From contig NZ_BOLS01000018.1 in NCBI RefSeq assembly GCF_016861785.1, positions 1-53,900 of the forward strand: a DNA stretch of 53,900 nt, given 5' to 3'. Positions 1 to 53,900 of the stretch are shown piece by piece; the first letter of the stretch is position 1; every line of letters starts with the position of its first letter. The position numbers and the translations under genes were made by a program. The DNA comes from Lacticaseibacillus mingshuiensis (lineage in GTDB: Bacteria; Bacillota; Bacilli; Lactobacillales; Lactobacillaceae). The notes beneath the pieces are model-generated. The model ran no database searches and had not been told where the DNA came from. It saw nothing but the letters and a program-made list of their open reading frames with translations.

Positions 1-280
1 TTGCTTGTGGGGCTTGGCGCGATCAGATTTCAACGGCGACAGCGTGATCAAGGCTCGATGCTTACTGCCGGACAACGAGGCTACTGAGGAACCGTAGCGC
101 TGGTAATACTGGTAGAACGATGGATCTGTGAAACACCCACTCGCCTAATTTATGACACCACTGACTCGGATGCCCTTCATAGCAGCCACTCTAGGTTTGC
201 GTACGGTATCCCCCGCACTGGGTCCGCCTGCCTCGGGGGAGATCGTTCCGTGTGGCCACACCAGAAGCCCCTTCTGCTGT
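1..280 (-). ncRNA. Candidate structured RNA of unknown class
   Basis: A leftward promoter at 286-315 predicts a transcript starting near 279, in a stretch with no credible ORF. The RNA can form AGAAG/CTTCT at its 5' end, a GTGTGG/CCACAC palindrome (250-261), and TCCCCCG/CGGGGGA (207-242). GGGGCTT near the 5' end (265-271) is complementary to AAGCCCC near the window edge (9-15), so the two ends of a roughly 265-nt molecule could close on each other. I could not match it to RNase P, tmRNA, SRP RNA or a riboswitch: the RNase P GAGGAAAGTCC core and the SRP GGAAGCAGC loop are absent. A 6S-like RNA or a long leader of a gene beyond the left edge remain possible. Confidence 0.45.
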
Positions 281-285
281 CAATT

Positions 286-315
286 AATATAGCACCCAGA
301 AAACGCTTTTGTCAA
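286..315 (-). promoter_or_regulatory. Promoter of the leftward structured RNA
   Basis: On the minus strand, TTGACA (310-315) and TATATT (286-291) are separated by 18 bp. This is one of the best sigma-A type matches in the window. It points left into the non-coding stretch 1-280, away from telA. The bases between it and the telA terminator (316-431) show no feature I can support. Confidence 0.7.
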
Positions 316-431
316 CTTTATTTGACGACAAGTAAAATGCTTAGAACCGCGTGGAAAAGGCGTTCGTGTCGATGTCTTGTCAGCGTCGGATATATTTATT
401 TTAAATAACTTTCCTGTGGGTCGAAAACTCG

Positions 432-471
432 CAAAAAAAGAGGCGCCACAGCTTTCGCCATCGCGCCTCTT
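432..471 (-). terminator. Terminator of the xpaC-telA operon
   Basis: On the minus strand, AAGAGGCGC and GCGCCTCTT form a 9-bp stem with a 16-nt loop, followed by seven T residues. It lies 31 nt past the telA stop codon. Confidence 0.85.
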
Positions 472-502
472 ACGGATCTTGCTGAACTGGTTGCCGCCCG
501 CT

Positions 503-1747
503 TTATTGCGGGGTCGTGCCGCCCATTTTGCCAGAAGTATAGTCCAGCAGGTGATTCTTGAGGTCGTTTTCCATCTTGGTGAGTTCCTGTTCGGCGGCTT
601 GGCGCTTGACCCGGCCGTCTTGTTGAATCTGCAGGGTCTGCTTCAGGGTGTCGACCAAGTCGTTTTGCGTCTGGGTTAAGGTCTCGATGTCGACAACGCC
701 ACGTTCGTTTTCCTTCGCCGTTTCGACTGCGGAGATCTTCAGCATCGCGCTGTTTTTCTTCAGCAGGTCGTTGGTGGTCTCGGACACTTCGCGCTGGGCC
801 GTGACCGCATCCTTTTGCCGCAGCAAGGTGAGGGCGATGGCGACCTGATTTTTCCACAGCGGAATCGCGGTGTTGATGCTGGCCTGGATCTTTTCCGCCA
901 GCGCCTGGTTGGTGTTTTGAATCAGGCGGATCTGTGGGGCTTGCTGCAAGGTGATCTGACGGGCGAGCTCAAGGTCATAGGTCCGCTTTTCAAGGCGAGA
1001 CTGGAATTCCTTGAGGTCGTTGACTTCCTGGACCTTCATCTGGTCGCCGGAGTCCTGCGCCTCTTTCATCGCGGCCGGAATGGTGGTCGTTTCCAGTTCG
1101 TCGAGCTTCATCTTCGCGGCGCCGATGTAAATGTTCAGGGCGTCAAAATACGCCTTGTTCTGGGCGTATAATTCGTCCAGCATCTTATTGTCCGTCAGCA
1201 GGCCTTTTTGCTCTTTGTCGAGGCGGTTGGCGATGCCGTCGATCTGCGCGCCGATCTTTTGATACTTCGCGGTGATCTCGAAGATCGAGCGGCGGACCTT
1301 GCCGAAGATCTTTTTGAAAATATTGTTGTCTTCGGCCCGCAATTCGTCCGGGTTGGCTTCGTTGAGACGCGCCATCAAGGAGGTGAGGGCGTCGCCGACC
1401 GCACCAGTGTCCTGGCTTTGCACCTGATCCAGCATGGTCTGGGAAAATTGACCCAGTTGCTTTTGCGCGCTTGCGCCATAGTTCAGGACCGAGTCAGTAT
1501 TTCGCACGTCGATCTGGCTGGCGAGGTCCTTAGCCTGTGCTTCCTGTTCAGGGGTCAGGCGCGGTCGGCCGTCTTGCTGGGCAGGCTCCTGGGCGGTGGC
1601 GGTGGTCAGCGGTTGCGTGTTGGCAAACGGCTGGCGCAATAAGTCATTGACCAGTTGGGATTGCTCGACGGTCTGGGTCTGGCTCGAGGTGTTTTGCTCG
1701 GCAGCTGGCTGCAGCGGTTCAACAGGTTGTTTATTTTCTTCAGTCAT
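503..1747 (-). CDS. telA: TelA-family toxic anion resistance protein
   Basis: A 414-residue protein of the TelA (YceC-like) family, named for tellurite resistance; in lactobacilli its actual role is unclear and may concern envelope stress. The N-terminal ~70 residues are Gln/Pro/Thr-rich and probably disordered. The rest is almost entirely helical and charged, with long coiled-coil-like stretches, as in the family. The reading frame runs further upstream, but the ATG at 1747 is preferred because GGAG sits 8-9 nt before it and the upstream part lies inside xpaC in another frame. It overlaps the xpaC stop by 8 nt, so the pair is translationally coupled, and a terminator follows at 432-471. Confidence 0.85.
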   Translation of the reverse strand: MTEENKQPVEPLQPAAEQNTSSQTQTVEQSQLVNDLLRQPFANTQPLTTATAQEPAQQDGRPRLTPEQEAQAKDLASQIDVRNTDSVLNYGASAQKQLGQFSQTMLDQVQSQDTGAVGDALTSLMARLNEANPDELRAEDNNIFKKIFGKVRRSIFEITAKYQKIGAQIDGIANRLDKEQKGLLTDNKMLDELYAQNKAYFDALNIYIGAAKMKLDELETTTIPAAMKEAQDSGDQMKVQEVNDLKEFQSRLEKRTYDLELARQITLQQAPQIRLIQNTNQALAEKIQASINTAIPLWKNQVAIALTLLRQKDAVTAQREVSETTNDLLKKNSAMLKISAVETAKENERGVVDIETLTQTQNDLVDTLKQTLQIQQDGRVKRQAAEQELTKMENDLKNHLLDYTSGKMGGTTPQ

Positions 1748-2471
1748 GTGGATGCTCCATTTCTTCTTTGATCGGATCGGTGAGATTGACACGACGATTG
1801 AGGGGCTGGGTGCTTTCCGGAATTTCAGCGGCTTGCTTCTTGGCGAGATCGATATCGGCTTCGAGGTCATCGAGATCGGTCTCCACAAAATTCGCATAGT
1901 CGATGCGAATTTTCCCGGCCAGATCACTGATGGTGTTGCCCGCAGTGGTCAGGACGGCAAATGTGTCATCCGTTTTGACCTCGTGATGGCTGATTGTCTC
2001 GTATTTTTGCGCGATGCTCAGCAAGTTCGGCAACATTTCGTAAATGAAATGGCCGGCCGCGCTCAGTTTCTTGGGATTGGCCACGATCGCCTTGAAATAC
2101 GCATGCAAAATGGTGCTCAGATCGGCATTGGTCGCAATCGCCCGCAACTTCGGCACGCGCTGGGTGACCGCTTCAAAAGCCTGAATTTGATCGCTGGCGG
2201 TGTCCATCGTGTCACGAAAAACCTTGACGTCGTTGCCGGCCAGCCCTGATTGCTCATAATGCTTGGCCATTTGATCTGACAGCGGCGGGGTCTCGGGCTC
2301 GGTCGGCTGCGGTTTAGGCCGCGACAATTCGCCGATCAACCTGGCCCCGCCGAATACGAGCAGGGTGAAAATTGCCAACCACAGGCGGCCGGAGAGGGCC
2401 CCAAGCGCGAGGCCGGCCAGCGCCCACACGCCCACACGCCACCACCGGATCTGTTTTTGTCCGCTTTTCAT
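1740..2471 (-). CDS. xpaC: XpaC-like membrane protein
   Basis: A 243-residue protein resembling the XpaC family (5-bromo-4-chloroindolyl phosphate hydrolysis protein), which commonly precedes telA. Two hydrophobic segments lie near residues 8-36, followed by a Pro-rich linker and a soluble, mostly helical domain. A GTG nine bases upstream (2480) is in frame, but the ATG at 2471 has AGGA about 10 nt before it and is preferred. An extended -10 (TGCTAAAAT, minus strand, 2502-2510) is the likely promoter; no good -35 is visible. The biochemical function is not established, and the family name reflects a screening phenotype. Confidence 0.75.
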   Translation of the reverse strand: MKSGQKQIRWWRVGVWALAGLALGALSGRLWLAIFTLLVFGGARLIGELSRPKPQPTEPETPPLSDQMAKHYEQSGLAGNDVKVFRDTMDTASDQIQAFEAVTQRVPKLRAIATNADLSTILHAYFKAIVANPKKLSAAGHFIYEMLPNLLSIAQKYETISHHEVKTDDTFAVLTTAGNTISDLAGKIRIDYANFVETDLDDLEADIDLAKKQAAEIPESTQPLNRRVNLTDPIKEEMEHPHD

Positions 2472-2501
2472 TCCGTTCACTTCCTAGGTTGTTGTGACTC
2501 A

Positions 2502-2510
2502 ATTTTAGCA
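2502..2510 (-). promoter_or_regulatory. Extended -10 promoter for xpaC-telA
   Basis: Minus-strand TGC followed by TAAAAT lies 31 nt upstream of the chosen xpaC start. There is no convincing -35 hexamer, which is tolerable for an extended -10 site. Confidence 0.45.
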
Positions 2511-2570
2511 TATAAAATGGGGGTCTGGCTCCGCCTCTAGATTGAGTTTCATTAAGAATTTATTAGCGGA

Positions 2571-2599
2571 TTTGCGAAAACGCCGCGCATTGGTATGAT
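2571..2599 (+). promoter_or_regulatory. Promoter of the NUDIX gene operon
   Basis: TTGCGA (2572-2577), a 16-bp spacer, and TATGAT (2594-2599) with an upstream TGG give an extended -10 promoter 24 nt before the NUDIX start codon. Confidence 0.6.
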
Positions 2600-2622
2600 A
2601 GGAAGGAAAGGAACGTGGCAGC

Positions 2623-3174
2623 ATGGCAAAAGAAGTCATTCGTTCGGAAAAAACGTTGTACCGGGGCCAGATTCTCACGTTGAGTCAGGCCACCGTGTTG
2701 CTTCAAGACGGCACGACGGCGACGCGCGAAATTGTGCGAACCACTGGCGCGGCGGCGATCTTGGCGCTTAATGGCGACAAGGCCCTGTTTGTGCGGCAAT
2801 GGCGCACCCCGCTGAACCGCGAGACACTGGAGCTCGTGGCGGGTAAGATCGAGCCAAAAGAAACCCCGCTGGATGCCGCGAAACGCGAGCTGAACGAAGA
2901 GGCGGGGCTTGAGGCTGGCACTTGGCGGCCGCTCACCAGCTTTTTTCAAAGCGCGGGTTTCTCCGATGCCAAGACCACGTTGTTTCTCGCAACGGGCCTG
3001 ACGCCGGCCTTGCGCAAACGCGCGATGGATCCCGGCGAATTCGTGCAGGTGCAGTGGTTGACGTTGGCGCAGGCGCAAGCGGCCCAACAAGACGGGCGGC
3101 TGTGTGACGCCAAATCGACCCTGGGGCTCGCCCTGTGGGAATTGGAACAGAAAGCAGGGCACGCGCATGGCTGA
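2623..3174 (+). CDS. nudF: NUDIX hydrolase, ADP-ribose pyrophosphatase type
   Basis: A 183-residue NUDIX enzyme, probably cleaving ADP-ribose or a similar nucleoside diphosphate derivative to AMP and a phosphosugar in the cytoplasm. The complete NUDIX box is visible: G74, E80, R88-E89-L90, E92-E93, G95 match GX5EX7REUXEEXGU, with the metal-binding glutamates present. Length and the upstream ELVAGK stretch match bacterial ADP-ribose pyrophosphatases such as B. subtilis NudF. AAAGGA precedes the ATG. Its last 8 nt overlap the next gene, so the two are coupled. The exact substrate cannot be read from sequence. Confidence 0.85.
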   Translation: MAKEVIRSEKTLYRGQILTLSQATVLLQDGTTATREIVRTTGAAAILALNGDKALFVRQWRTPLNRETLELVAGKIEPKETPLDAAKRELNEEAGLEAGTWRPLTSFFQSAGFSDAKTTLFLATGLTPALRKRAMDPGEFVQVQWLTLAQAQAAQQDGRLCDAKSTLGLALWELEQKAGHAHG

Positions 3175-3439
3175 ATTGACGCGCAAAGAGTACCGCCAGC
3201 AGCAAAAAAACGCGCAACGCCAAGCTGCCGCGCGCGATGAAAAACGGCAGGAGGTCGAACGCGACTATGCCAAGCAACAGCGCGAGGCCGAACGTGAAAC
3301 GGTGCTTGCGGGTGCCGGCGACCAGCGCCTGGACCCAAGTTTTCATAAGGTCAACGCACTCAAGAAAAAACTGAACTGGGCGATCGGCATCGTGGTGGTC
3401 CTGATCATCATCACGTATGCCGTCATGCTCATCTTATAA
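3167..3439 (+). CDS. Small tail-anchored coiled-coil protein
   Basis: A 90-residue protein whose first ~50 residues are a highly charged, Lys/Arg/Gln/Glu-rich helix that could form a coiled coil. A single hydrophobic segment (about residues 70-89) ends at the very C terminus. That layout predicts a tail-anchored membrane protein with its soluble part in the cytoplasm. The ATG overlaps the NUDIX stop by 8 nt, and mtnN follows 17 nt later, so it sits inside an operon. I do not recognise a named family; similar short proteins beside NUDIX genes are familiar from lactobacilli, but no function is known to me. Confidence 0.75.
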   Translation: MAELTRKEYRQQQKNAQRQAAARDEKRQEVERDYAKQQREAERETVLAGAGDQRLDPSFHKVNALKKKLNWAIGIVVVLIIITYAVMLIL

Positions 3440-3456
3440 TAGAAGGAAGTCAACTC

Positions 3457-4146
3457 ATGAAACTCGGTATTATCTGCGCCATGGAAGAAGAGATCCGCAC
3501 GCTGGTCAACCAGCTGACCGACCGGCAGGAAACGCTGGTGGCCGGTCAGCGCTTTTATTCTGGACGGCTGGCCGGACACGAGGTCGCCCTGGTCGAATCG
3601 GGTATCGGCAAAGTGCAAGCCGCGCTCACCGCAGCCGTGTTGCTGGAAGTGTTCAAACCAGACCTCCTGATCAACACAGGTAGCGCCGGCGGAATCGGCG
3701 AAGGTCTTGCAATCGGCGATGTCGTGATCTCCGAGGCAGTCGCGTACCACGACGTCGACGCCACGGCTTTTGGCTATCTGCCAGGCCAGCTGCCCCAGCA
3801 GCCGCAAAAATTCGAGGCAGATGCTGCAGCCGTTTCGGCGATCGTCGAGGCCGCGCGAGACGTCGCACTGACGACCCATGTTGGCCTGATCGTTTCGGGC
3901 GATCAGTTCATTGCCAGCAAGGACGCCATTGCAAAGATCTTGGCGATCTACCCAGACGCCTTGGCCAGTGAAATGGAAGGCGCCGCGATCGGGCAAGTGG
4001 CGCATCAATTCGGCGTGCCGTTTGTCATCATTCGCGCGATGAGTGATGTCGGCGACGAAAGCGCCTCTGTCAATTTTGACGATTTTATCATCGATGCCGG
4101 CAAGCAAAGCGCCCAAATGCTGCTGGCGTATCTCAAGCAACACTAA
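3457..4146 (+). CDS. mtnN: 5'-methylthioadenosine/S-adenosylhomocysteine nucleosidase
   Basis: A 229-residue nucleosidase (Pfs, MTA/SAH nucleosidase) that removes adenine from S-adenosylhomocysteine and methylthioadenosine. It recycles the products of methylation and polyamine synthesis and feeds the LuxS pathway. Catalytic residues of the family are in place: E12, E172 and E174 in SEMEG, and D197 in MSDVGD, plus the NTGSAGG nucleoside-binding stretch near residue 73. GAAGGA lies about 10 nt before the ATG. It is the last gene of the NUDIX operon. Its TAA stop (4144-4146) coincides exactly with the TAA that begins the palindromic repeat array downstream. Confidence 0.93.
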   Translation: MKLGIICAMEEEIRTLVNQLTDRQETLVAGQRFYSGRLAGHEVALVESGIGKVQAALTAAVLLEVFKPDLLINTGSAGGIGEGLAIGDVVISEAVAYHDVDATAFGYLPGQLPQQPQKFEADAAAVSAIVEAARDVALTTHVGLIVSGDQFIASKDAIAKILAIYPDALASEMEGAAIGQVAHQFGVPFVIIRAMSDVGDESASVNFDDFIIDAGKQSAQMLLAYLKQH

Positions 4147-4267
4147 GGGTGCGGAGCGCGGCGTTTAGGTCTGAGCAGCTAGTTTGGCCCAGACGCTTGG
4201 GGCTGGTCTTAGCCCCGAGTGACGGGGTCAACTAGATGTCTCAGACCTGCCGCGCGGAGCCCAACTG
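4147..4267 (+). repeat. Palindromic element, subtype I (first of a pair)
   Basis: A copy of the ~124-bp palindromic family, starting directly after the mtnN stop. It has the conserved GGGTGCGGAG head and GGAGCCCAAC tail. Paired arms are GCGCGGC/GCCGCGC, AGGTCTGAG/CTCAGACCT and GGGGC/GCCCC around the apical TCTTA. The next copy begins at 4271, a period of 124 bp. Confidence 0.85.
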
Positions 4268-4270
4268 TAA

Positions 4271-4392
4271 GGGTGCAGAGGTGCGCGGGATGGTGGGGCA
4301 GCTAACTTGGCTCGGGTGCTTTGTGGCGCACTTAGCCACCGAGTGCACGAGACATTTAGATGTCCCCACCATGCGCACCGAAGCCCAAATCA
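4271..4392 (+). repeat. Palindromic element, subtype II (second of a pair)
   Basis: The second copy, of the other subtype: arms GGTGCGC/GCGCACC, ATGGTGGGG/CCCCACCAT and an apical GTGGC/GCCAC. It ends three to five bases before the ribosome-binding site of the cysteine desulfurase gene, so its hairpin would sit immediately upstream of that gene's initiation region if read through from mtnN. Confidence 0.85.
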
Positions 4393-4410
4393 ACTAAGGA
4401 AGTGGCATTT

Positions 4411-5571
4411 TTGGAACACATTTATCTCGACAACGCCGCCACCACCCCGATGGCCAAGCCTGTCATTGACGCCATGACCACGCAGATGGCCGAAGATTTT
4501 GGCAATGCGAGCTCGACCCACTGGTTTGGCCGGCAAGCGCATACGGTCTTGGACGACGCCCACCAAGTGATGGCAAACAGTATTCATGCCAAGCCAACCG
4601 AAATTGTTTTCACCTCAGGGGCAACGGAGGCCAACAACACCGCGATCACCCAGACGGCACACGCCCGGGCGGCGCTTGGCAAGCACATCATCACCACCGC
4701 CATCGAACATCCCAGCGTGCTCAAACCGCTGGCGGCCCTTGAACAAGAGGGCTTCACCGTCACCTATCTGCCGGTCGATGAAAATGGCGTGATCAGCCTC
4801 GCCGATTTCGACGCGGCGCTGGATGATCAAACGATTCTTGTCACAATCATGATGGGCAACAATGAAGTCGGCTCGGTCATGCCGATCGCGGCGATCGCCG
4901 AACGCTTGGCCGACCACCAAGCCTGGCTCCATGTCGACGCGACCCAGGCGTATGGATTGCTCGAATTCGACGTCCACGCGCTGGGTATCGACCTCTTGTC
5001 CGTTTCGGCGCACAAGCTGAATGGGCCTAAAGGAATCGGCTTTTTATACCGGCGAGAGGGCCTCAACTTCCCACCATTTTTGAAAGGCGGGGAACAGGAA
5101 ATGAAGCGGCGCGCCGGCACGGAAAATATTCCCGCGATCGCCGGGTTTGCGGCGGCCGTCAAGTTGATCACCCCGCAGGAAAAAGCGGATCGGCAGGCCA
5201 AATATTATGGCCTCAAACAGCAGTTGATGCAGGATCTGGCCATCAGTGGGGTCGATTTCAAAGTCAATGGCCAGGTCGCACTGGACAACTTGAATCACGT
5301 CTTCAACATTTGGCTGCCGGGCTGCTCGACCTATGCCATGCAGACGAACCTCGACCTCGCCGGCTTTGCCGTTTCTGGCGGGTCCGCCTGCACCGCCGGC
5401 AGCCTCGAGCCGTCGCACGTGTTGACCGCGATGTTCGGCAAGGAGAGCCCGCGCATTGGCGAGTCGCTGCGCATTTCGTTTGGCAAGGACACCACGGCCT
5501 TGGATATTTCCAAGCTGGCCACCGCGATCGCAAAAATCTCGACCCGCTTGCTCGCCAAACATGCCGGCTGA
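4411..5571 (+). CDS. iscS: Cysteine desulfurase (NifS/IscS family)
   Basis: A PLP enzyme of 386 residues that takes sulfur from cysteine as a persulfide. The pyridoxal lysine is K202 in SAHKLNGPKG and the sulfur-carrying cysteine is C327 in GGSACTAGS. With MnmA at 7655 it probably supplies sulfur for 2-thiouridine in tRNA, as YrvO does for MnmA in Bacillus. The start is taken as TTG at 4411, with AAGGA about 10 nt upstream. An in-frame ATG at 4360 lies inside the palindromic repeat and has no ribosome site, and a GTG at 4402 is too close to the AAGGA. The short LDNAATTP N terminus fits the family. Confidence 0.92.
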   Translation: MEHIYLDNAATTPMAKPVIDAMTTQMAEDFGNASSTHWFGRQAHTVLDDAHQVMANSIHAKPTEIVFTSGATEANNTAITQTAHARAALGKHIITTAIEHPSVLKPLAALEQEGFTVTYLPVDENGVISLADFDAALDDQTILVTIMMGNNEVGSVMPIAAIAERLADHQAWLHVDATQAYGLLEFDVHALGIDLLSVSAHKLNGPKGIGFLYRREGLNFPPFLKGGEQEMKRRAGTENIPAIAGFAAAVKLITPQEKADRQAKYYGLKQQLMQDLAISGVDFKVNGQVALDNLNHVFNIWLPGCSTYAMQTNLDLAGFAVSGGSACTAGSLEPSHVLTAMFGKESPRIGESLRISFGKDTTALDISKLATAIAKISTRLLAKHAG

Positions 5572-5583
5572 CCAGTCGTCATG

Positions 5584-5589
5584 GTACAA
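5584..5589 (+). promoter_or_regulatory. Extended -10 upstream of the DUF1831 gene
   Basis: TGG followed by TACAAT lies 48 nt before the chosen start of the DUF1831 gene, just past the desulfurase stop. No -35 is evident, so this may be a weak internal promoter. Confidence 0.35.
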
Positions 5590-5637
5590 TGAAAAGGTAA
5601 ACAATTGCGGCAGCGTCGCAGGTAAGGGGTGTCTCAT

Positions 5638-5982
5638 ATGGCATTAAGCACAACAGGGGCCGCGTTGGGTGATCAGAACACCTATCAGATCAGCCCACAG
5701 ATCAAACGCTACACCTTGATGGATGTTGGCTTCATCAAGACGAATAACGGCAACTTCCAGCTCGAGCGTTCGCTGGATCCAAATTCGCCTTACACCGCCG
5801 CCAACAAGCTCAAGATCACCGTCAGCAAGGATCTCGACAAGTTCCAGATCTCCGCGACCACAGGCAATGGCATGAAGGCTGTCGACATTTTCAAACACGA
5901 CGCGACGAAAGACAACGTCGAGCAATACGAGTACCTCATGGACAACCTGATCGATCGCGGTGTCTTTGAGTTGAAAAAATAG
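5638..5982 (+). CDS. DUF1831 family protein
   Basis: A 114-residue soluble protein resembling the DUF1831 family of lactobacilli, usually found just after a cysteine desulfurase. Its function is unknown; by position it may assist sulfur transfer or the thiolation pathway with the desulfurase and MnmA. No catalytic motif is visible and there is no cysteine, so it is unlikely to be a persulfide carrier itself. AAGGGG sits 8 nt before the ATG at 5638. A GTG three codons upstream would overlap the ribosome site and is rejected. The following 237 bp to the next gene hold only GC-rich sequence and a possible promoter near 6179-6188. Confidence 0.75.
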   Translation: MALSTTGAALGDQNTYQISPQIKRYTLMDVGFIKTNNGNFQLERSLDPNSPYTAANKLKITVSKDLDKFQISATTGNGMKAVDIFKHDATKDNVEQYEYLMDNLIDRGVFELKK

Positions 5983-6219
5983 ATCAGAATGATGCCTCGT
6001 TGTGGCGCCGAAATGCGGCCGCGGCGGGGTATTTTGTATGGGCTGGGAAAGCAGACGGGCGGGGCGGCGCGGCCACCCGAGCGTATGACAGACGTCGTGG
6101 CGCCAGGTAAACAAGGTCCCAGCTACCCGCGGGAAAAACGACCAGAATAAGCAGCCCTGCTATCATCTTTTTGGCGAAAACGGTATCATAAAGAGGACTT
6201 AACGAAAGGAGCGAATTTG

Positions 6220-7056
6220 ATGACTATTTTGACAGAGACTTACACCTTGAATAATGGCGTTGAGATTCCAAAGGTCGGCTTTGGGACCTGGCAGATTCCA
6301 AACGGCCAAAAAGCGTATGACGCCGTGGCGGATGCGCTGCGTGCCGGCTATCGCCACATCGACACCGCGTTTGCATACGGCAATGAGGAAAGCGTTGGTG
6401 CGGCGATCAAGGACAGCGGCCTAGCGCGCAAGGATGTGTTCATCACCTCCAAGCTGCCGGCTGAGGTCAAAGACGCCAAGAAGGTCGAAGGCTATTTTAA
6501 CCAGACCATCCAAAACCTGGGTGTCGATTATCTCGACCTGTGGCTGATCCATGCGCCGTGGCCATGGAACCGCATTGGCGATAATCACGACAAGGACAAC
6601 ATCGCCGTGTGGGCAGAAATGGTCAAGCTGTACAAGGCCGGCAAGATCCGCGCGATCGGCATCTCCAACTTCAACGATCACGACATCGCCAATCTGATCG
6701 CCAATACCGATGTTGTGCCGGCCGTCGATCAGATTCGTTACTTCGCGGGCTTCACCCAGCCGAAGAACACCGCTGCCGCAGAAAAAGCGGGGATGCTGGT
6801 CGAGGCCTACTCACCGCTAGCCACAGGCGGCCTGCTCGACGACCCGACCATCACGCGCATCGCGGATAAAAACAACGTCTCCGTCGCCCAACTGGCCCTG
6901 CGCTTCTGCCTGCAAAACGGCACCCTGCCACTGCCAAAAGCCTCCAGCACCGCTCACATCGAAGCCAACACCAACCTGGACTTCGAGATCAGCGACGCAG
7001 ACATGGCGACCCTGAACGCCCTTCCGCAACAACCAGGCAACAAGACCCAACACTGA
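6220..7056 (+). CDS. Aldo/keto reductase
   Basis: A 278-residue NADPH-dependent aldo/keto reductase of the 2,5-diketogluconate reductase type, reducing aldehydes or ketones in the cytoplasm. The catalytic tetrad can be placed: Asp and Tyr in DTAFAYGNE, Lys in SKLP, and His in IHAPWPW. The cofactor-binding SPLATGG and the LPLPKAS stretch near the C terminus are also typical. The length is normal for the family. GGAG lies 8 nt before the ATG; the in-frame TTG directly ahead is not needed. It is a single gene closed by a strong terminator at 7067-7108. The physiological substrate cannot be inferred. Confidence 0.88.
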   Translation: MTILTETYTLNNGVEIPKVGFGTWQIPNGQKAYDAVADALRAGYRHIDTAFAYGNEESVGAAIKDSGLARKDVFITSKLPAEVKDAKKVEGYFNQTIQNLGVDYLDLWLIHAPWPWNRIGDNHDKDNIAVWAEMVKLYKAGKIRAIGISNFNDHDIANLIANTDVVPAVDQIRYFAGFTQPKNTAAAEKAGMLVEAYSPLATGGLLDDPTITRIADKNNVSVAQLALRFCLQNGTLPLPKASSTAHIEANTNLDFEISDADMATLNALPQQPGNKTQH

Positions 7057-7066
7057 TCAACATGCA

Positions 7067-7108
7067 AGCGACCCACCTCTGCGGCAAATGGAGGCGGGTC
7101 GCTATTTT
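7067..7108 (+). terminator. Terminator after the aldo/keto reductase gene
   Basis: AGCGACCC (7067-7074) pairs with GGGTCGCT (7096-7103), with additional CCTC/GAGG pairing inside, followed by ATTTTG. Confidence 0.8.
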
Positions 7109-7137
7109 GATTCGCGGGGGTTGGGGGAAGGGCAGAC

Positions 7138-7308
7138 ATGGCTAGAACTCAGGAGAGAGATAAGCGACATAAAAAGACAATTCGGATGTTGAAGCCACTT
7201 GGTAGAGCCGGGAAAGAAGGGGCAATGACGAATTTGGTAAGACTCACTCAGCAATGGGCTTTTATCTACCAGGCACGATTCAATACAAGTGTTGAGAAAT
7301 CCAAATGA
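7138..7308 (+). CDS. Possible 56-residue basic protein, doubtful
   Basis: An ATG preceded by GGGGGAAGGG opens a 56-codon frame for a basic peptide (many Lys/Arg near the N terminus, no membrane segment). Its base composition is clearly more AT-rich than the flanking genes, which suggests a remnant or a recently acquired fragment. I recognise no family. It could equally be chance; apart from this frame, 7109-7361 holds nothing I can support. Confidence 0.25.
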   Translation: MARTQERDKRHKKTIRMLKPLGRAGKEGAMTNLVRLTQQWAFIYQARFNTSVEKSK

Positions 7309-7361
7309 TACTGAATAGTCGGTAGGCTCTTCTACAGCACCATAAACAGAGTGGGATGTGA

Positions 7362-7517
7362 GGGTGGGCTCCGGCTGAAAATGGCTCAGCCCCCTCGTCG
7401 GTGTAAGCGGCTGTGCCGCTTACACCGAAAGTGAGCTTTAAGACCGCGTTCTTTGCGGGCTTAAAGTCACTTGGGAGCGTTCCAGCCAATTTTCGGCCGG
7501 AGCCCACCCGGGCGTTT
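7362..7517 (+). repeat. Second repeat family: inverted-end, multi-hairpin element
   Basis: The element begins GGGTGGGCTCCGG and ends CCGGAGCCCACCC, so the ends are inverted repeats that continue for over 20 bp. Inside are two hairpins: GTGTAAGCGGC/GCCGCTTACAC with a 3-nt loop, and CTTTAAG..CCGC/GCGG..CTTAAAG. A T-run follows at about 7525. A longer relative is at 51357-51570 and a collapsed one at 24140-24186. This copy ends 55 bp before the mnmA -35, so it may act as a terminator for read-through or as a leader element. Confidence 0.8.
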
Positions 7518-7531
7518 ACAGTGTTTTTTAG

Positions 7532-8785
<1,254 letters not shown>

Positions 8786-8802
8786 TTTGGTCTGAGCGAG
8801 CA

Positions 8803-8845
8803 AACAAAAAGAGGTTGGACGAAAAAATGTCTGACCTCTTTTTTT
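8803..8845 (+). terminator. mnmA terminator
   Basis: AAAAAGAGGT and ACCTCTTTTT form the stem, extended by GGAC/GTCT across a short loop, ending in a run of eight or more T. It could work in both directions because of the A-run on the left. Confidence 0.85.
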
Positions 8846-8880
8846 GCGCGGTGGGCGACCTTAACCGCGCCGTTTCACAC

Positions 8881-9003
8881 CGTCAGTCGGGTTACGGTGC
8901 GCATGGTTGAGACAGCTAGGTACGCCTAGCACTCGGGGCTAAGGACGGCCCCAAGCGCCAGGCTAGCCTACCTGCTCGACCATCTCCGCGCACCTTCACA
9001 CCC
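8881..9003 (-). repeat. Palindromic element, single copy, reverse orientation
   Basis: Read on the minus strand, this copy starts GGGTGTGAAG at 9003, four bases after the stop codon of the small membrane protein gene (stop at 9007-9009). Arms: GGTGCGC/GCGCACC, ATGGT.GAG/CTC.ACCAT with one changed pair, and apical GGGGC/GCCCC, so it mixes subtype II outer arms with a subtype I apex. It lies between convergent genes. A CACACC remnant on its left suggests that a neighbouring unit was lost. Confidence 0.8.
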
Positions 9004-9006
9004 TAC

Positions 9007-9258
9007 TCATTTTCGCCTCTGCCATAGCACCCTGACGCCTAACCAGGCAAAAAACAACACACCAGCCAAGCCACTGATGGCCAGCGCCCCTGGCAGCATT
9101 TTCACATCGAGTCCGGCAATCGAGGCGTTGATCAGCGTGCAAAAAGCGAGGTAGCCTGTCAGCGCTCCGAACCACTGGCTGTCGCGGCGGACGGCCAGCC
9201 AGCCGGCGCCTGCGGTCAGTGCCCCACCGCCGATCGCGATCAATAAGAATAGTCCCAT
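9007..9258 (-). CDS. Small multi-pass membrane protein of unknown function
   Basis: An 83-residue, strongly hydrophobic protein with about three transmembrane helices and a short basic C terminus (WQRRK). I recognise no family. The ATG at 9258 is chosen because AGGA lies about 10 nt upstream; the frame extends a further 33 codons but that part reads through the presumed promoter region. A possible -10 (TACGAT) lies shortly upstream, without a good -35 at the right distance. The gene is transcribed toward mnmA, with a palindromic element between the two. Confidence 0.65.
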   Translation of the reverse strand: MGLFLLIAIGGGALTAGAGWLAVRRDSQWFGALTGYLAFCTLINASIAGLDVKMLPGALAISGLAGVLFFAWLGVRVLWQRRK

Positions 9259-9399
9259 GTCATCACTTCCTGTCGCTATCGTAGCACGCCGCGCCGGCAA
9301 GTTGTTTTTGTCAACAAGAAAGGAACCGACCTGAGCGCCAAAGCGAGTGAAACGCAACCTTGGTAGCCAATTCGTTGACGACCGATCCCCGGCCGCGCC

Positions 9400-9428
9400 T
9401 TGAAATCCCGCCGTTGTTTCACCATAAT
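9400..9428 (+). promoter_or_regulatory. Promoter of the phosphatase-TPR-recD2 operon
   Basis: TTGAAA (9400-9405) and CATAAT (9423-9428) with a 17-bp spacer, 42 nt before the TTG start of the histidine phosphatase gene. Confidence 0.6.
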
Positions 9429-9470
9429 AGGAAGATATACAGCCGCAGTGCGGCCGCGGGAGGACATGCT

Positions 9471-10133
9471 TTGACTCGGTTATATTTTGTGCGCCACGGA
9501 AAGACCCAATGGAATATGGAGGGCCGCTATCAAGGGGTAAATGGGGACAGTCCGCTGTTGCCCGAGAGCTATGATCAGATTCATCAGCTCGCCCAGTATT
9601 TGAAAAACGTGCCGTTTGCGCATGCCTATGTCAGTCCCTTGCCGCGGGCGAAAACGACGGCCGATGTGCTGCTCAAAGATCTCGAACAGCCCATTCCCGT
9701 GACCGTCACGGTGGGCATGCGGGAGTTTGATCTGGGCAAAATGGAAGGCCTCAAATTCACCGAGGTCGCCGAAAAGTATCCGGATGCCTTGCACGCGTTT
9801 CGTCACGCGCCGGGCGAGTATCACGCCGAAGAGGTGGCAGGCGAATCCTTTGAGGCCTTGATCAAGCGGATGCAGCCGGTCGTCTTAGATGCGGTCCGGG
9901 CAGATGCGACCGGCACTGCGAATCTTTTATTTGTCAGCCATGGCGCCGCGCTTGTGGCCCTTATTCAAAGTCTGCTTGGCACGCCGATCAAGGACATGCG
10001 CAAGGACGGCGGGTTGACCAACAGCAGTGTCACCATTTTGGAGGCACATGGCCCGAATTTGCCATTCACGTTACTTAAATGGAACGACACCGAATTTTTG
10101 ACCAAGCCGCTTGAAGCGACAGACACGATCTAG
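9471..10133 (+). CDS. Histidine phosphatase family protein
   Basis: A 220-residue enzyme of the phosphoglycerate mutase-like superfamily. The RHGKTQWN motif near residue 8 carries the phosphohistidine. A second conserved His is in VSHGAA, and a Glu is in MREFDLGKMEG. Such proteins hydrolyse small phosphate esters or act as cofactor-independent phosphatases; the substrate is unknown. Although the frame extends 37 codons upstream, the start is taken as TTG at 9471 because GAGG sits 7 nt before it and the RHG motif then falls at the usual N-terminal place. It starts a likely operon with the TPR gene (10 nt later) and recD2. Confidence 0.85.
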   Translation: MTRLYFVRHGKTQWNMEGRYQGVNGDSPLLPESYDQIHQLAQYLKNVPFAHAYVSPLPRAKTTADVLLKDLEQPIPVTVTVGMREFDLGKMEGLKFTEVAEKYPDALHAFRHAPGEYHAEEVAGESFEALIKRMQPVVLDAVRADATGTANLLFVSHGAALVALIQSLLGTPIKDMRKDGGLTNSSVTILEAHGPNLPFTLLKWNDTEFLTKPLEATDTI

Positions 10134-10143
10134 GAGGCGCGAG

Positions 10144-10809
10144 ATGACCAACGATCTCGTCAAACAATTTCAACGCGGGGACCACGATGAGGCGATTCAT
10201 CGCGCGGTCCAGGCAATCGATGACCACCCGCATGACCCAAAAAATTATGCGACGCTGGCGATGATGTTGATCAGCATCTCCGCCGATGATGAGGCGCGGG
10301 AATTGCTGGTCCAAGCGCTGGGGCTTTTTCCAAACGACCCGGAGCTTCTGTACGATTTTGGCGTGCTCGCATACACGCAGGGCAATGACCAGCTGGCGCT
10401 TTCCTATTTTCAACAGGTCACCGGCGCGAAGGGGACGCTTGGCGAAGACGCGCAATACATGACGGCGCTGGCCTATCAGCGCGCGGGGCAGCCGGCCAAG
10501 GCACTGGCGTTTGCGCTCACCGCCCATGAGGCCGCGCCGCACAAGGTCGATGCCGCGCTGTTGTGCGCGCAGTTGATGCTGGCAGTCGGTGCCTTCACCC
10601 AGGCGGATGAGGTGCTGGCGCCGCTTTTGGCTCGAAAAAATGCCCGCGTCTTGTTCACCTATGGGATGAGTCAGGCGGCGCAAGGCATGGATGGCAGTCA
10701 GTGGCTCGATGAGGCGAAACAACTGGATCCGGCCGGCTATGATCAAGACGCCGGGCATGTCCGCGATATCGCAGGATTTTTAAAGGCGCAGGGAGACAGC
10801 GATGACTGA
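10144..10809 (+). CDS. Tetratricopeptide repeat protein
   Basis: A 221-residue, all-helical cytoplasmic protein with several TPR-like units; alternating Ala/Leu-rich helices such as YATLAMML and AQYMTALAYQRAG recur at about 34-residue spacing. TPR proteins act as scaffolds for protein contacts. GGAGG lies 7-8 nt before the ATG. Its end overlaps the recD2 start by 8 nt, and this neighbour relation is common in lactobacilli, so it may work with RecD2; that link is inference only. Confidence 0.8.
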   Translation: MTNDLVKQFQRGDHDEAIHRAVQAIDDHPHDPKNYATLAMMLISISADDEARELLVQALGLFPNDPELLYDFGVLAYTQGNDQLALSYFQQVTGAKGTLGEDAQYMTALAYQRAGQPAKALAFALTAHEAAPHKVDAALLCAQLMLAVGAFTQADEVLAPLLARKNARVLFTYGMSQAAQGMDGSQWLDEAKQLDPAGYDQDAGHVRDIAGFLKAQGDSDD

Positions 10810-13357
10810 GGACGAGGCGACGTTGTCTGGCCGGGTCAAGAGTATTTACTTTGAAAATGCGGCGAACTTCTTTAAGATCATGGAAGTCGCAGTCGGCACC
10901 GCGAGTTTCACCTGGGCGGAACCGACCATCGTGGTCACCGGCTCGTTTGGCGACATCAAAGAAGACGAGGCCTACACGTTCACGGGCAAGCTTGTCAATC
11001 ACCCGAAATACGGGCCGCAATTTGCCGCGGACAATTATCACGCCGACCGCCCGACCAGCAAACAGGGGCTGGTCAATTATTTGAGTTCGGATAAATTTCC
11101 GGGCATCGGTACCAAAACGGCCGAGCGCATTGTCGAGGCGCTCGGTGTCACCGCGATCGATCAGATCATGAAGGACCCAGCTGTCCTCGTGCCACTGGTG
11201 CCCAAGGCGGACCGGCGCAAAACGCTGATCGATACGCTTCAGGCCAATCTGGGAATGGAGCAGGTGATCATTGGCCTGAATGATTTTGGCTTCACCTCAA
11301 ACATGGCCGCGAAGATCTATCAGACCTATGACACCGACGCGCTGGAAGTAATCAAGGAAAATCCGTACCAGCTGATCGCCGACATCGAAGGCATCGGCTT
11401 CAAGCGCGCGGATGCCATTGCGGCGCGCCTGGATATTGCGCCCGACGACCCGACCCGGCTGCAAGGCGCTGTTTTCGACACGCTGTCCAGCTTGACCGAT
11501 GGCGAAGGGGATACGTATGTGGCGCTCAAACCACTGCTGGATCAAAGTATCGGGCTGCTTGAAAGTGCGCGTAACGTCGAGATCGCGCCCAAAGCCGTGG
11601 CCGATGCGGTGTTGGCCCTCGCCAATGCCAACAAGGTCGTGGCAGATGGCGACAAGGTCTATCCCAAGCGCTTGTTCGACGCGGAATGGGAGATCGCGAC
11701 GCGGCTGCGCCAGATGACCGAAGGCGACACCAAGAAGGTCAAGGCCGCCAGCTTGAAAAAAGCGTTGCGCGCCGCCGCCAAAGCCAGCGGGGTCACTTAT
11801 GATGAGTCGCAGGAAACGGCGATCAAAAGCGCGATGGCCGCGCCTGTTTTTCTGCTCACCGGGGGACCCGGGACAGGTAAGACCACGGTCATCAACGGCA
11901 TTGTCCACACCTATGCCGCGCTCAATGACTTGAGCCTTGATGTGAACAGCTACCAGGACGAGACGTTCCCAATCATGTTGGCGGCACCGACTGGCCGCGC
12001 CGCCAAGCGCATCGCCGAGACCACGAATTTGCCAGCCGGCACCATTCACCGCCTGCTGGGACTGGCAGTAGACAGCACGCAATATGAACCCAAGGACCTG
12101 CCGGATGGCCTGTTGATCATCGATGAAATGTCGATGGTCGATACCTATCTTTTCCGCACGCTTTTGGCCGCGATTCATCCCGGCATCAAATTGATCTTGG
12201 TGGGGGATAAGGATCAGCTGCCAAGCGTCGGACCAGGCCAGGTTTTTGCGGATCTGCTTCGTGCCGGCGTTTTGCCCGCGATGGAACTGACCCACATTCA
12301 CCGCCAGGATGCGACGAGCTCGATCATTACGTTCGCCCATGCGATCAATGAGGGCAAGCTGCCAGCGGATTGGCAGCGGCCTGCCGCCGATCGTAGTTTC
12401 ATTTTGTGTCCGCCGAACCAACTGCCTAAAGCGGTCGGCCAAGTTGTCGCGAAGGCCGGGGGAAAATTCGATCACACGGGCATTCAGGTACTGGCGCCGA
12501 TGTACCGCGGCGTGGCCGGCATCGATGAACTGAACCCGATGATTCAGGAAATTTTGAATCCGCTGCGTGATGCCCGGGCCAAGGAAGTTGTTTTCGGCAA
12601 CGTCCGCTATCGCATTGGCGACAAAGTGCTCCAGCTGGTCAATGATCCGGAAAATAATGTCTTCAATGGCGAGATTGGGATCATTCAAGGCATCATGGAA
12701 GGAAAATATACTGATAGCAAGACCGATGAGCTGACCATTGATTTTGACGGCAACGAATTACAATATAAACGCAGTGACTGGACGAAGATCACGCTGGCTT
12801 ATGCGACGTCGATTCATAAAGCCCAAGGGAGCGAATTTGATGTGGTCGTCTTGCCGCTGACCCTGCAGAGTCGGCGAATGTTGCGGCGAAACCTGTTGTA
12901 TACCGCGGTGACGCGCGCCCGCAACTTTTTGATTCTGATGGGCGACCCGCGCGCGTTTGAATTGGCGGTCCAGGAAGTGGCCGATAATCGCCATACCAGT
13001 CTCATTGCCCGACTTCAGGAGACCATGCCAGGGCGGGTCGCGGTTGACAAGGCCAAACCAGCTCCGGATAATAAAGAAGAAACGCATGACGAACCGGTGG
13101 CAAAATCAGGAGCGGCCCCAAGCGCAGATTCAGCGCGTCCTCATGATGAGGCGACGATTGCGGGACCCGATGCTGCAGGGCCCGCAACTGCCGGAGCGAC
13201 AGATCCTGCGCCAGTCGCGGATTCAGAACCCGCCCCAGTCGAGGATGAGGGGATGCCGACCGATTGGCGCCTGACGCCGGACTTGGTGCGCGCGCAATCG
13301 ATCGATCCGATGATCGGCATGCAGGGCATTCGCCCAGAAAAGGAAAGTGAGTCATAA
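10802..13357 (+). CDS. recD2: RecD2-type ATP-dependent DNA helicase
   Basis: An 851-residue superfamily 1B helicase that unwinds DNA 5' to 3' without RecB or RecC and helps in repair and fork maintenance. An N-terminal OB-like region and helix-hairpin-helix motifs (PGIGTKTAERI near residue 100, EGIGFKRADAI near 196) precede the motor. Walker A is GGPGTGKTT at 354-362 and Walker B is LIIDEMSMVD with D441-E442; YATSIHKAQGSE is motif V/VI-like. After about residue 735 comes an Ala/Pro/Asp-rich low-complexity tail of roughly 80 residues, ending in a WRLTPDLVRAQ peptide that I have seen conserved in relatives. The tail probably tethers that terminal peptide. Confidence 0.93.
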   Translation: MTEDEATLSGRVKSIYFENAANFFKIMEVAVGTASFTWAEPTIVVTGSFGDIKEDEAYTFTGKLVNHPKYGPQFAADNYHADRPTSKQGLVNYLSSDKFPGIGTKTAERIVEALGVTAIDQIMKDPAVLVPLVPKADRRKTLIDTLQANLGMEQVIIGLNDFGFTSNMAAKIYQTYDTDALEVIKENPYQLIADIEGIGFKRADAIAARLDIAPDDPTRLQGAVFDTLSSLTDGEGDTYVALKPLLDQSIGLLESARNVEIAPKAVADAVLALANANKVVADGDKVYPKRLFDAEWEIATRLRQMTEGDTKKVKAASLKKALRAAAKASGVTYDESQETAIKSAMAAPVFLLTGGPGTGKTTVINGIVHTYAALNDLSLDVNSYQDETFPIMLAAPTGRAAKRIAETTNLPAGTIHRLLGLAVDSTQYEPKDLPDGLLIIDEMSMVDTYLFRTLLAAIHPGIKLILVGDKDQLPSVGPGQVFADLLRAGVLPAMELTHIHRQDATSSIITFAHAINEGKLPADWQRPAADRSFILCPPNQLPKAVGQVVAKAGGKFDHTGIQVLAPMYRGVAGIDELNPMIQEILNPLRDARAKEVVFGNVRYRIGDKVLQLVNDPENNVFNGEIGIIQGIMEGKYTDSKTDELTIDFDGNELQYKRSDWTKITLAYATSIHKAQGSEFDVVVLPLTLQSRRMLRRNLLYTAVTRARNFLILMGDPRAFELAVQEVADNRHTSLIARLQETMPGRVAVDKAKPAPDNKEETHDEPVAKSGAAPSADSARPHDEATIAGPDAAGPATAGATDPAPVADSEPAPVEDEGMPTDWRLTPDLVRAQSIDPMIGMQGIRPEKESES

Positions 13358-13358
13358 C

Positions 13359-14570
13359 ATGTCCAATATCCGCGATGACCTTGAGATCAGACGGGTGACG
13401 ACGGATGATCTTGAGCAGTTCAACGACCTGCTCGCGTATGTTTTTCAAGTGACCGCCAAAGAAGTTGAGGAAAGCGGCTACGAAGATGGCGAACTGGAAC
13501 GCGCCAAGCGCCCAGTTCTTGAAAAATCTGATGTAATCGGCTGGTTTCATGGCGATGAATTGATCTCGCAGCTGGCGATCTACCCGTGTCGCGTGAATAT
13601 TCACGGCACCGTTTTTGATATGGCTGGGCTGACCGGCGTTGGAACGTATCCCGAGTACGCCGGCAATGGCCTGATGCACGACCTCGTCAAGCTGGGACTG
13701 GATCACATGCGGGAACATCACCAGTGGATCTCGTATCTTTATCCATACAGCATCCCGTTTTACCGGAAAAAAGGTTGGGAGATCATGTCCGATCATCTGA
13801 CCTTCGATGTCAAAGACACCCAGCTGCCCAAGGCAATCGAAGTGCCCGGCCATGTCGAGCGCCTCGATTCCGATGATGCGGATGTGATCGAAATCTATGA
13901 CCGCTTTGCCGTCCACACCCATGGCGCGATGATTCGCAACCAGCTCAACTGGGACGAATACTGGCGCTGGGAAAATGAAGAGGAGCGCACCGCGGGCGTC
14001 TATTACGATGCAAACGATGTGCCCCAAGGCTTTGTGCTGTACTGGATCGCCGATGAGGTCTTTCACGTCAAGGAAATGGTGTACATCACGCAGGAAGCCC
14101 GGCTGGGATTGTGGAATTTTATTGCGGCTCATTTTTCCATGGTCGAGCATGTCAAAGGCAATATTTATAAAAATGAGCCGCTTCATTTTCTGCTTGAGGA
14201 TGGTGATATTTACCAGACGATTCACCCGTATTATATGGCGCGTATCGTGGATGTCGCCGAGTTCCTGAAACGCTATCCATTTGCGGAGCCCGGCGAGCCC
14301 GTGCATTTCATCGTGTCCGATCCGCTGGCGGAATGGAACAACGGCATCTTTGGCCTTTACTGGAATCCCGACGGCAGTCCGCATGTCACGCGGCGGCCGG
14401 TCGGCGAGGCGGTCGAGCTAGATATTCAAACGCTGACGACCATGCTGATGAGTTACCGGCGGCCGTCCTACTTAGCCACGATCGAGCGCTTGACCGCGTC
14501 GAAGAAGGCGTTGAAGATTCTTGAGAACGTCATTCCAATGGATGAGCCTTACTTCTCGGATTACTTCTGA
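13359..14570 (+). CDS. Eis-like GNAT N-acetyltransferase
   Basis: A 403-residue protein with an N-terminal GNAT domain. Its acetyl-CoA-binding region covers GVGTYPEYAGNGLMHDLVKLGL, here in part a less canonical R/Q-x-x-G-x-G/A loop. A second GNAT-like domain and a C-terminal sterol-carrier-like domain follow, which is the layout of the Eis family. Relatives acetylate amines, sometimes aminoglycosides or proteins; this substrate is unknown. It starts 1 nt after the recD2 stop codon. AAGGAAA is rather far (about 13 nt) from the ATG, while a GTG at 13347 is too near it, so the start is tentative. A terminator follows at 14616. Confidence 0.8.
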   Translation: MSNIRDDLEIRRVTTDDLEQFNDLLAYVFQVTAKEVEESGYEDGELERAKRPVLEKSDVIGWFHGDELISQLAIYPCRVNIHGTVFDMAGLTGVGTYPEYAGNGLMHDLVKLGLDHMREHHQWISYLYPYSIPFYRKKGWEIMSDHLTFDVKDTQLPKAIEVPGHVERLDSDDADVIEIYDRFAVHTHGAMIRNQLNWDEYWRWENEEERTAGVYYDANDVPQGFVLYWIADEVFHVKEMVYITQEARLGLWNFIAAHFSMVEHVKGNIYKNEPLHFLLEDGDIYQTIHPYYMARIVDVAEFLKRYPFAEPGEPVHFIVSDPLAEWNNGIFGLYWNPDGSPHVTRRPVGEAVELDIQTLTTMLMSYRRPSYLATIERLTASKKALKILENVIPMDEPYFSDYF

Positions 14571-14615
14571 GTTGCGGCTAGATAATAGAAGAAACACGGT
14601 TTGTGCCATTGAAAT

Positions 14616-14660
14616 AGCCGGCCCCTGCGAGTATTGAAATCGCGGGAGCCGGCTTTTTTT
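14616..14660 (+). terminator. Terminator of the recD2-acetyltransferase operon
   Basis: AGCCGGC pairs with GCCGGCT, with CC/GG and GCGA/TCGC continuing the stem, followed by seven T residues. Confidence 0.88.
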
Positions 14661-14697
14661 ACGTTCTTTGGAAGTTTGGAGAAAAGAAGGAGTCGTC

Positions 14698-15241
14698 GCA
14701 CTAGCTGCTTGCCCCCTGAACGCTCGGCGCCGCACCCTTACATAGTTGGGCTCCGCCGAGCAGGTCTGAGGCAGCTAACTGGGTCCGGCACTCGGGGCTA
14801 AGGGCGGCCCCAAGCACCAGACCCTGTTAGCTGCTCAGACCTGGACGCCGCGCTTCGCACCCTTACATAGTCGGGCTCCGGTGCGCATGGTGGGGACATC
14901 TAACTGTCTCGTGCACTCGATGGCTAAGAGCGCCATCAAGCACGCGAGCCAAGTTAGCTGCCCCACCATAAGCGCGCACCTCCGCACCCTTACATAGTTG
15001 GGCTCCGCCGAGCAGGGGCGAGGCATCTAGTTGACCCAGTCACTCGGGGCTAAGATCCACCCCAAGCGCCTGGGCCAAACTAGCTGCTCGCCCCTGAACG
15101 CTCGGCTCCGCACCCTTTCATAGTCGGGCTTCGGTGCGCATGGTCGAGACAGCTAGGTACGCCCAGCACTCGATGGCTAAGAGCGCCATCAAGCGCCGGG
15201 CTAGCCTACCTGCTCGACCATATTCGCGCACCTCCGCACCC
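14698..15241 (-). repeat. Tandem array of palindromic elements, 4 copies plus a partial
   Basis: Four complete units start (left edges) at about 14748, 14873, 15000 and 15126, giving periods of 125, 127 and 126 bp. A half unit lies at 14698-14745. Read on the minus strand each unit begins TAAGGGTGCGGAG and ends GGAGCCC(A/G)ACTATG. Units alternate: 15126 is subtype II, 15000 subtype I, 14873 subtype II, 14748 subtype I. Arms change together, for example ATGGTCGAG/CTCGACCAT, CAGGGGCGAG/CTCGCCCCTG, ATGGTGGGG/CCCCACCAT and CAGGTCTGAG/CTCAGACCTG. The array separates convergent genes and abuts the stop codon of the lipid kinase gene. It has no spacers of the CRISPR kind. Confidence 0.9.
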
Positions 15242-16198
15242 TTATTTGTCCATTTCTCTTTTTATCCAGAAGTTTTGTTGGGTGACGGTGAAGTCGAGTT
15301 CAAATGGGCGGCTGCCCATTTCCTCGCCGTCCATTTGGCCAAACTCGAGGCTTGTGGTCTCGAGGTGGATGTGCGGGCTGGCGAAGTGGTGCACGGCTTT
15401 GTACTTGAAGTGCTTGTTGCGCAGCATTTGCACCAGCAAAAAGAAGAAGTAGGGGATGTTCAGCTGCTCAACAACGATCAAGTCGAGCTTGCCGTCATCT
15501 GGGGTGGCGATGGGTAAGATCTTGATGCCGCCGCCAAAATAGGGATGGTTGGTCGTCGTGACGAGAAACGCGCGCTGGATGAGCGTGCGCTGACCATCGA
15601 CAGTAACTGCGACCGGGAATGGTTTCCGTGAGAAAAAGACGCGGACCACGCCGGCCACATAAGAGAGCGAGCCGAGATGCACCCGGTTCAACACGCGCTT
15701 ATAGCGACTGCGGTTCGTGGCCGCGATCACGGAGCCATCAAAGCCAACGCCGATGTTGTTGACGAAAATGCCGCTTTCGTCGCGGGTCGCTTCCGTGTAT
15801 TGCCCAATATCCAGGCGCAGCGGTTTGTCCGCCGCAAGCACTTGGTCCAGCGCCTTCATCGGGTCCTGCGCCATTTTGATACCGCGGGCAAAATCGTTCC
15901 CGGAACCCGCCGGAATATAGGCGACCGGCATGTCTTTTTGCCTTGTCTTCCGCAGTCCGCAGATCGCCTGATTGAGCGTCCCGTCGCCGCCGATGACCAT
16001 CAGCACCGCATTTTCCTGTTTGCCAAAACTCCCGATCTGCCGCGCCAGTTGAACCGCGTGGCCTGCGTACCGCGAAACTTTGATCTCGTATGGAATGTGC
16101 TCATTGTCCAGGCGCGCACGCACCTTTTTGAAAATATTGACGGACATCCCTGAGCTTGCTGCCGGATTGAAAATTATATAGAAAAACGCCGCGCCCAT
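15242..16198 (-). CDS. Diacylglycerol kinase-like lipid kinase (YegS/BmrU family)
   Basis: A 318-residue member of the DAGK catalytic-domain family. The ATP-binding GGDGTLNQ is near residue 77, followed by PAGSGNDFARG, both diagnostic; YFGGGIKILPIATPDDG is the conserved C-terminal metal-site region. It probably phosphorylates diacylglycerol or a similar lipid at the membrane for phospholipid recycling. The start is the ATG at 16198, with AAAGGGG about 8 nt upstream; a further 20 codons in frame are ignored. The TAA stop at 15242-15244 is shared with the first bases of the repeat array, so the array may have supplied the stop. Confidence 0.85.
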   Translation of the reverse strand: MGAAFFYIIFNPAASSGMSVNIFKKVRARLDNEHIPYEIKVSRYAGHAVQLARQIGSFGKQENAVLMVIGGDGTLNQAICGLRKTRQKDMPVAYIPAGSGNDFARGIKMAQDPMKALDQVLAADKPLRLDIGQYTEATRDESGIFVNNIGVGFDGSVIAATNRSRYKRVLNRVHLGSLSYVAGVVRVFFSRKPFPVAVTVDGQRTLIQRAFLVTTTNHPYFGGGIKILPIATPDDGKLDLIVVEQLNIPYFFFLLVQMLRNKHFKYKAVHHFASPHIHLETTSLEFGQMDGEEMGSRPFELDFTVTQQNFWIKREMDK

Positions 16199-16341
16199 CT
16201 CGATGCCCCTTTCAGAATCACTAGCCTTGATTATACCGGCTGAACCTGGCAAACACAATAACAGAGCAGGGTGTGAAGCAATTTTTTCGCATTCAAAAAG
16301 CCGCTGGGCAAGTGGCGGTCCACTCGCTTCGCGGCTGATTG

Positions 16342-18024
16342 TTATAACAGAATCAGCATCGGCAAGATCACGGGGTGGCGCTCGGTCTTATCAAACAGGA
16401 ATTCCTGTAGATTGGACGTGATCGCATCCTTTAACATGCCTTCTGTGACTTTTTCGTTTTGCTGGAACGTGTTTTTGATCGTCCGGTATACGCGACGCTG
16501 GGCTTGATTGATCAGCTCGCCGCTTTCACGCATGTAGATGAATCCGCGGGAAAGCAGATCCGGGCCGGCCAGTACTGCCTGTTTTTGCATGTTGATCGTG
16601 GCCACGACCACGACCAGACCTTCTTCGGACAACATCCGGCGATCGCGGATGACCGCGTTGCCGATGTCGCCAATGCCGGAGCCGTCGATGTAGACATCAC
16701 CGGAAGGAAAATGGCCAGCGCGGCGGGCGTGGTCCTTGGTCAGGGCCAGCACATCGCCGTTGTCCATGATGAAGCAATTTTCAGCAGGGACGTGGCACTC
16801 TTGCGCAAGCTCGGTGTGAATTTTCAACATCCGGTACTCGCCGTGAATCGGCATGAAGAACTTCGGCTTCATCAGGCGGAGCATCAACTTCTGTTCCTCC
16901 TGGCCGCCATGACCAGAAGTGTGCACGTTGTTGACCTTGCCGTGAATGACTTCGGCGCCGGCTTCTTCCAGCTCGTTGATCACGTGGTTGACCGAAACGG
17001 TGTTGCCGGGAATCGGGTTCGACGAGAAGATGACAGTGTCGCCAGGTTGAATGGAGATCTGACGGTGGGTGCCGTTTGCGATACGCGACAGGGCCGCCAT
17101 TGGTTCACCTTGCGAGCCGGTACACAAGATCATGACCTCGTTGGCCGGCAGGTGGTTGAGCTCATGCGGGTCGATCAGCTCATCGTCGGTAACATCGAGG
17201 TAGCCAAGCTCGCGGCCGTTGATCATCGCTGTTTCCATGGACCGCCCGAACACGGCGATCTTGCGGCCATGTTCGCGTGCGGCGGAGATTGCCTGCGCCA
17301 TCCGTGAGATGTTAGAGGCGAATGTCGCGAAAATAATGCGGCCTTCGATGCCATCGAAAATGTGGCGGATGCTGTGGCCCACAAAGCGCTCAGACTTCGT
17401 GAAGTTCGGAATCTCGGCGTTGGTCGAGTCGCTCATCAACAGCAGCACGCCTTCTTCGCCAAGCTTCGCCATTTTCTGCAAGTTTGGCGCCGGCTGATCG
17501 CCAACAGGGGTCAAGTCGAACTTGTAATCCCCAGTTTCAACGATGACGCCTTGAGGGGTGTGCACCGCAACGCCCAGCGTATCTGGAATACTGTGGGTCG
17601 TGCGGAAAAAGTCGACGGTGATCGGCCCAAATTTTAGCACGCTGTCTTCTTTGAGCTCAAACATCTTGGTGGTGCGGGTGAGGCCGTGTTCCTCCAGCTT
17701 TCCGCGAATGAGCGCGGCGGCCAGCGGTGGGGCATAGACCGGTACGTTTGGGACCTGCTTCAAAAAGTAGGGGATCCCGCCGATATGGTCTTCATGTCCG
17801 TGTGTGATGACAAGGGCTTTGATCTTGTCTTGGTTTTGAACGAGATACGAATAGTCGGAAATCACGTAATCGATACCCAACAGATCATCTTCCGGAAACT
17901 TGATCCCGGCATCGATAACGATGATCTCGTCGTGGTATTGAACCCCGTACATGTTTTTCCCGATCTCGCCGAGGCCGCCGATTGCAAAAACGGCTGTCTC
18001 GTTAGATTTGATATTCAGTTTCAT
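16342..18024 (-). CDS. rnjA: Ribonuclease J1
   Basis: RNase J1, 560 residues: a metallo-beta-lactamase/beta-CASP ribonuclease with 5'-3' exonuclease and endonuclease activity that matures rRNA and turns over mRNA. The zinc motif is complete (H75-G-H77-E-D79-H80, followed by IGG). The beta-CASP region (VFGRSME) and the SGHGGQEE motif are present, as is the C-terminal domain. RNase J2 is encoded at 51745 and the two normally form a complex. Translation is coupled to rpoY by a 4-nt ATGA overlap, the arrangement usual in Bacillota. Confidence 0.95.
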
Positions 18025-18242
18025 TTAGCAGGGAACTCCGTCAATTTAAAAGTTGGCTCCTGCTTCTCGTAATCCAAGAAGTTGCCAGATAGTTCCTGCA
18101 CGAGCTCGATGTTGTAGGGGGTATTGGCTTCAACTTTCGCGCGTGCGTCGACGGCGCTGGCCGCCTCGATATAGAGCGTCTCGGTGGTCTCGCGGCGAGG
18201 GTCGCGGACCTTATCCGATTGGTAAAGAACTTTATAGATCAT
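18021..18242 (-). CDS. rpoY: RNA polymerase epsilon subunit
   Basis: A 73-residue protein of the RpoY (YkzG, DUF1447) family, a small auxiliary subunit that binds Bacillota RNA polymerase and has been linked to defence against phage-like inhibitors. The position immediately before rnjA is characteristic. The start ATG at 18242 follows AAAGGTG by 8 nt; the track extends six codons more, but those include the ribosome site. No strong promoter is visible right upstream; a 6-bp inverted repeat at 18323-18339 and a possible extended -10 (TGCTACACT, minus strand, near 18350) may be involved. Confidence 0.9.
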
Positions 18243-18322
18243 ACGTAAAACACCTTTCATTTAGTTTTGCGCCGCACAAAACAACCGCATCACGCGGATC
18301 CTTTGCACATTAGCCGGTCAAA

Positions 18323-18339
18323 TGTTGACTACATCAACA
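18323..18339. promoter_or_regulatory. Inverted repeat upstream of rpoY-rnjA
   Basis: TGTTGA, a 5-nt spacer and TCAACA form a perfect inverted repeat in the 295-bp gap between the divergent rpoY gene and the gene at 18538. It could be an operator for either side; nothing identifies the regulator. Confidence 0.3.
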
Positions 18340-18486
18340 GTTATCAATAGTGTAGCATAACTACAGGGCAAGCGCCACGGGAAGCGGAAGCTCAGGGAAC
18401 CGCGCGGATAAGTGGACATCCGGTCGTTTTTTGGAAAAAAGCGTCAGGGGCGTGTCGGCAATGTGCAAAATCGGCAGTTCGACTGA

Positions 18487-18516
18487 TTGCCTTTCACTTC
18501 TAGGGGTGCGTATACT
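18487..18516 (+). promoter_or_regulatory. Promoter of the gene at 18538
   Basis: TTGCCT (18487-18492), an 18-bp spacer and TATACT (18511-18516), 21 nt before the start codon. Confidence 0.6.
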
Positions 18517-18537
18517 GAAGACAAAGGAGGTGACCAG

Positions 18538-18993
18538 ATGGTTTGGTTGGTGGTTTTGATCATCATTGTTCTGGCAGTCGGCGGGTTTGTTTGGTGGCGA
18601 GTCGCAAACCGCAAACGCGCGATGCGAATTTTCCTGCTTCGCAGTCGCCAACTTTCTGACCACATCGTGCAACGGATGCTGGTCGCCTTGAAATGGGAGA
18701 CGCCCGAGCCCCTAGCTGGCACCCCGGTTGCGGATGTCTGGGGCCATGGCATCATGGCGTTTGAATATGCGGCGCCCACCCCGGATTTTGGCGTCAGCCG
18801 CAAACTGCTCGATCAGGAGCTTGCCCAGCTGGCCGCCGATGAAACTATCGTGTCGTCCGATCCGCGGTTCCCGGCCTTCGTTGTCAGTGATTTTTGGGTC
18901 CGTTCAGGCGAAATCCACTTTGACGTCGCCTTTGTGACCAACGCGGCCACGATCGAATACGTCGAGGATGTCGAGCGTGTGAACCAGGAATAG
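18538..18993 (+). CDS. Membrane-anchored protein of unknown function
   Basis: A 151-residue protein with one N-terminal transmembrane helix (about residues 3-22, very rich in Val/Ile) followed by WWRVANRKR, so the soluble domain of ~120 residues should lie in the cytoplasm under the positive-inside rule. The soluble part is acidic with many Asp/Glu and no catalytic motif that I can name. The ribosome site is excellent (AAAGGAGGTGA, 5-6 nt from the ATG), so it is expected to be well translated. It has its own promoter; no family is recognised. Confidence 0.7.
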   Translation: MVWLVVLIIIVLAVGGFVWWRVANRKRAMRIFLLRSRQLSDHIVQRMLVALKWETPEPLAGTPVADVWGHGIMAFEYAAPTPDFGVSRKLLDQELAQLAADETIVSSDPRFPAFVVSDFWVRSGEIHFDVAFVTNAATIEYVEDVERVNQE

Positions 18994-19010
18994 TCGTCGA
19001 TTGTTAGCGC

Positions 19011-19039
19011 TTGCATTTTTCTAAAAAGTGTGGCAAAAT
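19011..19039 (+). promoter_or_regulatory. Promoter of a candidate small RNA
   Basis: TTGCAT (19011-19016) and CAAAAT (19034-19039) with a 17-bp spacer. No ORF of useful length follows before the terminator at 19258-19291. Confidence 0.5.
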
Positions 19040-19045
19040 GACCCC

Positions 19046-19291
19046 ATCTTAAAGTAAAGGGGGTGGTCACCACGTGCAATTTACCAAGTCATGATCTGAG
19101 TCTTGCGCTGCGCCGGTCGCCACTCGCCGCTTTGACTCGGGTGGCTCGCTAAACGGGCGTTCAAGTCAAACGTCGAGTGTCGTCACGATTGGTGCATGTA
19201 TGGTTGGCCGAGCAGGTGCTTCAGACGCTTGTTCGATTAGTCGAATAGATTCAGTCAGAGCGGTCGTCACAGAAATGTGGCGGCCGTTTTT
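19046..19291 (+). ncRNA. Candidate ~245-nt small RNA with promoter and terminator
   Basis: Between a promoter-like pair and a clear intrinsic terminator (CGGTCGTCAC/GTGGCGGCCG plus T5, 19261-19291) lies a stretch without a plausible protein. It can form several local helices: TTTGACT/AGTCAAA enclosing a GCCAC/GTGGC pairing, and TTCGA-TTAG-TCGAA. A good ribosome site (AAAGGGGGTGG) precedes a six-codon GTG frame only, so a short leader peptide is possible but weak. No known RNA family is recognised. Otherwise 18994-19356 holds nothing I can support. Confidence 0.5.
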
Positions 19292-19356
19292 GTTGGACTA
19301 AAATCGGAGGTGTCCCCAAGAATAATGTGTCCGTATCACACCCCATTAATGCGACC

Positions 19357-19396
19357 CAAAAAAAGGCTGGCTGAGACAATATCTCGGCCGGCCTAT
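19357..19396 (-). terminator. Terminator of the GNAT gene
   Basis: On the minus strand AGGCCGGC.GAGA and TCTC.GCC.GCCT pair across a short loop, followed by a run of seven T. It faces the small-RNA terminator. Confidence 0.8.
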
Positions 19397-19414
19397 TTAT
19401 AATAAATCAAACTC

Positions 19415-19927
19415 TCAAACAGTCACTAGGTCCGACAATGGCCGCACCAGCAGCACCTGGGATCGGATGTCGCCGGATGCCAACATCAGGCGACGTGCAT
19501 CCAGGATGTCGAAGCCTTGACTGCGCCAGAAAGCCAGCCGCGCCTCTGTCGGGGCAAGGACGGTCGCTTGGAGTTCCGCATACCCATTTTCGGAATAGTG
19601 CGAGGCCAGTTGATGGACGATGGCGCTGCCGATGCCCTGCCGCCGATAGTGCTGTTTGATCAATAACAGGGACAAGGTGACGGCATGAGGCACGGGGTAG
19701 TCGCGAACGACTTTCACCACGCCGACTGGTTTGTTGTCCAGCATGATCAATTGGTATTGCATCCGACTGGGCAGGATTCCGTCCGGTGCGGTGGTGCGAT
19801 CTGACTGCACGGTGCTCCGATCAGGAAAGGGCAGGTTGGCCGCCTGATAGTAGTCCAGTGATTGCCGGTAAACATCAAGACACGCCTGACGATCAGGCAT
19901 CGAGGTCACAGATTTCAAACTCAGCAT
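19415..19927 (-). CDS. GNAT family N-acetyltransferase
   Basis: A 170-residue acetyltransferase. The acetyl-CoA pyrophosphate loop is YRRQGIGSAIVHQL (near residues 95-108), preceded by the usual beta strand (AVTLSLLLI) and followed by an alpha/beta unit with AFWRSQGFD. The substrate is unknown; size and layout fit small-molecule or peptide acetylation. GGAGG lies 6 nt before the ATG. Its promoter carries a 16-bp perfect inverted repeat just downstream of the -10 (19963-19978), so expression is probably controlled by a repressor, perhaps metal-dependent. Closed by its own terminator. Confidence 0.85.
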   Translation of the reverse strand: MLSLKSVTSMPDRQACLDVYRQSLDYYQAANLPFPDRSTVQSDRTTAPDGILPSRMQYQLIMLDNKPVGVVKVVRDYPVPHAVTLSLLLIKQHYRRQGIGSAIVHQLASHYSENGYAELQATVLAPTEARLAFWRSQGFDILDARRLMLASGDIRSQVLLVRPLSDLVTV

Positions 19928-19962
19928 ATAGATCCTCCTTCGATCGTTGGTTCGCAGCTTTG

Positions 19963-20006
19963 TTTAGGTACACCTAAATTATAACGGAGAAGACGGAAAA
20001 GTCCAG
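19963..20006 (-). promoter_or_regulatory. GNAT gene promoter with palindromic operator
   Basis: Minus strand: TATAAT (19978-19983) with a weaker TGGACT about 16 bp upstream. TTTAGGT-GT-ACCTAAA (19963-19978) overlaps the -10 edge and the start site. Its half-site resembles sites of DtxR/MntR-type metalloregulators, which use TTAGG-rich inverted repeats; that assignment is inference. Confidence 0.6.
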
Positions 20007-20029
20007 CGGCGCGGCGCAAAAAAGTGGCC

Positions 20030-20066
20030 AAAAAAGACCCGGGTCGCCACGCCAGCTGCCCGAGTC
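20030..20066 (-). terminator. def terminator
   Basis: Minus strand GACTCGGG and CCCGGGTC form an 8-bp stem (one G-T pair) with a run of six T after it, 11 nt past the def stop codon. Confidence 0.8.
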
Positions 20067-20077
20067 AAAATAGTCAG

Positions 20078-20632
20078 TTATTCGATCACCACGGCGTTTG
20101 GGTCGAGGGTGAACGGTTTTTCTTTGTTGATGTGGTCGTAAAATAGGATGCCATGGAGGTGATCGATCTCATGCTGGCAAACGATCGCCGGATAATTCTT
20201 GAGGCGCACCTTTTTCTTTTCGCCATCGACATTTTGGTAGGTGAGGGTGATGCGGTCGTGGCGCGGCACGTAGCCTTGCACGTCCTTATCGACACTCAGG
20301 CAGCCTTCGCCTTCAGAAAGCGCGGCGTCTTGCACACTGTGAGAAACGATGCGTGGGTTGATGAGCACTTCTTTGAACAGAATCTCGTCATTCGGGCCCG
20401 GCACCAGCACAGCGGCCATCATTTCCGACACGCCGACTTGTGGTGCGGCCAGCCCGACGCCTGGACGCAACTTGTATTTTTCATTTTCCGCCTCGTCCTG
20501 GCTGATGATCAGATATTCCATCAAGTCATGGGCGAGCTGCTTGTCTTCTTCGGACAGCGGGAACGTGACAGTCTTGGCTTCCTGGCGAAGCACCGGATCG
20601 CCGTCGCGGGTGATATCTTTCATTAAATACAC
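20078..20632 (-). CDS. def: Peptide deformylase
   Basis: A 184-residue Gram-positive type 2 deformylase that removes the formyl group from the initiator methionine of new proteins. The three signature motifs are present: [13 protein letters not shown], and HEIDHLHG with the two metal-binding histidines and catalytic Glu. The start is taken as GTG at 20632 because GGAGG lies 8 nt before it; an ATG four codons later has no better site, and a longer frame to 20662 includes the ribosome site. The ~150 bp between this gene and the ABC operon contain a 15-bp direct repeat (GCGTCAGCTCGCAGG) and small hairpins of uncertain role. Confidence 0.95.
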
Positions 20633-20812
20633 AACTGTGACCTCCATTTGGACAAAATACATTCACATCTATATTACACTAACACGTCCGCGCGCGCCGG
20701 GCAATTTGGTCATGGTGTCACGAAAAATAGCGTCAGCTCGCAGGCAGCTGCGAGAATCGATCAGCGTCAGCTCGCAGGGGACTGTCAGGAAAAATCGAGA
20801 CTGAACGCGGCC

Positions 20813-21691
20813 TCAACCTTCGCCGTAGACAACATGGTAGTGGTCGACCAGCGACTGCGGGCCGATTGCAAATGGCAACAGCGACCCGTCCGCCTTTTTC
20901 AACAAGGGGGCGGCTTCGTCTACGCGCGCACTGTCGATGAACAGCGCGCCGCCGATCTCAGTTGCGCCGAGTGCCCGCAACTTCGCTTCATTGGCCTCGT
21001 CGAGCACGCCGGTGGCCACGCGCAGAAACTGGGGCCGGGCGTCCTTAGGCAAAACAGTCAGCGCAAAGCGGCCATCTTGCATGAACAGCACTTGATCGGC
21101 GTAAGCTTCCAAGTTTGGCAACAGATGCGACACCATCAGCAACAGCTTGTCCTGGCCCTTGAGCCGCAGGAGGACCTTGGAGACCAGCTCGACATTCACG
21201 GGATCCAGGCCGTTCATCAATTCATCCAGCAACATGATCGGCGCATCCGACGCGACGACCATGGCAAAACACAGCCGTTGGCGCATCCCAAGTGAATAGG
21301 TGTGCACCGGGTTTTTTACATAATTCGTCATTTGGAGCTCCTCGATCAACGCGGGCAACTTGGCTCGGTCGGCGCCCCAAGAATCGCAGTAGTAGCGCAG
21401 ATGGGCGAGGCCGGAGAGGTCGTTGAACAGGTCATCTTGCACCGGAAACGAGCAGAGCTTGCGATGGATGCGGCGCGCGTTGGCCTGGCTGGTGTATTGC
21501 AGCCCGTCGATCGTGACGCTACCTTCTTTGGGCTGTAGCTCATTCAAGATCACGCGTAGCAGCGTCGTCTTCCCGGTACCGTTGGGGGCGACCAGGCCGA
21601 CGATTTGGCCGCCGTCAAGCGCCAGCGACAGATGATCGATCACTTGTTTTTTTGTTGGAAAATCCAGCGAGATATCATTTAATGTCAGCAT
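20813..21691 (-). CDS. ABC transporter ATP-binding protein
   Basis: A 292-residue ATPase with all nucleotide-binding motifs: Walker A APNGTGKTT near residue 36, signature YSLGMRQR, Walker B IMLLDELMNGLD, and the switch histidine in MVSHLL. A ~70-residue C-terminal extension follows. It powers the two membrane proteins encoded directly upstream in the operon (17 nt gap). ATPases of this type with large two-permease partners are commonly exporters (bacteriocin immunity, antibiotics or lipids), but the substrate cannot be read here. Confidence 0.88.
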   Translation of the reverse strand: MLTLNDISLDFPTKKQVIDHLSLALDGGQIVGLVAPNGTGKTTLLRVILNELQPKEGSVTIDGLQYTSQANARRIHRKLCSFPVQDDLFNDLSGLAHLRYYCDSWGADRAKLPALIEELQMTNYVKNPVHTYSLGMRQRLCFAMVVASDAPIMLLDELMNGLDPVNVELVSKVLLRLKGQDKLLLMVSHLLPNLEAYADQVLFMQDGRFALTVLPKDARPQFLRVATGVLDEANEAKLRALGATEIGGALFIDSARVDEAAPLLKKADGSLLPFAIGPQSLVDHYHVVYGEG

Positions 21692-21707
21692 ATTTTTCCA
21701 CGCCTCC

Positions 21708-22946
21708 TCAGCGGACCAGCTGGTAATTCTTGCGGTGGGTCAGGGCAAACAGCAGCACTTCGACGACAAGCCAGCATGCCACCAGCATCAAAAGCGCAGT
21801 GCCAAAGGTGAAATTCTCGGTGCCATACCGGAAATTCTGGTAGCCGGACAAGATCGCGCCGAAGTCGAAAAATCCGGTCGGCAGCCACGCCAGCCAGTGG
21901 TGGATGGCGCCAATGTCTTGTTGCCAATACGCCTGCTCGATGACCAGTAAGCCTAAGCCCCCGGCCAGCGCCACATATTCGCTGCGGCTGAACGCGCCGA
22001 GTAATTCGATCAGCCGAATGAACAGCCACGCGGCCACGACCAACAAGACGAGCGCTTCAAGCGTGAACTGCCACCCCGGCATCGTGGTGAAGATGTTGCT
22101 GGTGCGCATGCTGACGGTGTGGGTGCCGGTGAAAATCGCGAGTGGGGTTTGCCAGCCTGTGCCATCGCGCGCGGCGATGATGCCAAAGCAGATCGGCCCG
22201 CACGACAGCACGATCAGCAGATAACTTGCCAAAAGTACCAACGCCTTGGCCATTAGGGCTTGGCCGGCCGTCAGCGGAATCGCGGCCAACACGGTATGAT
22301 GCCGATGATCGCGGCTGATCACGTCATTGCCCAGCAGGACCAGAAACGCCAGCAACAACAACGCAAGGCCACTGGTCAGCCCGCGCTGCAGCGTTTGCGT
22401 TGCGGTGCGCGTTTCGACCTCCGCCTTGCTCACGTGCTTGCGCGTCGCCAGCACCTTGAAGCGGGCCTGGGTCTCGTTGTTCCAGTAGTGCCCCGGAATT
22501 TTTGGAAAATCGACGCCGTCCGCATAATACACTGGCGGATAGGAGTAGGAGCGGTCGTCACCGATCACCCAGATCTCCTGGTCGAGCAGCGCGAGCCATT
22601 TTTGCTGCGCCCCAGCGTATTTGGCAAAGTCGCCGGCCTTGATCGCCTGCAGCGAGGCATTTTCCTGTTTGACAAAGGCCTCATAGGTTTTGGCCGGGCC
22701 GCTCATCAGGGCCGCATACATCGGCTTGGTGGTCACGTTTTCCTTGTAATGATCAATGTAGAGCATATGTTTTTGCTTGCTAGTCTGAATGGCCGCCGAA
22801 TCCACCGCCTGGGTCGGCACAAACTGCGGCGCCACATGAATGGCGAAAAATAGCGAGGCGACCAGCGCAATGACGGTCAGCGCGATCGTTTTTGGCGCAT
22901 GCCACAATCGTTGCCACTGCAGGGAAAAATAGGCACGAAATGTCAT
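21708..22946 (-). CDS. ABC transporter permease, second subunit
   Basis: A 412-residue membrane protein: one N-terminal helix (about residues 18-36), an extracellular loop of roughly 150 residues, then five or six helices grouped in the C-terminal half. This is the ABC-2 type export permease layout. Its ATG overlaps the stop of the preceding permease gene by 4 nt (ATGA), so the two subunits are made together and probably form a heterodimer. Confidence 0.82.
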   Translation of the reverse strand: MTFRAYFSLQWQRLWHAPKTIALTVIALVASLFFAIHVAPQFVPTQAVDSAAIQTSKQKHMLYIDHYKENVTTKPMYAALMSGPAKTYEAFVKQENASLQAIKAGDFAKYAGAQQKWLALLDQEIWVIGDDRSYSYPPVYYADGVDFPKIPGHYWNNETQARFKVLATRKHVSKAEVETRTATQTLQRGLTSGLALLLLAFLVLLGNDVISRDHRHHTVLAAIPLTAGQALMAKALVLLASYLLIVLSCGPICFGIIAARDGTGWQTPLAIFTGTHTVSMRTSNIFTTMPGWQFTLEALVLLVVAAWLFIRLIELLGAFSRSEYVALAGGLGLLVIEQAYWQQDIGAIHHWLAWLPTGFFDFGAILSGYQNFRYGTENFTFGTALLMLVACWLVVEVLLFALTHRKNYQLVR

Positions 22947-24031
22947 TGATCACTGTCCTCCCTTCCAACGATGAGGGTCATCACCAGGCTCCAACCAAGC
23001 AGGATGAGCAAGCTGCCCCACCACGGCACGCCGGCTGTTGCGGTGGGCTGCGCCAAGAGTTTGGTCAGATCAAGCGCCGAAAATGGCAACCAGGCGCCCA
23101 ATTTTCCAGGCGTCCAGAGCTGGCCGATCGCGCCGCCAAGCAGGCCGATGAACAGCGTGAGATAAACGCTTTTCGTGAGGCGGTTGAGCAGCATCGCCAG
23201 CAGCGCGGTGAAGATCGTCAGCACCGCGGCCGCCAGCAAAAAGAGTGCGAGGTAGCCGATCAGCGGCAGGGTGGTGAGGTGGCCAACGTTAAACGTCAGC
23301 GGGTAGGTGAGATCGCCGAACCCATCGACGAGGCCGATCCACAACGTCGCCAGCCCCAGCCCGGTCGTCAGCGGCACGAGCACGACCAGCAGCATGCCGA
23401 GCAATTTTCCCAGTAGGCGGTTCAGCGGGGGCACTGGCAGATCGCGCAACAAACTCGGGTGCCGCCAGCGGTCCATGCCAAGTGTCATCGCAAACAGTAA
23501 TATAAGGAAGAAAAGAATCGAGCCACCGTATTTCATCGCGGTCTTGAGCAGGCTCGATGCGTCCTGAACGCTGGTTTGAAGGTGTTTATGCTGTTTCAGG
23601 ACAGTGCGCGTGACCAGCAGCGTATCGGCCAACTGAATTTTGCTTGGGAGCACCAGATCCTCGGTGCCGCTTCGATTCAGCGAATACGCCTTTTGTTGCA
23701 ACTCGGCCAGCTCCAAAGTGCTTTCGGTCAAAATATCCGCGGCCCCAAACTGAATGCCGGTGGGGATGCCAGTCGCGGCGTTCCACTGGGCGATCAGGTT
23801 GTTGTACATCGCCTTGTTTTCAGGCAACTTCATTGTCTGGTCGTTGTAGCGACTGAGGTTGGCGTTGATCGACACTTCCGCATGCGAGGCAGCTGTCCGC
23901 GCGTTGTCGACGTTTTGATAGCGGGCCCAGAACCAAAATAGGCTCGGGAGCAATACCAATATCAGGGCCAGGACGCGGGTGGTTTTCGAATGGATCAGCC
24001 GAGAGATCTCAAAGCTGAGTTGATGGCGCAT
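22943..24031 (-). CDS. ABC transporter permease, first subunit
   Basis: A 362-residue membrane protein with the same plan as its neighbour: N-terminal helix (SKTTRVLALILVLLPSLFWFW), a large external loop of about 130 residues, then clustered helices at the C terminus. The start at 24031 follows AAGGAGG by 5 nt; the frame continues 62 codons upstream through the promoter and a collapsed repeat, which is not coding. It is the first gene of the leftward three-gene operon. Confidence 0.82.
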   Translation of the reverse strand: MRHQLSFEISRLIHSKTTRVLALILVLLPSLFWFWARYQNVDNARTAASHAEVSINANLSRYNDQTMKLPENKAMYNNLIAQWNAATGIPTGIQFGAADILTESTLELAELQQKAYSLNRSGTEDLVLPSKIQLADTLLVTRTVLKQHKHLQTSVQDASSLLKTAMKYGGSILFFLILLFAMTLGMDRWRHPSLLRDLPVPPLNRLLGKLLGMLLVVLVPLTTGLGLATLWIGLVDGFGDLTYPLTFNVGHLTTLPLIGYLALFLLAAAVLTIFTALLAMLLNRLTKSVYLTLFIGLLGGAIGQLWTPGKLGAWLPFSALDLTKLLAQPTATAGVPWWGSLLILLGWSLVMTLIVGREDSDQ

Positions 24032-24062
24032 AAGCAGCCTCCTTGTGAGAATACTAATGTAA

Positions 24063-24091
24063 ATGATGCGCGCAACAATGAGGCTTGTCAA
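24063..24091 (-). promoter_or_regulatory. Promoter of the ABC transporter operon
   Basis: Minus strand TTGACA (24086-24091), 17-bp spacer, CATCAT (24063-24068). It lies between the collapsed repeat at 24140 and the permease start. Confidence 0.6.
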
Positions 24092-24139
24092 ACCAGTTTC
24101 CCATGCGGTTTTAACGAAAACAGACTCGTAAATTGGCGC

Positions 24140-24186
24140 AAACGCCCGGGTGGGCTCCAGCCAATTTCTGCCCGGAGCACCCCCGT
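24140..24186 (-). repeat. Collapsed copy of the second repeat family
   Basis: Read on the minus strand, the left end GGGTGCTCCGGGCAGAAATTGGCT runs straight into the right end GGAGCCCACCCGGGCGTTT. The internal hairpins of the 7362 and 51357 copies are missing. As in those, the right end points to a gene's promoter 50-60 bp away. Confidence 0.65.
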
Positions 24187-24235
24187 GGGTTGACACAGAC
24201 ACAGGATTTTTCACCAAAGCGGAAAGGACTCATCC

Positions 24236-24264
24236 TTGACATTGCGTGCATTCACTGATAATAT
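24236..24264 (+). promoter_or_regulatory. Promoter of the M-box transcript
   Basis: Perfect TTGACA (24236-24241), 17-bp spacer, TAATAT (24259-24264). Transcription would start near 24271, about 20 nt before the riboswitch. Confidence 0.8.
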
Positions 24265-24284
24265 GTTAGTTGAAATTAAATCCA

Positions 24285-24487
24285 GTGCTTTCCGTTAGGT
24301 GAGGCTCCTATACGAACAATGCGACTGCTCAGAAACATCCAGAGATGCCAATGAGTCAGCAGCGCTTGCCCATAAAGGCTTGTGCTAATGCCGCTGAAGT
24401 TCACTTCTAGGCGTATAGTGCTAAAACTAAACGATTGGGATGCAAGTATCGCGTGCATACTCAATTGGTGTGCGCGTTTTTTTGTTG
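24285..24487 (+). promoter_or_regulatory. M-box (ykoK) magnesium riboswitch with terminator
   Basis: The conserved M-box core is readable: GTTAGGTGAGGCTCCTATAC at 24294, a segment like GCTCAGAAACATCCAGAGATG, and a closing GTATAGTGCTAAAACTAAACG around 24413-24433, which matches the B. subtilis mgtE leader in order and spacing. An intrinsic terminator follows (CGCGTGCAT/GTGTGCGCG plus seven T, to about 24487). In known M-boxes Mg2+ binding compacts the RNA and permits this terminator, so the genes downstream should be expressed when Mg2+ is low. Confidence 0.9.
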
Positions 24488-24547
24488 GAAGCTAGCGCCA
24501 GCAACGAAAACGTGCCTCCGGAAAGTGAATGAAAGGTGGTGGGTAGA

Positions 24548-24646
24548 ATGACAAATGCGATTGATGGTAATAGTAGCGACAATGGCGATCCCCGAAGGTT
24601 TGTTATTGTGCCGCCACTTCAAGTGAAATTCACTTCAAATAAGTAA
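24548..24646 (+). CDS. Possible 32-residue leader peptide after the M-box
   Basis: A short frame with a fair ribosome site (AAAGGTGGTGGG, about 6 nt before the ATG) lies between the riboswitch terminator and the ATPase-like gene. The peptide is acidic in the first half (SSDNGDP) with Pro at 15 and a Pro-Pro pair near 22-23. Proline-containing leader peptides such as MgtL in enterobacteria sense Mg2+ or proline during mgtA control; this is a resemblance in kind, not homology. AAGTGAA-A-TTCACTT, a near-perfect palindrome, covers its last codons. It may also be chance. Confidence 0.4.
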   Translation: MTNAIDGNSSDNGDPRRFVIVPPLQVKFTSNK

Positions 24647-24688
24647 TAGGCGCATCGCAAACCTCTCCGGGGAAGAGAGGAGATCACG

Positions 24689-25501
24689 ATGTTGATGCAA
24701 GTACAAAGTGGCCTGACGCGTTATCAGGTTCAAAAAGCAAAGTACGACTTGCGCCAAGCCAACACAGCGATCACCCTGCAGCAGCAGCGCCGCTCCATCC
24801 TGATGATGGGACTGGGCATCGGGCTGATCTGCATGGGGCTTTTCGACCAGCCATTGGTCGCGTTGGCTCTGGTGATGATGGTTCTGATCGGCATGGGTGC
24901 GTCCCATGTGGCATTTACCCGTTGGTTCGCGGGACTCAAGCAAACGGATCGCACCGTTTTAGTTGTGCGGGACGGCCTGCTTCGGGCGATCACGGTTCAG
25001 GAACTGGTTGTCGGTGACGTGCTGCAGATCACGGCAGGCGATGTGTTGCCGGTCGATGGTCTTGGCGACATGGCCGTTCGGCGTAACGTCTGGCTGAAGC
25101 TGCTGACGATGGTTGATGGCAACGCCACTGTTTTGCCGGCAGGCGCGATCGCGCTGGCTGACGGGCAGCTGGAAGTGTCCGCCACTGGGTGCGACGTTTT
25201 CGCCGCCCAAATGGCAGACACGCTGCTGGGCACCACGGACAACCGCCGCGTTTCAGTTAAGGCACTGGCGCAGCTGATTTTGGCGCTCGTCGGCCGGGCG
25301 CTGAACGCGGGTGTGCAGGCTGTATCAATCGGCCTTAAGCGCATCCAGGTGCAAGTGACAAAGAACACAAATGGAAAGGGTGCAATGACTGCACTCGCTG
25401 CCTTCATGGCAAACATGACCCTGGTTGGTCACACGCGGCATCAGTTGAAAGAAGCCGCATTCCGTTACAACCAGGACCCAGTCTCGTGGGCCTTGGGCTG
25501 A
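24689..25501 (+). CDS. Stand-alone P-type ATPase actuator-domain membrane protein
   Basis: A 270-residue protein that matches only the N-terminal part of a P-type cation ATPase. Two membrane helices (about 37-52 and 55-77) are followed by actuator-domain strands (TVLVVRDG..ITVQELVVGDVLQITAGDVLPVDG, 89-124). The TGES dephosphorylation loop, the DKTGT phosphorylation site and the nucleotide-binding domain are absent. The last 80 residues are helical and unlike the ATPase. The gene is not cut off: it has a good ribosome site (GAGGAG), a stop, and a terminator 14 nt later. Being under an M-box, it is expected to act in Mg2+ homeostasis, perhaps as a regulator or partner of a full ATPase; it cannot pump by itself. 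Confidence 0.65.
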   Translation: MLMQVQSGLTRYQVQKAKYDLRQANTAITLQQQRRSILMMGLGIGLICMGLFDQPLVALALVMMVLIGMGASHVAFTRWFAGLKQTDRTVLVVRDGLLRAITVQELVVGDVLQITAGDVLPVDGLGDMAVRRNVWLKLLTMVDGNATVLPAGAIALADGQLEVSATGCDVFAAQMADTLLGTTDNRRVSVKALAQLILALVGRALNAGVQAVSIGLKRIQVQVTKNTNGKGAMTALAAFMANMTLVGHTRHQLKEAAFRYNQDPVSWALG

Positions 25502-25514
25502 TTCAAAAACCAAT

Positions 25515-25550
25515 AAGCACTGTCCTTGTGAAGGACAGTGCTATTTTTTT
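25515..25550 (+). terminator. Terminator after the ATPase-like gene
   Basis: A 12-13-bp near-perfect stem (AAGCACTGTCCTT/AAGGACAGTGCT) with a three-nt loop and seven T. Confidence 0.9.
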
Positions 25551-25637
25551 GTACCATTTTTGATTTTGTGCTGTATCAGGTTTTCCGTGAAAAGGTTCAC
25601 GGTTGATACGACGGGTTTTATTTTACGATAACCGCAA

Positions 25638-25676
25638 TGTAAAGCGCTTGCAATGGTTTCGCCATGATGGTAGAGT
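25638..25676 (+). promoter_or_regulatory. pdh promoter with overlapping candidate cre site
   Basis: TTGCAA (25648-25653), a 17-bp spacer ending TGG, and TAGAGT (25671-25676) form a moderate promoter. TGTAAAGCGCTTGCAA (25638-25653) overlaps the -35 and holds the AAGCGCTT core of CcpA catabolite-responsive elements, with 11 of 14 positions agreeing with a symmetrical cre. CcpA bound here would repress pdh when sugar is plentiful. An alternative promoter (TTGATA near 25600) is weaker. Confidence 0.5.
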
Positions 25677-25687
25677 CTTATTGTAGA

Positions 25688-26855
<1,168 letters not shown>

Positions 26856-26856
26856 G

Positions 26857-27834
26857 ATGGCTCAAAAAACAATGATTCAGGCGATCACCAACGCCCTTGA
26901 TCTGGAACTTGCAGCCGACCCGAAGACGCTGGTATTTGGCGAGGACGTCGGGAAAAACGGCGGGGTATTCCGCGCCACCGATGGCTTACAGGCAAAACAC
27001 GGGGAAGACCGCGTGTTCGATACGCCACTGGCGGAGTCTGGCATCGGGGGCCTCTCGATCGGTCTTGCGCTCACAGGCTGGCGGCCAATTCCGGAGATTC
27101 AGTTCTACGGCTTCATTTTTGAAGTGATGGACAGCATCGGCGGGCAAATGTCGCGTATGCGCTACCGCATGGGTAACACGCGCAATATGCCGATCACCAT
27201 TCGCGCGCCGTTTGGTGGGGGCGTCCACACCCCGGAAATGCACTCGGATAATTTTGAAGGCCTCGTTGCCCAGTTTCCTGGGATGCGCGTGGTCGTGCCG
27301 AGCAATCCGTATGATGCAAAAGGCCTGTTGATCGCCTCGATTCGCAGCAATGACCCGGTCCTGTTTTTGGAACACATGAAACTGTACCGGTCGTTCCGCG
27401 GTGAGGTGCCGGATGAAAGTTACGAGGTGCCGCTGGACAAGGCCGCGGTGAGTCGCGAAGGCAGCGATGTCTCCATCATCACGTATGGGGCGATGGTTCG
27501 TGAGGCGCTCAAGGCCGCCGATGACTTGGCCAAGGAAAATATTTCCGCCGAGGTCATCGATCTGCGCACAATCGCGCCGCTTGATGTGGAGACGATCATC
27601 GCCTCCGTTGAAAAGACGCACCGCGCCGTCGTTGTTCAGGAGGCCCAGCGCATGGGCGGTGTCGCCAGCAGCGTGATCAGTGAGATCTCCGAGCGCGCCA
27701 TTTTGTCACTTGAGGCCCCGATCGGTCGCGTGGCGGCGCCGGACACGCCATTCCCATTTGGCGAGGCCGAAAGCATCTGGCTGCCAAATGCGAAGGACAT
27801 TGAGGAAAAAGTCAAAGCGACCCTCGATTTTTAA
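26857..27834 (+). CDS. pdhB: Pyruvate dehydrogenase E1 beta subunit
   Basis: A 325-residue transketolase-like subunit that pairs with PdhA to form the E1 active site. Typical stretches are [15 protein letters not shown], the [11 protein letters not shown] loop with a ThDP-contacting Glu, [15 protein letters not shown], and the C-terminal [14 protein letters not shown] upstream lies within the end of pdhA, so translation is coupled. Confidence 0.95.
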
Positions 27835-27868
27835 TCTGCGAATCGATCAATAGAAAGGATGCCAAAGT

Positions 27869-29539
27869 ATGGCTTACGAATTCAAACTACCAGACATTGG
27901 TGAAGGCATCGCGGAAGGTGAGATCGTCAAGTGGCACGTTCAGCCAGGCGACGAGATCAAGGAAGACGATACTTTACTGGAAGTGCAAAACGATAAGTCG
28001 GTCGAAGAGATTCCATCGCCTGTTACTGGGAAGGTCACGAAGATCCTAGTTCAGGAAGGCGAAACGGCGACGGTCGGCCAAAGCCTCGTCGAGATCGATG
28101 ACGGCAGTGGCCCTGTGCAAAATGCGGCGGCGGTCGAATCGATCAAACCGGCGACCCCAACACCTGCCGCGACGCCTGCCTCTGCGCCAAGCCCCGCAGC
28201 CGGCGGTGTTTATCAGTTCAAACTGCCGGATATCGGCGAAGGCATCGCGGAAGGTGAAATCGTGAAGTGGCACGTCAAGGAAGGCGACGCCATCAAAGAA
28301 GACGACACCTTGCTGGAAGTGCAAAACGACAAATCCGTTGAAGAGATTCCATCGCCGGTCGATGGCACCGTTTTGCATATTTTGGTGCAAGAGGGCGAAA
28401 CAGCGACGGTGGGCCAAGTCCTGATCGAATTGGATGCGCCTGGCCATAACAGTGCGGCAAGTGCAGCCCCGGACGCCGCACCGACACCCGCGGCCGCTGG
28501 GAACCCCAGCTCGGCCCAAGCCCCAGCCGGTGCTCAGCCGACAACGGCGATTCCAGCTGTCGCCGATCCAAACCGGGAGATTCTGGCCATGCCATCCGTG
28601 CGTCAATATGCGCGCGAACAAGGCGTGGACATCTCGCAGGTCAGCGGCAGTGGCAAACGCGGCCGCATCACGCGCCAAGATGTGGACGCGGCCAAGGCAG
28701 GCGGCGTCCAGCCGCAAACTGCAGCCGTCGCCGCCCCGGCCGCCGCAACCCAAACTCCGGCCACCACAGCCGCTACGCCTGCTGCGCCGAAAGCCACGGC
28801 GGTCAAGCCTTATGTGCCGGATGCCAGCGTCGCCGCCCTTGAGACGCGCGAAAAGATGAGCCCGACGCGCAAGGCAATCGCCAAGGCCATGCTCAACAGT
28901 AAGGCCACCAGTCCGCATGTCACGAGCTTTGATGATGTGGAAGTCTCCAAGCTCATGGCGCACCGCAAGCGTTACAAGGAAGTGGCTGCAGCCAAAGGCA
29001 TCAAGCTGACCTTCTTGCCGTACGTGGTCAAGGCGCTCGTCACTGTTTTGCGCGACTTCCCAGAACTAAACGCCTCGATCGATAACAGCACCGACGAGAT
29101 CGTTTATAAGCATTACTTCAACATCGGCATCGCCACGGATACCCCGCACGGTTTGTACGTGCCCGTGATCAAGGATGCCAATGCCAAGTCGATGTTTGAG
29201 ATCGCCAAGGAGATCTCGGACAACGCGCAAAAGGCGCAGGACAGCAAACTTTCGGCCAAGGAAATGACAGGCGGATCGATGACGATCTCCAATGTCGGCT
29301 CGATCGGTGGGGGCTGGTTCACCCCAGTCATCAACCAGCCGGAAGTCGCGATCCTAGGGGTCGGCAAGATCGCCAAGGAGCCTTACGTCAACGAGGACGG
29401 CGAAATCGTGGTCGGTAACATGCTCAAGCTCTCGATGAGCTATGACCACCGCCTGATCGATGGGGCCCTGGCACAACGGGCGCTGAATGAACTGAAGACA
29501 CTGCTGGCAGATCCTGATCTGCTGCTAATGGAAGGGTGA
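27869..29539 (+). CDS. pdhC: Dihydrolipoamide acetyltransferase E2 with two lipoyl domains
   Basis: The 556-residue core of the complex. Two nearly identical lipoyl domains (about 1-78 and 114-190) carry lipoyl lysines K43 and K155 in [11 protein letters not shown]. Long Ala/Pro linkers follow each. The peripheral-subunit-binding domain covers about 238-276 ([19 protein letters not shown]) and the catalytic acetyltransferase domain runs from ~335 to the end, with the active-site His in SYDHRLIDG. The near-identity of the two lipoyl domains points to a recent internal duplication or gene conversion. Confidence 0.95.
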
Positions 29540-29543
29540 GACT

Positions 29544-30947
29544 ATGGTAGTAGGTGATTTTGCGATCGATCTGGACACAGTTGTGATTGGCTCCGGCCCC
29601 GGCGGATACGTCGCGGCGATTCGGGCGGCGCAAATGGGCCAGAAGGTGACGGTCATTGAAAATACCTTCATCGGCGGGGTCTGCTTGAACGTCGGCTGCA
29701 TTCCGTCCAAGGCGCTGATCAATGCCGGCCACGCGCTGCAGGAGGCAAAAGGTGGCAGCGTCTTTGGCGTCCAAAGCAAAGGCGCGACACTGGACTGGGC
29801 GACCACCCAGGACTGGAAACAGCACAAGGTCGTGGAGCGCTTGACCGGCGGCGTATCGATGCTGTTTAAAAAGCACAAGATCGACACGGTCTGGGGCACC
29901 GCCTTTTTGAAGGATGATCACAGCCTGCGCGTGATGCAAAAAGACTCCGCGCAAACGTATACCTTCAAGCATCTGATCATCGCCACTGGGAGCCATCCAA
30001 TCGAGATTCCTGGCTTCAAGTTTGGCAACCGCATCGTGGATTCCACAGGCGGCCTCAGCCTGCCGGAAGTGCCGAAAGAATTTGTGGTCATCGGCGGCGG
30101 TTATGTCGGCTCCGAGCTTGCCAGCGCGTATGCGAATCTCGGCGCCCATGTCACGATTCTGGAAGGCACTGATTCCATCCTGCCGAATTTTGAAAAAGAC
30201 ATGGTGCAATTGGTCCTCAAGTCATTTTCAGATCGCGGCGTGACCGTCATCACCAAGGCGATGGCGAAAAATGCTGAGGAGACCAAAAATGGCGTGAAGG
30301 TGACTTACACCGCAGACGGCAAGGACCAAACGATCGACGCCGATTATGTGATGGTCACCGTTGGCCGGCGCCCCAACACGGCGGATATGGGCCTGGACAT
30401 CGTGGGCGTGAAGACCACGGACCGCGGCTTGATCGAAGTCGATCAACAGGGCCGTACCAACATCCCGACGATCTTCGCGATCGGGGATGTGGTGGCCGGC
30501 GCGGCGCTTGCCCACAAGGCGAGTTACGAAGGTAAGATCGCGGCTGAGGCCATTAGTGGCAAGGCCAGTGCGGTCGATTACAAGGCGATGCCGGCTGTGT
30601 GCTTCACGGATCCGGAACTCGCAACGACCGGTCTGACCCTGAAAGAGGCCAAGGACAAGGGCATCGACGCCAAGGCTGCGAAGTTCCCATTCGCCGCAAA
30701 CGGCCGCGCCATCAGTTTGGCGCAAACAGATGGGTTCGTGCGCCTCGTGACCAACGCGGACGGCACCGTGATCGGCGCCCAAGTCGCGGGCCCCGGCGCC
30801 TCGGATCTGATCTCCGAGCTGACCGTCGCCGTTGAAAGCGGCCTGTCCGCTGAAGACCTGGCCTTGACCATTCACCCGCATCCAACGTTGGGTGAGGCGA
30901 TCATGGACGACGCGGAACTCGCGCTCGGCATGCCAGTGAATATTTGA
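29544..30947 (+). CDS. pdhD: Dihydrolipoamide dehydrogenase E3
   Basis: A 467-residue FAD disulfide reductase that reoxidises dihydrolipoamide and reduces NAD+. FAD-binding [10 protein letters not shown], redox cysteines C47 and C52 ([12 protein letters not shown]), NAD-binding [10 protein letters not shown], and the C-terminal catalytic HPHPTLGE are all present. It starts 4 nt after pdhC and is the last gene of the operon, closed by the terminator at 30964-30998. Confidence 0.95.
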
Positions 30948-30963
30948 CCGCAGTATTACAGTT

Positions 30964-30998
30964 GTGCGACATTTCACGCGAAATGTCGCATTTTTTTG
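30964..30998 (+). terminator. pdhABCD terminator
   Basis: TGCGACATTTC/GAAATGTCGCA, an 11-bp perfect stem with a 4-nt loop and seven T. Confidence 0.93.
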
Positions 30999-31024
30999 TC
31001 TTCCTACAATTAAATAGGTAAAAT
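30996..31024 (+). promoter_or_regulatory. Promoter of the LDH-like gene
   Basis: TTGTCT (30996-31001), 17-bp spacer, TAAAAT (31019-31024). The -35 is embedded in the T-run of the pdh terminator. Confidence 0.55.
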
Positions 31025-31054
31025 TATGTTAAGAGTTTGGGGGAGGTATGTGCC

Positions 31055-31936
31055 ATGCAACAGATCGTGATCAGCGGGGCGCCAGAAAACGTGACCGCAC
31101 TTGCGCAGTCCTTACTGACAAGTCGCGTGTCTTTGGCGATCGCCGTGTCGCATCCGGAAGAGGCGCTGGCCGCCGCGGCTGCCGTGACGACCAATACCGT
31201 TGTGCCTTTATCCGCGAAGGCTTGGCCGCAAGTGGCGGTTCTCATCATCACGGCATATCCGGTTGCCGAAAACGCAGATTGGCTGGCGACACAGCTTGCC
31301 GGCATGCGCCAAGTGATCAACGAGGCGATGGACAAGGGCTTTACGGGGAAAATTCTCATCGCTGCGCCTCAGGATGAGATCCTGACCTATTTTGCCCAGC
31401 GCTTCTCGGGCCTGGCGAAAAAAGCGGTGGTGGGGCTCGGCACATTCGGCTTGACCCGGACGTTTGAAAACACAGTCGCGACCTCGCTTGCGGTGCCGCG
31501 CACCAGCGTGACCGCCTATGCAGTCGGCACCGCGACGGATTTTGTCCTGATGTGGAGCCGCGCCTATGTCGGGGCGACGCCGGTCTTGAGTTTGCTGCGG
31601 AATGCGGACGGCACCCAAAGCCCGTTGATGGCAGAGGTCCAAACCGCCTGCGATGCCTTTGCCAAAGCCGACCAAGCCGCGGTGCGGCCTCTGTTGGTCG
31701 AGCGCGTGTTGGCTGCTTTTGCCGGCGAGTCGCTGTTGACCTCGCTGATGGCCGTGCCGGAAAATAGTGACGAGCCAGTGGCCGCGGCTCGGCCCTTAGT
31801 CTGCGATGCCGATGGGGTGCGCCGGCTCAGTGACCTGCTGGGTTCGGAAGCCGAGGAAGCGGCGCTGTCAGAGGTGCTGGCCGCGGTGTCCGAGCAGCTC
31901 ACCGCGATCGAAAAAGGAGATTCAAATGAAGCCTAA
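31055..31936 (+). CDS. LDH/MDH-superfamily protein lacking catalytic residues
   Basis: A 293-residue protein that follows the L-lactate/malate dehydrogenase fold. An N-terminal nucleotide-binding region is present, KILIAAPQDEILTYFAQRFSG corresponds to the LDH NPVD.LTY segment, and KKAVVGLGTFGLTRTFEN to the V.GSGT.LD.ARFR segment. The substrate-binding Asp of LD.AR is Thr here, the Arg pair is lost, and the catalytic His of GEHGD is replaced (AVGTATDF). The first glycine-rich loop is also poor. It should not be an active dehydrogenase, so a regulatory or structural role is more likely. GGGGGAGG precedes the ATG by 8-9 nt. It is coupled to the UPF0223 gene. Confidence 0.7.
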   Translation: MQQIVISGAPENVTALAQSLLTSRVSLAIAVSHPEEALAAAAAVTTNTVVPLSAKAWPQVAVLIITAYPVAENADWLATQLAGMRQVINEAMDKGFTGKILIAAPQDEILTYFAQRFSGLAKKAVVGLGTFGLTRTFENTVATSLAVPRTSVTAYAVGTATDFVLMWSRAYVGATPVLSLLRNADGTQSPLMAEVQTACDAFAKADQAAVRPLLVERVLAAFAGESLLTSLMAVPENSDEPVAAARPLVCDADGVRRLSDLLGSEAEEAALSEVLAAVSEQLTAIEKGDSNEA

Positions 31937-32207
31937 TTATCAATACCCACTGGACATCGACTGGACCACCGACGAAATGGTCAAAGTCACCACATTTTAT
32001 TCCCTGGTTGAAGATGCCTATGAAAAAGGCGCCGACCGCAACAATTTGCTGGCGGCGTATCGCGGCTTCAAAACCGTGGTGCCGGACAAGAGCACGGAAA
32101 AGCAGCTCGATAAACAATTCGAGGCGGCATCCGGTTACTCGCTTTACGCGGTCGTCCAGCTGGCGAAAAATGGGTCGGAGAAACATATCAAAGTAAAAGT
32201 GGGGTGA
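31926..32207 (+). CDS. UPF0223 family protein
   Basis: A 93-residue soluble protein of the UPF0223 family (B. subtilis YktA-like), beginning MKPNYQYPLDIDWTT with the usual DGFK-like GFKTVVPDK centre. The function is unknown. The ATG lies 11 nt inside the end of the preceding gene and follows AAAGGAG by 6 nt. In Bacillota this family sits next to an inositol monophosphatase gene, as here. Confidence 0.85.
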   Translation: MKPNYQYPLDIDWTTDEMVKVTTFYSLVEDAYEKGADRNNLLAAYRGFKTVVPDKSTEKQLDKQFEAASGYSLYAVVQLAKNGSEKHIKVKVG

Positions 32208-32208
32208 C

Positions 32209-32988
32209 ATGATGCTTGATCTGAAACGACTGGAAAATGAATTGATGGCTTGGCTGGGCGAGTCGCGGGTCCGCATTTTGGACGCCATGAACACCCCGCT
32301 GCATGTGGACGTGAAATCTGGTCGCAACGATCTGGTCACCAATGTCGATAAAGCCAACCAGCGATTTTTGACCGGCAAGATTCTGGCCGCTTATCCCGAC
32401 GCGCGCATTGAAGGCGAAGAGGGCACCGGTGACAAAGTCCACGACCTGGCTGGCATCGTGTTTTTCCTCGACCCGATCGATGGCACGATGAATTTCGTCA
32501 AGCAACATGCGAATTTTGCCGTGATGATCGGTGTCTATGAAAATGGCGCGCCGCGGTTCGGGGCGATTCTCGACGTCATGCGCAATGAGGTCCTGACTGG
32601 TGGACCGACCGTGGCACCGAAACGCAATGGTCGCCGCCTGCCGCTGCCCAAGGATCACGAGCTGAAAGACGGACTGATGGGCGCCAGCGGCCCGTTGCTG
32701 ATTCACAATAAGCTAAACGTGCAGGCGATCAACGAGGCAAGCTCCGGCACGCGTATCACGGGCAGCGCCGGCATGGAGTTCAAGGCGATCATCGAAGGCC
32801 AGCAGATCGGCTACATCTCCTACCTCCAGCCATGGGACGTGGCGGCGGGGATGGCGATCGGCGCGCATTTCGGCCTCCAGGTCACGCGCCCGGACGGCAA
32901 GGCGATCAACATGCTCGAGCCCGGGTTCGTGGTCGCCGCGCTGCCAAGTGCCTACCGGGAGATACGCCAGTTGATCGTGGTCGATTAA
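32209..32988 (+). CDS. Inositol monophosphatase family protein
   Basis: A 259-residue Mg2+-dependent phosphatase of the IMPase/SuhB/FBPase family. Metal-binding motifs are EGEEGTGD, DPIDGTMNF and the C-terminal WDVAAGMAI. The natural substrate in lactobacilli is uncertain (inositol phosphate, NADP(H) or others). It starts 1 nt after the UPF0223 stop, with the GGGG of that gene's end as ribosome site. It is the last gene of this operon; a terminator follows at 33077. Confidence 0.88.
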   Translation: MMLDLKRLENELMAWLGESRVRILDAMNTPLHVDVKSGRNDLVTNVDKANQRFLTGKILAAYPDARIEGEEGTGDKVHDLAGIVFFLDPIDGTMNFVKQHANFAVMIGVYENGAPRFGAILDVMRNEVLTGGPTVAPKRNGRRLPLPKDHELKDGLMGASGPLLIHNKLNVQAINEASSGTRITGSAGMEFKAIIEGQQIGYISYLQPWDVAAGMAIGAHFGLQVTRPDGKAINMLEPGFVVAALPSAYREIRQLIVVD

Positions 32989-33076
32989 GGAAAAATACGG
33001 CGAAGTGCGCGGTGAGTCTCGCGCTTGGTAGGGAAGCAAAGTGATGCCATTACACACTAGGTGGCCGTTTGTGTCG

Positions 33077-33110
33077 GGGTCAGACCGTTGTTTTGGGTCT
33101 GGCTTTTTTG
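33077..33110 (+). terminator. Terminator after the inositol monophosphatase gene
   Basis: GTCAGACC/GGTCTGGC stem (one G-T pair), 8-nt loop, six T. The following 33111-33550 has no gene I can support; it holds a perfect TGTGAT-GCC-ATCACA hairpin (33413-33427) and a GTGATGCCAT motif repeated from about 33042. Confidence 0.8.
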
Positions 33111-33553
33111 ATTTGTGCGCGGTGAAAGACGCTTCACAGAAAGTTGATAGACCGGCATTTTAGCTGGTTTGGGCGGGCACGGTTAGGGAGCAATGGGGTC
33201 GCTGGTGGCCAAACCCGCGTCGGATGGGCGTTTTCGGGGTGTCACGGGCTGTCTCAGAGGCGCGCTAGAAGGTCGACTTCGACCAGTTATCGTGCTTCTG
33301 ATCCCAAACCGAGCGTTAAATGCGCCTAGGCGGAATTTGAGTCATCTGGGAAACGGCGGTCATCTTCGTGTGATGGGGCGACATTTGTTTTGGGTGGCGT
33401 GATACCTTGTGTGATGCCATCACATTATTTCCGACAGGGCGCAAAAAGCCTCGTCAGCGACGACCCGACACCGGCAGATTGCGTTTCTTCTTGCGCATTG
33501 GGCGCACGATGAAAGGGCATTCTTTTCGCCACCTGCGCACTTTTCAGAAAAAC

Positions 33554-33582
33554 GAGACAGACGCTTGCTGGTGTGCTATAAT
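33554..33582 (+). promoter_or_regulatory. typA promoter
   Basis: GAGACA (33554-33559), 17-bp spacer, consensus TATAAT (33577-33582) with TGC upstream. It implies a leader of about 290 nt before the typA start. Confidence 0.65.
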
Positions 33583-33589
33583 TTTAATT

Positions 33590-33881
33590 CGGATACTGTG
33601 TCGCAGGACACGCTTTTTTAATGAAGACAATTCACGATTTCTTTCAGGAAGCGCGGAATTGTCCGTAACCGCCATTGCGGTTACAAGCCGTTTGATGGCG
33701 ATGAGCCGTCAAACCACGGAACCACAATGGCGCGGGACGCGCCTTGGTCAACAGCCGTTGTTGCAGTGCAAACGCATCGTGCGAATGCATTGCCATCGGT
33801 GTTCCCAGAAGCAGAGCCATTTTTGGCCAGGCGGTCACCAGTTTACGCATCCAAGTGCACGTTTGAAAGGGAGTAGAATAC
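33590..33881 (+). promoter_or_regulatory. Long hairpin-rich typA leader
   Basis: The first hairpin is terminator-like: GTGTC-GCAG-GACAC-GC then six T (33598-33619). A 15-codon ATG frame follows at 33621-33668. Then come a series of tight hairpins: GTAACCGC-CATT-GCGGTTAC, GTTTGA.GGC/GCC.TCAAAC, GGCGCG-GGA-CGCGCC and CAAC-AGCC-GTTG. The pattern suggests attenuation or cold/translation-responsive control of typA, whose homologue BipA acts under cold and stress. No known leader family is recognised. Confidence 0.5.
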
Positions 33882-35726
33882 TTGACAACTCGCGACGATA
33901 TTCGCAACATTGCGATCATTGCCCATGTTGACCACGGTAAGACCACGCTGGTCAACGAAATGCTGAAGCAATCCGATACTTTGGCGGAACACATGCAGAT
34001 TGGGGACCGTGCCCTCGATTCCAACGCGATCGAAAAGGAACGCGGGATCACTATCTTGTCGAAGAACACGGCGGTCAAATACGGCGACACGACGATCAAC
34101 ATCGTGGACACCCCAGGGCATGCCGATTTCGGCGGCGAAGTAGAACGAATCATGAAGATGGTCGATGGCGTTTTGCTGGTCGTTGATGCGTTCGAAGGCA
34201 CCATGCCGCAGACGCGCTTTGTTTTGAAAAAAGCGCTCGAGCAGCATCTGACCCCGGTTGTTGTCATCAACAAGATCGACCGCCCAGGCGCACGTCCGGA
34301 AGAAGTTGTCGACGAAGTCCTTTCTCTTTTCATCGAATTGGGTGCGGATGACGATCAGCTTGAATTCCCGATCGTTTACACCAGTGCGGTCAACGGGACG
34401 TCCAGCTATGACTCGGATCCCGCAAAGCAGGAACATACGATGGTGCCGCTGTTTGATACGATCGTGAAGACGATTCCGGCGCCGATCGACAACTCCGACG
34501 AGCCGCTTCAGTTCCAAGTCGCGATGCTCGATTACAACGACTATGTTGGCCGTATCGGGATCGGCCGCGTGTTCCGTGGCACGATCTCTGTCGGCGACCA
34601 AGTTTCTGTTTTGAAGCTTGACGGCTCGAAGAAAAACTTCCGCGTCACCAAGATCTTCGGCTTCTTTGGTTTGAAGCGGGTGGAAGTTCAGACGGCCAAG
34701 GCTGGCGATCTGATTGCCGTTTCCGGGATGGACGACATTTACGTCGGCGAGACCGTGGCGGCTGCGGACACCCCTGAAGCATTGCCGATCTTGCGGATCG
34801 ATCCGCCGACATTGCAGATGATGTTCATGCAAAACGACAGCCCATTTGCCGGTCGCGAAGGCGACAAGGTCACCGCGCGCAAGTTGGAAGACCGACTCAA
34901 GGCGCAGCTTCAGACCGATGTTTCCCTGCGTGTTGAAGACACCGACCAGGCCGGGGCCTGGATGGTTTCCGGTCGTGGCGAGCTGCATCTGTCGATCTTG
35001 ATCGAAGAGATGCGTCGCGAAGGCTTTGAACTGCAACTCGGTCGTCCAGAAGTTATCTACCGCGAGATCGACGGCCAGCTCTGCGAACCGTTTGAAGAGG
35101 TCCAGATCGACACGCCAGAACAATACACCGGCTCGATCATCGACGCGATGTCTCAGCGCAAAGCGGAAATGAAGGACATGCAAAACGAAGGCAACGGTCA
35201 GACCCGTCTGATCTTCCTTGCCCCGTCTCGCGGCTTGATCGGCTATTCGACCGAGTTCCTTTCCTCCACTGGCGGCTACGGCATCATGAACCACACCTTC
35301 GAAAAATACTTGCCAGTTATCCGCAACTGGCAGCCAGGCCGTAACACCGGTGCGTTGGTCTCCATCAACACCGGCGCGGCGACCCTGTACTCCCTTCAAA
35401 GCATCGAGGATCGCGGCACGCTGTTCATCAATGCCGGCGTTGAAGTTTACGAAGGCATGATCGTCGGCGAAAACAATCGTGAAAACGATATTGCCGTCAA
35501 CGCGACCAAGGGGAAGAACCTGACCAACACCCGTGCTTCTGGTAAGGACCACGCCGCGGCCATCAAGACCCCACGTGATCTGACCCTTGAAGAGTCCCTC
35601 GAGTTCCTGAACGAAGACGAACTTTGCGAAGTAACACCACAGAGCGTCCGTCTGCGCAAGAAGATCTTGAACACCAACGAGCGTGGCAAGTTCGACAAAC
35701 GCAAGAAGATGTCCACGAACGACTAA
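33882..35726 (+). CDS. typA: Translational GTPase TypA/BipA
   Basis: A 614-residue ribosome-associated GTPase of the EF-G-like family, needed for ribosome assembly and growth under cold or stress. GTPase motifs: G1 AHVDHGKTT near residue 14, [25 protein letters not shown]-like domains and the BipA-specific C-terminal region ([20 protein letters not shown]) follow. The start is TTG, 8 nt after AAAGGGAG. Monocistronic. Confidence 0.96.
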
Positions 35727-35739
35727 TTGAAAGCCAACG

Positions 35740-35778
35740 AAGGCCACCGCAGGAAAAATTCTGTGGTGGCCTTTTTTT
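35740..35778 (+). terminator. typA terminator
   Basis: AAGGCCACCGCAG/CTGTGGTGGCCTT, a 13-bp stem with one G-T pair, followed by seven T. Confidence 0.93.
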
Positions 35779-35897
35779 GCATCCAGCTCGGGTAGTTGCC
35801 TCTGGAAAATAGCGCGATTCTTTAGTTCGACAGGGGGCGGGAACCACAGCGCGTTGCCTCATTGTGGCAGAGGGGTCAGTTCCCAGTTTCAGCGAAG

Positions 35898-35931
35898 CAA
35901 AAAAGCCATCCACCTTCGCAGATGAATGACT
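35898..35931 (-). terminator. pepC terminator
   Basis: Minus strand AGTCATTCATC pairs with GGTGGATGGCT through several G-T pairs over a short loop, then six T. Confidence 0.65.
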
Positions 35932-35967
35932 TCTTCGGGGCTGACCCAACCGGTAGCTAGATCGCGA

Positions 35968-37290
35968 TTAGTGCAGGCTGTCCCAGCTCGGCAACTCGAT
36001 CGGCGTGGTTGCCGCGGCGGCCAAGATCTTCTCGGACAGATAGTCCTTGTTGATAGCCGCTTCATAAACATAATCATCGAACCACTTAGCATCGGCGACA
36101 TAATAGCCGTCGTTACCGTTTTCTTTGCCCCAGGAATTCTCGACCTTCCAGCGGCGCGGCTGGCCATCGACCAAGTCGACCCCGGTGAGGGTCATCGCAT
36201 GGGAGACTTCGGCTTCGCCAGTGGCAAAACGCGTCGCCTTGTCCATGGTCAGATCAAGGTCGAACAGCTGGCCGAAATCATACAGGCCGCCTTTGAGGGC
36301 ACCGGACTTGCGCTCCATGTCCTGCAAGACATCATTGCCGAACCAGACCGCTTCGCCGCCTTGGAGCTGCGCAATGGCCGCTGCCTTGAGATCCGCTTCC
36401 GGCACGTTGACGAAGATGATCGGCCGGCCGCCGACTACGGTATTTTGTGATGGAATCGTATAAGCCTGATAATAGTTTTTCCCGGCTTCCGGCGTGGAAA
36501 CAAGGGTGACGAACTCGGCGAGATCCCAGCCGACATATTTTTCATAAAAAGACTTCGGAGTCAGATCACGATCGATGTGATATTCTTTCTTGTCGTCGCG
36601 ATATTCGAAATCAAATGTTGCCGGGACGGTCCCATACGCATAGGCCAGGATGCGGTAGATGTCGCTGAGCATCGCTTGTTTCGTCGCCGCCAGGGTATCG
36701 GCTGAGGCGCCTGCCGCAAATGCGGTGCGCAAGTCGCTGGCGTCTTTGCGTAATTTAAGATTGAGGACCGAGTTGAGTTCGGTGGTGTTTTCGCTGTTGT
36801 ACGTTTCCGGCATCACGGACTTTGGCACGATGCCGTATTTGGCGATCAGCGCCGGCGCGTTGTCGAACTGCCCGCCATCGCCGTTTGGCTGGCTCAACAG
36901 ATCGCTCAGTGCACGATCGTCCAGCGGCTTGTCCGCGCTGCTCAAGATGGCCTCAAGGAACAGGTTGGATTTTTCAAGGCGATCATAGAACGCAAGGAAG
37001 GCCTGGGAAAATTCAAGGTCCTTGACCCCGATCTTCTTTGCCACGGCATGCCGCATGGTGTTCAGCTCAGAAAACAGCCAGCAGCGGCCGCTATGTTTCT
37101 GGTTCGCAACGGCGCCCGTGTCGAGCTCAACGGAAAAAACAGGGGTGACGGCTTCGTCGTGCAGCGCGGATTGAATCGCGGCTTTGGGGCCGACGTTTTG
37201 AACGGCCTTGGCGACAACATCGCTGGCTGGTTTGGCGGCTAGTTCTTTGCGAAACGCATCGATCTGGTCAAACGAAATTGCATTAGACAT
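35968..37290 (-). CDS. pepC: Aminopeptidase C (bleomycin hydrolase family)
   Basis: A 440-residue cysteine aminopeptidase of family C1B, a cytoplasmic hexamer that trims peptides from casein breakdown. The active site is complete: Gln in NQKHSGRCWLF with the catalytic Cys (near residue 70), His in VSHAMTLTG, and Asn in KVENSWG. HSGRCW rather than SSGRCW is the variant seen in PepE/PepG-type relatives, so the exact paralogue is uncertain. AAGGAGG lies about 8 nt before the ATG. The leader contains a GGCGC-GT-GGCGCC hairpin. It is divergent from ftsW; the 274-bp gap also holds an inverted repeat CCGCTGAC/GTCAGCGG. Confidence 0.93.
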   Translation of the reverse strand: MSNAISFDQIDAFRKELAAKPASDVVAKAVQNVGPKAAIQSALHDEAVTPVFSVELDTGAVANQKHSGRCWLFSELNTMRHAVAKKIGVKDLEFSQAFLAFYDRLEKSNLFLEAILSSADKPLDDRALSDLLSQPNGDGGQFDNAPALIAKYGIVPKSVMPETYNSENTTELNSVLNLKLRKDASDLRTAFAAGASADTLAATKQAMLSDIYRILAYAYGTVPATFDFEYRDDKKEYHIDRDLTPKSFYEKYVGWDLAEFVTLVSTPEAGKNYYQAYTIPSQNTVVGGRPIIFVNVPEADLKAAAIAQLQGGEAVWFGNDVLQDMERKSGALKGGLYDFGQLFDLDLTMDKATRFATGEAEVSHAMTLTGVDLVDGQPRRWKVENSWGKENGNDGYYVADAKWFDDYVYEAAINKDYLSEKILAAAATTPIELPSWDSLH

Positions 37291-37517
37291 TAAGAGACCT
37301 CCTTGAAGTTGGCGCGTGGCGCCAGAAATGCTACAACCGCTAGTCTACGCCTTTATCAATGGAAGCAACAGCCACCGCATTAAAATAATCTGGGAAAATG
37401 AGGGGCCTCACAGGAAAAGGTGGCGAGCCGGTCATATGACTGCGTGCCCGCTGACTTTTCGCGTCAGCGGTAGTCACCGTCCGCCCTAAGCGCCACGCTA
37501 CGCACCGCGCCCATCTA

Positions 37518-37526
37518 TGCTATAAT
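37518..37526 (+). promoter_or_regulatory. Extended -10 promoter for ftsW
   Basis: TGC followed by a consensus TATAAT (37521-37526), 38 nt before the ftsW GTG; no -35 is recognisable. Confidence 0.5.
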
Positions 37527-37564
37527 TCTCAGTATTGTGAGACGTACGGGAGAGGGCGACGGTT

Positions 37565-38761
37565 GTGCTGAAGAAGTTTCGTTATCTGGATTATTATCTG
37601 CTCGTGCCATACTTGGTGCTCTGCGCGATCGGCATTGTGATGGACTATTCCGCCAGCGCCTCTTGGATTCAAAATCAATATGGGCAAGCTTCCAACTCAG
37701 TGATGCTCAAGCAGCTTCTGTTTGTGGTCATCGGGCTGGTCGTCGCCCTCTTTTTCTTCTATTTTAAACTGAGTAATTTTCGCAATCATAAACTGATCGG
37801 GTTCGTTTGGCTCGCGTTATTGGGATTGCTCGTCTATCTGTTTCTGATCGGCCGCCTTGATCCGAGTTCAGTTGTCAACGGTGCCAGTGCCTGGATTCCA
37901 ATTGGCCCGTTCAATCTTCAGCCAACTGAGTTTGCCAAACTCGTCGTGATCATTTATCTGGCGCATATTTTTACCCAGCGCCAAGACGCGATGCGGCAGC
38001 CCGATTTCCACGTGCGCGACTTATATGCACCAATCCTCTTAGTCGGTATCTGCCTGATCTTGGTCTTTTTCCAGCCTGACACTGGGGGCTTTTTGATCAT
38101 TGCGGCGATCATGGTCGTCATGTTGGCGGCAAGTGGCATCTCGTTGCGGTATGGCTTCAGCTGGATGGCGCTGGTGGGTGCCCTGGTCGCAGCGGTGTAC
38201 TGGGTCTTGGATAACGTGAACCTGCCAAAGAGCATCATCACCAACTACCGGGTTCGCCGGATCGTCTCCTCGCTTCATCCGTTTCAGACGCGGACGAATG
38301 ACGGCAACCAGGTGTTCAATTCCCTGGTCGCGATCGACCACGGTGGCCTCTTTGGGGTCGGGTTGGGCATGAGCTCACAAAAATTGGGGTATCTGTCCCA
38401 GCCTTACACCGATTTCATCCTGGCGGTCATCGCCGAAGAGCTTGGGGCAATCGGCGCTATTCTTGTCATCGCGCTGATCTTTTTCCTGATCCTGCGCTGC
38501 TATCTGATTGGGGTGCGCTCGCGTAACCCGTATCATTCACTGCTTGCGTATGGGATCGCAACGATGATGTTGATTCAGACGTTCTTCAACGTCGGCGCCG
38601 TGCTTGGGCTTATTCCGGTCACCGGGGTCACGTTGCCGTTCATTTCGTATGGCGGGTCGTCGATGATCGTCCTTGCCATTTCGATGGGTATCATGCTCAA
38701 CATCTCCGCTTCTGAAAAACGTGTGAGCGAAAAGAAAGTTGCCGCCCAGACGGCGAAGTAA
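37565..38761 (+). CDS. ftsW: FtsW/RodA/SpoVE family septal glycosyltransferase
   Basis: A 398-residue, ten-helix membrane protein that polymerises lipid II into peptidoglycan glycan strands, with a penicillin-binding protein as partner. Family signatures are WIPIGPFNLQPTEFAKL and, near the end, PVTGVTLPFISYGGSSM. The extracellular loop has FQPDTGG. The position before pyc and the length suggest FtsW rather than RodA. The start is GTG; AGAGGG lies about 9 nt upstream. Confidence 0.9.
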   Translation: MLKKFRYLDYYLLVPYLVLCAIGIVMDYSASASWIQNQYGQASNSVMLKQLLFVVIGLVVALFFFYFKLSNFRNHKLIGFVWLALLGLLVYLFLIGRLDPSSVVNGASAWIPIGPFNLQPTEFAKLVVIIYLAHIFTQRQDAMRQPDFHVRDLYAPILLVGICLILVFFQPDTGGFLIIAAIMVVMLAASGISLRYGFSWMALVGALVAAVYWVLDNVNLPKSIITNYRVRRIVSSLHPFQTRTNDGNQVFNSLVAIDHGGLFGVGLGMSSQKLGYLSQPYTDFILAVIAEELGAIGAILVIALIFFLILRCYLIGVRSRNPYHSLLAYGIATMMLIQTFFNVGAVLGLIPVTGVTLPFISYGGSSMIVLAISMGIMLNISASEKRVSEKKVAAQTAK

Positions 38762-38811
38762 GTCATCGCCAATCAACTGTAAAGTCACTTGTCATCGAGG
38801 GGGTCCGTGAC

Positions 38812-41800
38812 GTGAAAAAAGTGTTGGTCGCTAATCGCGGCGAGATCGCGATTCGCATTTTCCGTGCTGCTGAAGAACTTGGATTGCAAACGGTCGGGAT
38901 TTTCGCCAAAGAGGACGAATTATCGATTCACCGCTTCAAGGCCCAGGAAAGTTATCAGGTCGGGGCCGGCAAAGCGCCGATCGCGGCGTACTTGGATATG
39001 GACGACATCATTCGCATCGCCAAATTAAGCGGCGCAGATGCGATTCACCCGGGCTACGGCTTGCTGTCGGAAAATGCGACGTTTGCGCGCAAGGTCGCGG
39101 CCGCCGGATTGACGTTTGTTGGGCCGCGCCCGGAGCTACTTGAGATCTTTGGCGACAAGGTGGCGGCCAAGGAGGCGGCGGTCAAGGCGGGACTTCAGGT
39201 CATTCCAGGCACGCCGGAGCCAACGCGCGACTTCAACGAGATCCTTGCGTTTACCCAGACGCACGGTTTTCCGGTGATGCTCAAGGCGGCGTCCGGTGGC
39301 GGCGGCAAGGGGATGCGCGTGGTTCATTCCGAACAGGAGTTGCGCGACGTGTACCCGAATGCGGTGAACGAGGCGATGGCGAGCTTCGGCGACGACCGCA
39401 TGTATGTTGAAAAAGACATCCAAAGCGCCAAACATATTGAGGTCCAAGTGCTCGGCGACGAGCACGGGCATCTGCTGCATCTATTTGAGCGCGATTGCTC
39501 AGTCCAGCGGCGCAATCAAAAAGTGATCGAGATTGCCCCAGCTGTCGGCCTCCCGCAAGCGTTGCGGGCGAAGATCTGCGACGCAGCCGTTCAGCTGATG
39601 GCCAGCTTGCATTATGAAAATGCGGGAACGGTCGAATTTTTGGTCGAAGGCGACCAGTTCTATTTCATCGAAGTCAATCCACGTGTGCAAGTTGAGCACA
39701 CGATCACGGAATTGATCACCAACGTCGACATCGTCCAAAGCCAGCTGCGCATTGCGGCCGGCGCGGATCTGTTTGAGGATCTCCATCTGCCGCACCAGGA
39801 AGACCTGACGATGCGCGGGGCGGCGATTCAGTGCCGTATCACCACCGAGGATCCGGCGAATAATTTCATGCCGGACACCGGCACCATTCAGACTTACCGG
39901 AGCCCGGGCGGCTTTGGCGTGCGGCTGGATGTCGGCAATGCATACGCCGGCGTGGTTGTCAGCCCGTATTTTGACTCCCTGCTGGTGAAGACTTCGGTGT
40001 ATGCCGCAAGTTTCATGGCGGCCGTGCGGAAAATGCAGCGCGCGTTGCGTGAGTTCCGCATCACCGGCGTTAAAACGAATCTGCCATTTTTGCTGAATGT
40101 GTTGGCGGCCCCGACGTTCCAAGCGGGCCAGGCGGAAACCACCTTCCTAGATACCACCCCCAGTCTATTTTCCTTCAAGCCGCTGCTGTCAAAAACCACG
40201 CAGTTGATGACGTATGTTGGCGAGATCACGGTCAACGGCTTCCCAGGGCTCGACCGGCATGAACAAAAGGCCTTCCCGGATCTGAATTATCGCAGTCAGT
40301 TGCCAACCGCCTTGCCGAAAACAGATCTGGTGGCGCTGCTTCATGACGAGGGGCCGGATGCGGTGGCGAAGTGGCTTGCCAGGCAGGGAAAAGTGCTGCT
40401 GACGGATACCACGTTGCGCGATGCCCATCAGAGCCTGTTTGCGACGCGCATGCGGACGCGGGACATGACGGCGATCGCGCCGGATATGGCCAATGCGATG
40501 CCAAACCTCTTTTCCATGGAAATGTGGGGCGGTGCGACGTTTGATGTGGCGTACCGTTTCTTGAACGAAGATCCGTGGCAGCGCTTGGCGGCGCTGCGTG
40601 AGGCGATGCCGCACACGCTGTTGCAAATGCTGTTTCGCGGCAGCAATGCGGTCGGCTATCAGAACTACCCGGACAATGTTCTCAAGCAGTTCATCAATGT
40701 GGCCGCCCGCGATGGCATCGACGTCTTCCGAATTTTCGACTCGCTGAACTGGGTGCCGCAACTCACGCACTCCATCGACGCGGTGCGCAATGTCGGCAAG
40801 ATCGCCGAAGGAACCATGTGCTATACGGGCGATATCTTGGGGACGAACCATCCGAAATATAATTTGGCTTATTACGTGGCCTTGGCCAAGGAGTTGGTCA
40901 ATGCCGGGGCCAATGTGCTGGCGATCAAGGATATGGCGGGCTTGTTGAAACCGCAAGCGGCCTATGAACTGATCAGCACGCTGAAAGACGCGGTGGCGGT
41001 GCCGCTTCATTTGCACACCCATGACACCACCGGCAATGGCGTGGCCACGTATGTGCAGGCGGTGCGCGCGGGCGTCGACGTGGTCGATGTCGCGCAATCC
41101 AGTTTTTCCGGCACCACCAGCCAGCCGAGCATGGCGAGTTTGTATTATGCGCTGGAAGGCGACAAGCGCCAGCCGGATCTGGCGATCGATAAGGTGGAGC
41201 TGGTCGATCGCTATTTTCAGACGATCAGGCCGTATTACGCCGACTTTGCCAACAAGGTGAGTGGCCCGCTGACGGATATCTACACGGTGCAGATGCCGGG
41301 CGGCCAGTACAGCAATCTTCAGCAACAGGCGCAAAGCATGGGCATTACCGATTTTGAAGCGGTCAAGCGCATGTACGCGCAGGTCAACACGCTGTTTGGC
41401 GATATCGTGAAGGTGACACCGTCTTCCAAAGTGGTGGGCGACATGGCACTGTTTTTGCTGCAAAATCACCTGACGCCTGAGGATGTGCTGGATCACGGTG
41501 AGACCATCGATTTTCCGGCCAGCGTCGTCGACTTTTTTGCCGGCGACCTCGGCCAGCCAGTGGGCGGATTTCCGCCGGTGCTGCAGGAAAAGATTCTCAA
41601 GGGTCGCAAGCCGCTGACCACGCGCCCGGGCGCGTTGGCCAAGCCGCTGGATCTCGCGGCGGTCAAGCAGGCCTTGATCGAAGCCGGCGTGCATGAACCG
41701 ACCGACGAAATGGTGCTGGCGGAGATCATGTACCCGGATGTCCTGCGCCAGTATCGCGCCAACCAATTGGTCTATGGACCGGTGACGACGCTGGATTCGC

Positions 41801-42249
41801 CGACCTATTTTGAAGGCATGCGCCTCGGCGAACGCATCCACATTCGGGTGCGCCCGGGCATCATGTACCTGATGCAGCTCGACGCGATCGGCGAACCCGA
41901 CGCGACGGGGCGGCGCACGTTGTACTTCACCGTCAATGGGCAAAAGCGCGAGGTACAGATCCAGGACGCGAAGAGCGCCCACACTGCCAGCGCGATCAAG
42001 ATGGCGGAGCCGACGGACAAAAATCAGATCGGTGCGCCGATGGGTGGCCGCATCGTCAGTCTTGAAGTGGCGGCCGGTGACACGGTGGCGGAAGGCGATC
42101 CGCTGTTCACCACCGAAGCGATGAAAATGGAGACGACCGTGCACGCACCGTTTGCCGGCACCATCATGCATCTGTATGTGGCGGCGGGCGATCTGGTGCA
42201 AACGCGGGAGCTGCTTGCGACGATGAAGCCAAGCGCGACGGCACAATAG
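38812..42249 (+). CDS. pyc: Pyruvate carboxylase
   Basis: A 1145-residue biotin enzyme that carboxylates pyruvate to oxaloacetate, the main anaplerotic route for aspartate in lactic bacteria. The biotin carboxylase part (about 1-450) has the ATP-grasp KAASGGGGKGM at ~158. The carboxyltransferase part starts with LLTDTTLRDAHQSLFATR at ~531, and the C-terminal biotin domain carries biotinyl K1105 in EAMKMET. Full length and all domains are intact. GTG start, with GAGGGGG 8 nt upstream. It follows ftsW by 50 nt, so both may share a transcript. It competes with PDH for pyruvate. Confidence 0.96.
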   Translation: MKKVLVANRGEIAIRIFRAAEELGLQTVGIFAKEDELSIHRFKAQESYQVGAGKAPIAAYLDMDDIIRIAKLSGADAIHPGYGLLSENATFARKVAAAGLTFVGPRPELLEIFGDKVAAKEAAVKAGLQVIPGTPEPTRDFNEILAFTQTHGFPVMLKAASGGGGKGMRVVHSEQELRDVYPNAVNEAMASFGDDRMYVEKDIQSAKHIEVQVLGDEHGHLLHLFERDCSVQRRNQKVIEIAPAVGLPQALRAKICDAAVQLMASLHYENAGTVEFLVEGDQFYFIEVNPRVQVEHTITELITNVDIVQSQLRIAAGADLFEDLHLPHQEDLTMRGAAIQCRITTEDPANNFMPDTGTIQTYRSPGGFGVRLDVGNAYAGVVVSPYFDSLLVKTSVYAASFMAAVRKMQRALREFRITGVKTNLPFLLNVLAAPTFQAGQAETTFLDTTPSLFSFKPLLSKTTQLMTYVGEITVNGFPGLDRHEQKAFPDLNYRSQLPTALPKTDLVALLHDEGPDAVAKWLARQGKVLLTDTTLRDAHQSLFATRMRTRDMTAIAPDMANAMPNLFSMEMWGGATFDVAYRFLNEDPWQRLAALREAMPHTLLQMLFRGSNAVGYQNYPDNVLKQFINVAARDGIDVFRIFDSLNWVPQLTHSIDAVRNVGKIAEGTMCYTGDILGTNHPKYNLAYYVALAKELVNAGANVLAIKDMAGLLKPQAAYELISTLKDAVAVPLHLHTHDTTGNGVATYVQAVRAGVDVVDVAQSSFSGTTSQPSMASLYYALEGDKRQPDLAIDKVELVDRYFQTIRPYYADFANKVSGPLTDIYTVQMPGGQYSNLQQQAQSMGITDFEAVKRMYAQVNTLFGDIVKVTPSSKVVGDMALFLLQNHLTPEDVLDHGETIDFPASVVDFFAGDLGQPVGGFPPVLQEKILKGRKPLTTRPGALAKPLDLAAVKQALIEAGVHEPTDEMVLAEIMYPDVLRQYRANQLVYGPVTTLDSPTYFEGMRLGERIHIRVRPGIMYLMQLDAIGEPDATGRRTLYFTVNGQKREVQIQDAKSAHTASAIKMAEPTDKNQIGAPMGGRIVSLEVAAGDTVAEGDPLFTTEAMKMETTVHAPFAGTIMHLYVAAGDLVQTRELLATMKPSATAQ

Positions 42250-42340
42250 CGCGGCGGTTCGGCGTGGACGGTTTTGTGAGGCGCTGCCCACCCCGGAAGT
42301 TTGAACAGTCACGCAACAAAGCAAGCATTCAGGAGGAACT

Positions 42341-42889
42341 ATGGAGATCACGCAACGTCAAGGCCTGGTCGTTTGGGTCTATTCGCTCAAACAGATCAAG
42401 GCATTGCGCCACTATGGCACGGTCATGTACGTGTCGCGGCGCATGAAATATGTCTATTTATACCTGGATGCAAAAGATGTCGAGGCGACGATAGGCAAGC
42501 TGACCAAACTGCGCTTTGTCAAAAGCGTGGAGGTGTCGCACCGACCGGAGCTCGCGACCTCATTTGGGCAAGCCAGCGGGGCAGCGCTCGATGATGAAGA
42601 AGACGATGACGCCATCAAAGCGCGGCTGGATGAAGTCCAGGCGCGCAAAGGCGAGCTGGCGCAGACGGCGGGAAAAACTGAAGGCAAAACCGAGCACAAA
42701 GACGAGGGCAAGACTGAGGAACAAGCGGCAGCGCCTGAGGGTGTGGCCGAAACGCCCCAGCCCGCAGAAACGACTGGCGCACCAGCCTCACCGACTGCGT
42801 CTGGCGCCTCCTCTCCGCGCCGCGCCGCCAAACCGAGTCGCAATCGCCGGCCAAGTCGGCAGGAGGGCAAGTCCCATGCGCATCATTAG
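42341..42889 (+). CDS. ylbG: YlbG-family (DUF2129) protein with a long charged tail
   Basis: The first ~85 residues match YlbG, a small protein always next to rsmD and coaD in Bacillota and of unknown function (GLVVWVYSLKQIKALRHYGTVMYVSRRMKYVYLY). Ordinary YlbG proteins are 80-95 residues; this one has 182. The extra ~95 residues are low complexity: first acidic (DDEEDDD), then Lys/Glu/Thr-rich, then Ala/Pro, and finally basic (RRAAKPSRNRRPSR). The tail is probably disordered and the basic end could bind RNA or DNA. The gene overlaps rsmD by 14 nt. Confidence 0.85.
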   Translation: MEITQRQGLVVWVYSLKQIKALRHYGTVMYVSRRMKYVYLYLDAKDVEATIGKLTKLRFVKSVEVSHRPELATSFGQASGAALDDEEDDDAIKARLDEVQARKGELAQTAGKTEGKTEHKDEGKTEEQAAAPEGVAETPQPAETTGAPASPTASGASSPRRAAKPSRNRRPSRQEGKSHAHH

Positions 42890-43436
42890 TGGTGATTTCG
42901 GTGGGCGCAAATTGGTCGCTGTTTCTGGCAACAACACGCGTCCCACAGCCGATAAGGTCAAAGGCTCGATGTTCAACATGCTGGGTCAATTTTTCGCTGG
43001 GGGCTCGGCGCTTGACCTATACGCCGGTACCGGGGCGCTGGGCATCGAGGCGGTGTCCCGCGGGATGGCCCACGCGACGCTGGTCGACAAGGCGTACCCG
43101 GCGATTCAGGCGATCAAGCAAAATGTTGCGGCGACGAAGGCCGAGGACCGCTTCACTGTTTTAAAAATGCCGGTGGATAAGGCCATCAAGACGCTGGCCG
43201 AGGCGGGGCAACAGTTCGACTTGATCCTGGCCGATCCACCTTATGCGAAGCAGGAAGTGATGGACCAACTGGCCGCATTTTTAGCTGAAGACCTGTTGGC
43301 ACCAGACGGCCGGGTGCTCCTTGAGACTGGCCTTGATGTCGATTATCCTGAGACGATTCCCGGCTACACCAAGCTGCGCCACCAGACGTATGGGGTCGCG
43401 CAAGTCTTGATTTTGCAAAGAGGTGACGAGGCATGA
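42876..43436 (+). CDS. rsmD: 16S rRNA m2G966 methyltransferase RsmD
   Basis: A 186-residue SAM-dependent enzyme that methylates guanine 966 of 16S rRNA. MRIISGDFGGRKL is the family start, LDLYAGTGALGIEA the SAM site and LADPPYAK the catalytic (D/N)PPY motif. AGGAGGG lies 7 nt before the ATG inside ylbG. Its last 4 nt overlap coaD (ATGA). Confidence 0.94.
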   Translation: MRIISGDFGGRKLVAVSGNNTRPTADKVKGSMFNMLGQFFAGGSALDLYAGTGALGIEAVSRGMAHATLVDKAYPAIQAIKQNVAATKAEDRFTVLKMPVDKAIKTLAEAGQQFDLILADPPYAKQEVMDQLAAFLAEDLLAPDGRVLLETGLDVDYPETIPGYTKLRHQTYGVAQVLILQRGDEA

Positions 43437-43936
43437 CAAAGATCGCGATTTTTCCCGGCAGCTTTGATCCGTTCACCAATGGTCATTTGGACACGGTGAC
43501 CAAAGCCAGTCAGCTGTTCGACAAAGTGGTGGTGGCCGTTATGACCAACACCAATAAAAATGCCGTGTTCAGCGGGGCGGAAAAAGTGGCCATGATCGAG
43601 GCGGCCACGGCGCAACTTGCCAACGTCGAGGTCTATGAACAGCCGCACATGCTGACGGTGGCGTTTGCCAAGCAAAGCGGGGCGCAGTATATGGTCCGCG
43701 GGGTACGCAACACCGCCGACCTCAATTACGAAAATGATATCGCCGCCATGAATCAAACGCTGGCCGGCGATATTCAGACCGTGCTCCTGCCGGCGGATCC
43801 TAAGTGGCGCTTTTTGTCGTCGAGTCTCATTCGCGAAGTCGCGAGCTTTGGCGGGGATGTGGCAACGCTGGTCCCGGCTAACGTGAACGACGCGTTGAAG
43901 GCCCATTTTGGAGGTGACCGCCATGATCCAACCTAA
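43433..43936 (+). CDS. coaD: Phosphopantetheine adenylyltransferase
   Basis: A 167-residue nucleotidyltransferase for the fourth step of coenzyme A synthesis. Motifs: FPGSFDPFTNGHLD at residues 7-20 with the ATP-binding histidine, the phosphopantetheine region RGVRNTADLNYE, and SSSLIREVA near the C terminus. Part of the tightly overlapping rsmD-coaD-protease cluster; ends 14 nt inside the next gene. Confidence 0.95.
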   Translation: MTKIAIFPGSFDPFTNGHLDTVTKASQLFDKVVVAVMTNTNKNAVFSGAEKVAMIEAATAQLANVEVYEQPHMLTVAFAKQSGAQYMVRGVRNTADLNYENDIAAMNQTLAGDIQTVLLPADPKWRFLSSSLIREVASFGGDVATLVPANVNDALKAHFGGDRHDPT

Positions 43937-45002
43937 GCCGTTGAAAAAACACAACGCACTCTGGCCTTTTCGCTGGCTGATCGCCCTGCTGGTGGGACTG
44001 GTCGTGATCGGCCTGCTGTTTTTCATGCGCACGAATCGTTACATTGAAGTGCCTGGCGGGGCCAATTCGCTGAAACCATTTGTCAAAGTCGACGGTATCA
44101 AGGACGACAAAAAAGGAACGTACATGCTGACGACGGTTGGCATCATCGGCCCAGCCAGCCCAGCGGAACTGCTGTGGGGCAAGTTTCAGCCTTACTCCGA
44201 GACGTACACGCAAGAAGAGCTGATGGGCGATGATGACAGCGACGAATACAACTTGTTGCAGGAATGGTACATCACCAGCGCCGCCAACAATGCGGTGGTC
44301 GCGGCGTTCAAGGCGGCCAAGCAGCCGGTGACCCTGAAGCTCAAGGGCATTTATGTGATGTCGATCATGGACACCTCTGCCTTCAAGGACAAGCTGAAGC
44401 TCGGCGATACCATCACCGCGGTCAACGGCAAGTCTTACACAAGCTCGGATGCGTATATCAAGGCGATCGGTGCGCACAAGGTCGGCGACACGGTCACGCT
44501 CAGCATTTTGCGTAACGGCAAGAAGCTGACCGAGACCGGCAAGCTGACCAAGTTGCCAGGTGAAAAACATCCCGGCATCGGCATCAGCCTGACGGAAAAC
44601 ACTACCGTCACCAGCACGCCAAAGGTGACGATCGACGCCGGTGACATCGGCGGGCCAAGCGCCGGCCTGATGTTTGCGGTCCAGACCTACACGATGATCA
44701 CGCATCAGGACTGGCGCAATGGCCAGAAGATCGCCGGCACCGGCACCATTGATGCGAAGGGGAATGTCGGCCAGATCGGTGGCATCGATAAAAAGGTCTA
44801 CATCTGTTCAAAAAGCGGCGCCAAAGTCTTTTTCGCACCGGATGAACCTGCGACAAAGGCCCTGCTGAAGCTCGATCCGACTTATGAAAATAATTACGAC
44901 GTGGCCGTCAAAACAGCCAAGCAGCTCAAGTCCAAGATGAAGGTCGTCCCGGTCAAGACGCTGCAGGATGCACTGGATTATTTGAAGGCACATGCAAAGT
45001 AA
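43923..45002 (+). CDS. Membrane-anchored Lon/PDZ protease (SepM/YlbL-like)
   Basis: A 359-residue serine protease with one N-terminal membrane helix (about 21-41), a PDZ domain (about 135-215) and a C-terminal Lon-type domain. The catalytic dyad is S246 in GGPSAGLMF and K291 in GGIDKKV. The active part should face outside. SepM in streptococci trims competence pheromone, and YlbL in Bacillus acts in envelope control; which role applies here is open. The ATG at 43923 follows GGAGGTGA. Terminator at 45007. Confidence 0.9.
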   Translation: MIQPKPLKKHNALWPFRWLIALLVGLVVIGLLFFMRTNRYIEVPGGANSLKPFVKVDGIKDDKKGTYMLTTVGIIGPASPAELLWGKFQPYSETYTQEELMGDDDSDEYNLLQEWYITSAANNAVVAAFKAAKQPVTLKLKGIYVMSIMDTSAFKDKLKLGDTITAVNGKSYTSSDAYIKAIGAHKVGDTVTLSILRNGKKLTETGKLTKLPGEKHPGIGISLTENTTVTSTPKVTIDAGDIGGPSAGLMFAVQTYTMITHQDWRNGQKIAGTGTIDAKGNVGQIGGIDKKVYICSKSGAKVFFAPDEPATKALLKLDPTYENNYDVAVKTAKQLKSKMKVVPVKTLQDALDYLKAHAK

Positions 45003-45006
45003 AATG

Positions 45007-45045
45007 AAGGTGATCCGTGATGAGAAGTCGCGGGTCACTTTTTTT
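45007..45045 (+). terminator. Terminator after the Lon/PDZ protease gene
   Basis: GTGATCCG/CGGGTCAC stem with flanking AAG/CTT pairs and seven T. Confidence 0.85.
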
Positions 45046-45050
45046 CGTCG

Positions 45051-45176
45051 TGCACCCTTTCACCGTGGGGCTCCGGCTCGTATGGCGGGGACATCTAACT
45101 GGCCCGGAGCTGATGGCAAGCGCGTTATCCGCCCAAGCCAAATTAGCTGACCCACCATTCCGCGGCCTCCGCACCC
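45051..45176 (-). repeat. Palindromic element, single diverged copy
   Basis: Read on the minus strand it begins GGGTGCGGAG at 45176. Arms ATGGTGGG/CCC.CCAT and CTAA/TTAG are kept, but the apex (GATAACGCGC..TTGCCATC) is rearranged and the outer arms are mismatched, so this is the most decayed copy. A GCACCC remnant at 45053 marks the edge of a lost neighbouring unit. It sits between the protease terminator and comEA. Confidence 0.75.
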
Positions 45177-45225
45177 TTTTTGCGTAATCTCTTTTATCCA
45201 GACATCAGGGTAAGGGAGTGGCGAG

Positions 45226-45888
45226 ATGGAGACGGTGAAGGAATGGATTCGGCAGTTTTGGTTCGTGCCGCTGGCGGTTGTCGCGCTGGCCGGCTATTTC
45301 TGGTGGCAACAGCAAAACAGTGGTCCGCCACCGGTGCCGATCGCCGAATTCTCAAGCAATGCTGAAAGCGGTAGCTCTTCGACTAGTGAAAATTCGGCGG
45401 CCAGTTCAACCGCAAGCACCGCTACGCCTGGTTTTGTGGAAGTGAAGGGCGCGGTGGCGCATCCGGGACTGTACCCGATCGATGGCACCACGCGCTGGGC
45501 GGCTGTGGTCGAAGCCGCGGGCGGCCTGTTGAAAAATGCGGATGCGAGCGCCGTCAATCTGGCGAAAGTCGCGAGTGACGAGGAAAGCCTTTATATCCCG
45601 AAGATCGGCGAAACACCGCCTGCTGGGCCAACCGCGGGTACGGGGAATCCAACCGCGAACGCCGCGCCCGGCGCTGGGCCGGCTACCGGTACCTTGGTGG
45701 ATCTCAATCATGCGACGGCGGAGGAACTTCAGACGCTGAGTGGCATCGGGGCCAAAAAAGCCGCCGACATTATCGCGTATCGCGAACAAAACGGCGGCTT
45801 TCAGACGACTGAGGACCTGAAGAAGGTCTCGGGCATCGGCGATAAGACCTACGAAAAGCTCGCCGGCAGCATCACGGTGTCCCCATGA
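45226..45888 (+). CDS. comEA: ComEA-like DNA-binding competence protein
   Basis: A 220-residue protein with an N-terminal membrane anchor (about 12-28), a Ser/Thr-rich spacer, an SLBB-like domain (GFVEVKGAVAHPGLYP onward) and a C-terminal helix-hairpin-helix pair (DLNHATAEELQTLSGIGAKKAADI). It binds DNA outside the membrane during uptake. All parts are intact. AGGGAG precedes the ATG, and comEC overlaps its end by 4 nt. Because comEC is broken, its role in transformation is doubtful. Confidence 0.92.
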   Translation: METVKEWIRQFWFVPLAVVALAGYFWWQQQNSGPPPVPIAEFSSNAESGSSSTSENSAASSTASTATPGFVEVKGAVAHPGLYPIDGTTRWAAVVEAAGGLLKNADASAVNLAKVASDEESLYIPKIGETPPAGPTAGTGNPTANAAPGAGPATGTLVDLNHATAEELQTLSGIGAKKAADIIAYREQNGGFQTTEDLKKVSGIGDKTYEKLAGSITVSP

Positions 45889-48049
45889 CGCGCCGCTGGG
45901 TGTTTGCCGCCGCCTTTTTCGCCGGTGGGCTGTATCTGTGGCTGGGGCCGTGGTGGGTCGGGGGCGTGCTGGTCGGCTGGGCGGTGGTGAAAAATCGCTG
46001 GGCGACGTGGCCATTGATGCTGGGACTATTTGTGCTGGGCATGGGCTTCGGCTGGCGCGGGGCGGCGGCCACCCGTGATCCGCCCAAACCCAGCGGGCCG
46101 GTGATCGTGTTGCCCACAAACTGGAGCGGTACGGACACGCTTCTGCGCTATACCGGCATCGCTGCCAATGGCGTCCCGGTCAGCGGCAGTGCCGTGGTCG
46201 CCAAAGAGGAGGCCGACCGCCTGCGCACCACGACCTTGCCGCAAGTCGTGCAGTGGCATGGCGACCTAACACGATTACAGCCGGCGCGTAATCAATATGA
46301 ATTCGATTATGCCCGGTATGTTTGGGACCACGACGGGCTGGCCTATGAGAGCCCGCGTCAGCCATTGGTAGTCACGCCATTTGCGCCGCGCACCTTGACC
46401 GAGCATCTCACGGGTCTTCGGGCAAAATTGTTGGCGCGGGTCCAGCAGTTGCCGGAAACGATCCGACGGTATGCGAAGGGGTTGCTGTTAGGGCAGGTCG
46501 ATGCGTAACTGGATGACATGCGGGATGACCTCGTGCAGTTGGGCATTTTCCATCTCTTTTCCGTGTCCGGGCTGCATTTATTTGCGCTGCTCGCGGGGCT
46601 GATCTGGCTGACGGATCGTCTGCGGATTCCCAAGGAGGCGGCGGAATGGGCGTTGATCGCGCTGTTACCGCTGTTGCCGCTTTTGCTGGGCGGCGGGGCC
46701 GGTATTGTGCGAGCGGTGTGGCTCAGTGAGATCAGATTGGTGACGGCGCGCATGCGGTTGCCCCTGTCGCGCTTGGATGGCTTTTCGCTGGTCCTGATGG
46801 GGAACCTCGCGCTTCAGCCGTATATCTTGCACACGTTCGGCGGCCAATTGACCTATTTGCTTGCCGGGGCCTTGTACCTTCTGCCGCCTGGCCCACGCTT
46901 GAAGCTTAATTTGCAGCTCGGGTTGATCGGCCTGCCCGTGATCTTGGCGCACACATTTCGATTTCATTTGCTCCAGGTCTTGTTCAATTGGCTCCTGGTT
47001 CCGGTGTTTGAATTGGCCGTCATGCCGCTGGTGCTGGTGACGCTGATTTTTCCCGATGGCCCATGGACAGGTCCGCTCGAACGGGGCTTGCAGCTCGGCG
47101 AACAGAGCCTGCACGCGTTGACCACACTCCCGGGGGATGTGATCTTCGGCGCGGTGCCAACGGGACTTGCGGTGCTCGGCGTCGGGGTCGTGCTGCTGAG
47201 CTTGGCGCGTCGGCAGAAACGTTGGCTCATCGGCTGGCTGGTCGCGGCGTGGCTTGTGGCCAATGTCCATCCGCAATGGCGCGTCACGCTGTTTGATGTG
47301 GGGCAAGGGGATGCCATTTTGATCGAGGCACCCTTCAAACAGGCGGCGGTGCTGGTGGATACCGGTGGCCGGGGGTTCGGGACGGTGCGCGAGCCGCCAG
47401 CCAAGCGCGCGATCGTCAATTATTTGCATGCCCGCGGGCTGAACCACCTTGATATTTTGGTGTTGACGCATGCGGATGCGGATCACGTGGGGGATGCAGG
47501 CCTGTTGACCCAACTGATGCCAGTGCGCCGGCTGGTCACCACCACGCTGGCTGCGAACCACCGGTATATTTTGGCGGCCAAAGCCGGTCAGGTCGTCAGC
47601 CACACGCCACTGCTTGCACCGGCTACCCTCACCGTCGGCCCGCTCAAGCTCAAAGTCGTCGCCCCAGAGTCCGCAGACGCCAAGGAGAAAAACGCCGACT
47701 CGCTGGTGCTCTATGGTAAGATAGATAAGTATTTTTGGCTGTTGCGGGGGACGCGGACCGGGCGGTGGGGAGCAAGATCGCGCCATTGATCGGCCAGGTC
47801 GACATGCTCAAAGTCGGCCATCACGGCTCACGCACCTCAAGTGATCCCGCGTTTATCGCCCAGATCGACCCTAAATTGGCGCTGATCTCGGCCGGCGTCA
47901 ACAATCGTTATGGCCACCCTCATGAAGAGACGCTTGAGACGTTTGCGGCGCAGGGGGTGCCGGTTTTGAATACCGCCGACCGCGGGATGATCTGGGTCAG
48001 CGGCCAGCAAGTTTTCACCCAGTTGACTGGCGCAGAAGCCGGCCACTGA
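45885..48049 (+). pseudogene. comEC: comEC pseudogene: in-frame stop and frameshift
   Basis: Together the pieces encode a normal ComEC DNA channel of about 720 residues, but it is interrupted twice. (1) A TAA at 46506-46508 splits GQVDA from LDDMRDDLVQLGIFHLFSVSGLH in the same frame; family members normally have a Ser or similar residue there. (2) After YFWLL near 47744 one base is missing; restoring it gives LTGDADRAVGSKI, and the protein then continues to 48049. The lactamase-like end (THADADHVGD, VGHHGSRTSS) is otherwise conserved, so the lesions look recent, or could be sequencing errors. Full channel function should be lost. Confidence 0.88.
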
Positions 48050-48071
48050 TCACAAGAAGGAGGCGGCCATC

Positions 48072-49100
48072 ATGCGTGTTGCGGACCTGACCAAACAATT
48101 GAAAACGGGCAAGGTGCCACCGCTCGTCCTATTGCTGGGCGAAGAAACGGCTCTTCAACAAGAGGCCCTGGCCGCGCTGGCTGCGCTTATTCCGGAAGAC
48201 CAGCAGACGATGAACATGGCCAGGTATGACATGCGCCAGACCCCGGTCGGCGTGGCGCTGGATGATGCCACCTCGCAGCCGTTTTTTGGGGACCTGCGCG
48301 AAGTCGTGATCACCCAGCCCTATTTTTTGACCGGCGAAACAGGCGCGGGTAAGATCGACCATGACCTCGCCGGCCTCGAGCGCTACTTCAAGGACCCGGC
48401 CCCGTCAACGGTGATGGTTATTGTCGCGCCTTACCCGAAGCTCGATCGGCGCAAGAAGCTCACGACCGCGCTGGTAAAAAATAGTGTGACGGTCGATGCG
48501 CAATTGATGAAAAGCGGGGAGGCCACCGCGGCCATCAACCGTGAGCTGAAAAAACAGGGGCTGGCGCTCACGCGTGACGGCATGGCGGCCTTCACCCAGC
48601 GCACCAACGCCAATTATTCCGTGATGATGCACGAGCTGCCAAAATTGGAACTGTACGCTCAAAATGGCGGCGCACTGGATGAACAAGCGGTGAGCGCACT
48701 GGTACCGAGGCAGCTGACGGATCGAGTCTTTGACATGGTCAACGCGGTGGTCCGGCGGCGGGCCGATGTGGCGCTGGCCATTTATCGCGACCTCCTTTTG
48801 CAAAAAGAGGAACCGATCAAACTCAACAGCCTGCTTCTCAGCCAGTTTCGGCTCTTGTTACAGGTACAGATCCTGATGCGCAAGGGCTACGACCAAGGTG
48901 GCATCGCAGCGGCGCTGAAAGCCGCCCCGTTCCGCATCGAAATGGCGATGCGCGAAAGTCGCGGCGTGGAAGACGCTGCGCTGCGGGCCGCGTATCTGGG
49001 GCTCGTCGACACCGAGGCGGCCATGAAGACCGGCCGCATCGACAAGGAACTGGCTTTTGAATTATTTGTTTTGAAATATTGCGGGCAGCATCGGTCATAA
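48072..49100 (+). CDS. holA: DNA polymerase III delta subunit
   Basis: A 342-residue clamp-loader subunit that opens the beta clamp. The N-terminal part has the AAA+-like fold without a working Walker A (PLVLLLGEETALQQEAL), PFFGDLREVVI is typical, and the C-terminal helical domain has LLLSQFRLLLQ. Following comEC is the standard place in Bacillota. AAGGAGG lies about 8 nt before the ATG. Confidence 0.93.
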   Translation: MRVADLTKQLKTGKVPPLVLLLGEETALQQEALAALAALIPEDQQTMNMARYDMRQTPVGVALDDATSQPFFGDLREVVITQPYFLTGETGAGKIDHDLAGLERYFKDPAPSTVMVIVAPYPKLDRRKKLTTALVKNSVTVDAQLMKSGEATAAINRELKKQGLALTRDGMAAFTQRTNANYSVMMHELPKLELYAQNGGALDEQAVSALVPRQLTDRVFDMVNAVVRRRADVALAIYRDLLLQKEEPIKLNSLLLSQFRLLLQVQILMRKGYDQGGIAAALKAAPFRIEMAMRESRGVEDAALRAAYLGLVDTEAAMKTGRIDKELAFELFVLKYCGQHRS

Positions 49101-49174
49101 GTCGGACCAGGCGTGAAAAATCGGCGGCGTTCGGCTGACACCGAGATGGGCGGCTCGCAGGCAGGAGGTGCGCG

Positions 49175-49678
49175 ATGGTAGAGATGACGGTGATCACGAT
49201 CAAAATGGGCGGCGCCACGCGCAACGAGTTGCGTGCGCAGTTAGCGGCCGCCCATATTCAGCTCAACAAGCATGCGGCCCAGTTGCTGGAGATGATGCCG
49301 CTGTATCCACAAGAGCCGCCGTATCAGGTGCGCGTCGGCCTGGTGCCGATCGCCGCGTTGGGGCTGACCGGCGGAGCGACTTTGCCTCAGATCTATCGGG
49401 CGGCGATCGGGGCGGGACTCAAACTGGCGCCGCTTGCGCTGGCTGTTTTTCTTCGCCTTCAGTGGCGTGATCAGCCGGCCAGCCAAGACCTAGAGATGCA
49501 TCGCCAAGCGGTGCCTGATCTTGCAGTCACCGTTGCCACTGCCACGCCTGGTGACCTCGACGCACCGCGGGGCTTTTACCTGCGCAACGTCGCGGGCCAG
49601 CTGCATCTGCGCGGGTATGTTTGCGATGACCAGTATTGGTGGCCGGGGGATGCGGTATTTGCGTTTGTGTTGAACTAG
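49175..49678 (+). CDS. Protein of unknown function between holA and rpsT
   Basis: A 167-residue protein with an excellent ribosome site (AGGAGGTG, 4-5 nt from the ATG). The N-terminal half contains a mixed hydrophobic stretch (LVPIAALGLTGGATLPQIYRAAIGAGLKLAPLALAVFLRLQW) that could be a membrane-associated or buried alpha/beta unit. The C-terminal part is beta-rich with several aromatic residues (GFYLRNVAGQLHLRGYVCDDQYWWPGD). No family or motif is recognised. It lies after holA by 74 nt and shares a two-way terminator with rpsT. Confidence 0.65.
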   Translation: MVEMTVITIKMGGATRNELRAQLAAAHIQLNKHAAQLLEMMPLYPQEPPYQVRVGLVPIAALGLTGGATLPQIYRAAIGAGLKLAPLALAVFLRLQWRDQPASQDLEMHRQAVPDLAVTVATATPGDLDAPRGFYLRNVAGQLHLRGYVCDDQYWWPGDAVFAFVLN

Positions 49679-49732
49679 GCCGCAAAATAGCTCGGGAGTC
49701 TGAGGATGGTGGTCGGCCACGCTGAATTTTCC

Positions 49733-49773
49733 ACAAAAAAATAGCGACCCGCAAAAGCAGGTCGCTTATTTTT
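49733..49773. terminator. Two-way terminator between the 49175 gene and rpsT
   Basis: AGCGACC.GC/GC.GGTCGCT with an AAAA loop, flanked by an A-run on the left and TTATTTTT on the right, so it can end transcription from both sides. Confidence 0.88.
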
Positions 49774-49784
49774 AAGGTTACTGA

Positions 49785-50039
49785 TTATTTGTTGATCAAA
49801 GCGGACAGGCGGCTCTTGTCGCGGCCAGCCTTGTTCTTCGTGATCAGGCCCTTGGTTTCAGCCATATCGATCGAACGGGTCGCAGCCTTGAATAAGTCCT
49901 GGGCGTTGTCCGCGCCAGATTCTTGCGCAGCCTTGAACTTCTTGACCGCGGTACGCATCGCGCTGGTCTGGGCAACGTTTGCCTCGCGGGCAGCCGTCGC
50001 GGTCTTTACGCGCTTGATCGCAGATTTGATTTGTGGCAT
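49785..50039 (-). CDS. rpsT: 30S ribosomal protein S20
   Basis: An 84-residue basic helical ribosomal protein that binds 16S rRNA early in assembly. [14 protein letters not shown] at the start and [14 protein letters not shown] at the end are family signatures. The ATG at 50039 follows GGAGGTGA by 8 nt; an in-frame ATG two codons earlier is too close to it. It has its own promoter at 50100-50128. Confidence 0.95.
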
Positions 50040-50099
50040 GTGCATTTCACCTCCGCAAAGTGGATTTTTCGATGAACTGATTTCGTTTCAACAGGAACG

Positions 50100-50128
50100 A
50101 TTATACCGGAGCGCCTCTATCAATGCAA
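50100..50128 (-). promoter_or_regulatory. rpsT promoter
   Basis: Minus strand TTGCAT (50123-50128), 17-bp spacer, TATAAT (50100-50105), with a ~55-nt leader. Confidence 0.75.
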
Positions 50129-50170
50129 TAAAAACTTGTAAAGGGAAATGGCTTGATAGGCGGGAAAAGC

Positions 50171-50199
50171 TTGCTTTTGCTCGGGCCTTCCGGTAAAGT
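50171..50199 (+). promoter_or_regulatory. rpsO promoter
   Basis: TTGCTT (50171-50176), 17-bp spacer, TAAAGT (50194-50199). The ~80-nt leader holds GGCGGTTCACCGCGCC-like pairing and may be the S15 autoregulation site, which I cannot verify. Confidence 0.65.
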
Positions 50200-50288
50200 A
50201 GTCAAGTACTACGAACCTGTCGCTTGGTCTGGCGGTTCACCGCGCCTCGCTCAGTCTCAGGCAATTTATAAGAAGGGTGGAAATTACC

Positions 50289-50558
50289 ATGGCAATTTCA
50301 CAAGAACAAAAGAACGAGATCATCCAGAAGTATGCACGTCACGAAGGGGACACTGGTTCACCAGAGGTCCAGATCGCGGTTTTGACTGCGGACATCCTGA
50401 ACCTTCAGGATCACATGGCGGCTAACAAGAAGGACCACCATAGCTATGTTGGCCAGATGAAGAAGATCGGCCATCGTCGTAACCTGCTCGCCTATCTGCG
50501 TAAGACAGACGTTCAGCGCTACCGCGACCTGATCAAGAGCCTCGGCCTGCGTCGTTAA
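50289..50558 (+). CDS. rpsO: 30S ribosomal protein S15
   Basis: An 89-residue primary binding protein of the 16S central domain. It begins [30 protein letters not shown] and ends in the [11 protein letters not shown] typical of the family. AAGGGTGG lies about 9 nt before the ATG; four further codons in frame belong to the leader. Own promoter and terminator. Confidence 0.96.
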
Positions 50559-50572
50559 TTTTGAAAAAACAT

Positions 50573-50605
50573 GGGAAGCATCCGGCAGCGGGTGCTTCTT
50601 TTTTT
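50573..50605 (+). terminator. rpsO terminator
   Basis: GAAGCATCC/GGGTGCTTC (one wobble) followed by seven T. Confidence 0.9.
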
Positions 50606-50611
50606 GGCTCA

Positions 50612-50735
50612 GGGTGCGAAGGTGCGCGCTTATGGTCGTGCAGGTAGGGTAGCCAAGCGCTTGATGGCGCACTCAGCCATCGAGTGCTTGGCGTACCTAG
50701 CTGTCTCGGCCATGCGCACCGGAGCCCCAACTTCA
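50612..50735 (+). repeat. Palindromic element, subtype II (first of a pair)
   Basis: Arms GGTGCGC/GCGCACC, ATGGTCG/CGGCCAT with a wobble, AGGTA/TACCT, GATGGC/GCCATC. It starts seven bases after the rpsO terminator. Confidence 0.83.
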
Positions 50736-50858
50736 GGGTGCGAAGCCGATCGCTTAGGGGTGGCAGGTAGCTCGGCCTGGGCGGTTGATGGCGCACTTGG
50801 CCATCAGGCGACCGGGACGACTACATGTCCCACCCCTGCTCGGCGGAGCCCAACTTGA
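50736..50858 (+). repeat. Palindromic element, subtype I-like (second of a pair)
   Basis: Begins 124 bp after the first. Arms AGGGGTGG/CCACCCCT-like and CCGATC/.CTCGG; the apex is GATGGC/GCCATC, as in subtype II. It ends GGAGCCCAACTTGAC. The remaining 150 bp to the next gene hold nothing I can support. Confidence 0.8.
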
Positions 50859-51008
50859 CTAGGAATGCGTCACCAAACTCTGATCAGGATGCCCGCGGTT
50901 GCTTAACCAAAACGCAAGCAAAACACCACAAGACCTTCATCTTCTGCGCAAAATCCGCGCACAACTCCCAGTTAAGATGAACTCATCAAAACAAAGGAGC
51001 TGACCTAT

Positions 51009-51122
51009 ATGAAAGTCTTATTGATCACTGTCCCAGCCGCTGCCGCCGTCCTAGCCACCACCGCCGCCGTGGTCTGGCACCAAAAGAGCCGGCGCCTCAT
51101 CCCAATTCCAGTTAAGCACTAA
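51009..51122 (+). CDS. 37-residue membrane peptide
   Basis: A very short gene with a strong ribosome site (AAAGGAG, 9 nt from the ATG) and its own terminator 8 nt after the stop. Residues 3-22 form a hydrophobic, Ala/Val-rich helix; then come WHQKSRR and a Pro-containing basic tail. The expected product is a single-pass membrane peptide with the tail in the cytoplasm. It could be a small regulator of a membrane enzyme or a toxin-like peptide; no homologue is recognised. The ribosome site plus the close terminator are the main evidence that it is real. Confidence 0.55.
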   Translation: MKVLLITVPAAAAVLATTAAVVWHQKSRRLIPIPVKH

Positions 51123-51130
51123 CCTACATA

Positions 51131-51165
51131 AACGGGCACTGACAAAATAGTCGGTGCCTGTTTTG
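51131..51165 (+). terminator. Terminator after the 37-residue peptide gene
   Basis: GGGCAC.GAC/GTC.GTGCC with an AAAATA loop and TGTTTTG. From here to 51356 I see no gene. Confidence 0.75.
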
Positions 51166-51356
51166 ATTCTGAGGAAAAATAGGGTTGGTAATGATTGGAC
51201 TTCTCAATTCGCCGAGATCGATAGGAGAGGTGGACGTATCTAGCAAGCACAACACAATTCGACACACACAACGTCCCGGCTCCGACCCGCGAAAAGACAG
51301 CGTACCGATCCAGCGAAATGACGGCCAAAAGTGCCATTTCTATAATGCTTGATGTA

Positions 51357-51570
51357 GGGTGGGCTCCGGCCGAAAACGGCTCACTTCGTATGTCTTGGCG
51401 TAAGGCATAAATGCCTAACGCCAAGAGCAAGCCCCCTCGTCGGCGTTGGCGGCTATGCCGCTTACGCCGAAAGCAAGCTTTGAGACCGCGCTTTCCGCGG
51501 GCTCAAAGTTGCTTGTCCGCTCTACTCCGGTCGCCAGCCGATTTTCGGCCGGAGCCCACCCGGGCGTTTA
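51357..51570 (+). repeat. Second repeat family, long copy upstream of rnjB
   Basis: Ends GGGTGGGCTCCGGCCGAAAA and TTTTCGGCCGGAGCCCACCC are inverted repeats of more than 20 bp. Inside are CTTGGCGT.AGGCAT/ATGCCT.ACGCCAAG (absent from the 7362 copy), GGCGTTGGCGGC/GCCGCTTACGCC and CTTTGAG..CGCG/CGCG..CTCAAAG. Compared with 7362, both arms of the last two hairpins have changed together. A T-run follows (51574-51580). It lies about 50 bp before the rnjB promoter. Confidence 0.8.
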
Positions 51571-51618
51571 CTCGTTTTTTTACACAATATCCCACTTTTC
51601 GCAACGCATTTCGGAGTG

Positions 51619-51627
51619 TGGTACACT
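51619..51627 (+). promoter_or_regulatory. Extended -10 promoter for rnjB
   Basis: TGG followed by TACACT (51622-51627), with a leader of about 110 nt before the ATG. No good -35. Confidence 0.45.
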
Positions 51628-51744
51628 GGTAACAGAAGTTTATCGTTGAGTCCGCGTCCGTGGCGGTGGCAGGCGAAGCCCCACGTTGAAGCCGGTCGCG
51701 AGTCTCGAGAAAAATTCAATAAAATTTTCTGAGGTGTATTTCAC

Positions 51745-53427
51745 ATGAGCAAAATCAAAGTGATCGCACTCGGTGGCGTCCGCGAAAACGGAAAAAACAT
51801 GTACGCCATCGACGTGGACGGTCAAATTTTTGTCGGGGACTTCGGCCTGAAGTACCCAGACAACGAACTGCTGGGCATCGACATCGTGATTCCGGATCTC
51901 ACCTATTTGGAAGAAAATGCAGACAAGATCGCCGGTATTTTCCTCACGCACGGCCATGCCGATGCCGTGGGGGCCTTGCCGTATTTTGTCGGCGAGCATC
52001 CGGTTCCAGTCTTTGGCTCCGAGTTGACCATCGCGCTGGCAAAGCTGGCCGCGGCCGGCAATCCGCAGGCGAAAAAATTCAACGACTATCATGTCATTGA
52101 TGAGCATTCCGTGATCGATTTTGGCAAGAACAAAGTCTCGTTTTTCCGCACGACCCACAGCATTCCCGGGTCCCTGGGCATCGACATTGAAACGCCGAGT
52201 GGCCAGATCGTTTACACCGGTGATTTCAAGTTCGATCAAAGCGCCAGCCCGATGTACCAAACCGACCTGTCGCGCCTTGCGAAGATCGGGGATGGCAAGG
52301 TGCTCGCGCTATTGTCCGATTCAGCCAATGCCGAGTCGCCATATCAAAATGCGAGTGAGCACGAGATCGCAACCAAGATCGAGGAGACCATCAAGTATCA
52401 GTCAGGTCGCGTGATCGTGGCCAGCGTTGCGAGCAACATCGAGCGCATCCAGCAGGTGTTGGACGCCGCCGCTGCCACTAACCGCCGCGTTGTTTTGACC
52501 GGCCGGGAAGTGGAAAAAATTGTCCGCACCGCCATTCGGTTGAAGGACATCCGCTTGCCAAAGCCGGACATTCTGGCGTCGACGAAGGAGCTCAAGACGC
52601 TCAAGGATGAAGAAGTTGTCATTCTCGAAACAGGCCGGATGGGCGAGCCACTCAAGTCCCTGCAGCGAATGGCGACCTCGCGCCATCGCCTGGTCCACAT
52701 TCACGAAGGCGACCTGGTTTTCATCACCACCTCGATCTCCCATGCGATGGAGACCATGGCGGCGAAGACCCGCGACATGATCTACCGCGCAGGCGGCGAG
52801 GTCAAGGCGATCTCGGATGACATTCACGCATCTGGCCATGCCAACAAGGCGGACCTTCAGCTGATGCTCAACTTGCTCAAGCCGGAGTACCTCATTCCGG
52901 TGCAAGGCGAATACCGCTTGCTTGCTGCGCATCAGGAGATCGCGGAAGAAGTTGGCATTCCAGAGCAGAATATTTTTATCCTGAACCCTGGCGACATTGT
53001 TTCTTATGAAAAAGGGAAGATGCACAACGCGGGCCATGTCGATGCCGGCAACACCATGATCGACGGCATCGGGGTCGGTGACATCGGCAACATCGTCTTG
53101 CGCGACCGCAAGATGTTGGCTGAAGACGGGATCTTCATCGCAGTGGTCACCATCGATCGCAAGAAAAAACGCATCGTGTCCACCCCGAAGATCTCAAGTC
53201 GCGGCTTCGTTTACATCAAGACCTCAAAGGATCTGTTGGCCGAAGCGGGCGAGCTCGTCACCAAGACCGTTCAAAAGCAGCTCGACAACAAGGAATTCGA
53301 CTGGAGCACGCTCAAACAATCCGTGCGCGAGGACCTCAGCCATTTCCTGTTTGACCAGACCAAGCGCCGGCCAGTGATCTTGCCGGTGATCATGGAAGTC
53401 AATCAAAACAGCACCAAACGTCAGTAA
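51745..53427 (+). CDS. rnjB: Ribonuclease J2
   Basis: A 560-residue RNase J paralogue that partners RNase J1 (16342). The zinc motif reads H69-G-H71-A-D73-A74, so the His that follows Asp in J1 is Ala here, the typical weakened site of J2 proteins; its exonuclease activity is probably low and it mainly stabilises the complex. The beta-CASP (VLTGREVEK) and SGHANKAD motifs are also altered as in J2. GAGGTG lies 8-9 nt before the ATG. Confidence 0.92.
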   Translation: MSKIKVIALGGVRENGKNMYAIDVDGQIFVGDFGLKYPDNELLGIDIVIPDLTYLEENADKIAGIFLTHGHADAVGALPYFVGEHPVPVFGSELTIALAKLAAAGNPQAKKFNDYHVIDEHSVIDFGKNKVSFFRTTHSIPGSLGIDIETPSGQIVYTGDFKFDQSASPMYQTDLSRLAKIGDGKVLALLSDSANAESPYQNASEHEIATKIEETIKYQSGRVIVASVASNIERIQQVLDAAAATNRRVVLTGREVEKIVRTAIRLKDIRLPKPDILASTKELKTLKDEEVVILETGRMGEPLKSLQRMATSRHRLVHIHEGDLVFITTSISHAMETMAAKTRDMIYRAGGEVKAISDDIHASGHANKADLQLMLNLLKPEYLIPVQGEYRLLAAHQEIAEEVGIPEQNIFILNPGDIVSYEKGKMHNAGHVDAGNTMIDGIGVGDIGNIVLRDRKMLAEDGIFIAVVTIDRKKKRIVSTPKISSRGFVYIKTSKDLLAEAGELVTKTVQKQLDNKEFDWSTLKQSVREDLSHFLFDQTKRRPVILPVIMEVNQNSTKRQ

Positions 53428-53432
53428 AACGC

Positions 53433-53462
53433 GAACGTCAGCGAGTCCCGCTGGCGTTTTTG
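53433..53462 (+). terminator. rnjB terminator
   Basis: ACGTCAGCG/CGCTGGCGT stem (one wobble), short loop, five T. Confidence 0.85.
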
Positions 53463-53531
53463 AATTAGGGCAAGGAAACACGTTCTTTCAAGGACGTGAT
53501 GAATTGCCCTTTTTCTGTGTCCCAGGCCCGC

Positions 53532-53561
53532 TTCACATGGTGCAAGATGACATGTTATAAT
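53532..53561 (+). promoter_or_regulatory. tnpA promoter
   Basis: TTCACA (53532-53537), 18-bp spacer, TATAAT (53556-53561). The start of transcription would fall at or next to the ATG at 53569, giving a leaderless message. Confidence 0.5.
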
Positions 53562-53568
53562 TACTAGT

Positions 53569-53900
53569 ATGAAGGATTCTAAACGTGTGACATATGGTAG
53601 AACCTCTGTCTATAATCTCAATTACCACATCATTTGGGGCACTAAATACCGAAACCGCGTTCTGAAAGGAAACGTCGAAGCCGTGCTTAAGCGAATCCTC
53701 TATGAGGTCGCCGCACAATATGGGTTCAGTATCGACCATATGGAGATTGGTAAGGATGACCACGTTCACTTGTTAGTGAGTGCACCGCCGAAATTGTCGG
53801 TGACTAACATCGTTCGGTGGTTAAAGGGTATTTCGGCTCGTCAAATGTTCGTTGAGTGTCCCGAACTTCAACGAAGCTATTGGAAACACCAAGGGCGGCA
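53569..53900 (+). CDS. tnpA: IS200/IS605 TnpA transposase (Y1 HUH), cut by the window end
   Basis: The first 110 residues of a Y1 transposase that moves single-stranded DNA. YHIIWGTKYRNRVL and the HUH motif DDHVHLLVS (H-V-H) are diagnostic; the catalytic tyrosine, expected near residue 125-130, lies beyond the window. No ribosome site precedes the ATG, and a TATAAT ends 7 nt before it. Codon use and base composition (clearly more AT-rich than the neighbours) indicate acquisition from outside. Whether a tnpB accessory gene follows cannot be seen. Confidence 0.92.
   Translation, partial: MKDSKRVTYGRTSVYNLNYHIIWGTKYRNRVLKGNVEAVLKRILYEVAAQYGFSIDHMEIGKDDHVHLLVSAPPKLSVTNIVRWLKGISARQMFVECPELQRSYWKHQGR

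What the first reader, a model, noticed from the sequence alone, without database searches (positions are those of the whole stretch)
14698..15241. Covarying ~124-bp palindromic element family, amplified in tandem
At least ten near-complete copies plus one partial copy lie at five intergenic sites (4147 x2, 8881, 14698 x4.5, 45051, 50612 x2). Each can form one long hairpin of four or more stacked helices. The helices are kept by matched changes: second arm ATGGTGGGG/CCCCACCAT, ATGGTCGAG/CTCGACCAT, CAGGTCTGAG/CTCAGACCTG, CAGGGGCGAG/CTCGCCCCTG; outer arm GGTGCGC/GCGCACC, CCGAGC/GCTCGG, GCGCGGC/GCCGCGC; apex GATGGC, GGGGC or GTGGC with its complement. Such covariation suggests selection on a folded RNA or single-stranded DNA. 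It encodes no protein, and I know no named family with these sequences. Possibilities are a mobile palindrome moved by a Y1/HUH transposase in trans, a 3'-end stabiliser or terminator, or a structured RNA.
Basis: partly seen in the sequence, partly recalled or inferred. Interest (0 to 1): 0.88.

Follow-up and report, generated by a model that had tools for sequence, protein, structure and literature searches.

The report
Hairpin repeats spread through lactobacilli genomes
Short stretches of DNA that can fold into one long hairpin are scattered in well over a hundred copies between the genes of this lactobacillus, with relatives across its family; matched mutations show that one particular strand is kept able to fold, and their one-sided broken copies hint at an unusual way of spreading for which no enzyme has been found.

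Summary
Ten full ~124-bp copies plus fragments lie at five intergenic sites; the stretches fetched from this genome hold 186 full copies in 101 arrays. A covariance model finds relatives in 94 of 301 Lactobacillaceae genomes (17 of 40 genera), with sequences more alike within a genome (75%) than between (56%). Covariation is very strong (score 0.438 against at most 0.071 for slid partners). Their polarity is unusual: 58 of 101 arrays have a truncated copy on one side and 2 of 101 on the other, and 69 of 74 measured fragments stop before the apex. A Y1/HUH transposase in trans is not supported (missing from the element-richest genomes), nor is a resident reverse transcriptase. Closest known kinds: ERIC, bcr1, REP. 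Best reading: a new, family-wide, MITE-like hairpin element with strand-specific folding, laid down directionally; the enzyme is unknown, and a host RNA function is not excluded.

The parts
4142..4146 (.). left copy of the putative target duplication ACTAA (overlaps the stop codon of the upstream gene)
   Evidence: read; gap is empty in 27 other genomes
4145..4267 (+). full copy; strand given is the better-folding strand E
4269..4391 (+). full copy (strand E)
   Evidence: two units here, one chimeric unit in G027
4393..4397 (.). right copy of the putative target duplication ACTAA
   Evidence: read
8856..8881 (-). weak remnant of a truncated copy
   Evidence: 2.5-3.4 bits; a matching remnant is in G027 (read by eye)
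8884..9005 (-). full copy (strand E)
14697..14739 (-). truncated copy: keeps the E 5' end, lacks the rest
14743..14864 (-). full copy (strand E)
14868..14991 (-). full copy (strand E)
14995..15117 (-). full copy (strand E)
15121..15243 (-). full copy (strand E)
45052..45057 (-). six-base remnant of an element end
45063..45178 (-). full but decayed copy (strand E)
50610..50732 (+). full copy (strand E)
50734..50856 (+). full copy (strand E)

Best explanation
A Lactobacillaceae-wide family of non-autonomous, MITE-like hairpin elements. SHOWN: each unit is about 120-127 bp in the copies aligned and is constrained to fold as a single strand, namely the strand that here begins AGGGTGCGGAG and ends GGAGCCCAACT (strand E). 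Units sit between genes, occupy a site that is empty in relatives, are followed by short spacers that match the flanking sequence, change number in whole units, and are more alike within a genome than between genomes. Truncated copies are polar: most keep the E 5' end, lie at the E 3' side of an array and, in this genome, mostly stop before the apex. INFERRED: insertion starts at a target 3'-end and a polymerase copies a folded single strand of the element from one fixed end, laying down E from 5' to 3'; it completes one or more units or stalls while opening a stem, which leaves the truncated copy. Later slippage between the short target repeats round the palindrome adds or removes whole units. 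Arms stay matched because unmatched hairpins stop propagating, perhaps helped by copying of one arm from the other. The enzyme is unidentified; a resident Y1 transposase or PF00078 reverse transcriptase is missing from several carriers.
For: Strand-specific fold: complement better in 149 of 150 copies, G.U 433 against A.C 72, across 10 genomes 145 against 27. Covariation. Family-wide: 94 of 301 genomes, control 1 weak hit (16.5 bits, E 0.26) in 472 kb of 61 loci from unrelated prokaryotes. Empty site in 27 other genomes. Target-like spacers: shared prefix with the flank 2.01 against 1.31 shuffled, 0 of 2000, also beside fragments. Whole-unit changes between sister genomes and between near-identical plasmids. 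Polarity 58 to 2 of 101 arrays, 17 to 1 in other genomes; 69 of 74 fragments at most 58 nt.
Against: No target repeat just outside the fragments (1.55 against 1.61 shuffled, n 58), and one fragment in G027 matches a copy that is full here, so fragments may be deletion products. In other genomes some fragments pass the apex (75-99 nt) and four at the E 3' side keep the other end. No enzyme found. The lagging-sense orientation bias (32 of 40) rests on one genome; this genome shows only a trend (49 of 83, P 0.07). Clear target duplications round an array with an intact reader-5' end were seen by eye at only a few sites.
Confidence: 0.55

Rival explanations
1. A host-beneficial structured RNA (mRNA processing or stability signal, or small RNA) present in many copies and kept by selection on the E-sense transcript.
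For: The fold is kept on one strand with wobble pairs and conserved loops over 17 genera; two plasmid arrays examined lie between genes of PTS operons; in site 4147 strand E is sense to both neighbouring genes.
Against: Orientation to neighbouring genes is even (99 same, 97 opposite). Sites and copy numbers change between close relatives. No expression data.
Confidence: 0.2
2. REP-like element moved in trans by a Y1 (HUH) transposase of the IS200/IS605 or RAYT kind.
For: Hairpins with mismatches; three Y1 genes in this genome, one IS inserted beside an array; replication-linked orientation in G019.
Against: Y1 in only 13 of 30 genomes and absent from G010, G011, G017, G019 and G007; target-like duplications; no GTAG tag at the hairpin foot.
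Confidence: 0.06
3. SINE-like retroelement: target-primed reverse transcription by an RT in trans.
For: Polar truncation inside the stem, head-to-tail copies, target-like repeats, some sites just after terminators.
Against: No PF00078 RT here nor in G027, G011, G017, G019, G007, G005; found in 11 of 30 genomes, G010 among them. The kept end is the one expected if the less stable strand were the RNA template. No target repeat outside the fragments.
Confidence: 0.06
4. Passive palindromes: arms are kept matched only by template-switch correction and slippage at replication, without selection for folding.
For: Double changes (1193 cells) far outnumber single-sided and unpaired ones in the well-paired columns; whole-unit and chimeric changes are seen.
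Against: Conserved mismatches and side loops are not corrected away and are wobble pairs on one strand only; the architecture is retained at about 56% identity between genomes. Polarity is not explained.
Confidence: 0.1
5. Intrinsic terminators or 3'-end stabilisers.
For: Long stable hairpins between genes.
Against: No common T-tract after either end; separate terminators lie beside some arrays (7 of 99 within 14 nt); even gene orientation.
Confidence: 0.03

Closest known systems
ERIC (enterobacterial repetitive intergenic consensus, 127 bp)
   Different: Found in enterobacteria and Vibrio in that survey; here head-to-tail arrays, polar truncation and strong covariation over a Gram-positive family. 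Sequence similarity to ERIC was not searched directly.
bcr1-bcr3 repeats of the Bacillus cereus group
   Same: Intergenic repeats of a Firmicute described as MITE-like and often part of UTRs or operon gaps (passages of PMC3446304).
   Different: Different bacterial family; I did not compare sequences. Tandem arrays with one-sided fragments are not in the passages I saw.
REP / REPtron (GTAG- and CGTC-tagged palindromes with RAYT transposases)
   Same: Dispersed extragenic palindromes in arrays (abstract and passages of PMC3733652).
   Different: REPs are 20-40 bp with a GTAG or CGTC tag and, for GTAG, a RAYT; here about 124 bp, no such tag seen, Y1 genes do not follow the elements.
Non-LTR/SINE retroelements (recalled)
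   Same: One constant end, truncation at the other, short target repeats, head-to-tail copies.
   Different: No reverse transcriptase in several carriers; no target repeat outside the truncated copies.

Membership tests
Interspersed hairpin repeat / MITE-like element (ERIC, bcr1 kind) | many dispersed intergenic copies without coding capacity | tested here: met
   186 full copies in 101 arrays; finding's no-protein claim agrees with the stems, not tested for every copy
Interspersed hairpin repeat / MITE-like element (ERIC, bcr1 kind) | one long stem-loop, conserved by compensatory change | tested here: met
Interspersed hairpin repeat / MITE-like element (ERIC, bcr1 kind) | occupied and empty sites with target duplication | tested here: met
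   one site empty in 27 genomes, ACTAA at both ends, spacer statistics; clean duplications at few sites only
Interspersed hairpin repeat / MITE-like element (ERIC, bcr1 kind) | an autonomous partner with the same ends | not tested
   no search for paired ends round an ORF was run
REP / RAYT | 20-40 bp palindrome with GTAG or CGTC tag | tested here: not met
   unit about 124 bp, no such tag at the foot
REP / RAYT | Y1 (HUH) transposase in carriers | tested here: not met
   13 of 30 genomes; absent from five element-rich ones
Target-primed retroelement | reverse transcriptase available | tested here: not met
   none here; 11 of 30 genomes; PF00078 only, other RT classes not tested
Target-primed retroelement | truncated copies flanked by target duplications | tested here: not met
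   1.55 against 1.61 shuffled, n 58
Intrinsic terminator | hairpin followed by a T-tract, sense to the upstream gene | tested here: not met
   no common T-tract in the flanks; even orientation
Known Rfam RNA family | match at the gathering score | tested here: not met

The most novel reading that the evidence does not exclude
A bacterial copy-out element without its own or a known helper enzyme: a folded single strand is copied into the target from one fixed end by a host polymerase, giving polar, stem-stalled, head-to-tail insertions, and the element persists across a bacterial family by keeping one strand foldable. This would be a SINE-like life cycle that needs neither a transposase nor a reverse transcriptase of a known class.
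Probability: 0.15. Interest if true: 0.92.

Novelty: new variant of a known kind. Interest (0 to 1): 0.7.

Why it matters
It adds a large, family-wide class of structured repeats in food and probiotic bacteria: in this genome at least 186 units, about 23 kb. The copies are natural data on open points: how palindromes spread without a visible transposase, how paired arms change together, and whether replication shapes repeats. If strand E is transcribed, it is an abundant undescribed RNA structure. Array lengths differ between near-identical plasmids, so they could serve as typing markers.

Tried and rejected
Y1/HUH in trans: rejected on distribution. Resident reverse transcriptase: disfavoured. 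Terminator or sense 3'-UTR role: no orientation bias. Rfam families: none. Phages: no match for the G019-type query or the window query. Plasmids: matches for the G019-type query, none for the window, L392 or L395 queries. Pairing between the outer arms of neighbouring copies: 14 of 53 perfect, against 12% of random pairs and 38 of 53 within the same copy; the fragment test in that call was one base off register and is discarded. Orientation clustering along contigs of this genome was not significant (49 of 83 neighbours concordant, P 0.07). A first spacer extraction failed for many arrays and was replaced. Fragments resemble the following copy only slightly more than random copies (76% against 71%, n 40).

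Rows dropped: A1 used 63 of 67 detected copies (4 incomplete ones left out). A2 holds the best 150 of 320 matches; many of the rest are opposite-strand hits on the same places, some are further weaker copies. Fragment lengths come from the 74 of 99 arrays in which an end was recognised. The 301 genomes were drawn by the tool from a larger group, and at most 11 candidates per genome were scored.

Papers: PMC2267715, PMC3733652, PMC3446304 and PMC3496567 were seen as passages found by word search; the others as search listings only. Searches for earlier descriptions; none listed a description of this family, but most subscription journals are not held.

Full report
WHAT WAS CLAIMED AND WHAT IS THERE. 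I find ten full copies and one clear fragment at the stated places, plus two small remnants. Nine of ten copies fold better than shuffled sequence; the decayed copy at 45063 does not. The window belongs to an unnamed 2.76-Mb genome, G000. Five neighbours of the arrays, by Pfam, are a nucleosidase-type phosphorylase, a tRNA thiouridylase-type gene, a GNAT acetyltransferase, a lipid kinase and an HHH/SLBB (ComEA-like) gene (the last name is recalled).

SIZE OF THE FAMILY. In 96 fetched stretches plus the window I count 186 full copies in 101 arrays: 44 single, 39 double, 9 triple, 8 quadruple, 1 quintuple. A 454-kb sample holds 18 arrays. Model R1 matches 28 of 30 Lacticaseibacillus genomes at E <= 0.001, all but G003 and G021; with the later model R2, G003 has weak matches too (1e-8). 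Reading matches from ten of these genomes shows the same architecture with genome-specific sequence. R2, built from these 46 copies on strand E, matches 94 of 301 Lactobacillaceae genomes in 17 of 40 genera at E <= 1e-6. As a control, 472 kb from 61 loci of unrelated prokaryotes gave one hit at 16.5 bits (E 0.26), against 42-116 bits for the window copies.

COVARIATION. On 149 distinct copies, 90.4% of cells pair; 40 of 46 pairs have a change on both sides; the score is 0.438, against 0.153 shuffled and at most 0.071 with slid partners. Across genomes it is 91.4% and 0.606, against 0.196 and at most 0.121 (the one measure not beyond all shuffles was the number of further pair types, 26 of 500). 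Helices vary independently: each arm shares 1.0-1.9 bits with its own partner and 0.2-0.7 with other arms. These controls do not replace a formal phylogenetic null.

WHICH STRAND. The complement is more stable in 149 of 150 copies (mean -75.9 against -63.3 kcal/mol with RNA parameters; -41.5 against -31.9 and 150 of 150 with DNA parameters) and in 15 of 16 single copies from other genomes. Across genomes strand E has 145 G.T and 27 A.C, 44 of the 145 from one conserved pair, and a consensus energy of -41.9 against -27.9. I therefore take the complement, strand E, as the strand kept foldable. Its consensus carries a GGA/GGA loop near the base, a CTTAG side loop facing GTTGC, and an apical CTTTG loop motif. 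Whether E acts as RNA or single-stranded DNA is not decided.

MOBILITY. The gap between the nucleosidase and cysteine desulfurase genes (site 4147) holds the element here and in G027, while the other 27 orthologous upstream regions printed have none by eye; one of them, G002, has unrelated sequence there, and G009 was not in the print. Here the array is bracketed by ACTAA. Between the sister genomes the sites compared are shared but arrays differ: 2 against 1 chimeric unit at 4147, and 4 full plus a fragment against 1 full plus a shortened copy at 14698; the single copy at 8881 is present in both. Relatives of the G019 type lie on 14 plasmid records, 9 of Pediococcus and 5 of Lacticaseibacillus; two of the four places I examined lie between genes of PTS operons. 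Near-identical plasmids differ by whole units or by hairpin deletions that leave the ends. The spacer after each unit resembles the sequence flanking the array on that side: mean shared prefix 2.01 against 1.31 shuffled, none of 2000 shuffles as high, also for the spacer between fragment and first full copy.

POLARITY. In L. yichunensis loci it is 22 of 39 against 2 of 39, a few of the 22 being 5'-end pieces. In other genomes 17 fragments follow the rule and 1 opposes it, while 4 more at the expected side keep the other end. In this genome fragment lengths are 6-111 nt, 69 of 74 at most 58 nt, the apex being about 62 nt from the kept end; in other genomes several are 75-99 nt. Five of five lone fragments above 10 bits in the sample keep the same end. 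Stalling of a polymerase in a stem would give this pattern, but no target repeat is found just outside the fragments, and at site 14698 in G027 the fragment looks like a shortened version of a copy that is full here, so deletion after insertion is not excluded.

DRIVER. Y1 transposases are in 13 of 30 genomes and missing from G010, G011, G017, G019 and G007, which have 57-146 R1 matches each. Reverse transcriptase (PF00078) is missing here and found in 11 of 30 genomes, G010 included, but not in G027, G011, G017, G019, G007 or G005. In the complete genome G019, 32 of 40 arrays have strand E on the lagging sense (Fisher P 0.00027), replichores being judged from the GC skew of fetched loci; this genome shows only a trend. 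Seven of 99 arrays start within 14 nt after an intrinsic terminator of the E sense, against 0.07 in shuffled flanks. None of this names the enzyme.

VERDICT. Reading the covariation as selection on a folded strand is right in kind but wrong in strand; the Y1/HUH proposal is not supported. I file it as a new variant of interspersed hairpin repeats (ERIC/bcr1 kind) with two unusual traits: strand-specific folding kept over a bacterial family, and fixed-polarity truncation.

Noticed in passing
window 7351-7530 and 51430-51582: A second, unrelated family of multi-hairpin intergenic repeats (two copies 83-90% alike here). Eight places in G027 match it, and at the orthologous place G027 lacks it: its aligned blocks end at 7338 and restart at 7554.
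   Followed up: partly
window 53460-53900; L031: Left part of an IS200/IS605-type element with a Y1 transposase, cut by the contig end; a longer copy of the same kind in L031 lies directly beside an array of the hairpin repeats.
   Followed up: partly
window 24284-24446: M-box (magnesium) riboswitch, 120 bits.
   Followed up: no
L071 (L. jixianensis) 2141-2748: A longer variant with a 176-bp period and an extra internal hairpin that shares the element's termini.
   Followed up: partly
window 1-412: The contig's first 412 bases match several places in G027, so the contig probably begins in another repeat; not identified.
   Followed up: no
E 5' flanks of arrays in L224, L226, L251, L263, L308, L309: Six arrays share the flank TGAATCAAAA (reader orientation) next to what look like different terminators, perhaps a preferred target.
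   Followed up: no
L371 (Lactiplantibacillus plasmid) about 790-820: The seemingly empty plasmid site keeps about 16 bases of the element's end, so it is a deletion scar rather than a never-occupied site.
   Followed up: yes
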